37,903 nucleotides of DNA, taken from the NCBI GenBank assembly GCA_026388335.1, contig JAPLJZ010000048.1:1-37903 (forward strand). Direction: 5' to 3'. The stretch comes from Deltaproteobacteria bacterium. GTDB lineage: Bacteria > Desulfobacterota > Syntrophia > Syntrophales > UBA8958. The notes under the pieces are model-generated. The model made no database searches and was not told where the DNA came from. It saw only the letters and a list, made by a program, of their open reading frames with translations. Position 1 is the first letter of the stretch. Each line of letters opens with the position of its first letter. Shown one piece after another: positions 1 to 37,903 of this stretch. Both the position numbers and the translations under genes were made by a program.

Positions 1-311
1 CAATCTTTACGGCCGGTGATGAGTGCTTCCGCTACAATGGCTTCGGAAAGTCCTTTTTCAAGAAGGAAAGAGGCGATCTTACGATTCCCGTACCCTTTTC
101 CCGTCGCCAGTCTCCGCACCTGGTTTGATGCAAAGACCTGGTCGTTCAAATACCCCAGTTCGCGAAAATAATCAATCGCCTCCGCAATAATCTCGACCTC
201 AAACCCCTTATTTTTCAGTTTCCCTGCCAGCTCCCGTTCACCGTGATCCCGCAGGGCCAGGAGGCGCCAGCAGCTCTTTTTCGCCTTGTTAAGCTCCGGA
301 CGCTCTTCCAT
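1..311 (-). CDS. recX: Regulatory protein RecX (partial, C-terminus outside window)
   Basis: RecX binds RecA filaments and modulates recombinase activity in the cytoplasm. About 103 N-terminal residues are visible, starting MEERPELNKAKKSC. They have the RecX three-helix repeat character: a conserved LLALRDHGERELAGKL stretch, then YFRELGYLNDQVFA and a basic segment ending in SFLLEKGLSEAIV. The gene starts 9 bases after the recA stop on the same strand, which is the classical recA-recX arrangement and implies co-transcription. There is no strong Shine-Dalgarno sequence, so expression may depend on translational coupling to recA. The family is usually 150-200 residues, so about half the gene lies outside the left edge. 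Sequence pattern and context agree well. Confidence 0.9.
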   Translation of the reverse strand, partial: MEERPELNKAKKSCWRLLALRDHGERELAGKLKNKGFEVEIIAEAIDYFRELGYLNDQVFASNQVRRLATGKGYGNRKIASFLLEKGLSEAIVAEALITGRKD

Positions 312-320
312 GGATATTCA

Positions 321-1331
321 TTATTCCGAGGTTCTGGTTTTCAGTCCAAACTTGTCCATCACCCTTGCCTCTATCTCCTGAATAATTTCGGGATGCTCTT
401 TCAGGAAAATCCGCGTATTGTCCCTCCCCTGTCCCAGGCGATCACCCTTGTAGGAATACCAGGCGCCGCTCTTTTCGATAATGGCGTTTTCCGCCGCCAG
501 GTCAAGGAGATCTCCTTCCCGGGAAATGCCCTCGCCAAAGATGATATCGAATTCCGTCTCTCGAAATGGCGGGGCAACCTTGTTTTTAACGACCTTGACA
601 CGGGTGCGCATGCCGATGACATCCTGCCCCTGCTTGAGGGAAGTGACTTTCCGAATGTCCAGGCGCATGGAAGCGTAAAACTTGAGGGCGTTGCCACCGG
701 TCGTGGTTTCGGGGTTGCCAAAGAAAACGCCTATCTTCATGCGTAACTGGTTGATGAAAATGACGGTCGTTCTCGATTTACTGATACTGGCGGTCAGCTT
801 CCTTAAGGCCTGAGACATGAGCCGCGCCTGAAGGCCCATCTGGGCGTCTCCCATCTCCCCTTCCAGCTCCGCCCGGGGCACCAGGGCGGCAACTGAATCC
901 ACTACCAAGACATCGAGGGCGCCGCTCCTCACCAATGTTTCAGTGATCTCCAGGGCCTGCTCGCCTGAGTCCGGCTGGGCAATCAGAAGATCATCGGTAT
1001 TGACACCGATTTTCCGGGCATAGGTTATATCCAGGGCGTGTTCTGCATCGATGAAAGCCGCCAGACCGTTCTGTTTCTGGGCTTCGGCGACGATGTGGAG
1101 GGCTAACGTCGTTTTGCCGCCCGATTCGGGACCATATATCTCGATGATCCGGCCGCGCGGCACGCCGCCGACCCCCAGGGCAATGTCAAGACTGAGAGAC
1201 CCCGTAGAGATCACCGGCACATCAATCTTCTCTGATCCTCCTAACTTCATAATGGCCCCTTTTCCAAACTGACGTTCAATTTGGCTGATGGCCAGCTCAA
1301 CGGCCTTGTTTCTGTCCATATCTACCCCCAT
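321..1331 (-). CDS. recA: Recombinase RecA
   Basis: RecA is the ATP-dependent strand-exchange protein for homologous recombination and SOS induction. The 336-residue product has the family's usual length. The Walker A motif at residues 67-74 reads GPESGGKT, where most RecA proteins have GPESSGKT. Also present are the FIDAEHALD segment, the DNA-binding loop 2 region [17 protein letters not shown], and a charged C-terminus. An ATG 54 bases upstream is open, but the ATG at 1331 is preceded by AAGGAGG at good spacing and gives the usual N-terminus ([14 protein letters not shown]), so it is preferred. The gene follows thpR and precedes recX on the same strand. No clear LexA box was recognised upstream, where thpR coding sequence lies, so transcription probably comes from the upstream operon promoter or an internal one not seen. 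Confidence 0.97.
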
Positions 1332-1394
1332 CGTGAACCCTCCTTTTTCGATAAGTAATGGTCTGCAACTCGTGGCGTTTCCCAATATGATCTT

Positions 1395-1976
1395 CTACCC
1401 CTGAAGGGGAAACGCCGCAAGTCTTGTGTATATCGCCCCCTGCGGCGACAGGCTGCTTTGAAACAACGCTATTTCCCCAACCGTGAAATTTCCAGCCGTC
1501 AGATTGCCCCCAGCCTCGACGGCCGGGGCCAGGCCGATAATCCCTTTGGGAACCTTGACCCGCCCCATGGTTAAATGCGCCCGGAACGGCCGGTCCTCTT
1601 TCGGAAAACCAAGAATGGAGAATTCCTCTTCCAGGTCTTTCTGCAAAGATAGCAAGGAGGTCAGTTGCCCGGTTATTCCCAGCCAAATGACCCGGGGCCG
1701 GGTCACGTCCGGGAACGCCCCCAGACCCTTGATCTCCAGAGCAAACGGCGGGGCAGCAATCGTCTTCTTGGCAATGACCTCAGAAATATTTTCTACGTCG
1801 TGCGCCGATATGTCACCGAAAAACTTCAAGGTCAGATGGATCCCTTCCTGCCGCACCCAGCGAATCACACCCTGGATGCTTTTTTTAAAACGGTTTTGCA
1901 TCGCCTGGATATTTTCAAGAACAACCGCCGGAGGATCGATGGCCAGAAAGGCGCGGATATTTTTATTTTCACTCAT
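1395..1976 (-). CDS. thpR: RNA 2',3'-cyclic phosphodiesterase (2'-5' RNA ligase family)
   Basis: ThpR belongs to the 2H phosphoesterase superfamily. It opens 2',3'-cyclic phosphate ends of RNA and can ligate 2'-5' bonds in vitro. The 193-residue product carries both catalytic HxTx motifs, HLTL at residues 47-50 and HLTM at 134-137, in the expected symmetric halves. The N-terminal IRAFLAIDPP strand is typical. The start overlaps the 3' end of cinA by 8 bases, so the two are translationally coupled. The recA start lies about 60 bases downstream. This pgpA-cinA-thpR-recA order is widespread in Gram-negative bacteria. All key residues are present and no anomaly was seen. Confidence 0.94.
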   Translation of the reverse strand: MSENKNIRAFLAIDPPAVVLENIQAMQNRFKKSIQGVIRWVRQEGIHLTLKFFGDISAHDVENISEVIAKKTIAAPPFALEIKGLGAFPDVTRPRVIWLGITGQLTSLLSLQKDLEEEFSILGFPKEDRPFRAHLTMGRVKVPKGIIGLAPAVEAGGNLTAGNFTVGEIALFQSSLSPQGAIYTRLAAFPLQG

Positions 1977-3219
1977 GGTTCTTTTCCCCGGTCAGGTATC
2001 GCTTCAGCATGATCAGCGCTGCCTGAGACGCAATGATCTTGTTACGGCGTCGATTCCAACGGTAAGAGAACTTCCGGCAGTTAGTTTCCACGCCATCGGC
2101 AAGGGCGATGAAGACGGTCCCCACCGGTTTGGTTTCCGAGCCGCCGTCAGGCCCTGCAATCCCCGTGGTCGCAAGGCCCAGATCCGAACCGGCAAGCCTC
2201 CTTACCCCTTCCGCCATGAGACGGGCCGTCTCTTCACTGACGGCGCCGTGCTTTTGGAGGATATCTTCCGTAACCCCGAGGAGCTCCGTTTTTGATCTAT
2301 TGCTGTAGGTTACAAGCCCCCGCTCCAGATACATGGAACTGCCCGGGATATCAGTCAGGCGATCGGTAATCAACCCGCCGGTGCAGGATTCGGCAACGGA
2401 GACCGTACGTCCCTGTTCTTTGAGTAGTCCGGCCACGACGCCTTCCAGGGTTTCTTCGTCATAAGCAAAGATATATGAGCCGAGGCGTTTGCGGATCTCC
2501 TCCCCTGCTTTTTTTACCCTTAACCAGGCTGCGGCCTCCACCGCATCTCTTGCGGACAGTACGAGATGATTCTCCGGGAAACGGGGGTAGAAACCGACGC
2601 CGAGACCCGACAGGTCTATCCCGGCTATAGCCTGATCCACCGCCGCCTCGCCGAGGCCGAAGAGCTTCAGGGTCCGGACCGCCAGATATCGTGATTCCTC
2701 GGGAAAAGAACGGCAAAGGAGAGGAAGGACGACTTCCGGCAACATTCTTGTTACCTCAACCGGCACGCCCGGAATGACGGCAAGTACCTTTCCGTGGACT
2801 CGCAGGGAAAAACCAGCCGCCGTTCCCACGGGATTATCAAGTATTTGAGCTCCCTGCGGAAACACCGCCTGTTTGGCATTGTTCTCTGTCCATTTCAAAC
2901 CGTACCTGGAAAAGATAGCCTTGATATGATTCAAAACCACTTCGTCCGTATACAGCGGCAAGTTGAATGCCCTGGCCACAGCGGCCGTGGTAATGTCGTC
3001 GGCCGTCGGGCCAAGACCGCCGGTAATGACAACCGCATCCGTCAAGGGCAAGACGAAATCAAGAGCCTGCTTGATCATCGCCTCGTCATCTCCTACTGAC
3101 ATGGTTGCGACAACCTGCCAGCCCTGGAGATGGAACTCGCGGGCAATGAAAGCTGTATTCGTATCCTGGATACCGCCGCTCGTCAATTCGTTGCCAATGG
3201 TAATAATGCCGGTCTTCAA
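1969..3219 (-). CDS. cinA: CinA family protein, nicotinamide-nucleotide amidohydrolase
   Basis: This 416-residue protein has the two-domain CinA layout. Residues 1-170 form a molybdopterin-binding-like (MoCF) domain, with GNELTSGGIQDTN near the start and TGGLGPTADD at about 65-75. A C-terminal deamidase domain from about residue 255 contains VAESCTGGLI and GLVTYSNRSK, the region that hydrolyses nicotinamide mononucleotide to nicotinate mononucleotide in pyridine nucleotide salvage. The length is that of full CinA, so both domains are complete. The gene lies 19 bases downstream of pgpA and overlaps thpR by 8 bases, placing it in the middle of the recA operon. The biochemical role is inferred from the family. 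Confidence 0.94.
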   Translation of the reverse strand: MKTGIITIGNELTSGGIQDTNTAFIAREFHLQGWQVVATMSVGDDEAMIKQALDFVLPLTDAVVITGGLGPTADDITTAAVARAFNLPLYTDEVVLNHIKAIFSRYGLKWTENNAKQAVFPQGAQILDNPVGTAAGFSLRVHGKVLAVIPGVPVEVTRMLPEVVLPLLCRSFPEESRYLAVRTLKLFGLGEAAVDQAIAGIDLSGLGVGFYPRFPENHLVLSARDAVEAAAWLRVKKAGEEIRKRLGSYIFAYDEETLEGVVAGLLKEQGRTVSVAESCTGGLITDRLTDIPGSSMYLERGLVTYSNRSKTELLGVTEDILQKHGAVSEETARLMAEGVRRLAGSDLGLATTGIAGPDGGSETKPVGTVFIALADGVETNCRKFSYRWNRRRNKIIASQAALIMLKRYLTGEKNHE

Positions 3220-3238
3220 ATCACCCCCCCTGTCCTGC

Positions 3239-3697
3239 TCACAGATTCACATAGCGGATCAGGATGTGCAGGATTACATTTGCGTAAATACCCGCCGCGA
3301 CATCGTCCATAACCACCCCATATCCACCGGGCAATTGATTCTGAAAGAAATTGGCGGGAAAGATCTTTACAATATCAAAAAAACGAAAGAGCACAAAACC
3401 CACTAGCAAGTGGGGAACCGTAGGTAATACGAGAAACATCGCCCAGAGAAAGCCGGTCCATTCATCAATGACGATCCGGGAGGAATCCTTCTCCTGGAAG
3501 ATCACTTCCGCCTCCTGAGACGTATAAAAGGCCAGAAAAGTAAAGGCAACCACAGTCACAAGGTACAGCGGCCAGGACAGAGGTGAGAGGACCAGATACA
3601 GGGGAATGGCGGCGGCGGTTCCCGCCGTTCCCGAAGCAAAAGGGAAATACCCGCTGCCGCAGCCTGTGGCAATGGCCTTGATAAGGGATTTGTTCAG
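3239..3697 (-). CDS. pgpA: Phosphatidylglycerophosphatase A, apparent CUG start
   Basis: PgpA dephosphorylates phosphatidylglycerophosphate to phosphatidylglycerol at the inner membrane. The reading frame encodes YFPFASGTAGT near the N-terminus, IVIDEWTGF in the middle and VMDDVAAGIYAN near the end. These match the family's conserved acidic motifs and membrane segments. The in-frame GTG at 3559 would remove the N-terminal motif. The frame is closed by TGA just upstream of codon 3697-3695, and the only plausible initiator is that CTG. It is preceded by GAGGTGATCC, a near-perfect complement of the 16S 3' end, at normal spacing. A good promoter begins its transcript only about 20 bases upstream of this codon. 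The resulting 152 residues match the usual PgpA length. The gene heads the pgpA-cinA-thpR-recA-recX operon. Confidence 0.88.
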   Translation of the reverse strand: MNKSLIKAIATGCGSGYFPFASGTAGTAAAIPLYLVLSPLSWPLYLVTVVAFTFLAFYTSQEAEVIFQEKDSSRIVIDEWTGFLWAMFLVLPTVPHLLVGFVLFRFFDIVKIFPANFFQNQLPGGYGVVMDDVAAGIYANVILHILIRYVNL

Positions 3698-3723
3698 GGA
3701 TCACCTCACCCAAGTAGTTGATC

Positions 3724-3752
3724 AAGCTATCCTCTTTTCTCCCGTGTGTCAA
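3724..3752 (-). promoter_or_regulatory. Sigma-70 promoter of the pgpA-cinA-thpR-recA operon
   Basis: On the minus strand a perfect -35 TTGACA (3752-3747) is followed after 17 bases by TAGCTT (3729-3724). Transcription would begin near 3717, about 20 bases before the CTG start of pgpA. A 12-base palindrome GAACGATCGTTC lies just upstream at 3773-3784 and could be a regulator site. Confidence 0.55.
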
Positions 3753-3965
3753 CAGGAAATCCCTTGATAATGGAACGATCGTTCTGTAATTGGAATCAAA
3801 CGGGAAGTGTCTCTCCACGAGGCCAGACGCCATCGAGGTGTACGGCAAGAGGAAGCGGGGTGAACCAACCAATAAGGGAGCAGACCCAGTTCTACGGAGA
3901 TAACCACCGCAGACACCTGGGTCTGCCGATCTTCCACATTCCCCAAAAAAGCGCCGACAATTCGT

Positions 3966-4544
3966 CTACGGCAGCGAAGACAGATAAGAACGAAGATTGA
4001 CCTTCTTGTTATTTAAACCAAGCTTGTTCCGGATGTGATTCCGGTGCAGATCAATAGCGCTCTTGGAAACATTCATGATCGCAGCGATTTCCTTGGTCTT
4101 CTTTGCATCTCTGATGAGGCTGGCCACCTGAATTTCTTTGGGGGTGAAACCCAGGTACGTCGAGGTCAGCTTCATGAGGAAAGGAGATATGATTTCTCCA
4201 AGGTGCATATCGATGATATCCACCAGGATCGCCTGGGTTTCGTTCAATGGGGTGGCCTTAAGTTTCCCGACATAAGGCAGAACCAGCTCCTTGACATTGG
4301 CGATAACCCTGACCCCGACTTCGTTCTTGTCATCCTCCCGATGCTTCAATAGCACCTTAAGAGCGGCATTCAGTTCTTCGAGAGATTTGGCGGTGGCCTC
4401 CAGTTCCATTTCCCGTCTCTTCAGCGCCTCCTCAGCGACCTTTTTCTCTGCGTTTTGCTGTTCCAGTGCTTTATTGACCCTGAGCAGCTCCGCTACTCTT
4501 TCCTCGCCCCTCTTCTCCGTTTCTTCTTGACCCTTGCGAAGCAT
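3966..4544 (-). CDS. LuxR-family transcriptional regulator with N-terminal coiled coil
   Basis: The 192-residue protein ends in a LuxR/GerE helix-turn-helix at about residues 130-190 (GFTPKEIQVASLIRDAKKT, then an IDLHRNHIRNKLGL recognition region). Residues 1-75 are strongly charged, rich in Glu, Lys and Ala, with heptad-like leucines, and are predicted to form a coiled coil. In deltaproteobacterial relatives this HTH type usually sits behind PAS sensor domains. No PAS or receiver domain is present here, so the signal input is unknown; it may dimerise with or be controlled by a partner. The start is supported by GAGGAGG 7 bases upstream. The gene is transcribed divergently from the bactofilin-like gene and sits apart from pgpA. 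Target genes cannot be inferred. Confidence 0.82.
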   Translation of the reverse strand: MLRKGQEETEKRGEERVAELLRVNKALEQQNAEKKVAEEALKRREMELEATAKSLEELNAALKVLLKHREDDKNEVGVRVIANVKELVLPYVGKLKATPLNETQAILVDIIDMHLGEIISPFLMKLTSTYLGFTPKEIQVASLIRDAKKTKEIAAIMNVSKSAIDLHRNHIRNKLGLNNKKVNLRSYLSSLP

Positions 4545-4903
4545 TTTTCTTCCTCCTCAATTATTTAAGATAATACTGTCCATGGCCTGTATCCCTTTGT
4601 TTCATCTACTACGAGGTTAATCATATATAACTTCTTTGATAACACGCCTTTTATATCAGCCTTAATCTGTTGCTATTAGTACAAGACAGAGGGCAAAAAA
4701 TCAAGCTTTTTTTAGAATAATATTACTATAAAACATAAAGCAGGATATTTTTCAGCAATCGAAATAATTACATGATTTTATGATTGACAGCCGCAAGCCT
4801 TTCCGATAGTACTCCAAACAAAATATAAGCGGGATTGCAAATAAAAAGTTCCTGAACCCTATAAAGAAGGTTTGCTCGTCGGAGATGTCAAAGGGATAGT
4901 AAA
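4545..4903. other. AT-rich divergent intergenic region (359 bp)
   Basis: This region separates the LuxR-type gene (minus) from the bactofilin-like gene (plus). It is clearly AT-richer than its surroundings. On the plus strand TTGACA at 4784-4789 is followed after 17 bases by TAGTAC (4807-4812), a plausible but weak promoter for the downstream gene that would give a leader of about 90 bases. No ORF, tRNA or strong hairpin was recognised. Confidence 0.5.
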
Positions 4904-5773
4904 ATGAGAAAAACATTTGTCGCAATCATGCTAATTTTTACCATCGGCTTTGCCGCTAACGTCCAGGCGGAAAATGCTACGATCTTCAAAATCGGAGAGG
5001 ACATCACGATTGAAGAAGGGGTGCGTATAAATCATGTTTTGGCGATCAATGGACAGATCACGGTCTCAGGAACTGTCGAGGGAAACGTCATCGCTATTGG
5101 TAATTCCATTGTTCTGACAAGAAAGGCTGTTGTCAGGGGAAACGTCTTCACCTTTGGCGGCGTGGTTGTCAGGGGAAAGGGGGCGGAGGTTCAGGGAGCG
5201 ATTACGGAGATTAATTCATCAAATATCTCCGATGTAATCACCAGGGTCCTCAGTGATGAATGGGAGGGTTGGTCCTGGGTATTCGCAATTTTTTCTCTGA
5301 CAATCTTTTTCAGCGTGCTGATTATTGCGATCCTGATCGTAGTCCTGATGCCCAAACCTGTCAGGGTCATTGCCGCTTCCATTCAGGAAGAAACTGTAAA
5401 GATTACCCTCTGGGGACTTCTGGGAATGGTGCTGGTTGTCCCATTGGCTATTTTGTTGACCATCTCCGTCATCGGCATTGTGTTGATACCTTTGGAGATG
5501 ATCCTGATTGTTTCTGCGGGGCTGCTGGGTTTCATCGCCATGTCCCAGATTCTCGGACAGAAACTATATGCATTGTTTAAGAGACCTCCCCAGCACATCA
5601 TCCGGGAAACATTCTGGGGTCTGGTTGTCTTGTGGTTAATCGGCTGGATACCCTACATAGGCTGGATGGTCAAGGTCCTTGCCCTGATGATGGGTCTGGG
5701 TGCCGTCATCTATACACGCTTCGGCTCCCACTCGCCAAAAAGGCAACAGCCCGCCTTCAAGTCTGCCCCTTGA
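4904..5773 (+). CDS. Exported bactofilin-like (polymer-forming) protein with membrane C-terminus
   Basis: The 289-residue product begins with a cleavable signal peptide (MRKTFVAIMLIF, cleavage probably after VQA at 20-22). Residues about 30-110 resemble a bactofilin or polymer-forming right-handed beta-helix, with short repeats such as VSGTVEGNVIAIGNS, VVRGNVFTFGGVVVRG and AEVQGAI. Residues about 125-160 and 170-275 are strongly hydrophobic, with four or five membrane segments. Cytoplasmic bactofilins form cytoskeletal filaments; this version would place the beta-helix in the periplasm, tethered to the inner membrane. Its specific function is unknown. It stands alone, convergent with mdh only 41 bases away. 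Domain identification is by pattern only. Confidence 0.75.
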   Translation: MRKTFVAIMLIFTIGFAANVQAENATIFKIGEDITIEEGVRINHVLAINGQITVSGTVEGNVIAIGNSIVLTRKAVVRGNVFTFGGVVVRGKGAEVQGAITEINSSNISDVITRVLSDEWEGWSWVFAIFSLTIFFSVLIIAILIVVLMPKPVRVIAASIQEETVKITLWGLLGMVLVVPLAILLTISVIGIVLIPLEMILIVSAGLLGFIAMSQILGQKLYALFKRPPQHIIRETFWGLVVLWLIGWIPYIGWMVKVLALMMGLGAVIYTRFGSHSPKRQQPAFKSAP

Positions 5774-5814
5774 ATACGGACCTCTGTCCCCTCCTCGCAT
5801 ATTCCCACATAAAC

Positions 5815-6765
<951 letters not shown>

Positions 6766-6775
6766 TTAATGGCGC

Positions 6776-6804
6776 TTCATAATGTCGCATCATTCCCTTG
6801 TCAA
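6776..6804 (-). promoter_or_regulatory. Sigma-70 promoter of mdh
   Basis: On the minus strand TTGACA (6804-6799) is followed by a 17-base spacer and TATGAA (6781-6776). The predicted transcript starts about 22 bases before the mdh ATG at 6747. Confidence 0.6.
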
Positions 6805-6951
6805 GATGTTTTATGAATCTTGAGCATTCCTACGTTTTTTCTTGAAGTCTCGTCGTCACTTCGCTATATGCAGACAACCTTTGCAGTAGTTTTGCATATC
6901 GCCAAAATATTGCGGCCGCTGTTGAACCGTTACTCAATGAGGTAATCTTCC

Positions 6952-8412
6952 ATGTTGCATAAAGATCTCGAACGGATTTTTCATCCCCGCCGCGTCGCTG
7001 TCGCCGGTGTATCGACGGATGGTTTCGGCTTCGGACGGGGAATTTTTCTTTCGCTTTTATCCATGGGTTTTGAGGGAGAGCTTATCCCCGTCAATCCCCG
7101 GGGAGGTGAAATACTGGGGAGAAAGTTATATCGAAGCATCGATGAAATCCCCGGAAACATAGATTTTGCCGTTATTGCCGTGGCAGCATCACAGACGCCG
7201 GAAACCCTCGAAAAATGCCGGAGAAAGGGGGCTCTGGGGGCCGAAATCATTTCCTCCGGTTTTCGGGAGTTAGGAACGCCGGATGGCGTCGCCCTGGAAG
7301 ACGAGATTCGCACCATCGCCCGCAGGGGTATTCGGGTCATCGGTCCTAATTGTTTCGGTATTTATTGCCCCCGCAGCGGGCTCACCATGCTTCCCGGACC
7401 GGATCTATCCAGAGAGAGCGGTCCCGTCGCGTTTATTTCCCAAAGCGGAGGCATGTCTATAGATTTTGCCTTCATGGGTCCCTGGACAGGCGTCCACTTC
7501 AGCAAGATGGTCAGTTTTGGCAATGGCGCCGACCTTCGGGAGACGGAGCTGCTGGAGTATTTCAAAGACGATGACGAAACCGGCATTGTATCAATGTATG
7601 TGGAGGGGGTAGAAGACGGTGAGCGATTTATCAGGGCCCTTCGGGAAACATCTGCGGTCAAACCTGTCGTCGTTTACAAAGGCGGGCTGTCGGAAGCCGG
7701 GCAACGGGCGGTAACAAGCCATACCGCCTCTCTGGGAGGAAGCCGGGTTATCTGGGAAGCAGCCCTCCGCCAGGCGGGGGCGACTCAGGTCCAAAGCCTC
7801 GAAGAAATGGCTCAGACCTGCCTCGCTTTTTCCCTGCTGCCCCCCCGGATTTACCGGGGAATCACCGTTGCCGGCGGGGGCGGCGCCCTGGGTGTTGCTG
7901 CCTGCGACATGGCTGAAGCTTACGGTCTGTCCCTTCCCCATCTGGAGGGAGATGTTTATGAGGCCGTCTTATCCTGTTTGCCTAAACCCGGCTCCAGCGC
8001 CGCCAATCCCATCGACATCGCTAATCCCTATGTTCCCCCGCGCATGATCCGGGAGGCATTGATCCAGGCGGCAAAAGATGAGCGAGTGGATATCCAGATC
8101 CAGGCGCCCCTGCTGTATCATTTCAAGGCCCTGAGCACGCTGATGGGCATGAAGTCCTTTCAGGAAATGACCCCTTATCTCGAAATGGCCGCAGCCGCCA
8201 GAGAAGTTACTGATATCACTGGCAAACCCGTGGTGGTTGTCCTTCCCAATCCGAGAAGAGGGGAAAAGGATATGGATGTGGAAGAACTGCTGCGACGGGC
8301 AAGAAGGGCCTTTTTAGAAAGGGGAATTCCTGTTTTTGATATGCTGTCAGACGCCATGCGGGCAATTCATCATGTATCTGCATATGCAGCCGCCCACAGA
8401 CGAGAGAATTAG
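6952..8412 (+). CDS. Acyl-CoA synthetase (ADP-forming) alpha-subunit-like protein
   Basis: The 486-residue protein has the ADP-forming acyl-CoA synthetase alpha layout. A CoA-binding Rossmann domain spans about residues 5-135 (RRVAVAGVS, PVNPRGGEILG), followed by two succinyl-CoA-ligase-like domains. FISQSGGMSIDF falls at 161-172 and the phosphohistidine loop TSHTASLGGS has His257, the residue phosphorylated in characterised enzymes. The ATP-grasp beta domain needed for ATP synthesis is not fused, and no beta gene lies next to it. It either pairs with a beta subunit elsewhere or has another role. The gene is directly upstream of, and co-directional with, a TRAP transporter across a 220-base gap, suggesting a shared carboxylate substrate. 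It is divergent from mdh. Substrate is unknown. Confidence 0.85.
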   Translation: MLHKDLERIFHPRRVAVAGVSTDGFGFGRGIFLSLLSMGFEGELIPVNPRGGEILGRKLYRSIDEIPGNIDFAVIAVAASQTPETLEKCRRKGALGAEIISSGFRELGTPDGVALEDEIRTIARRGIRVIGPNCFGIYCPRSGLTMLPGPDLSRESGPVAFISQSGGMSIDFAFMGPWTGVHFSKMVSFGNGADLRETELLEYFKDDDETGIVSMYVEGVEDGERFIRALRETSAVKPVVVYKGGLSEAGQRAVTSHTASLGGSRVIWEAALRQAGATQVQSLEEMAQTCLAFSLLPPRIYRGITVAGGGGALGVAACDMAEAYGLSLPHLEGDVYEAVLSCLPKPGSSAANPIDIANPYVPPRMIREALIQAAKDERVDIQIQAPLLYHFKALSTLMGMKSFQEMTPYLEMAAAAREVTDITGKPVVVVLPNPRRGEKDMDVEELLRRARRAFLERGIPVFDMLSDAMRAIHHVSAYAAAHRREN

Positions 8413-8479
8413 TAAGCAGTGAACAGCGGATAAGCTCTTAATATTAGCTTCGGCGATATATTGATAAAAATTCGGATTT

Positions 8480-8626
8480 TATAATCATAGGGCGAACCGA
8501 TTCCAACCGTTTCGTTGAATTTTCCGATGGATGGAAGGAAAGACTCCGATGTTCATGTTGAAAACAGCCGGATGTTCTGTTAAGGTAGCCCCCGATATTA
8601 TGGTTCGCCTTAAAAAACGGAGGTAG
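8480..8626 (+). promoter_or_regulatory. Structured leader upstream of the TRAP operon
   Basis: A perfect TATAAT (8480-8485) without a good -35 begins this leader. GGCGAACC at 8491-8498 is exactly complementary to GGTTCGCC at 8602-8609 and would close a domain of about 120 bases. An internal hairpin is AACAG (8563-8567) with CTGTT (8577-8581). A 25-codon ORF (ATG 8549, stop 8624-8626) ends 6 bases before dctP and overlaps its Shine-Dalgarno region. It does not match any riboswitch I know. Confidence 0.35.
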
Positions 8627-8632
8627 GAGAAC

Positions 8633-9643
8633 ATGTTGAAAAAAATAACATTCATACTGCCTGTTTTAATTTTGGCATTAATAATCGGCGGTTGCGGCGG
8701 AGGACAGGACAAGGCGGCCCCCAAGGGGGAAGGCAAGGTCGCCTTTAAACTAGCCTCGCTGACGGCGATGGATCACACCTATAACCAGGGAGCGGCCAGA
8801 TTTGCCGAACTGGTCAAGGAACGCAGCAAGGGCCGCATCGAGATCACCATTTATCCTAACGGGCAGCTTGGCAAGGGAGAAAGGGAGCTCCTGGAAGCAA
8901 TCCAGCAGGGGACCATCGACTTTTATGTCGGCTCCACCGGACCGGTCGGCGGTTTCAGTCCCTCCATCGGCATTCTGGACCTGCCGTTTCTCTTCCGTGA
9001 TTACGCCCATGTGGACAAGGTCCTCGACGGGCCCCTTGGCCGTCAGCTCCTCGATGACCTGGGCAAGGCCAACCTCAAGGGATTGGCCTTCTGGGAAAAC
9101 GGTTTCCGGAACCTCACCAACTCCAAGAAGGCCGTGAAAGCCCCTGCCGACGCCAAGGGCCTAAAGATCCGAACGATGGAAAACAAGATCCATCTCGCCG
9201 CCTGGAAGGCCGTCGGCGTCAACCCCGTCCCCATGGCCTACGGCGAGGTCTATGGCGCCTTGCAGCAGAAAACCATCGACGGCCAGGAAAATCCCATCGC
9301 CGTCATTTACACGTCCAAATTAAACGAGGTCCAGAAATACCTCTCCCTGACCCAGCATGTCTATTCCCCGGCCCTGATCGTCGTCAGCCCCAAGACCTGG
9401 CAGGCGCTCTCGAAAGAAGATCAGGACATGATGTTGAAGACGGCCCAGGAGGTCGCCCCCTACCAGCGCAAGCTCGGGCGGGAAAATGAGGAGAAACAGA
9501 TCGCCGAATTGGCCGCCAAGGGGATGACGGTGACCGGAAACATCAACAAGGGGGCCTGGTACAAGATCATGGAAGGGGCGATGGGGGAATTCATTCAGTC
9601 CTTCGGCAAGGACAAGGTGGAAGGGATCATCAATACCAAATAA
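8633..9643 (+). CDS. dctP: TRAP transporter solute-binding lipoprotein DctP
   Basis: This is the extracytoplasmic receptor of a tripartite ATP-independent periplasmic transporter, which usually takes up C4-dicarboxylates or other carboxylates. The 336-residue product has a hydrophobic N-terminus and a lipobox, IIGGC with Cys21, so it should be membrane-anchored. The DctP fold is seen in FKLASLTAMDHTYNQGA, IEITIYPNGQLG and the conserved MAYGEVYGALQQKTIDGQEN region around residues 199-218. An AGGTAGGAG ribosome site precedes the ATG. Its TAA overlaps the dctQ ATG by one base, so the two are coupled. Substrate cannot be read from sequence; the acyl-CoA synthetase alpha gene upstream favours a monocarboxylate or dicarboxylate that is then CoA-activated. 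Confidence 0.93.
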   Translation: MLKKITFILPVLILALIIGGCGGGQDKAAPKGEGKVAFKLASLTAMDHTYNQGAARFAELVKERSKGRIEITIYPNGQLGKGERELLEAIQQGTIDFYVGSTGPVGGFSPSIGILDLPFLFRDYAHVDKVLDGPLGRQLLDDLGKANLKGLAFWENGFRNLTNSKKAVKAPADAKGLKIRTMENKIHLAAWKAVGVNPVPMAYGEVYGALQQKTIDGQENPIAVIYTSKLNEVQKYLSLTQHVYSPALIVVSPKTWQALSKEDQDMMLKTAQEVAPYQRKLGRENEEKQIAELAAKGMTVTGNINKGAWYKIMEGAMGEFIQSFGKDKVEGIINTK

Positions 9644-10185
9644 TGAAGGGCCACGAAACAGCACCGGGGCGTTTCGTGAAGGCGCCGTCCTTGTATGCCT
9701 TGTCCCGACTCAATGGGGTTTTGATAAAATTTGCCGGGGGGATCACGATCCTTACCATGGCGATCATGGCCGTTGTCATCCCCTACGAAGTGGCGGGGCG
9801 TTATCTCCTCGAGGCCATGCCGAGCTGGTCCGGGGAGGCGGCGACCTTTTCCCTGGTCTGGCTCTCCATGATGGGGGCAGCCATCGGGCTCCGTAAGGGT
9901 TATCAAATCAACCTGACCACCGTCATCGACAGGCTGCCCTACCGGGCGGCCCGGATCGCCCGGGGAGGATCGTTGTGCCTGATGCTTGCCCTGCTGCTGA
10001 TCATGACCTGGTACGGCCTGCAGCAGACGCTGATCAACCTTAGCCAGACCTCGCCAGCACTGGAGATTTCCATGGCCCTGCCCTATGCCGCCCTCCCCGC
10101 CGGTTTCGGCCTGATGCTGCTGATCACCATCGAGGATCTGGCCGGGATGTTGTTTTTCCCACCGGAAGATAACCACAAAACGTAA
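9643..10185 (+). CDS. dctQ: TRAP transporter small permease subunit DctQ
   Basis: The 180-residue protein has the four transmembrane helices of the TRAP small membrane subunit, at about residues 25-50, 62-82, 104-125 and 145-168. The conserved motif EVAGRYLLEAMPSWSGEAA near the second helix and the GAAIGLRKGYQINL segment are typical. DctQ stabilises the large permease and helps dock the substrate-binding protein. The ATG overlaps the dctP stop in a TAATG arrangement. The N-terminal 20 residues are polar and slightly longer than usual. dctM follows within about 15-30 bases, so the three genes form one operon. Confidence 0.92.
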   Translation: MKGHETAPGRFVKAPSLYALSRLNGVLIKFAGGITILTMAIMAVVIPYEVAGRYLLEAMPSWSGEAATFSLVWLSMMGAAIGLRKGYQINLTTVIDRLPYRAARIARGGSLCLMLALLLIMTWYGLQQTLINLSQTSPALEISMALPYAALPAGFGLMLLITIEDLAGMLFFPPEDNHKT

Positions 10186-10214
10186 GGCAAGGAGGGTATC
10201 TGTTAACGCTGTTT

Positions 10215-11486
10215 ATGACCTCCTTTTTGGTGCTGATGGCCATCGGCCTGCCCATCGCCCTGGTCCTTGGCGGCGCCTCCCTGGCCTATGTACTTCTTAA
10301 AGACGGCCTTTCCCCGACCATAATCATCCAGACCACCTTCGCCGGCCTTTCCTCTTTTCCCCTCCTCGCCATTCCCCTGTTTATCCTCGCAGGGAACCTG
10401 ATGAAGGAAGGGGGCATCACCACCGATCTGGTCTCTTTCTCCCGTCTCCTCATGGGTCACATCCGGGGCGGCTTGGGCATGGCCATGATTCTGGCCAGCG
10501 CCCTGTTTGCCGCCATTACCGGCTCCGCCGTGGCCACGGCCGTAGCCATCGGATCGCTCTTGCTGCCCGCCATGAGCAGCGCCGGTTACGACGACGAAGT
10601 CTCCGCCGCCCTGACGGCTACCGCCGCATGTATGGGCCCCATTATTCCCCCCAGTATTCCCTTCATCATTTACGGGGTTATTGCCAATGTCTCCATCGCC
10701 TCGCTTTTTTTAGCGGGAATCGTCCCGGGTATCCTCCTGGGGTTGGCCCTCATGCTTTATGTTGTCTGGATTGCCCGTCAACGCGGCTACCCGCGGGAAG
10801 AACAGGCGAGCCTGCCGGCAATCATGACGGGAACCATCAGGGCACTGCCTGCCTTGGCCCTGCCCGTAATCATCATCGGCGGTATTCTCGGCGGCGTCTT
10901 CACCCCTACGGAGGCGGCGGGCATCGCCGTCGCTTACGCCTTGGTCGCCGGGTTCTTCTTTTACGGTCGCTTGCGGATTTCCAGGCTTCCCGGCATCTTC
11001 CTCACCGCCGGCGTCGAATCGGCAGTGGTCATGCTCCTTATCGGTCTTTCCGAACCCTTCGCCTGGATCGTGGCGGCGGAGCAACTCCCCATCCGGATCA
11101 TGGAAGTCATCGTCAATGTTTCTTCGTCTCCCTGGGTCTTTCTGATCCTCGTCAATATCCTCCTGCTGATCATCGGCATCCCCCTGGAAACGGCCCCGGC
11201 CTTGACGATCCTGGTGCCGGTTATCGCCCCTGTCGCTGCGAAAATGGGTATTGACCCCGTCCATTTCGGCGTCGTTGTCTGCTTCAATCTTGTCCTGGGG
11301 CTGATCACCCCGCCCGTGGGGGCGGTCCTGTTTTCCATCTGCAGCATCTCCGGCCTCTCCCTGGAAAGGTTGAGCCGGGGCATCTGGGTCCCCTTTCTCA
11401 TTGCCGTAGGGGTCCTGATGCTCGTTACCTTCATCCCCGCCCTGAGCACCTTCCTGCCGCAACTATTCGCCAAAGCATCGCCGTAA
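10215..11486 (+). CDS. dctM: TRAP transporter large permease subunit DctM
   Basis: This is the 12-helix transport subunit that couples carboxylate uptake to a sodium or proton gradient. The 423-residue product shows the family motifs IPLFILAGNLMKEGG, AITGSAVATAVAIGSLLLPAM, CMGPIIPPSIPFIIYG and VFTPTEAAGIAVAYAL. The ATG at 10215 lies 18 bases after a strong AAGGAGGG, which is unusually far. The frame stays open upstream through CTG TTA ACG CTG TTT, which would give the N-terminal LTLF typical of DctM, so a non-AUG start at CTG 10200 or 10209 is possible. It is the last gene of the TRAP operon. No obvious terminator hairpin follows. Confidence 0.93.
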   Translation: MTSFLVLMAIGLPIALVLGGASLAYVLLKDGLSPTIIIQTTFAGLSSFPLLAIPLFILAGNLMKEGGITTDLVSFSRLLMGHIRGGLGMAMILASALFAAITGSAVATAVAIGSLLLPAMSSAGYDDEVSAALTATAACMGPIIPPSIPFIIYGVIANVSIASLFLAGIVPGILLGLALMLYVVWIARQRGYPREEQASLPAIMTGTIRALPALALPVIIIGGILGGVFTPTEAAGIAVAYALVAGFFFYGRLRISRLPGIFLTAGVESAVVMLLIGLSEPFAWIVAAEQLPIRIMEVIVNVSSSPWVFLILVNILLLIIGIPLETAPALTILVPVIAPVAAKMGIDPVHFGVVVCFNLVLGLITPPVGAVLFSICSISGLSLERLSRGIWVPFLIAVGVLMLVTFIPALSTFLPQLFAKASP

Positions 11487-11530
11487 GAAGGTATTGCTTC
11501 ACATCGTTGATGACATCCTCAACTCCACAT

Positions 11531-11740
11531 GATAAAGATAACGGAAGCAATATTAACTGGTATAGTGCCAAGAGCTATTGTGAGGGATATGGAGGATATG
11601 GGAAATCCGGCTGACGGATGCCGACTTTTGATGAATTAGAGTGGTTATATTACAGCGGAGCCCATAGAAGTGTAATAAAGAAAATCGGTCATTATGTATG
11701 GACTTCCGAAACAAGCGGTTCCGATGCCTGCGCCTTCCGA
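11531..11740 (+). pseudogene. DUF1566 (Lcl C-terminal domain) relic with internal stop
   Basis: The plus-strand frame reads DKDNGSNINWYSAKSYC, then EGYGGYGKSG, a TGA, and RMPTFDELEWLYYSGA, ending near YVWTSETSGSDACAFR. This is the pattern of DUF1566, in which GWRMPT is expected, so the TGA (11610-11612) most simply replaces a Trp codon (TGG). No start or N-terminal export domain remains, and the frame runs into the antisense DUF2283 gene without the normal domain end. It is a decayed fragment at the boundary between the TRAP operon and the toxin-antitoxin island. Confidence 0.6.
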
Positions 11741-11745
11741 AAAGA

Positions 11746-11994
11746 TCAGGCGCCGCCTACAGCGGTCGGCTGGGTTGACTCTTTATGCAACACTTTTTCC
11801 ATTTGCAGATACGAAACTTCTGAAATATTAGCTTTTTCTTTTGCGTGCTCAACTGTGATGCTGACAAGATTCCCCTTACTATCGAGATCTATATAAAGAT
11901 TTTCCGATATTTCCCTTGTTTCAAGAATCGGCTCATTTGAAAATTCAATTAGAGCCGTATCAGTATCCGAAAAGTAACGAATTTTCATTCTCAT
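11746..11994 (-). CDS. DUF2283 family protein, probable antitoxin
   Basis: The 82-residue product begins MRMKIRYFSDTDTALIEF and contains ENLYIDLDSKGNLVSITVEHA, the DUF2283 signature. Members are small proteins usually encoded next to DUF4258 proteins and regarded as antitoxin-like partners. Its ATG overlaps the stop of the upstream hicA-like gene in ATGA, which is strong translational coupling. The upstream product ends in a DUF4258-like tail, so this gene appears to have kept its position beside a remnant of its normal partner. The C-terminal dozen residues (STQPTAVGGA) are low-complexity and may be altered by the rearrangement that also left the DUF1566 relic alongside. Antitoxin function is inferred from family context. 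Confidence 0.75.
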   Translation of the reverse strand: MRMKIRYFSDTDTALIEFSNEPILETREISENLYIDLDSKGNLVSITVEHAKEKANISEVSYLQMEKVLHKESTQPTAVGGA

Positions 11995-12290
11995 TCCGCC
12001 TTATAGCTTCTGTCGAAAAAAGCGTTGTGTATTGTCTCGCCATCCTCCAACAAAATAATCCTCAGATATTTTCCGGCTCTTCCGCAGAATTTGTGGGCAG
12101 ACTGCCGGATAATGGGCTGTAGAGTTCCAATGCGAATTTCGGTATGGTTTGGAACGGGAACCGTTATGGTGCGACTAGGCAACCGCCGCTGCATAACGAT
12201 ATGGCTGCCCCGCTGTCGAATTTCCGTGAAGCCATGTCGGGATAAAATGGCACATACCTCTTTGCCTGAGAAGATAAGCAGTTTACCCAA
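11991..12290 (-). CDS. hicA: HicA-type mRNA interferase fused to a DUF4258-like C-terminal tail
   Basis: HicA toxins are small double-stranded-RNA-binding-fold ribonucleases. From a TTG at 12290 the product begins MGKLLIFSGKEVCAILSRHG, followed by TEIRQRGSHIVMQ with the catalytic His of the GSH motif, then a VPVPNHTEIRIGTLQPIIRQ segment, covering nearly all of HicA. GAGG lies 6 bases before this TTG, and the gene overlaps hicB by 8 bases. HicA normally ends about 10 residues after IIRQ. Here the frame continues for over 30 residues through KYLRIILLEDGETIHNAFFD, which resembles the end of DUF4258 proteins (LRVVV...VTAFFDRR). In the shifted frame a HicA-like ending (LPTNSAEEPENI, stop at 12062-12064) can be read. 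The gene is therefore a fusion or frameshift product. Its toxin activity is uncertain. Confidence 0.7.
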   Translation of the reverse strand: MGKLLIFSGKEVCAILSRHGFTEIRQRGSHIVMQRRLPSRTITVPVPNHTEIRIGTLQPIIRQSAHKFCGRAGKYLRIILLEDGETIHNAFFDRSYKAE

Positions 12291-12498
12291 CGGCAACCTC
12301 AACTTGCGTGACAAATACTTCTCCGTGACGTCGGTGCTGTATTTCTTCAGGAGATGCCGTTTCAAAGAATAACTCCAGTGCCTCTTGAAGATTATCCCTT
12401 GCGCCCTCAATGGTATCACCTTGACTTGCAATATCTAATTCAGAACACAATGAAATATAGCCAGCGCCTTCCCGTTCGATGATTGCTGTAAGTTTCAT
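12283..12498 (-). CDS. hicB: HicB-type antitoxin (short form)
   Basis: The 71-residue product has the HicB N-terminal fold: MKLTAIIEREGAGYISLCSE, then LDIASQGDTIEGARDNLQEALELFFE. HicB neutralises the adjacent HicA ribonuclease by direct binding. It lacks a C-terminal DNA-binding domain, so autoregulation through this protein alone is unlikely. The order is hicB before hicA, with an 8-base overlap. GGGAG precedes the ATG. It lies 40 bases after the PIN toxin gene on the same strand, so the two modules may share a transcript. Confidence 0.85.
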   Translation of the reverse strand: MKLTAIIEREGAGYISLCSELDIASQGDTIEGARDNLQEALELFFETASPEEIQHRRHGEVFVTQVEVAVG

Positions 12499-12538
12499 CT
12501 CCCAATATCCATGATTTTCATAGTGCCCAACGAAAAGA

Positions 12539-13012
12539 TCACCGGCCCACGGATTTTTTGCGCGTCTGGGTTGAGCGCTTTGTTATGCGTTTCTTTTTTG
12601 CCTGTTGGTTTTTGAAAAAAATTAAAAACTCATTGGGTGAAATGACTTTAGCGCCTTGGCATCGTTCAGCAGGGAAATGTTTTTGATTTCCTGTAACAAG
12701 ACATACAGAGTGACTCGCAAGAGTGACTTCGAGAAACGGTTCATCATCCGGGTCAGGAAGCGAATGGGACAAAGGGGAAGGCGCAACAGCCCGGCCACAA
12801 TACACAATATAGTCAAGAAACGCGGCGACCTTTTCTTCTTCAAATCCAAACCTCGGACGTCGCAGAACCTCATTGTATTCTGATAGAATCCGTGCATCAA
12901 AGGAAAGCGTCAGTTCGCCGGCTGAGACCATGCGTACGATTTCGCCACAAGCCCCGAACGGCGATAAAAGACCCGCAACAAGAACATTGGTGTCAATGAC
13001 AATGTCCATCAT
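12539..13012 (-). CDS. PIN-domain toxin (VapC-like ribonuclease, COG1569 type)
   Basis: The 157-residue protein starts MMDIVIDTNVLVAGLLSP, giving the first PIN acidic residue at Asp7. ILSEYNEVLRRPRF follows with the conserved Glu, and LPDPDDEPFLEVTLAS with later acidic residues, then LVTGNQKHF. These features match PIN_3 (putative toxin-antitoxin PIN) proteins, which are Mg-dependent RNases. The C-terminus has about 20 extra basic residues (KKKRITKRSTQTRKK) that could bind RNA or result from 3'-end drift. The ATG overlaps the stop of the upstream antitoxin gene by 4 bases, so the pair is translationally coupled. The role in RNA cleavage is inferred from the family. Confidence 0.85.
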   Translation of the reverse strand: MMDIVIDTNVLVAGLLSPFGACGEIVRMVSAGELTLSFDARILSEYNEVLRRPRFGFEEEKVAAFLDYIVYCGRAVAPSPLSHSLPDPDDEPFLEVTLASHSVCLVTGNQKHFPAERCQGAKVISPNEFLIFFKNQQAKKKRITKRSTQTRKKSVGR

Positions 13013-13293
13013 GCACGCTTTTCACGAACAGATTTAATTTCGGCATTGATTTCATTCAACAAAATCTTATCTGTTCCTTTCTCTACAGACCTCCGCTGGA
13101 GAGAAACAACGGCCTCAACGGCACGTGATCTGCGAAATGCCGATAGCGATTCCTCAAGATTTGCCTCGGTTATTGCCGCAAGAATGGCTACTGGCCGACC
13201 ATTGCTGGTAACAATCATCTCTCTTTCCTCAGGTAGCTCTTTCCAGATTTGTGCAGATTTACCTCTTAAATCTCGGACGCTCAAAAATTTCAT
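13009..13293 (-). CDS. Phd/YefM-type antitoxin of the PIN toxin
   Basis: The product of about 94 residues begins MKFLSVRDLRGKSAQIWKEL and continues REMIVTSNGRPVAILA, the Phd/YefM ('prevent-host-death') fold. Such antitoxins bind their own promoter and the toxin. The ATG at 13293 is chosen over one 15 bases upstream because GGAGG lies 8 bases before it and it gives the standard N-terminus. The C-terminal 45 residues are charged, probably helical, and would wrap the toxin. It overlaps the PIN gene by 4 bases. A good sigma-70 promoter lies just upstream and is the likely autoregulation site. Confidence 0.85.
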   Translation of the reverse strand: MKFLSVRDLRGKSAQIWKELPEEREMIVTSNGRPVAILAAITEANLEESLSAFRRSRAVEAVVSLQRRSVEKGTDKILLNEINAEIKSVREKRA

Positions 13294-13319
13294 GGTCGTA
13301 TCCTCCATTCGTGTATTAT

Positions 13320-13349
13320 ATTATGTACGCAAACGTCACCCGTTGTCAA
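13320..13349 (-). promoter_or_regulatory. Sigma-70 promoter of the PIN toxin-antitoxin operon
   Basis: On the minus strand a perfect TTGACA (13349-13344) is separated by 18 bases from CATAAT (13325-13320), itself within an AT-rich TACATAATATAATAC tract. It sits about 27 bases upstream of the antitoxin ATG and just downstream of the terminator of the preceding gene. Confidence 0.65.
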
Positions 13350-13368
13350 TTCCTTTTTAGGTATAACG

Positions 13369-13399
13369 AAAAAATCAGCCGGAGCGTAGCGATCGGCTG
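13369..13399 (-). terminator. Rho-independent terminator of the isocitrate lyase/PEP mutase-family gene
   Basis: Read on the minus strand, CAGCCG (13399-13394) pairs with CGGCTG (13381-13376) across a 12-base loop and is followed at once by ATTTTTTC. It lies about 20 bases after the stop at 13422 and before the promoter of the next operon. Confidence 0.65.
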
Positions 13400-13421
13400 T
13401 ATTGCCCTTGTTCGCCACCCT

Positions 13422-14264
13422 TTATCTCAATAGCACTTGCGATAGGTCTCCAGGAGAACAAAGAAGACCCTCTTTGATGATTCCCTCGAAGCTGTCACTA
13501 TCGCGAATGATCAACAGTGTCTTCTTGATCGCTTGAATGGCGGAAAAAACAGCGATTGCGGGAAGACTGACACGCGCCACGCCGCAGGCGCGTAATTGAC
13601 CGATCGTCAGCGTGTTAATGTTATAGGGCATTCCTGCCGCAATGCTGACCGGCCCTTCTATCCCATCGACAATCCGTTTGGCTTCGTCTGGCGTCGCCAC
13701 GGCAGTCACGAAAACCAAGTCGGCCCCGGCCTGTAAGTATTTATTTCCCCGTATGATAGCCTCGGCAATGCCTTTGAGCCGATCATCACATGCAGCCAAT
13801 GCATCCGTACGAGCGTTGATCACCATATCTGCCGCATGCTTGTCTCTTGCCGCATCACGCGCTGCCTTGATTTTCTCTACCATCAGAACGGGGTCTATCA
13901 CGTCCTTAGCCTTAGGAGTTGGTAAAACTTGGTCCTCAAGATTGATACCGGAAACACCTACATCCAAGAACGCACCAACGGTCTTGTAAACGGATGCCGG
14001 AGGACCAAAACCGTCTTCTCCATCGGCCATCACCGGTATAGTTACTGCTCGTACGATGTCGCGTGTTGTATCGAGGTTCTTATCGAAATCCACGGCCTGT
14101 TCTGGCGCAGCGCGTGAGGCCAGTCCGATACTGAATCCCGAACATTGCACGGCTTTGAATCCAGCCATCTGGATGAGTCGCGCGCTGAGGCCGTCATATG
14201 CGTCGGGCATCACGAGAGGCTGCTCGACCTTAAGCAATTCCTGAAGTATCTGCCGGTCGTTCAT
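13422..14264 (-). CDS. Isocitrate lyase/PEP mutase family protein
   Basis: The 280-residue protein has the alpha/beta barrel of the isocitrate lyase/phosphoenolpyruvate mutase family, seen in MPDAYDGLSARLIQMAGF near the start, SGFSIGLASR at 42-51 and VMADGEDGFG at 78-87 with Mg-binding acids. GINLEDQ at 107-112 and INARTDALAA also fit. The KKCGH cysteine loop of true isocitrate lyase and methylisocitrate lyase is missing, and the DADTGYG motif is altered. A lyase, hydrolase or oxaloacetate-decarboxylase-like activity is therefore more likely than glyoxylate-cycle function. The ATG at 14264 is preceded by AAGGAGGG; an in-frame start 30 bases upstream is less likely. It stands alone, with its own terminator. 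Confidence 0.8.
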   Translation of the reverse strand: MNDRQILQELLKVEQPLVMPDAYDGLSARLIQMAGFKAVQCSGFSIGLASRAAPEQAVDFDKNLDTTRDIVRAVTIPVMADGEDGFGPPASVYKTVGAFLDVGVSGINLEDQVLPTPKAKDVIDPVLMVEKIKAARDAARDKHAADMVINARTDALAACDDRLKGIAEAIIRGNKYLQAGADLVFVTAVATPDEAKRIVDGIEGPVSIAAGMPYNINTLTIGQLRACGVARVSLPAIAVFSAIQAIKKTLLIIRDSDSFEGIIKEGLLCSPGDLSQVLLR

Positions 14265-14497
14265 GTCATCCCTCCTTATGATTTCGGCGAACAAGTTATT
14301 CTATAGTTTCTGGATATCTCCACAACAACCCGAAATCCGCAGAACGCAGGACAATAACCATGCGCTCATTCCTTTGGGCTCTCATGGCCCGCAGGCACAC
14401 CTAACCCATTTTAAATACGGCAAGTTGCTTATAAATCTCTCGACATAAATTATGCAACCATTTATCTTTCTTCTTCCGGATATCATGTCAAAATTAA

Positions 14498-14626
14498 GGT
14501 TATAATGGGAAAGCTCGGCACACCCGTTCTTTCGAGAAATACGAAAGCCGAATCAAGGCCATCGGCATCAAGCTCCCCGAGGCCATGCGCCAGAAGATCC
14601 GGTCTTACCTCCAGCGGGATGAATAA
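14498..14626 (+). pseudogene. Possible 3' remnant of an unidentified gene
   Basis: An open frame without a start codon ends in a protein-like stretch SFEKYESRIKAIGIKLPEAM and then RQKIRSYLQRDE before TAA. It is GC-rich and codon-regular, unlike the AT-rich sequence before it. It looks like the C-terminus of a truncated gene. The parent family is not recognised. Confidence 0.3.
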
Positions 14627-14678
14627 ATAACACATAAAAATGCTTGACAGCAAGGTATGTCTGAGATAGGGGCAGCGA

Positions 14679-14700
14679 AATGAATGAACGTTCATTCGTT
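14679..14700. promoter_or_regulatory. Palindromic operator, probable TetR-family binding site
   Basis: GAATGAACGTTCATTC (14682-14697) is a perfect 16-base palindrome, extended to 22 bases with one mismatched pair. TGAACG/CGTTCA half-sites of this type are used by several TetR/AcrR regulators. It lies 22 bases before the tetR ATG and downstream of a TTGACA at 14644-14649, where a bound repressor would block initiation. Confidence 0.65.
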
Positions 14701-14718
14701 TTCTTGAGGGATTGAACC

Positions 14719-15294
14719 ATGCAATGTTTAGATAAGCGTACCGAAATCATGACCGTGGCTATGGAACTTCTGGCGGAGAACGGTTTCCACGGGGTTCCCA
14801 TGTCCATGATCGCCGCCAAGGCAAACGTGGCGGTGGGAACGATTTACCTCTACTTTGCCGGTAAGGATGAGTTGATCACCGAGCTGTTTCAGGAGGTGGA
14901 AAAAGAGATCGTCGCAACGCTTCGGGAAGGCTTCCCCACGGAGGGACCCATGCGGGAACGGTTCCTGTACCTCACCGGTAAGATTCTCCGGTTTCTTGTA
15001 GATAATCCTCTTAAATTTCGCTATATTGAACAGTTTATGAATTCTCCGTACGGCATCTCCATGCGGAGGGACAGATTATTGGGCAAGACGGTCCCCAACG
15101 GCATCTTCATGGCCCTTTTTGAAGAGGCTATCGCCGACCATGTTGTCAAAGACATCCCCATTATTGCTCTTTTTTCCCTCACCATAGCCCCATTGATCTT
15201 CCTGGTGCGGGATCATATTCTCGGCTTTGTCACCCTGGATGAAGCCCTGATCCGGCAGACTACCGAGGCCTGCTGGGACGCCATCAAGAGGTAA
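14719..15294 (+). CDS. TetR/AcrR family transcriptional regulator
   Basis: The 191-residue protein has a TetR DNA-binding domain at about residues 6-52 (KRTEIMTVAMELLAENGFHG, then IAAKANVAVGTIYLYFAGKDEL). A helical ligand-binding domain of the usual size follows. It is the first gene of a co-directional run tetR, adaptor, RND permease, outer-membrane factor, with only 36 bases to the adaptor start. The palindrome just upstream suggests autorepression and repression of the whole pump operon, relieved by a pump substrate or metabolite. The ligand is unknown; the C-terminal domain is too variable to predict. Residues 95-105 (VDNPLKFRYIEQF) match a common subfamily of AcrR-like repressors. Confidence 0.92.
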   Translation: MQCLDKRTEIMTVAMELLAENGFHGVPMSMIAAKANVAVGTIYLYFAGKDELITELFQEVEKEIVATLREGFPTEGPMRERFLYLTGKILRFLVDNPLKFRYIEQFMNSPYGISMRRDRLLGKTVPNGIFMALFEEAIADHVVKDIPIIALFSLTIAPLIFLVRDHILGFVTLDEALIRQTTEACWDAIKR

Positions 15295-15330
15295 TCACAT
15301 GTTCTATATTTTTTATAATTGAGGTGCTGC

Positions 15331-16533
15331 ATGCGAATCAATAACAGGGCCAAACTAATTGTCTCCGCCGGGTTGCTTTCCGGTTTTCTGCTTCTGACCG
15401 GTTGCGGACAATCTTCCAATAAAACGCCAGCAGGCGGCCCCACAGAAGTAGCCGTAGTGACAATCCAACCGCAGCAGGTGGTGATCACGACGGAATTGAC
15501 CGGTCGGACGTCGGCCAATCTCGTCGCCGAAGTACGTCCCCAGGTGGGGGGCATCATCCAGAAGCGTTTGTTTACGGAAGGGGCCGATGTCAAGGCCGGT
15601 CAGGTCCTCTTTAAGATCGACCCCGCTCACTTTCAGGCCATCCATGACAATGCCAAGGCCGCCCTTGGCAGGTCCGAGGCCAATCTTTCGGCAATCCGGT
15701 TGCGGGCTGACCGTATGCGGGAATTGGTGGCCGATAAGGCGGTCAGTCAGCAGGAATACGATGATGCGGCAGCCGCTCTGAAACAGAACCAGGCAGACAT
15801 CCAGTTCTGGAAGGCGACGGTCGAGACGGCCAGCATCAATCTGAAATACAGCTCCGTCACGGCCCCCATCTCCGGCCGCATCGGCAGATCCAGCGTTACG
15901 GAAGGCGCCCTGGTGACGGCCAGTCAGCCCCTGGCCCTGGCCACCATTCAACGCATGGATCCCATGTACGTGGATGTGACCCAATCCACGACGGAACTTA
16001 TGAACCTGCGGCGGCGCCTGGAGGATGGAAGCCTTAATCACAACGTAAAGGTCAGGAACAAGGTCCGCGTCCTCATGGAAGACAACACCAAATATCCATG
16101 GGAAGGGGTGCTGCAATTCCGTGACGTCACCGTCGATCCGACGACCGGATCAGTCATTTTGCGGGTGGTCGTTCCCAATCCGAAGGGCGTTCTCCTGCCG
16201 GGCATGTTTGTCCGGGCGGAGTTGGAAGAGGGCATCAACGAGAAGGCCCTGCTGGTTCCGCAACAGGCGGTGACTCGCGATCCCAAGGGGAACCCGCTCA
16301 TGTTGACCGTGGACGCCCAAGGCAAGGTCCAGCAGCGGGAGATTACGGTCGATCGTGCCATCGGCGACAAATGGCTCGTTTCTTCGGGTCTCGCACCCGG
16401 TGAGCGGGTGATCGTCGAGGGGATACAGAAGGTGAAGCCCGGTGCCTCCGTAAAGGTTGTACCGTTTGTCGAGAATGCGGGGAAAACCGGTGGTGCTGAC
16501 AAGCCAGCGGCCCCGCATGCAAAAGCGAACTGA
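15331..16533 (+). CDS. RND efflux pump periplasmic adaptor (AcrA/MexA family)
   Basis: This membrane-fusion protein connects the inner-membrane RND pump to the outer-membrane channel. The 400-residue product starts MRINNRAKLIV with a lipobox LLTGC (Cys25), so it is lipid-anchored. The order of domains is standard: first lipoyl half (AEVRPQVGGIIQKRLF), alpha-helical hairpin about residues 95-165, second lipoyl half (YSSVTAPISGRIGRSSVTEG), then beta-barrel and membrane-proximal domains (LLPGMFVRAELEEG, LLVPQQAVTRD). The ATG at 15331 follows GAGGTG closely; an upstream TTG is rejected. The RND permease begins 12 bases after the stop. Substrates cannot be deduced. Confidence 0.95.
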   Translation: MRINNRAKLIVSAGLLSGFLLLTGCGQSSNKTPAGGPTEVAVVTIQPQQVVITTELTGRTSANLVAEVRPQVGGIIQKRLFTEGADVKAGQVLFKIDPAHFQAIHDNAKAALGRSEANLSAIRLRADRMRELVADKAVSQQEYDDAAAALKQNQADIQFWKATVETASINLKYSSVTAPISGRIGRSSVTEGALVTASQPLALATIQRMDPMYVDVTQSTTELMNLRRRLEDGSLNHNVKVRNKVRVLMEDNTKYPWEGVLQFRDVTVDPTTGSVILRVVVPNPKGVLLPGMFVRAELEEGINEKALLVPQQAVTRDPKGNPLMLTVDAQGKVQQREITVDRAIGDKWLVSSGLAPGERVIVEGIQKVKPGASVKVVPFVENAGKTGGADKPAAPHAKAN

Positions 16534-16545
16534 CGGAGGCACACG

Positions 16546-19500
16546 ATGCTATCGAAATTCTTTCTGGAGCGTCCGGTTTTCGCGTGGGTCATTGCCATCA
16601 TCATCATGGCGGCCGGTTTGCTCGCGATCTATAACCTGCCCATATCCCAATATCCCCCCATCGCCCCGCCCACCATCGCCATCTACTCCAACTACCCGGG
16701 GGCTTCGGCGATAACCGTGGAAAACAGCGTGACGCAGGTCATCGAGGAGAAGATGACCGGTTTTGACAATCTGCTGTATATGGCCGCCAACAGCGATTCG
16801 GCAGGCGGTTCCCGCATCGAGCTGACCTTTGACCCGGGAACCAGCCCGGATCTCGCCTGGTCTCAGGTGCAGAACAAGCTCCAACTTGCCATGCCGAGCC
16901 TGCCCGATGATGTCAAGAACCAGGGGGTCCAGGTCAAAAAATCCACCCGGAACTACCTGATGATCGTGGGCCTGATCTCGGAAGACGGCCGCATGGACAT
17001 GAAGGACTTAATAGACTTTGCCAAGTCCAATCTGGAGAGCGTCATCTCGCGGGTGCCGGGCGTGGGCGAGGTGGAGCTCTACGGCGCGGGCTATGCCATG
17101 CGCATCTGGCTCAACCCTGACAAAATGACGGATTACCAGCTCACGGTGGAAGATGTGCTCGCCTCCCTCAAGGCGTATAACGTGGAGGTTTCCGCCGGCC
17201 AGTTCGGCGGGGTGCCGGCGGTGCCCGGCCAGCGCCTGAACGCCTCCATCATCGTCCAGAACATGCTCAATACGCCGGAGGAGTTTGCCGCCATCCCCAT
17301 CCGCATCAACCCGGACGGTTCCACCGTGCGGATCAAGGATGTGGGACGGACCGAGATGGGAACCCAGTTATACGATATCATAACCTCTTTCAACGGCAAA
17401 CCTGTCGGGGGCCTCGCCATCCGTCAGGCCGCGGGTGCCAACGCCCTGGACACGGCCAATGCCGTCAGGGCCAAGATGGCGGAGATGGAACGGTTCTTTC
17501 CCGAAGGGATAAAGGTCGTTTATCCCACCGACACCACCCCCTTTATCAGGGTAGCCATCAATGAAGTAGTGAAGACCCTCTTCGAGGCCATTCTGCTCGT
17601 CTTCCTGATCATGTACCTCTTCATGGGCAACATCCGGGCCACCCTGATCCCCACTATCGCGGTACCGGTCGTTCTCCTGGGAACCTTCGCCATGCTGGGG
17701 CTGTTCGGGTATTCCATCAACATGCTCACCATGTTCGCCATGGTGCTGGCCATCGGCCTGTTGGTGGACGACGCCATCGTGGTGGTGGAAAACGTGGAGC
17801 GGATCATGGTGGAGGAAGGCCTTCCGCCTCGGGAGGCCACGGCCAAGTCCATGGAACAGATCACCAGCGCCCTGATCGGCATCGGCCTTGTCCTCTCGGC
17901 GGTATTCGCGCCCATGGCGTTCTTTCCCGGCTCCACCGGCGTCATCTACCGCCAGTTCTCCGTAACCATCATCGCCTCCATGCTCCTGTCGGTGGCCGTG
18001 GCCCTGATCCTGACACCGGTCCTCTGCGCCTCATTGCTCAAACCCGTACCGGCCGGCGGCCATGAAGCAGAGAATGCCATCTTTTTCCTGCGACCTTTTT
18101 TCAGATGGTTTAACCACAACTTTTTTCGCTTCCGACGCCTGTATATAAGGCTGGTCGGTAATTCCATTTCCCGGAAAAAGCGCTACCTGGCTGTTTTTAT
18201 GGTAATCGTGGTGATCATGGGGGTTTTATACCTCCGCATGCCCACGGCCTACCTGCCTGATGAAGACCAGGGAACGCTTTACGCCCAGGTGATCTTGCCG
18301 TCCGGCTCCACGCTGGAGCAGACCAGGGAGGTCTCGCAGCATATCGAACGTTATTTCATCGAGCACGAAAAAGAGGCGGTGGCGACCACCATGACCATCA
18401 CCGGCGTCGGCTTTTCCGGCCGGGGCCAGAACAACGGTATGGTGATGATCAAATTGAAGGACTGGGACCTGCGTAGCCGGAAAGACCTGAAGGCCAAGGC
18501 CATTGCGCAACGGGCCACGAAAGCCCTGGCGAGTATCCGAGGCGCCATGGTGTTTGTCTTCCCGCCTCCGGCCGTCACCGAGTTGGGCATGGCCAAGGGT
18601 TTCGACTTTCAGCTGCTCGACCGGGGTGGCCTCGGCCACCAAGCCTTGATGGAGGCTCAATACAAGTTGCTGGGCATAGCGGCCAAAGACCCGAGACTAA
18701 CTGCTGTGCGGCCCAACAGCATGGAAGACGTACCCGAATACCGGATTGACGTGGACTGGGGAAAGGCTGGCGCCCTGGGGGTTCCCATTACCTCCATCCA
18801 CACCACGATCTCGGCGGCCTTCGGCAGCGCCTATGCCAACGACTTCATTCAGGGCGGCCGGATCAAGCGGGTGTATATACAGGCGGACGCCCCCTACCGC
18901 ATGCTGCCCAAGGACCTGGAGAAGCTCTATGTTCGGAATAAGGCGGGAAAGATGGTACCCTTTTCCTCCTTTGCCTCCGGCCGTTGGATCTCCGGTTCTC
19001 CCCGGCTGGCGCGTTTCAACGGGTTTCCGGCCATCAACATCTGGGGTGAGGCGGCGCCGGGGAGGAGTTCCGGAGAGGCCATGCAGGCCATGGAAGAGGC
19101 GGTTGAAAAGCTGCCCAAGGGGATGGGGTTCGACTGGACCGGACTTTCCTACCAGGAGCGCATGTCAAGCTCGCAGGCTCCTTTGCTTTACGCCTTTTCC
19201 ATCTTCGTGATCTTCCTGTGCCTGGCCGCACTCTACGAGAGTTGGACCATCCCCATAGCGGTCCTCATGATGCTCCCCCTGGGGGTCATCGGCGGCGTCA
19301 TCGCCTCGAGCCTGCGGGGGCTGCACAACGACGTCTATTTCCAGATTGGCCTTTTGACCACCCTGGGTTTGGCCACCAAGAACGCTATCCTTATCGTCCA
19401 GTTTGCCAAAGGCGGACTGGAAAAAGGGATGGGGCTCATCGATGCCACCCTGGAGGGGGCGAAGCTGCGTTTCCGTCCCATCATCATGACCTCACTGGCC

Positions 19501-19803
19501 TTCGGTTTCGGGGTCCTGCCCCTGGCCATTACGACCGGCGCCGGGGCGGGGGCCCAGAATGCGATCGGTACCGGCGTCCTGGGAGGGATGGTGACTGCCA
19601 CCGTCCTGGTGGTTATTTTTGCGCCCCTCTTCTATGTGCTGATCGAAAAGCTCTTCGGCAAACGGGGGAAACGTGAAACAGCCGGGTCAGGAGACGGAGG
19701 CGCCAAGTCATTCTTCCAAAAATTGATGGAAAAGCTTCCGGGAAAACGCCGGAAAGGTGATACCTCCGGGACGGCCGGCACAACCCCGACGGGAGAGGCA
19801 TGA
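16546..19803 (+). CDS. RND multidrug efflux permease (AcrB/MexB, HAE-1 family)
   Basis: The 1085-residue inner-membrane pump has the AcrB layout: 12 helices and two large periplasmic loops. It starts MLSKFFLERPVFAWVIAII and continues LPISQYPPIAPPTI. The proton-relay residues are present: Asp408 and Asp409 in LVDDAIVVVENV of helix 4, and Lys945 in GLATKNAILIVQFA of helix 10. Duplicated motifs such as FGYSINMLTMFAMVLAIG are typical. The C-terminus has about 35 extra Lys/Gly-rich residues, consistent with a cytosolic tail. With the adaptor and outer-membrane factor it forms a complete tripartite drug-proton antiporter. The HAE-1 type (hydrophobic and amphiphilic drugs) is supported over metal RND pumps. 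Confidence 0.97.
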   Translation: MLSKFFLERPVFAWVIAIIIMAAGLLAIYNLPISQYPPIAPPTIAIYSNYPGASAITVENSVTQVIEEKMTGFDNLLYMAANSDSAGGSRIELTFDPGTSPDLAWSQVQNKLQLAMPSLPDDVKNQGVQVKKSTRNYLMIVGLISEDGRMDMKDLIDFAKSNLESVISRVPGVGEVELYGAGYAMRIWLNPDKMTDYQLTVEDVLASLKAYNVEVSAGQFGGVPAVPGQRLNASIIVQNMLNTPEEFAAIPIRINPDGSTVRIKDVGRTEMGTQLYDIITSFNGKPVGGLAIRQAAGANALDTANAVRAKMAEMERFFPEGIKVVYPTDTTPFIRVAINEVVKTLFEAILLVFLIMYLFMGNIRATLIPTIAVPVVLLGTFAMLGLFGYSINMLTMFAMVLAIGLLVDDAIVVVENVERIMVEEGLPPREATAKSMEQITSALIGIGLVLSAVFAPMAFFPGSTGVIYRQFSVTIIASMLLSVAVALILTPVLCASLLKPVPAGGHEAENAIFFLRPFFRWFNHNFFRFRRLYIRLVGNSISRKKRYLAVFMVIVVIMGVLYLRMPTAYLPDEDQGTLYAQVILPSGSTLEQTREVSQHIERYFIEHEKEAVATTMTITGVGFSGRGQNNGMVMIKLKDWDLRSRKDLKAKAIAQRATKALASIRGAMVFVFPPPAVTELGMAKGFDFQLLDRGGLGHQALMEAQYKLLGIAAKDPRLTAVRPNSMEDVPEYRIDVDWGKAGALGVPITSIHTTISAAFGSAYANDFIQGGRIKRVYIQADAPYRMLPKDLEKLYVRNKAGKMVPFSSFASGRWISGSPRLARFNGFPAINIWGEAAPGRSSGEAMQAMEEAVEKLPKGMGFDWTGLSYQERMSSSQAPLLYAFSIFVIFLCLAALYESWTIPIAVLMMLPLGVIGGVIASSLRGLHNDVYFQIGLLTTLGLATKNAILIVQFAKGGLEKGMGLIDATLEGAKLRFRPIIMTSLAFGFGVLPLAITTGAGAGAQNAIGTGVLGGMVTATVLVVIFAPLFYVLIEKLFGKRGKRETAGSGDGGAKSFFQKLMEKLPGKRRKGDTSGTAGTTPTGEA

Positions 19804-19804
19804 C

Positions 19805-21208
19805 ATGAAAAGAATCTCCTTGTATATCCTTTGTACTATTGTCCTCCTGCTGGGTGGTTGCACGATGGCCCCGAAATACTCACGCCCTGCCGCTCCCGTC
19901 CCTGCCGATTGGCCAACGGGTGAAGCCTACGGGAAAACGCAGACCGCTACGGCGAAGACCGTGGCGGAAATGAAATGGGAGGAGTTTTTCACCGATGCGG
20001 GGCTGCAAAAGGTCATAGTAACGGCCCTGAAGAACAACCGCGACCTCCGCCTCGCAACCTTGAATGTCGAGAAGGCCCGGGCACTTTACGGCGTCCAGCG
20101 GGCCGAGCTGTTTCCTGTCGTCAACGCCACCGGGGCCGGGAGCAAGGGACGGACGCCGGCGGACCTTACCTATACGGGCCAAGAGACGACCTACAACCAA
20201 TACAGTGTCAATCTCGGCGTCAGCGCATGGGAAATAGATTTCTTCGGACGCATCCGCAGTCTGAAGGACCGGGCACTGGAAGAATACTTAGCCACGGATC
20301 AGGCCCGCCGCAGCGCCCAGATCCTCCTGATCTCCACCGTGGCCAACGCCTACCTCACCCTGGCGGCGGACCGGGAAAGCATAAAACTGACCACCTCCAC
20401 TCTCGATGCCCAGGAGCATGCCTATAAACTGATCCGGAAGCGTTGTGATGTAGGGATCGCCTCCGAAATCGACCTCCGGCGCGCCCAAAGCCAGGTCGAT
20501 ACGGCCCGGGGAGACGTCGCCCGCTACACCCAACTGATCGCCCAGGATGAAAACGCCTTGCAGCTCCTCGTCGGTTCACCCGTGCCGCCCGCGCTCCTGC
20601 CGCCGGAATTGGGCAACCTCCGCCCCCTTCGGGATATCTCTCCCGGCCTGTCCTCCGAAGTCCTCCTGAACCGTCCCGACATCCTGGCGGCGGAACACCG
20701 CCTTCTGGCCGCCAATGCCAGTATCGGCGCCGCCCGGGCCGCTTTATTTCCCCGCATCTCCCTGACGACGACCTTCGGCACGGCCAGCGCCGATCTCTCG
20801 GGGCTTTTCCGGGACGGCTCCAGTACGTGGAATTTCGCGCCCCAGATCATTATCCCGATTTTCGACGCCCGCGCGTGGTCGTTATACGATCTCACGAAAG
20901 TGGAAAAGGAAATCGCCATTACCCAGTATGAACGGGCCATCCAGGCAGCTTTCCGGGAAACGGCGGACGCCCTGGCCGTCCAAGGCACGGTGGACCGGCA
21001 GATCGAGGCGCAACAGTCACTGGTCGACGCTTATGCAGAAACTTACCGCCTCTCCACCGTCCGCTACACAAAGGGAATCGACGGTTACCTGAGCGTCCTC
21101 GATGCGCAACGTTCCCTCTACGGCGCCCAAAAGGGGCTGATCAGCCTCCGGCTCTTCCGCCTCACCAATGACGTCAACCTTTACAAGACCTTGGGCGGGG
21201 GGGCATGA
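19805..21208 (+). CDS. Outer-membrane efflux lipoprotein (OprM/NodT family)
   Basis: This TolC-like channel completes the RND pump. The product of about 467 residues starts MKRISLYILCTIVLLLGGCT, with a lipobox and Cys19, so it is an outer-membrane lipoprotein like OprM. The two duplicated TolC halves are visible: LKNNRDLRLATLNVEKARALYG, then NAYLTLAADRESI, and again LLNRPDILAAEHRLLAANAS and FRETADALAVQGT. The ATG at 19805 lies one base after the permease TGA and follows a GGGAGAGG-like site within the permease 3' end. An upstream in-frame start inside the permease gene is rejected because the lipoprotein signal begins here. It is the last gene of the operon; a structured repeat follows within 30 bases. 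Confidence 0.94.
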   Translation: MKRISLYILCTIVLLLGGCTMAPKYSRPAAPVPADWPTGEAYGKTQTATAKTVAEMKWEEFFTDAGLQKVIVTALKNNRDLRLATLNVEKARALYGVQRAELFPVVNATGAGSKGRTPADLTYTGQETTYNQYSVNLGVSAWEIDFFGRIRSLKDRALEEYLATDQARRSAQILLISTVANAYLTLAADRESIKLTTSTLDAQEHAYKLIRKRCDVGIASEIDLRRAQSQVDTARGDVARYTQLIAQDENALQLLVGSPVPPALLPPELGNLRPLRDISPGLSSEVLLNRPDILAAEHRLLAANASIGAARAALFPRISLTTTFGTASADLSGLFRDGSSTWNFAPQIIIPIFDARAWSLYDLTKVEKEIAITQYERAIQAAFRETADALAVQGTVDRQIEAQQSLVDAYAETYRLSTVRYTKGIDGYLSVLDAQRSLYGAQKGLISLRLFRLTNDVNLYKTLGGGA

Positions 21209-21236
21209 AACCATAATTGCGTTGACGGTGGAATTT

Positions 21237-21363
21237 ATTCCGATTCCAGATCAAAGATGAAATCAAGGCGGCAAGGAGGAGGCGACGCAGGCGTACATAA
21301 GACGTACGTCGAGGAGTCGACGACGCAGCCAACGAAGATAGCGCTTTGATATGGAATCGGAAT
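21237..21363. repeat. Structured dispersed repeat, copy A (127 bp)
   Basis: The ends are inverted repeats: ATTCCGATTCCAGATCAAAG at the left pairs with CTTTGATATGGAATCGGAAT at the right, with one mismatch in 20. Inside, CGTAC pairs with GTACG around 21292-21317. A second copy lies at 30957-31067 with covarying stems. Copy A fills the gap between the convergent outer-membrane-factor gene and the YchJ-like gene, and ends on the stop codon of the latter. Confidence 0.85.
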
Positions 21364-21848
21364 TACTTGCCGCAGCATTTCTTGTACTTCTTGCCGCTGC
21401 CGCAAGGACAGGGGTCATTTCTGCCAATCTTGGGGGCTTCCCTCTTTACCTGCTTCGGCTTTACCATCTCGCCGTCTTTGAAATACCATCTCCCCGAAAC
21501 TTTTTCAAAATCGGCCCGTTCGTGATGCTGAAGCCGGTCATCCCCTATAGAAAAATTGGCGATGAATTCAACCGTTCCCTGATCATCCGCGGCACCTCCC
21601 GCTGCAGTCTGAATAATCTCAAGCCCGTTCCATACGGATGATTTTGACCATTTTATCGCCCCCTCCTCATCCCAATCTTCTCTGGAATCGGGGTGTAAGG
21701 TATCGTGTATATAAGGTATTTCTTGCAACGCGTAAGCGCTGTATCGCGAACGCATCAACTGTTCCGCCGTTTCCGGATGCCGCTCCCCTTTTATGAAGGG
21801 TTCACAGCATCTTTCGTAAGTATTACCTGAGCCGCATGGACAATCCAT
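21363..21848 (-). CDS. ychJ: YchJ-like protein with two SEC-C zinc motifs
   Basis: The 161-residue protein has a SEC-C motif at each end: [13 protein letters not shown] at residues 3-15 and [13 protein letters not shown] near 147-159. These bind zinc as in the SecA C-terminus. Between them lies the YchJ (UPF0225) central NTF2-like domain with [20 protein letters not shown] and an EFIANFS strand. The function is not established; SEC-C motifs suggest contact with SecB, ribosomes or other proteins. The start is supported by GGGGAGGAG upstream. It is a single gene, convergent with the efflux operon, with the structured repeat at its 3' end. Confidence 0.9.
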
Positions 21849-22085
21849 TTATTTCTCCTCCCCATGTTTATATAAAATCGGTTTAAATATATTGATCATT
21901 TCCGTCTTTCCGAGGGTTTTTTCCATTTTCAAGGGAATTATCGAAATTACGACAATTTCACACTTTCCTCATCTCGCTAATTTCCGGGTACGGTAGCATA
22001 TTTTAGACAAAAATCAATAATACAGATGATCGTTTTATACCCCTTGACAGGCCTCGGAGGTAGATGTTAGGAGGCGCCAGTATCT

Positions 22086-22343
22086 ATGAGGACAATGAGG
22101 CAACTGTATGCGATGCACCACCCCCTGACCCAAAAGATCGTTTTTCTGTCGATGACCGGCTTTTTCCTGGCCATTCTCACCGTTGCCTTCCATAGATTTT
22201 ATTACTATTGCCGCCGCGACCCGTTTCAGGTTTTGCGTGTGTCCTGCCAAATTGAACCCTGTGATGGCAACTGCATCGACAAATGCATCGCCGGATGCTT
22301 CCTGACCGAGCAAAAGAGACAAGAAATACAAGGCACAAACTGA
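22086..22343 (+). CDS. Small cysteine-rich single-pass membrane protein (hypothetical)
   Basis: I do not recognise this 85-residue ORF. It begins MRTMRQLYAMHHPLTQ, has one hydrophobic segment at about residues 18-36 (IVFLSMTGFFLAILTVAF), and then a basic YYYCRR anchor. A Cys-rich tail with regular spacing follows: five cysteines in C-x4-C-x3-C-x3-C-x3-C plus one before. AGGAGG lies 11 bases before the ATG. It could be a small membrane protein binding metal or forming disulfides, or a chance ORF; an opposite-strand frame also stays open here but lacks a ribosome site. It lies between the ychJ-like and nitroreductase genes. Confidence 0.4.
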   Translation: MRTMRQLYAMHHPLTQKIVFLSMTGFFLAILTVAFHRFYYYCRRDPFQVLRVSCQIEPCDGNCIDKCIAGCFLTEQKRQEIQGTN

Positions 22344-22408
22344 TCATCTACATCAAACACGACGACTTCGCAACAAGTCACCAAATATTACAAGATAAGG
22401 AAATTCCT

Positions 22409-22471
22409 ATGAAACGAACAATACTGTGTTTTCTCCTGGCGGCCATCTTTCTGTTTGGCTATAGTGAATGA
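22409..22471 (+). pseudogene. Truncated signal-peptide ORF (20 residues)
   Basis: The ORF MKRTILCFLLAAIFLFGYSE ends at TGA. It has a good ribosome site (AAGGAAATTCCT before the ATG) and a textbook secretion signal but no mature protein. It is probably the 5' end of a lost exported protein, or less likely a tiny membrane peptide. Confidence 0.35.
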
Positions 22472-22560
22472 AGATTCTCGACTTTTTGCGAGTTTGTCCC
22501 TCTTGACTTTCAAAGGATAAAAGGTAAAGTCTGAGGCGTCTTAATAAATATGGGAGGTGG

Positions 22561-23229
22561 ATGATGGAGCTGAGAGAGGCGATCAAAGGTCGGAGAAGTA
22601 TCAGAAAATTCAAACCCGTCGAAGTTCCCCGCAGCCTGATGGAAGGGATACTGGAGGAGGCCCGCTGGTCGCCATCCTGGGGAAACACACAACCCTGGGA
22701 ATTCTATGTGGTCACCGGTCAGCCCCTGGCGGAACTCAAACGGCTGAATAACGAAAAGGCATTGAGCGGCGGGCTTCCTGCCCCTGATGTTCCCATGCCG
22801 GAGAAATGGCCAGAGGCGATGAAAGGCAGGTATGGAGAACTGGGAAGGATCGTTCTGGATACCCTGGGAATTCCCCGGGAGGACAAGGAAGCCCGGAACC
22901 GCTACTATCTTGGCATGACGGGTCTATTCGACGCCCCTTGCCTGCTGGTGGCCTGCATCCCCAGGGACTTGCAAGTTGAATATGCCATGCTCGATATCGG
23001 TCTCATTGTCCAGACTGTCTGCCTCCTTGCTCATGACCGGGGACTGGGGAGCTGTATCATGGCCGCCGCCGTACTCTATCCGGATTTCCTAAGGAGCATC
23101 GCAGGCATACCGGATGACCGCCGTGTCGTTGTCGGGGTGGCCTTGGGTTATCCGGACGACTCCTACCCGCTCAACCACTTCAAGCGCCCGCGCGCGAAAA
23201 AGGAAGATTTCACCCGCTGGGTGGATTGA
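22561..23229 (+). CDS. Nitroreductase family protein
   Basis: The 222-residue protein has the FMN-dependent nitroreductase fold. The N-terminal IKGRRSIRKFKPVEVP is the FMN-phosphate-binding segment, followed by ARWSPSWGNTQPWEF, where the family has APSAxNxQPW. GLGSCIMAAA and VVGVALGYPDD near the C-terminus close the flavin site. Such enzymes reduce nitro compounds, quinones or flavins with NAD(P)H, and some act in specific dehalogenation or ring reductions. A GGAGGTGG site precedes the tandem ATGATG start; either ATG may be used. It is separate from neighbours on the same strand, with 72 bases before the SYLF gene. Physiological substrate unknown. Confidence 0.9.
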   Translation: MMELREAIKGRRSIRKFKPVEVPRSLMEGILEEARWSPSWGNTQPWEFYVVTGQPLAELKRLNNEKALSGGLPAPDVPMPEKWPEAMKGRYGELGRIVLDTLGIPREDKEARNRYYLGMTGLFDAPCLLVACIPRDLQVEYAMLDIGLIVQTVCLLAHDRGLGSCIMAAAVLYPDFLRSIAGIPDDRRVVVGVALGYPDDSYPLNHFKRPRAKKEDFTRWVD

Positions 23230-23301
23230 TTGAACGGTTGTTCCCAAGTATGACGATTTTTTGCGAGGGCACTATTATAGTGACTTTTTAGGAGAATATT
23301 T

Positions 23302-24030
23302 ATGAAACAAAAAAAAGTGCGTTCCTTCATGGTCAGGATGTTGGTCGTTGTAGCGGCATCTTTTTTGGTATGGGGCGTCGTCGCCTTCAGCCCGAGTAAT
23401 GTCTTGGCGAATGACAAGCGGGAAGCGGAGCAGCTCGTGGAGACATCCCGCTACACCTTTGAAAACTTCACCTCCGGCATGGATGCAAAACCGTTCCGAG
23501 ACTTGTTGAAAAAGGCCAGGGGAATCTTCATCTGCCCCCAGATGCTGCGGGGGGCCTTCGTCATTGGCGCTTCGGGCGGCACCGGCATCTTCGTGGCCAA
23601 AGAGCCGCAGACCGATACTTGGCTGGGACCGGCCTTTTATACAATCGGCGAGGTCAGCTTTGGCTTCCAGGCGGGCGGGGATGCGTCGGAGATAATCATG
23701 TTAGCCATGACGGAACGGGGGGCCAATGCAATGCTCTCCAGCGGCGTGAAACTGGGGGCGGACGTGAGTGTGGCGGTCGGGCCTGTAGGGGCCGGGGCGG
23801 ATGCCTCGACGGCCAATTTCAGCGTTGATATCCTGACCTTCGCCCGCTCCAAAGGTCTTTACGGGGGCGTTTCCCTGAAGGGCGCCGTGATCAAAATTCG
23901 CGAGGGGCTAAATAATGCTTATTATGGACAGACGGCCTCCCCCACGGACATTCTCGTGCGAAAGAATGTCAATAACCCGCAGGCCAAGGGCTTACTGGGG
24001 ACCGTCGCCAAATATGCCGGCGGGAAATGA
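23302..24030 (+). CDS. SYLF (Ysc84) domain lipid-binding protein, exported
   Basis: The 242-residue product starts with a long signal peptide (MKQKKVRSFMVRMLVVVAAS, cleavage probably near VLA-ND at about 36). From residue 60 to the end it has the SYLF/Ysc84 domain: ARGIFICPQMLRGAFVIGAS, WLGPAFYTIGEVSFGFQAGG, and KGLYGGVSLKGAVIKI. In eukaryotes the domain binds phosphoinositides. Bacterial versions are periplasmic and of uncertain function, often linked to the envelope. AGGAG precedes the ATG. Convergent with the CoA-transferase/GNAT gene, only 7 bases apart. Confidence 0.88.
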   Translation: MKQKKVRSFMVRMLVVVAASFLVWGVVAFSPSNVLANDKREAEQLVETSRYTFENFTSGMDAKPFRDLLKKARGIFICPQMLRGAFVIGASGGTGIFVAKEPQTDTWLGPAFYTIGEVSFGFQAGGDASEIIMLAMTERGANAMLSSGVKLGADVSVAVGPVGAGADASTANFSVDILTFARSKGLYGGVSLKGAVIKIREGLNNAYYGQTASPTDILVRKNVNNPQAKGLLGTVAKYAGGK

Positions 24031-24037
24031 TCGCTAA

Positions 24038-25897
24038 TTATATCACCTGCTTTACCCCGAATTCGCAGGACAGAACAAAAAAGTCGTCATCAAGGGCGGT
24101 CTTGACGGCGTAGGGAAGTTTCTTGAACAGACGGATCATGGCGGCATTACGATGCGAGGTATAGGCCGCCATGCCGGAAAAACCGTTTCCCATGGCCGCT
24201 TGTGCAAGCTTGGTCAGGATGACGTGGGCAATCCCCTTGCCCTGCCAGTCTTTGGAGACGGAAAAGGCGACTTCCACCCGGTTCTGGGCCGGTTCGAGGT
24301 TATATTCGCCCACGGCGATCACCCTTTCCAGCCCCCCTTCCCCCGTGGCAGCGACAATGGTCATGTTCTTGATATAGTCCACCTGATACATGTCCGCCAG
24401 TTGTTCCTGATAAAAGGTAGAGCGCAACTGGAAGAACCTTGTCGCCACATCCTTGTCGTCCATGGTGTAGAAGTGTTCCTGGATGGGGCGGATATCGGTC
24501 GGTTTGACGGGACGGAAGGTAACCCGGACGCCGCCGTAATCCCGGATTTCTTCCAGCCAGACGGGATAGACGCCGAAAAGGGATTCGTTCAGGGTGCGCT
24601 CCGGGCTGATCAATCCCAACTCCCCGGCCTGCCGGAAGAGATCTTCCCGAAAGGCGGGGTGGGCGATGCTGATCAGGGCCATGGCCCGCTCCTGGAGACT
24701 TTTCCCGAAGAGATTGACCATGCCGTATTCCGTGATGACATACTGAATATAGCTTTTCGATATGAACACGGCCCCGCAGTCCAGTTCGGGGACGATGTTG
24801 CTCTTCTTGCCATCCGACGTCGCGGCGGACAGGACGATCATTGATTTTCCCTCCGGATTGGCCAGGGCGCCGATGACAAAATCGGCCATGCCGCTAACCC
24901 CGGAGAAATAATTCTCGGGCAGGGCGTCGGCGGCAATCTGTCCTGTCAGGTCTATCGCCGTGGCGGCATTTACGGAGGTCATCCGTTCCTGTTGGGCAAT
25001 AATGATGGGGTTATTTACATAGTCGGCCGGATGAAATTCAATGGCGGGATGGTTATGGAGGAATCGGTACAATTCCTCTCCGCCGATGGCCGACTCCGCC
25101 ACCAGCTTGCCCTCGTGGCTGCTCTTATAGCGGTTCGTGATCACTCCTTCCGTCATGAGGTGCATGAATCCGTCCGTCATGAACTGGGTATGAACTCCCA
25201 GGTCGCGCTTATCCTTTAAGGCTCTGAGAATAGGGCCGGTATATTCACTCAGTCCCACATGGATCGTGGCGCCGTCCTCAATCAGGCAGGCCACCAGTTC
25301 GGCAATCTTCCGGGCCGCCTCCGTTTCCGGATGCTCCTGAACCGCCGGCAGCGGTGCGTCCCATTCCACAAATATATTGATGTCCCGGACATGGAGGAAG
25401 CTGTTTCCGTTGATACGTGGCATCTGCGGGTTAACCTGGGCGATTACGAGATCCGCCGCCTGGGCTGCCGCTCTCGTAATATCTACGGATACCCCCAGGC
25501 TCATCCACCCGTATTCATCGGGCGGGCTGACCTGAATGAGGGCGCAGTTGATGGGCAACTTCCGGGAACGAAAAAGCCGGGGGATGGAAGAAAAACCCAT
25601 CGGGGTGAGAAAACGGCGGATGCCTTGGAGCTGTTCCGTCCGTCCCGACCCTTGATAGATGCTCCGGAAGGAAAAGATATGCTCCAACTCCTGCCGATGC
25701 TTCGTCAAATCAATGGTGGCCTCCATAGAGAGGAGGCGGAGAATCTCCAGGTCGGAGAAACGGTCGCGGTTCTTAATGAGTGCGTCCACAAGATGGCGGG
25801 GAGATCCGCAGGTGGAGCTAATGAATACCCGCTGTCCGGAATGGATCATGGCAATGGCTTCCTCTGCCGTCCTTAATTTTTGCCGGTATTCTTGCAT
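24038..25897 (-). CDS. Acetyl-CoA hydrolase/CoA-transferase family protein fused to GNAT acetyltransferase
   Basis: The 619-residue protein has two parts. Residues 1-450 follow the 4-hydroxybutyrate CoA-transferase/acetyl-CoA hydrolase fold (AEEAIAMIHSGQRVFISSTC near the start, LGVHTQFMTDGFMHL at 233-247, YFSGVSGMADFVIGA at 330-344). Residues about 458-605 are a GNAT domain with the acetyl-CoA loop DWQGKGIAHVI. In characterised members the catalytic Glu sits in H-T/S-E; here position 238 is Gln (codon CAG). The G-G-Q-x-D-F motif is also changed to SGMADF. Standard glutamyl-CoA catalysis is thus doubtful. The fusion could link acyl-CoA sensing or hydrolysis to protein or metabolite acetylation. 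It is divergent from the MFS/CoA-transferase unit. Confidence 0.87.
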   Translation of the reverse strand: MQEYRQKLRTAEEAIAMIHSGQRVFISSTCGSPRHLVDALIKNRDRFSDLEILRLLSMEATIDLTKHRQELEHIFSFRSIYQGSGRTEQLQGIRRFLTPMGFSSIPRLFRSRKLPINCALIQVSPPDEYGWMSLGVSVDITRAAAQAADLVIAQVNPQMPRINGNSFLHVRDINIFVEWDAPLPAVQEHPETEAARKIAELVACLIEDGATIHVGLSEYTGPILRALKDKRDLGVHTQFMTDGFMHLMTEGVITNRYKSSHEGKLVAESAIGGEELYRFLHNHPAIEFHPADYVNNPIIIAQQERMTSVNAATAIDLTGQIAADALPENYFSGVSGMADFVIGALANPEGKSMIVLSAATSDGKKSNIVPELDCGAVFISKSYIQYVITEYGMVNLFGKSLQERAMALISIAHPAFREDLFRQAGELGLISPERTLNESLFGVYPVWLEEIRDYGGVRVTFRPVKPTDIRPIQEHFYTMDDKDVATRFFQLRSTFYQEQLADMYQVDYIKNMTIVAATGEGGLERVIAVGEYNLEPAQNRVEVAFSVSKDWQGKGIAHVILTKLAQAAMGNGFSGMAAYTSHRNAAMIRLFKKLPYAVKTALDDDFFVLSCEFGVKQVI

Positions 25898-26016
25898 TGC
25901 TTGAAGTCTCCCTGTAATCGCTAAGGGCGATATGGCACATTAAACAGAATAATTCACCAAATTTTCTCCTATTTTCTTTCCTTGTGCAGAAATGACAATT
26001 CATTGTATATTACCGC

Positions 26017-27456
26017 ATGGTTGATTATGCGCTGACTGATAAAAAGAGCCAGTTCGCCCTCATCGCCCTGGCCGGATCGCTTGCGGGCGTGGCCAATCTG
26101 GATTATTCCCTGGTGAATATCTCCATCATTCCCATTTCAAAACACTTTGACGTTTCCGCATCTTTAAGCGACTGGGTTCTGATCATCCTCGGCCTCATTT
26201 CCGTGGCCACCCCCGTGGGATTCGGGAAACTGGGCGATCTCAAGGGCTATCGGAACGTTTTGAATATCGGCCTGATTATTTACGCAACCGGAAACGTCAT
26301 GTGCGCCTTCGCCCCCAGTATCCAGGCGCTGATTGCCTTTCACACCCTGAAATCCGTAGGCTACGCCATGACTCTGCCCATGTCCCTAGCCATTACGACG
26401 GTTTTTCTCCCGGGCCACATGATCGGTCTGGCCTTGGGCGTGGTCGCCGCTATGGCGGCTCTTGGTTTCGCCCTGGGACTTGCCGTCGGCGGTTACGTCG
26501 CCGGGGTCTTCGGCTGGCAATACAATTTCCTCGTTTCCGTCCCTATTCTGGCTGCGGGACTCCTTGCCTCCTTTCTCATCGTACCGGCCAGTCAGGCAGA
26601 AGCGCCCGACGCCCGTTTTGATCTGCCCGGCGCCGTCTGGCTCTTCATGGCCCTGTTTCCCATGATCTTTGCGCTGAATTCCGGTGCCAAAGCGGGATGG
26701 AGTAATCCGATCATCCTGACAGCCCTTGTTATTTCCGCCGTCGGGTTCGTTTTGTTTTTCCGCCAGGAACAGCGCATATCTTATCCCCTTGTAGACTTGA
26801 TCCTTTTTAAGAAAAGGAATTTTTCCTATTCTATCGCAGCGGTGACCCTGGTTTACTTTCTCATGGGCGGGGTGATGTTCCTCTTTCCCTTTTATCTCCT
26901 CCTCGTTCGCCACCTCGATATGTCTCAGGCCGGGCTGGTCATTATGATCTTCCCGATCACGGCGGCCGTCGTCGCCCCTTTCGCCGGCAGCCTGGCCGAC
27001 CGTCTCGGCTCGCACCTGCTCTGTACGGCAGGCATGTTGATCACTGCCGCCGGCAATATCCTTGTTGCCCTTCTGAGTCCGGATTCCGGCCTTGCCCATG
27101 TCATTGCCGCCCTGTGCCTGATGGGGGTCGGCATCGGCCTGTTCTTTGCGCCCAACAATAAACTGATCATGACGCTTACCCAGAAGGAGAAACAGGGCAT
27201 GGCTTCCGGCATCTACCGGATGACGACAAACGCCGGATCAGTCCTGGGCATCGTTTTTTTTGTGCTCATTGTCCAGCAGGTCATCAGCATCGATTGCAGT
27301 CGGTGGCACATTGCCCCGCCTGCTTACAAGCTGCACCCGGAGGTCCTCATGCACGGTTTTCAGGTGGTTTTCATTATCGGAGCGGCATTGATGCTGCTGA
27401 ACGCCTTTTTCGCATTTCAGGCCAAAGACGTTATAGAACCGGCCCCTGCCCAATGA
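26017..27456 (+). CDS. MFS transporter (DHA2-like, about 14 transmembrane segments)
   Basis: The 479-residue membrane protein has the major facilitator A motif GKLGDLKGYRNVLNIG between helices 2 and 3 and the YDYSLVNISIIP-like first helix (NLDYSLVNISIIPIS) of the DHA2 drug:proton family. About 14 hydrophobic segments are visible. A second A-like motif, GSLADRLGSHLL, occurs after the central loop. There is no clear ribosome site before the ATG at 26017, so the start is uncertain. The CoA-transferase gene starts 40 bases downstream on the same strand. That context suggests export or uptake of an organic acid rather than drugs, but substrate is not encoded in any visible motif. Confidence 0.9.
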   Translation: MVDYALTDKKSQFALIALAGSLAGVANLDYSLVNISIIPISKHFDVSASLSDWVLIILGLISVATPVGFGKLGDLKGYRNVLNIGLIIYATGNVMCAFAPSIQALIAFHTLKSVGYAMTLPMSLAITTVFLPGHMIGLALGVVAAMAALGFALGLAVGGYVAGVFGWQYNFLVSVPILAAGLLASFLIVPASQAEAPDARFDLPGAVWLFMALFPMIFALNSGAKAGWSNPIILTALVISAVGFVLFFRQEQRISYPLVDLILFKKRNFSYSIAAVTLVYFLMGGVMFLFPFYLLLVRHLDMSQAGLVIMIFPITAAVVAPFAGSLADRLGSHLLCTAGMLITAAGNILVALLSPDSGLAHVIAALCLMGVGIGLFFAPNNKLIMTLTQKEKQGMASGIYRMTTNAGSVLGIVFFVLIVQQVISIDCSRWHIAPPAYKLHPEVLMHGFQVVFIIGAALMLLNAFFAFQAKDVIEPAPAQ

Positions 27457-27495
27457 GAACAAAGGTTTTTATCATTTATGGAGGTACTTAAATAG

Positions 27496-29499
27496 ATGGA
27501 AAATGCTACACACCCAATGCTGGCGCTTCAGGAAGCCATCAAACAGCGGAAGGGTAAGATCGTCTCCTCCAATGAGGCGGTCCGGATTATCCTAAACGGC
27601 GATACTATCGCCTTCAGCGGCTTTCTCGGCGCCGTCTTTGCCGAAGAGATCGCCCGCAAAATCGAGGAATCTTATCTTAAATGTGGAAATCCGAGGGATT
27701 TAACCCTCGTCTATGCTGCGGGAATCGGCGACGGCAAGGAAAAGGGCGTCAACATCCTGGCCCGCGAAGGGCTGCTGAAAAAGGTCGTCTGCGGTCATGT
27801 CGGTCTGGCCCCGAAGCTCCAGAAGCTCATCCGGGAAAATAAGATTCTGGCCTATAACCTTCCCCAGGGGGTGATCAACCACCTCACCCGGGACATCGCT
27901 GCCCACAAACCGGGAACGCTTTCTTTCGTCGGGTTGGGAACCTTTATCGATCCCCGTCTGGACGGGGGAAAACTCAACGACCTGACCAAAACGGAGGGGG
28001 AAGATCATGTCCAGCTTATAACCGTGGGGGGGAAGGAATGCCTGTTCTACAAGTCCTTTCCCATTAACGTGGCCGTGATCCGGGGGACGACGGCCGATCC
28101 CGACGGCAACATCACCATGGAAAAGGAGGCCCTGACCCTGGAGACCCTCTCCTTGGCCATGGCCGCCAAGAATTCCGGGGGCTTTGTCATCGCCCAGGTG
28201 GAACGGATCGCCGACCGGGGAACCCTCAACGCCAGGCAGGTGAAGATACCGGGGATCTTCGTGGACTGCATCGTCGTCGCCAGGCCCGAATATCACTGGC
28301 AGACCAACATCGAGGTCTATAATCCCGCCTACAGCAGCGAAATACGTATCCCCATGCAGTCCATTGCCCCCATGGAAATGAGCGAGAGGAAAATCATCGC
28401 CCGCCGCGCCGCCTTTGAGCTTCGTCCCAACAGCGTCGTGAACCTCGGCATCGGCATGCCCGAGGGGGTCGCCCAGGTAGCCAACGAAGAGAAGATCATC
28501 GAATATTTGACCCTGACCGCCGAGCCGGGCGTGATCGGCGGGATGCCCAACAGCGGTCCCAACTTCGGCACCGGCGTGAACCTCGACGCCCTCATCGACC
28601 AACCTTACCAGTTCGATTTTTATGACGGCGGCGGCCTGGATATGGCATTTCTCGGCATGGCTCAGGCGGACCGGGAGGGGAACATCAACGTCAGCCGCTA
28701 CGGCCCCCGCTTCGTAGGCCCCGGCGGCTTCATCGACATCAGCCAGAACTCTAAAAAAGTAATATTTACCGGGACATTTACGGCCGGGGGGCTTAATGTC
28801 GGCGTCGAGGATGGCAAGCTACGCATCCTCAGCGAAGGAAAGGAACGGAAATTTATCCAGGCGGTAGAGCAGAAAACGTACAGCGGCGCCTACGGGGCAA
28901 AGAGCGGCCGGCCAGTCTTGTATGTAACGGAACGATGCGTCTTTCGCCTCGGCGCGGAAGGCCTGGAACTCATCGAAATCGCCCCTGGAATGGACCTGGA
29001 GAAAGACGTCCTCGCCCTGATGGACTTCAAGCCGGTGATGAAGCAGGAACCCTGCCTCATGGACGCCCGGATCTTCCGGCCCGAACCGATGAATCTGAAG
29101 GACGATCTCCTGTCGGTACCACTGGAGGAACGCTTTACCTACAATCCCGAAGAGAATATCTTTTTCGTCAATTTCGAGAACTTCTTTGTCCGTTCCCGGG
29201 GGGACATCGAAAAGATCAGGGACACCGTGGAAAAGATCCTCGTCCCCATCGGCAAAAAGGTCTTTACTATCGTTAATTACGACAATTTCAACATCCTGCC
29301 GGAGTTGGTGGACGAATACGCCGATATGGTCAAGTATGTCATGCGCTACTACGAGAAGACGACCCGTTACACGACGAGCACCTTCCTAAGGATGAAACTG
29401 GGCGACGAACTCCAGGAACGGGGGGTGGCACCCCATATCTGCGAAAGCAGAGGGGAGGCCAGGCGGAAATTATTCTTTGAGGAGGATAAAGATGATTAG
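27496..29499 (+). CDS. Type I acyl-CoA:carboxylate CoA-transferase with C-terminal extension
   Basis: The 667-residue protein fuses the alpha and beta halves of a type I CoA-transferase, as in propionate CoA-transferase and acetoacetate/3-ketoacid CoA-transferases. The alpha half has GDTIAFSGFLGAVFAEEIA; the beta half has VVNLGIGMPEGVAQVA and the catalytic Glu343 in TAEPGVIGG, the E-x-G-x-x-G signature. Relatives usually end near residue 520; here about 135 more residues follow (VPLEERFTYNPEENIFFVNF onward), an unidentified domain with a highly Tyr/Asn-rich core. It exchanges CoA between acyl-CoA and free acids, fitting the adjacent MFS transporter. GGAGGT lies 10 bases before the ATG. Exact substrate unknown. 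Confidence 0.92.
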   Translation: MENATHPMLALQEAIKQRKGKIVSSNEAVRIILNGDTIAFSGFLGAVFAEEIARKIEESYLKCGNPRDLTLVYAAGIGDGKEKGVNILAREGLLKKVVCGHVGLAPKLQKLIRENKILAYNLPQGVINHLTRDIAAHKPGTLSFVGLGTFIDPRLDGGKLNDLTKTEGEDHVQLITVGGKECLFYKSFPINVAVIRGTTADPDGNITMEKEALTLETLSLAMAAKNSGGFVIAQVERIADRGTLNARQVKIPGIFVDCIVVARPEYHWQTNIEVYNPAYSSEIRIPMQSIAPMEMSERKIIARRAAFELRPNSVVNLGIGMPEGVAQVANEEKIIEYLTLTAEPGVIGGMPNSGPNFGTGVNLDALIDQPYQFDFYDGGGLDMAFLGMAQADREGNINVSRYGPRFVGPGGFIDISQNSKKVIFTGTFTAGGLNVGVEDGKLRILSEGKERKFIQAVEQKTYSGAYGAKSGRPVLYVTERCVFRLGAEGLELIEIAPGMDLEKDVLALMDFKPVMKQEPCLMDARIFRPEPMNLKDDLLSVPLEERFTYNPEENIFFVNFENFFVRSRGDIEKIRDTVEKILVPIGKKVFTIVNYDNFNILPELVDEYADMVKYVMRYYEKTTRYTTSTFLRMKLGDELQERGVAPHICESRGEARRKLFFEEDKDD

Positions 29500-29669
29500 T
29501 GAGACGGAAGAACCCCGTCTCCCCACCCAAAAAAAATGAAACTTTTCCTTGAAGGTTGAAAAATTTACTGGTATTAAACTCTGTAAGGAAAGTTGCGGAA
29601 GGCCGGACGGTAAGAGAAAGGAATCATTACGGAAGTTTAAAATTTCATGTTAATAAGGAGGAAATGTTT

Positions 29670-30800
29670 ATGAAAAGTAGTACTTTACGGATTTTGTTGG
29701 TGGTTATTTTATGTTTGCTGTTTGCAGGTTGTGCAACAAAAAAGGCGGCCTTTTCGCCCGACAGCCTCGACGGCCGACTGAAATCAGGTCAATTAATACA
29801 GAAAGCAAATAATTTTGACGTCCTCTTCGATAAGTCTTCCTCCATGGACGACCCCTATGGCAAGACAACGGAGTTGGGTCTGGCCAATGACGTAACCAAA
29901 AGAATGATTTCGACGATTCCGGATATCAAGCTGACGGCGGGACTGCGGGATTTCTACAACGATAAGAGCACGCTTCTCTACGGGATGACCGCCTTTGACA
30001 AAACAGCTTTTATCAAGGGCATGGAAACCCTGCAATGGGGCAGCGGTCCGACTCCGATGGAAAAGGCTATCGACGGGGCCGCCATCGACCTCCAGGGAAA
30101 AACGGGAAATTCGGCTGTAATTATTGTCAGCGATTTCGAGAACATACCAGGTGTTGACGACCTTCAGCCCGCAAAGGTGATCCCCGCCGTAGCCAGGTTA
30201 AAGGCGCAGTATGGCGATAAGGTCTGCATCTACACCATCCAGGTAGGCAAGTACCCGAAGGCGAATTTAGTGATCGACGCGATCAGGAAGGAAGCCGCGT
30301 GCGGCTTTGGCGTTAACGCCGACGATTTAGCTACTCAGGCGGCCATGGATGCTTTTGTGGAAAAGGTATTCCTCACAACGCCGCCCCCCCCGGCAGCAGC
30401 CGCGCCGGTAGTAGAGCAGGTACAAGAGGCAAAAGCGGAAGCAGCGGCCCCGGCAGTGGCTCTGGAACTGGCAAATATTCACTTTGATTTTGACAAATCC
30501 GCGATCAGAACCCCGGACAGAGAAATCCTGAAGGGTCATGCCGACTGGCTGACTAAGAATAAGGATTACTCCCTGACCATTGAGGGTAATTGTGACGAAA
30601 GAGGCTCTCAGGAATACAACTTGGCCCTTGGGGAAAGACGGGCCATGGAAGCCAAGAAATACCTCGTCGGCCTGGGTATTGATGAAAAACGGATGAAAAC
30701 TATCAGCTACGGCTTCGAACGCCCCCTGGATCCGGGACACAACGAGGCAGCTTGGACCAAGAACCGTCGGGATCAGTTTGTCCCAGCGTTGAACAAGTGA
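29670..30800 (+). CDS. Lipoprotein with vWA-like domain and C-terminal OmpA/Pal domain
   Basis: The product of about 376 residues starts MKSSTLRILLVVILCLLFAG followed by Cys21, a lipobox. Residues about 48-235 resemble a von Willebrand A domain with the MIDAS motif DKSSS and VIIVSDFENIPG. A Pro/Ala-rich linker (TTPPPPAAAAPVV) leads to an OmpA-like domain from about residue 268 (IHFDFDKSAIRTPDREILKG, then NCDERGSQEYNLALGERRA). Its Asp and Arg are the peptidoglycan-binding residues of Pal. It is predicted to be outer-membrane-anchored and wall-bound, holding a vWA adhesion or metal-dependent binding module in the periplasm. The ATG 29670 is chosen because AAGGAGG lies 8 bases upstream; 29556 is open but lacks a site. 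A strong terminator follows. Confidence 0.88.
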   Translation: MKSSTLRILLVVILCLLFAGCATKKAAFSPDSLDGRLKSGQLIQKANNFDVLFDKSSSMDDPYGKTTELGLANDVTKRMISTIPDIKLTAGLRDFYNDKSTLLYGMTAFDKTAFIKGMETLQWGSGPTPMEKAIDGAAIDLQGKTGNSAVIIVSDFENIPGVDDLQPAKVIPAVARLKAQYGDKVCIYTIQVGKYPKANLVIDAIRKEAACGFGVNADDLATQAAMDAFVEKVFLTTPPPPAAAAPVVEQVQEAKAEAAAPAVALELANIHFDFDKSAIRTPDREILKGHADWLTKNKDYSLTIEGNCDERGSQEYNLALGERRAMEAKKYLVGLGIDEKRMKTISYGFERPLDPGHNEAAWTKNRRDQFVPALNK

Positions 30801-30890
30801 TTTTGCATCGCTGATCCATTGATCCGTGGCGGCGGAGTGCCAAAAGCTCCGCCAATAGATCAGTAACAGACAGAAACATCGTTATTTATC

Positions 30891-30939
30891 AGTCGCCTCT
30901 CCTGGTGAAATTGCTGCCGGGAGAGGCGACTTTGTTTTC
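30891..30939 (+). terminator. Rho-independent terminator after the vWA-OmpA gene
   Basis: AGTCGCCTCTCC (30891-30902) pairs perfectly with GGAGAGGCGACT (30920-30931), a 12-base stem with a 17-base loop, followed by TTGTTTTCT. A second hairpin precedes it (GGCGGAG 30831-30837 with CTCCGCC 30847-30853). Confidence 0.85.
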
Positions 30940-30956
30940 TACGGACAAGCTTTCTA

Positions 30957-31067
30957 AGTCCGATTCTAAATCAGAGATGATATCAAGGCGACGAAGGCGT
31001 ATTGTTCATACGTCGAGAAGCCGATGACGAAGCCAACGAAGATAGCGCTTTGATTTAGAATCGGAAT
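30957..31067. repeat. Structured dispersed repeat, copy B (111 bp)
   Basis: Left end AGTCCGATTCTAAATCAGAG pairs with right end CTTTGATTTAGAATCGGAAT with two mismatches. Internal CGTAT pairs with ATACG across TGTTC. Shared blocks with copy A include ATCAAGGCG, TACGTCGAG and AGCCAACGAAGATAGCGCTT. It lies between the convergent vWA-OmpA and PqiC-like genes, 5 bases from the stop of the latter. Confidence 0.85.
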
Positions 31068-31071
31068 AAGT

Positions 31072-31671
31072 CTATCTCGGAGACTGCGCCGCAACGGCGA
31101 TATCGCGGCTTAGCGTCCCCAGAGCCCGACTCAGGGCCGCCACGAAACTGGCATAGTCGCCGCCGCTGACCGGTTCGGAGATGTCCGATCGTCTGACCAG
31201 AATGGCTTTTGTCCCGTTTCCCTCAAGGATCGCCCAGTTTGCCTTCAGGATCACCGTTTTCCCTAATACCCCGTCCAGACGGAGAATATCAACAGTGATC
31301 TGGCGGTTGAGGCTTACCCTGCGTCCCCAGGCATAGGAGACTACCTGTTGCGATGGCAGCAGCGCGGACAGGTTCTCCGTCATCACCCGGGCGATTTCAT
31401 CCCGACAGGAACCGGACCAGCGGTCAAATTCCGCGATTCTGACCTCATTTTCCCCGGAAAGGGTGACGATCTGGGGGCGATCCAGGCTATCAGGAATGGA
31501 GACCGGTCCCACGCCAATTGTCTCTTCCTTTCCTGCCGCCACCGGGGAAGCATTGTCCGGTTTGCTGATCGCATTCAGGGTGTAGAATCTTGCCGGTTGC
31601 GATGTCGCACACCCGGCCGTGACAAGCGTCAATATAAACAGTAATGTCCAGCATTTCAGTCCTTTTTCCAT
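31072..31671 (-). CDS. PqiC-like ABC transport auxiliary lipoprotein
   Basis: The 199-residue lipoprotein starts MEKGLKCWTLLFILTLVTAG followed by Cys21. It has the ABC_trans_aux (PqiC/YmbA) domain: RFYTLNAI after the anchor, IGVGPVSIPDSLDRPQIVTL, and WSGSCRDEIARVMTENLSAL. PqiC-like proteins sit at the outer membrane and cooperate with MCE proteins in phospholipid transport. It is the last gene of the Mla-type operon, 12 bases after the MCE gene, with AAGGAGG before the ATG. The domain is complete. The partner is inferred to be the MCE protein encoded upstream. Confidence 0.9.
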   Translation of the reverse strand: MEKGLKCWTLLFILTLVTAGCATSQPARFYTLNAISKPDNASPVAAGKEETIGVGPVSIPDSLDRPQIVTLSGENEVRIAEFDRWSGSCRDEIARVMTENLSALLPSQQVVSYAWGRRVSLNRQITVDILRLDGVLGKTVILKANWAILEGNGTKAILVRRSDISEPVSGGDYASFVAALSRALGTLSRDIAVAAQSPR

Positions 31672-31683
31672 GCCCTTTCCTCC

Positions 31684-32685
31684 TTAAGGCCCCTTCTTTC
31701 CCTTCAGAATCGCCTCGGGATGGCGTTCCAGATAATCGGTCAGCGCCCGCAGAGACCGGGCAATATTGGAAAATTCCCGGAGGGTGTCTTCCAACTGGAA
31801 GGAAACCTCCGTATTCTCCTGGGTAAAACGCTTCAGGGCGGCAAGGCTATCGTCCATTTTTTTCAGCGTCCCCTTCGCCTGATCGAGGGTATCCTTGGCC
31901 TTCGCCGCTATTTGACCGGGAACCCCTTCATTCATGGCGAGGGTCTTTTCCGCCTGCCGGAAGGTTCCCCGGGCCGCCTCGGAGGTTGCCCGCAGATCCG
32001 TCATGGTCGGACCGATCTGTTCGTTCATCTTTCTTATAAGCCCCTCGGCCTCCTTAGACGCCCTGGCAAGGGACTTGACGCCTTCCTGCGTATCCTTGGA
32101 ATTGACGAGGCCTTCGATGCCTGAGATGATCTTATCCAGTTTCTTCACCATGTCCCTAAGCGGGAGCTCCTGCAATGCCTTGGTAAGCTGCTCAAACTGC
32201 GTCGGTATCGTCGGGATCTCCTCGTATTGTTTCATGAAATGATGGAACTCGCTGGGTTTGTCGGGATAATAATCGAGGGTGATAACCAACAGGCCGGTCA
32301 CCAGGCTCTGGGTATCCAATTGGCCCTTCAGACCTTTTTTTTCCACCAGGTATTTAATGTCTCCCGTTTCAGCCGCTTCCCTCCTCCCGGTATTGAGATT
32401 AATGACCCGACTCGGGTCAAGTTCAATGACCACGGCGCTATGCAGCATCTCAAGCTCGGGTTTGTAATAGAGCCGGACATCGGTGACGACGCCGACCTTC
32501 ACGCCTTTGAAATACACGGGGGCCCCCGCGTTCAAGCCCCGGACGGATTCTTCGAAGTAGAGGGCATAGAAGTTCTGCTTCGCAAAGAACTGCCCGGAGG
32601 AAAAAATGACAATGGCCGCCGTCAGCAAAACCACCGCCCCAACGACAAAGACGCCGATCATTTTCATACTGGCCTGTTTGCTCAT
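31684..32685 (-). CDS. MCE/MlaD family lipid-transport protein
   Basis: This 333-residue protein has an N-terminal transmembrane anchor (GVFVVGAVVLLTAAIVIF at about 11-28), then one MCE domain at about 40-160. YFEESVRGLNAGAPVYFKGV and KVGVVTDVRL are typical, ending in LVTGLLVITLDYYP. A C-terminal alpha-helical region of about 150 residues (heptad pattern, e.g. KALQELPLRDMVKKLDKIIS) is longer than in MlaD and is more like PqiB/YebT-type spacers, suggesting a periplasm-spanning helical channel. It shuttles phospholipids between membranes with its ATPase and permease. AGGGGG precedes the ATG. It lies between the ATPase gene and the PqiC-like gene. Confidence 0.92.
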   Translation of the reverse strand: MSKQASMKMIGVFVVGAVVLLTAAIVIFSSGQFFAKQNFYALYFEESVRGLNAGAPVYFKGVKVGVVTDVRLYYKPELEMLHSAVVIELDPSRVINLNTGRREAAETGDIKYLVEKKGLKGQLDTQSLVTGLLVITLDYYPDKPSEFHHFMKQYEEIPTIPTQFEQLTKALQELPLRDMVKKLDKIISGIEGLVNSKDTQEGVKSLARASKEAEGLIRKMNEQIGPTMTDLRATSEAARGTFRQAEKTLAMNEGVPGQIAAKAKDTLDQAKGTLKKMDDSLAALKRFTQENTEVSFQLEDTLREFSNIARSLRALTDYLERHPEAILKGKKGP

Positions 32686-32726
32686 GGGTTGACCCCCTGT
32701 CTATAGTCCTTGTTTTACTCTTTGAA

Positions 32727-33509
32727 TCAACACCCATCCGATTCGAAGGTCTTCTCGGTAAACTCCCCTCCTCGCGTTAGAAAGCTATGCACGATGTTGT
32801 TGGTACATTCCTTCAGCAGCAGCTTCGGATCGCCGGAGGCAATCATGGTTTTTGCCGTCGCATCGAGAAATACGGAATTGTTTCCGATCGAATAAATACT
32901 CGCCAGTTCATGAGTAACCACCACAATGGTTGTCCCCAGGCTGTCCCGAAGCTGGAGGATCAGATCATCGAGAAGACGGGAACTGATGGGATCCAATCCT
33001 GCCGACGGCTCGTCGAAAAAGAGGATCTCCGGGTCCATGGCCATGGCCCGGGCCAGTCCCGCCCGCTTCATCATGCCCCCGCTTATCTGGGCGGGATAAT
33101 AGTCCTCGAACCCCTTCAGCCCCACGAGTGCCAGCTTCAGGGAGGCAATCTCGCCGATATCCTGAGGCGAAAGATCCGTATATTCCTCCAGGGGCAGGGC
33201 GATATTTTCCGCCAGGGTCATGGAGCTCCACAGGGCGCCGCTCTGATAGAGGACGCCGAAGCCCCGGGTAATCTCCTCCCGCTGCTGCGGTTCCGCCCGC
33301 CAGTAATCAACGCCATTGAAAAGTATCGACCCCTTGGCCGGATTATTGAGGCCGATGAGATGCTTGAGGAGGGTGCTTTTTCCGCACCCGCTCCCCCCCA
33401 TAATGATGAAGACGTCGCCGGTGTAAATGGTGAAGGTCAGATCCCGCTGGAGGACGAAATCACCATAGGCCATCGTCAGGTCCTCAACCACAATGTGGGG
33501 TTCTCTCAT
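32727..33509 (-). CDS. MlaF-like ABC transporter ATPase
   Basis: The 260-residue ATPase starts MREPHIVVEDLTMAYGDFVL. It has Walker A GGSGCGKST, the signature ISGGMMKRAGLARA, Walker B ILFFDEPSAGLDP, and the H-loop VVTHE. These match the MlaF/Ttg2A group, which powers phospholipid transport. A longer frame upstream overlaps the permease gene and is not coding; the ATG at 33509 follows the permease stop by 2 bases. The operon order is permease, ATPase, MCE protein, lipoprotein. The C-terminal tail (LTRGGEFTEK) resembles the MlaF tail that contacts the MlaB STAS protein; here a STAS-like domain seems fused to the permease instead. Confidence 0.94.
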   Translation of the reverse strand: MREPHIVVEDLTMAYGDFVLQRDLTFTIYTGDVFIIMGGSGCGKSTLLKHLIGLNNPAKGSILFNGVDYWRAEPQQREEITRGFGVLYQSGALWSSMTLAENIALPLEEYTDLSPQDIGEIASLKLALVGLKGFEDYYPAQISGGMMKRAGLARAMAMDPEILFFDEPSAGLDPISSRLLDDLILQLRDSLGTTIVVVTHELASIYSIGNNSVFLDATAKTMIASGDPKLLLKECTNNIVHSFLTRGGEFTEKTFESDGC

Positions 33510-33511
33510 TT

Positions 33512-34648
33512 TTAGATTCCCAGGATGTTGCACAAAACAGTAATTATCGCCGTGGCAATCACAATGCTCACGATCCCCGTCACCACCGCGGAAGTGGTAG
33601 CCTTCCCGACGGCGGAAGCGCTCCGTTCGCACTGGAGTCCCCGGAGGCATCCTGTAACCGCAATAAGAATGCCAAAAACGCCGCTCATGAACAGGCCGAC
33701 CCACATATCGTTGAGCCTGATAGCATCCGTCGTCTGATTGTAGTAGACTGTGAAATTCAGGTCTAGCACTGTCACCCCCACGATAAGCCCCCCGAGGACG
33801 CCCATGAAATCGGCATAGAGGCACAGGAGGGGCATCATCACGGCCAGGGCGATCATTCTCGGCAGGACGAGAAATTCCATCGGCGGAATGCCCAGGGTCT
33901 TGAGGGCGTCGATCTCTTCATTTGTCTGCATGGTTCCAAGCTGGGCGGCGAAGGCGGCCCCCGTCCGTCCGGCCATGATCACCCCCGTCATGATCGCCCC
34001 CATCTCCCGGAAGACACCGATCCCGACCAAATTGGCGATATAGATCTGAGCTCCGAACATGCTCAACTGGATAGCTCCGACAAAGGCGAGGATGAGACCA
34101 ACCAGCAGACTGATCAGCGAGACGATGGGAAGGGCCTGAATCCCGCATTCCTGCATGGCGACAAACAGATCGCGGCGACGGAAGCGGGCCTGGCCCCTGA
34201 GCAACTTTCCGAAGGCCACGGTCGCCTCGCCGATAAAGGCGAAGACTTCTTGGGTCCCCTGCCAGAAAGCGTAAACTTCTTGTCCTATCTGTTCCAGGAT
34301 GGGCGTCCGGACCTTTTCACGTCTGGCCCCGGCCCGCTCCGGAACTGCATAAGCCAGATTCAGAAGCCCCTGAACTCCCGGGGGAAGACCTTCCCTATCC
34401 ACAGAAACATCCCGCTGTTGGCCATAGTCAATGATATTGATGAGGAAGGTGATCAGGACACTGCTCCAGACGGCCAGCCCGGAGCATTCAAAGGCAATAT
34501 TTTTCGTCGCCGGGTCCTGTTCAATTTGTCGGAATACTTCCGAGACAGGAGGCAGTCTTTCCCCGGCCCGCCATTTCCCCCGGAGGACGATTAGGAGTGT
34601 ACCTTTGTCAGGACGGATGAAGGAGAACATACTCTCGTTAACTTGCAT
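33512..34648 (-). CDS. MlaE-like permease with N-terminal STAS-like domain
   Basis: The product of about 378 residues has an N-terminal STAS-like region (residues about 5-110, including LLIVLRGKWRAGERLPPVSE and AFECSGLAVWSS) followed by a MlaE permease domain. ALPIVSLISLLVGLILAFVG, GREMGAIMTGVIMAGRTGAA-like segments and EEIDALKTLGIPP are typical. Free-standing MlaB STAS proteins regulate MlaF in E. coli; in fused versions the same module is covalently attached. The start is uncertain: in-frame GTG at 34672 and ATG at 34666 and 34648 are possible, and none has an ideal ribosome site. It is the first gene of the operon, downstream of a repeat-containing spacer. Confidence 0.9.
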   Translation of the reverse strand: MQVNESMFSFIRPDKGTLLIVLRGKWRAGERLPPVSEVFRQIEQDPATKNIAFECSGLAVWSSVLITFLINIIDYGQQRDVSVDREGLPPGVQGLLNLAYAVPERAGARREKVRTPILEQIGQEVYAFWQGTQEVFAFIGEATVAFGKLLRGQARFRRRDLFVAMQECGIQALPIVSLISLLVGLILAFVGAIQLSMFGAQIYIANLVGIGVFREMGAIMTGVIMAGRTGAAFAAQLGTMQTNEEIDALKTLGIPPMEFLVLPRMIALAVMMPLLCLYADFMGVLGGLIVGVTVLDLNFTVYYNQTTDAIRLNDMWVGLFMSGVFGILIAVTGCLRGLQCERSASAVGKATTSAVVTGIVSIVIATAIITVLCNILGI

Positions 34649-34672
34649 TTTCAAGGAGGTCCCCATCCCCAC

Positions 34673-34869
34673 CCTAAGCCTCTCCCTGAAGGAAAGGGAA
34701 AAACAATGAACCTCCCCTCAGCAAGCTGATGAGCATCTCTGGATTACAGCCGCTCTTAACACAGCAAGCTGCGGGGAATATTACGCTAAGAGATATAAAA
34801 TTCCCCCCGCCCAATCTCGTTTCCTTGAAGGGGAAGGAAAGACAATAATGATTTCTACAGCCCTTTGAT
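34673..34869. repeat. Spacer with two CAGCAAGCTG units and purine/pyrimidine blocks
   Basis: CAGCAAGCTG occurs at 34719-34728 and 34762-34771. Two similar tracts (TCCCTGAAGGAAAGGG near 34683 and TCCTTGAAGGGGAAGG near 34832) flank them. GGGGAAT (34773-34779) pairs with ATTCCCC (34800-34806). It looks like a decayed dispersed repeat between the PHA-synthase-like and permease genes. Confidence 0.4.
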
Positions 34870-37518
34870 TCAGGAAACAGTGTCAAATAATTTCTTGATA
34901 TCAAGGCCAAGGGCCTTGGCCACCTTGGCAGCGAGGCTGCTGCTGGGATCGATCTGGGCATCGCTGATCATCATGACCTCCATGGTCCGCTTTACAGCCT
35001 CTTCACGTTCTTCCTTTGTCGGCAGAAGTTTTGCCAGGGACGCAATCGCCCGGTCCTCGTCAATGATGAGCATGAAATACTGCTCCCAGAGCATTTTCCT
35101 GAAAACCTCCGGTTTGATTTCTTCTTCATGGTAACGCTTCTTAAGCTGTTTAGCGATTAGACTGGAACGGTAGTCTATTGCCCCGATATGAATCATGCTG
35201 GCCATAATGAGGCGGATCAGGGCTTCATGGAAACCGCCCTTGTCCATCTCGTTTTTCAGACGCTCAATTTCCGCATGGATCGCTGCCTTCTGCGCCTCAT
35301 TTTCCTCTTCCATTATCTTGGCTTTCTTGCCCGGGAAGAGCGGTGCAAATCCCAAGGGGCCATATAGAGCCTTGAACATATTACGGTAACTGTCGTCCCG
35401 CGAATCACGATAACCATTGAGACGATCCTCGATCGTTTGAGCCATGTCTCTTTCCATGGCCAGAAAATAGTTGCTGTCCTGCATGGGTTTGCGATTCTTC
35501 CGGACCCAGTCCGCCCAGATCTTGAAGGTCGCCATGAAGGGATTCACCTGCTCGGAAAAGAGGTAATATTTCCTGCGACTCTTATTGAGCCAGCGCAGCA
35601 TCTCCGCGCTCTTTTCCGTCGTCATCATCCGGACCCAGGGCTGGAGAAAGGTCCGGTACAATTCATCATTGAAATCGGAAACTTCCGCCACGGAGGCAAA
35701 GTAATCGTCGTCGCGATGACTGTCATTGAGGTCCATAATGTCGGAAATCTTCCGCATCTCAAACCGAACGGTGTAGTCACCATGGATCAGTTCTCCCCGT
35801 TCCGCAAAGGGATTTTTCTTCTCGATGATCATTTCATAGAGTCCCGGCGGCAGGTCATCGATCATGTCGAGGGTCGTGACAAACTCGGTGTGCTGCTTCT
35901 TGGCAATGGAGGTGCCAACAAAGATCCCCAGGTGGCCCACGTCGGGGTGGAGGGTGTAGATGATCACCTGACCATCCTTCAAGATCGCCTCATCACTGCC
36001 ATAAACATCAACAATCCAGTTGAGGGCCTGCTGAGGAGGGGTAATGTTGTCGCCAAAAGAGGCAAAGATGACGATGGGACACTTGATATGTTTCAGGTTG
36101 ATGCGTCGACCGTCGGGGGTGACAATTCCGCCCTTGGCCAATTTATTCCCGATGAAAAGATTGGTCACGATGGAATCGATTTCCTCGGCGTTCATCAGGA
36201 AAAAGCCACTCCACCACTCCTCGAAATGGAGATAGCGCTCCGCCTCCGTGTCGATTTTGGCGTATAGGTTATACTCCTTGGTAAAGAGGGTATTGGCCGG
36301 ATTGAGATTCTCGAAATTCTGAACGAGATAGGAACCGTCAAATATGCCGTTACCCAGATCACAGGTCATAGTGGTGAGCCACTTGCCGCCCAGAAGGCCG
36401 CCTGAGTAACGCATGGGGTTTTTGTTTTTGTATCCCGCCCAGTAGGACATGGGGGCGCCGTTCAAGATAATGGTTCCCATGATGTCCGGATCAACGGCGG
36501 CAAGGGCGGCGACGGCCCAGCCGGCCTGGCAGTTTCCCATGACGCAGGGTTTCCCCGCCTCCGGATGCCGGCGGATGACTTCCCGGAGAAACAGGTGCTC
36601 GGCATGACCGACGTCGTTCAGGGTTTGCCCCGGTTCCGGTTTGGGGAAGAACATGACAAAATAGGTTGGGTGACCAGCTTGTAGGGCGACACCCACCTGG
36701 GATTCTTGTTTGGAGCCGCCGATCCCCGGCCCGTGCCCCGCTCGGGGATCAACGATGACGAAGGGACGCTTCTTGGGATCAATGGTCATACCTTTCTCGG
36801 GGATAATCCTGAGGAGGGCGTAATTAACCGGATTCTCCAGGGTACGGCCGTCGAGGATCGTTTCATACTCGAACTGCAATACCGGCGGCTCTCCGTCCTT
36901 GATGTGTTGCAGAAAGTTATCGCCCCGCTGACGCATGACATCCCAGAAGAGGATTTGCCGTTGGATCATATCCACAACATATTCCCAGAGGTCTTTTGCA
37001 GCGACGTTGCCCTTGCCTGTTTCCCCAAAGCATTTGAACAATGTCGACGGGTCAAAAGAAGCCAAGGGCTTGTCGGCGAACGGGAGTTTATCCGCGCCCG
37101 CAAGGGGGCGTTGGAACATCTCGAACCCTGATTTCCAGAAGTTCTTGAATAGGTCGTTGTCCTTCCAGGCATCCCCAAATCCCCTAAAGAAGACAGAAGG
37201 ATCAAGCCCGGCGAAGGGTTTTTTCACCCCCTCCTCTTTCCTGTCCGCCCCTGCTGTCTTCGGAGCCGCAGCAGCTTTTTTCGGCGCCTCCTGTTTTACG
37301 GGTTGGGGGGACGACGGTTTCGCTGCCCCTGACTTTTTAACGGCGGCCGCAGCCTGTTCGGGAACCGCAGCTTTTTCTTTTTTTACCGGCTTCACAGCTT
37401 TTACGGGTTCAGAAGACGCGGTCACTGCCGTCTTTTTTATTTCCGGATCGAGAACTGACGACACGGCGGCTTTAATCTTGGATGCCTTGCCTTTAACTGG
37501 TGCTGATGTCTTGGCCAT
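34870..37518 (-). CDS. DUF3141 / poly(3-hydroxyalkanoate) synthase-like protein
   Basis: The 882-residue cytoplasmic protein has three parts. Residues 1-100 are Lys/Ala/Pro-rich, histone-like, and may bind DNA or granules. Residues about 101-190 are a tandem duplication. From about 200 on is a DUF3141 alpha/beta hydrolase domain related to PHA synthase. The nucleophile elbow reads GNCQAG with Cys330, as in PhaC's G-x-C-x-G; Asp490 in FGDNITPP and His529 in HPDVGHLG complete a triad. The enzyme is much longer than class I/II PhaC (about 560-600 residues). Polyester synthesis is inferred, not proven. AAGGAGGGG precedes the ATG, and pduL ends 21 bases upstream on the same strand, so they are co-transcribed. 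Confidence 0.88.
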   Translation of the reverse strand: MAKTSAPVKGKASKIKAAVSSVLDPEIKKTAVTASSEPVKAVKPVKKEKAAVPEQAAAAVKKSGAAKPSSPQPVKQEAPKKAAAAPKTAGADRKEEGVKKPFAGLDPSVFFRGFGDAWKDNDLFKNFWKSGFEMFQRPLAGADKLPFADKPLASFDPSTLFKCFGETGKGNVAAKDLWEYVVDMIQRQILFWDVMRQRGDNFLQHIKDGEPPVLQFEYETILDGRTLENPVNYALLRIIPEKGMTIDPKKRPFVIVDPRAGHGPGIGGSKQESQVGVALQAGHPTYFVMFFPKPEPGQTLNDVGHAEHLFLREVIRRHPEAGKPCVMGNCQAGWAVAALAAVDPDIMGTIILNGAPMSYWAGYKNKNPMRYSGGLLGGKWLTTMTCDLGNGIFDGSYLVQNFENLNPANTLFTKEYNLYAKIDTEAERYLHFEEWWSGFFLMNAEEIDSIVTNLFIGNKLAKGGIVTPDGRRINLKHIKCPIVIFASFGDNITPPQQALNWIVDVYGSDEAILKDGQVIIYTLHPDVGHLGIFVGTSIAKKQHTEFVTTLDMIDDLPPGLYEMIIEKKNPFAERGELIHGDYTVRFEMRKISDIMDLNDSHRDDDYFASVAEVSDFNDELYRTFLQPWVRMMTTEKSAEMLRWLNKSRRKYYLFSEQVNPFMATFKIWADWVRKNRKPMQDSNYFLAMERDMAQTIEDRLNGYRDSRDDSYRNMFKALYGPLGFAPLFPGKKAKIMEEENEAQKAAIHAEIERLKNEMDKGGFHEALIRLIMASMIHIGAIDYRSSLIAKQLKKRYHEEEIKPEVFRKMLWEQYFMLIIDEDRAIASLAKLLPTKEEREEAVKRTMEVMMISDAQIDPSSSLAAKVAKALGLDIKKLFDTVS

Positions 37519-37539
37519 GATTGATCCCCTCCTTATTTT

Positions 37540-37903
37540 TTATACGTACCGCCGATGCTCTATGGATTCGATGTATCCCGTGTCTCCCGGCTTGATTTCG
37601 GCGGCGTTGCCTTCATCCGTATCGAGATGCATGTCCAGGCGGAAGTTCTGATCCACCCTGATCAGGACATCGCCGAATATGAGCCCGCGCCCCCCTTCCT
37701 TCCGGACCCGGACGACGTCCTTGTCCCGGAGCCCGAACTTGAGGGCGTCATCGGTGGACATATGGATGTGGCGCTTGGCGCAGATTACCCCCTTTTCCAG
37801 ATGGACCTGTCCCTGGAGACCTACCACCGTAATGCCCGGTGTTCCTTCGATATCGCCGGAATCACGGATCGGCGGATCGATGCCGAGCTTGAACTGTTCC
37901 GTC
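37540..37903 (-). CDS. pduL: Phosphate propanoyltransferase PduL (partial, N-terminus outside window)
   Basis: PduL is an acyl-CoA:phosphate acyltransferase unrelated to Pta that makes acyl phosphate from acyl-CoA. The C-terminal 120 residues are visible, beginning TEQFKLGIDPPIRDSGDIEG and running to a complete stop. The zinc-binding RHIHM motif lies in GVICAKRHIHM, and MHLDTDEGNAAEI near the end carries the other conserved His. These residues match the second PduL barrel. The gene starts beyond the right edge. It runs co-directionally into the PHA-synthase-like gene with a 21-base gap. In some bacteria DUF3141 genes neighbour pta-ackA; here PduL may take the place of Pta, interconverting acyl-CoA and acyl phosphate in fermentation or ATP yield. 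Confidence 0.9.
   Translation of the reverse strand, partial: TEQFKLGIDPPIRDSGDIEGTPGITVVGLQGQVHLEKGVICAKRHIHMSTDDALKFGLRDKDVVRVRKEGGRGLIFGDVLIRVDQNFRLDMHLDTDEGNAAEIKPGDTGYIESIEHRRYV

Follow-up and report, generated by a model that had tools for sequence, protein, structure and literature searches.

This locus raised the question of what a CoA-transferase domain does when it lacks its catalytic glutamate and is fused to a GNAT acetyltransferase. The window, by which we mean the whole stretch of DNA that was analysed (37,903 nucleotides, contig JAPLJZ010000048.1 of assembly GCA_026388335.1), carried such a fusion as an intact open reading frame of 619 aa on the minus strand, at 24038..25897 with the stop codon included and at 24041-25897 without it. 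The CoA-transferase-like domain comprised residues 1-430 (24608..25897, minus strand; Pfam PF02550 and PF13336) and the Pat-type GNAT domain residues ~457-616 (24050..24529, minus strand; PF13302 and PF00583). The Pfam matches themselves, AcetylCoA_hydro, AcetylCoA_hyd_C and GNAT, were all above their cut-offs and placed the N- and C-terminal CoA-transferase domains at residues 2-172 and 272-424 and the GNAT at 458-594. The NCBIfam model for butyryl-CoA:acetate CoA-transferase (TIGR03948) gave 239.6 bits, below its cut-off of 674.8. The gene may already have an automatic database name of the kind 'acetyl-CoA hydrolase/transferase ... GNAT'.

Codons 236-238 were CAT ACC CAG, encoding H-T-Q. In phmmer alignments, Q238 fell on the Glu of the HTE or HSE motif in five solved relatives (9vag, 3eh7, 2oas, 3d3u, and 3gk7), which bore out the first-pass annotation that HTQ stood in place of the family's H-T/S-E. 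The same column corresponded to Glu249 of RipA, the proposed catalytic glutamate of that enzyme (PMC3180442), and the 4n8l chain with the E249D change read HTD there. Namely, the query had Gln at the position of the catalytic glutamate of class I CoA-transferases of the 4-hydroxybutyrate type. Codon 238 (25184..25186, minus strand) was CAG in the query and in L009, L010, L011, L019, and L021, and GAG in L012 and L014, in agreement with the earlier remark that it was one base away from GAG. The GGQ/GGx oxyanion-loop motif, a name that we took over from the first-pass annotation and the conservation of which was counted in this analysis, was also changed: residues 335-340 were SGMADF, with SGM at 335-337 (24887..24895, minus strand). 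The claim that GGQ was altered had to be refined here, since the middle glycine, G336, was retained and only the first G and the Q were replaced. G336 was likewise retained in 21 of the 23 members of the query's clade, described below as clade B. In AarC, the contact that the protein itself makes to the external oxyanion hole is through the backbone amide of Gly388 (PMC4876117). Because this contact is a backbone amide, the change at 335-337 need not by itself abolish the oxyanion hole if AarC is a fair guide.

An AlphaFold2 model of the protein, made from a 64-row alignment, had a mean pLDDT of 84.1, with values below 50 at residues 59-66, 82-91, and 327-333. It was compared with known structures by a second look at Foldseek matches, among the best 50 entries, which mostly matched the CoA-transferase domain. 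Residues ~1-431 had the CoA-transferase fold, with matches to 3eh7 (Z 51.5, rmsd 1.5, 393 aligned residues), 2oas (Z 50.7), and 3gk7 (Z 49.2). The whole fold was common to these 4-hydroxybutyrate CoA-transferases and to RipA (3qli), with Z of 48.8-51.5 and 34-38% identity, and the top sequence match of the query, 9vag, was also a 4-hydroxybutyrate CoA-transferase. Unlike these enzymes, the query had Gln for the catalytic Glu, SGM for GGQ, a clade-specific signature in its N-domain, and an attached GNAT. S. lividans Pat supplied a GNAT match for residues 444-613 of the model (4u5y, Z 23.6), and E. coli PatZ (9it0, Z 21.1) and Rv0998 (4avc, Z 18.7) matched the C-terminal part. By sequence, 9it0 and 9isq were the top GNAT matches (phmmer; E 1.1e-13 for 9it0), so that structure and sequence both placed a Pat-type GNAT domain in the window protein.

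The Gln was shared by orthologues in other metagenome-assembled genomes (MAGs), namely L009 (95% identity), L010 (93%), and the partial L026. The first tree was built on 126 rows and 417 columns with the trait columns removed; the rows were taken from 128 aligned ones (ORFs shorter than 300 aa not being taken) by dropping the fragments L013 and L030, which had no position 238. This tree contained 55 fusions without Glu at position 238 (group A, with P, F, L, V, Y, T, I or H), 50 Glu-type fusions (group D, 49 with E and one with S), three fusions with D or G, five unfused rows that all had Glu, and 13 rows in the query's clade. At least four changes between Glu and no Glu were needed on it, and three of them were forced by starred branches. 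Ten further members of the query's clade came from 99 genomes sampled across the phylum, among which 53 had a match at E up to 1e-60. The resulting clade B (n=23) was supported at 100/100 in a careful tree of 45 rows and had Q in 14, L in 5, P in 2, and E in 2 members at position 238; GGQ was found in 0/23. Each of the four deepest branches of clade B contained Q238, while the five L, the two P, and the two E each fell within one subclade. The nested position of the Glu238 pair suggests that CAG reverted to GAG there, although this order is one that we infer. Outside clade B, Q238 was found in L170, L230, and L231; the Gln238 state is mainly one clade's feature.

Since Q238 was seen in orthologues from other MAGs and in 14/23 clade members, it was no error and was not confined to this genome. 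A sequencing error or a pseudogene was rejected as an explanation on the grounds that the ORF was intact in other MAGs, CAG was kept, and dN/dS was low. Random decay was unlikely in view of the Gln in all four deepest branches. Two irregularities were observed among the relatives. The fusion L011:726-2636, from the same genus (UBA8958), was 92% identical to the query in its GNAT half and 51% in its CoA-transferase half, and shared synteny with the window on the downstream side only; this mosaic was due either to domain exchange between paralogues or to an assembly join. In the assemblies of two relatives, contig ends or a frame break fell inside the CoA-transferase half of this gene (L026, L037, and L025), perhaps from strain variants or near-identical copies.

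The fusion to GNAT did not by itself account for the loss of Glu. Among 217 deduplicated rows, Glu238 was retained in 73/168 GNAT-fused rows versus 41/47 rows classed as unfused and missing in 95/168 versus 6/47, fractions that are not population rates because similarity to the query decided which rows were taken. The corresponding Fisher p was 4.7e-8, a value that ignores the kinship of the rows. L162, which is cut by a contig end and has fused kin, was counted as unfused, and L189 resembled the Glu-less group with no GNAT detected. The first-pass annotation had proposed an alignment of GNAT-fused homologues at position 238; this alignment found Glu to be often missing, but fusion alone was no predictor of its absence. 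Accordingly, the idea that fused means inactive was rejected, as many of the fused rows retained Glu and two paralogues from the same genome, L002 and L003, retained both the E and GGQ. Moreover, GG was present at 335-336 in 70/71 Glu-type fused rows outside clade B. A fused CoA-transferase domain can, judged by its residues, look like an ordinary enzyme, which counts against the regulator reading given below. Other substitutions were found at the catalytic position as well. Eight fused rows outside clade B had Asp there (L022, L023, L153, L154, L160, L220, L225, and L227) and may be acyl-CoA hydrolases by analogy with CtfAB E46D. The unfused relatives L190, L217, L218, and L219 had Gly (HSG) and kept GG.

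Both halves of the protein are under purifying selection: dN/dS was ~0.06-0.11 for the CoA-transferase domain and ~0.05-0.09 for the GNAT (NG86 and YN00; three pairs among the window, L009, and L010). Clade B also had its own signature in the CoA-transferase domain, with E59, R78, Y81, and F96 in 23/23 members and R95 in 22/23. In the Glu-type group, the same positions were mostly G, N, F, D, and A, and position 59 was Gly in 49/50 rows of the Glu238-type fusion group. When L008 was used to bridge the RipA and query alignments, E59 (25721..25723, minus strand) corresponded to Glu61 and Y81 to Phe85 of RipA, both residues of the acyl pocket; the placement of E59 is a lead, since the alignment was gapped near it and the model was poor at 59-66. 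The first-pass annotation had named in advance a result that would speak against its reading, a conserved Glu at another place in the active site, and this was found in part. Glu59 was invariant in the clade and aligned with a pocket Glu, but it coexisted with Glu238 in the clade members L012 and L014, and RipA had both residues. This coexistence makes a role of Glu59 in ligand binding likelier than one as a replacement nucleophile.

Residues R462, R487, D507, Y508, G555, and N584 of the GNAT half showed little or no variation in groups A (55 rows), B (23 rows, with one or two gaps), and D (50 rows). Position 542 was E in 22/22 clade-B fusions and E or D in 70/71 Glu-type rows and 74/77 other rows (the 77 include two fragments that lack position 238). 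Glu542 (24272..24274, minus strand) aligned with a Glu that PatZ has in the corresponding GNAT strand; from the text of PMC8556138, and not by counting, we infer that this residue is E809. The GNAT acetyl-CoA-binding motif (Q-x-x-G-x-A, as given in PMC8556138) was QGKGIA at residues 552-557 (24227..24244, minus strand). The strict form [QRH]xxGx[GA] was matched by 14/22 clade-B fusions, the query included; among the other eight, seven ended in Ser and one was cut by a contig end. By these residues, the GNAT is the constant part across the fusion groups. Given that constancy, we lean towards a division of labour in which the GNAT provides the catalytic output and the CoA-transferase domain regulates it.

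The function that we consider somewhat better than an even bet is that of a Pat-like protein (lysine) acyltransferase in which the CoA-transferase domain has turned into an acyl-CoA-binding regulator of the GNAT. The N-terminal domain would have kept its fold, lost CoA-transfer catalysis, and probably kept acyl-CoA binding. The ligand of this domain would be an acyl-CoA, perhaps a specific one, since the clade has a pocket signature of its own; once occupied, the domain would switch the C-terminal GNAT. The GNAT would then acylate lysines of metabolic enzymes from acetyl- or acyl-CoA. What was computed here is the residue, the clade, both folds, the GNAT conservation, and the purifying selection. 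The E294A variant of AarC has no activity, yet CoA and a non-hydrolysable analogue of acetyl-CoA are still bound in its closed active site (PMC4876117), and in CtfAB the E46A and E46S variants had no activity while E46D became a hydrolase (PMC12400318). By analogy with these mutants, a domain without the carboxylate should no longer transfer CoA but should still bind its ligands; the replacements considered were Ala, Ser, and Asp, with no Glu-to-Gln among them. In type I/II Pat enzymes, the inactive acyl-CoA-synthetase domain binds acetyl-CoA and is thought to be a sensor (PMC8556138). The first-pass suggestion that the protein binds acyl-CoA as a sensor stands as the best-supported reading, somewhat favoured overall, but Glu loss does not go with the GNAT fusion as such. 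Loss of transferase activity, acyl-CoA binding, allostery, and lysine targets are predictions of this reading. We found no description of such a CoA-transferase/GNAT fusion in the literature searched, which excluded most subscription journals, and thus nothing direct supports the allostery.

Alternatively, the CoA-transferase domain might still hydrolyse or transfer acyl groups, using Glu59, water, or a Gln238 converted to Glu by deamidation or by attack of the CoA thiolate. A Glu-to-Gln mutant of glutaconate CoA-transferase reportedly regains activity. Glu59 was not only invariant in the clade but also aligned with RipA Glu61, which is modelled beside the thioester carbonyl, the Gln of the deepest branches would be a kept state rather than a random loss, and two members had Glu238 with a GAG codon, one base away from CAG. 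Asp for Glu yields a hydrolase in CtfAB (PMC12400318), and Asp was present in the eight fused rows mentioned above. However, 7/23 clade members had L or P at 238, residues from which no maturation can yield Glu; Glu59 stood alongside Glu238 in both members that have the latter, as in RipA; GGQ was lost throughout the clade; and the Ala and Ser mutants of relatives were inactive (PMC4876117, PMC12400318). We regard such residual catalysis as quite improbable. It is also unlikely, if slightly less so, that the domain is a mere structural or oligomerisation scaffold for the GNAT with no ligand sensing. The isolated GNAT of PatZ is inactive without its N-terminal domain (PMC8556138), and a fold kept without catalytic residues would suffice for such a role. 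On the other hand, the clade signature included E59 and Y81 at the positions of pocket residues of RipA, which suggests constraint by a ligand.

The acceptor of the GNAT might also be a small molecule, or something else other than protein lysines, as GNATs are diverse and the weaker sequence matches included spermidine N1-acetyltransferases (E 3e-4 to 5e-4). The top sequence matches and the GNAT rows among the best 50 structural matches were, in contrast, Pat-type protein acetyltransferases. Moreover, Glu-type relatives were often beside acyl-CoA synthetases and at least four fusions were beside HDAC-family genes, although none of these belonged to clade B. We hold this alternative to be the least probable of those considered, and the lysine acyltransferase gated by acyl-CoA remained our preferred reading.

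In this genome, 18 places matched the query, six of which were full or near-full GNAT fusions (the window gene, L002, L003, L005, L006, and L007). The genome also contained one SIR2, at least six HDAC-family matches, and a classical 870-aa acyl-CoA-synthetase/GNAT protein (L172), a setting that speaks for the Pat-like reading. By eye, and among the matches listed, at least four fusions were less than 1 kb away from an HDAC-family gene of the same orientation: G029:C28 and G045:C47, both of Glu type, and G000:C190 (L176) and G040:C61, both from the group of 55. At G029:C28 and G045:C47, an acyl-CoA synthetase domain came after these. A reversible-acylation system suits the wider family, in parts similar to the AcuA/AcuC pair of Bacillus (PMC13121692), but does not reach the query's clade. 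Namely, no deacylase or acyl-CoA synthetase was found beside the window gene or at eight other clade-B loci, in a scan that covered ten window neighbours and 20 neighbouring ORFs at the eight loci, several having no Pfam match. There was also no neighbour gene common to all of these loci. A carboxyl transferase gene of the acyl-CoA carboxylase type was near 4/5 loci of the Leu238 subclade (L016, L017, L018, and L020, with none near L015), and in L016 and L018 an acyl-CoA dehydrogenase lay beyond it. MTTB was near L012, and clostripain and a histidine-kinase-like/GNAT gene were beside L021. Divergent from the query gene, the window encoded an MFS transporter and a 667-aa CoA-transferase (26017-29499), the latter with a top match to the FadX model below its cut-off; this pair was conserved in L009 and L010, but most or all of it was absent from L025 and L026. 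Elsewhere in the window, a 486-aa acetate-CoA-ligase alpha-like protein (6952-8412, below cut-off) adjoined a TRAP transporter binding protein (8633-9643). Among plasmid records, 51 matched the query, none of them over more than 80% of its length.

The closest known parallel was Pat/PatZ (type I; E. coli PatZ and S. enterica Pat), where a large N-terminal domain derived from an acyl-CoA enzyme has lost its catalytic residue and precedes a C-terminal Pat-type GNAT. The N-terminal domain is an NDP-forming acyl-CoA synthetase there and a class I CoA-transferase here, and sensing and acetylation are only predicted for the window protein. In the window protein, a CoA-transferase domain would take the part that the acyl-CoA-synthetase domain plays in Pat. 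Type III GNATs (cAMP- or ACT-domain Pat, Rv0998) also have a small-molecule sensor domain ahead of a Pat-type GNAT, but one of another kind than a CoA-transferase. Within the same genome, L002 and L003 were built from the same two domains and were 40% and 36% identical to the query; unlike the query, they kept the catalytic Glu and the intact loop and adjoined NDP-forming acyl-CoA synthetase genes.

In syntrophs, many lysines bear acyl marks, and these follow the acyl-CoA intermediates that are metabolised, as reported for Syntrophomonas wolfei and cited for Syntrophus aciditrophicus (PMC9676460). Such marks can arise directly from reactive acyl-CoAs, and therefore no writer enzyme need exist (PMC9676460). 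The present family is a candidate enzymatic writer, with six GNAT-fused relatives in one genome and a Syntrophus sp. MAG (L009) as the nearest named relative. More speculatively, and we think it rather doubtful, the GNAT-fused CoA-transferases of these anaerobes might form an array of acyl-CoA receptors. The CoA-transferase domain of each paralogue, catalytic or not, would read a different acyl-CoA and its own GNAT would write the matching lysine acylation, so that metabolite-specific marks would be partly enzymatic and receptor-controlled; clade B, marked by Gln238 together with Glu59, would then represent a single receptor type whose ligand is fixed. Glu, Gln, Asp, Leu, and Pro all occur naturally at this catalytic position ahead of GNATs of one kind, and so the family offers a series for finding when an enzyme domain becomes a sensor.
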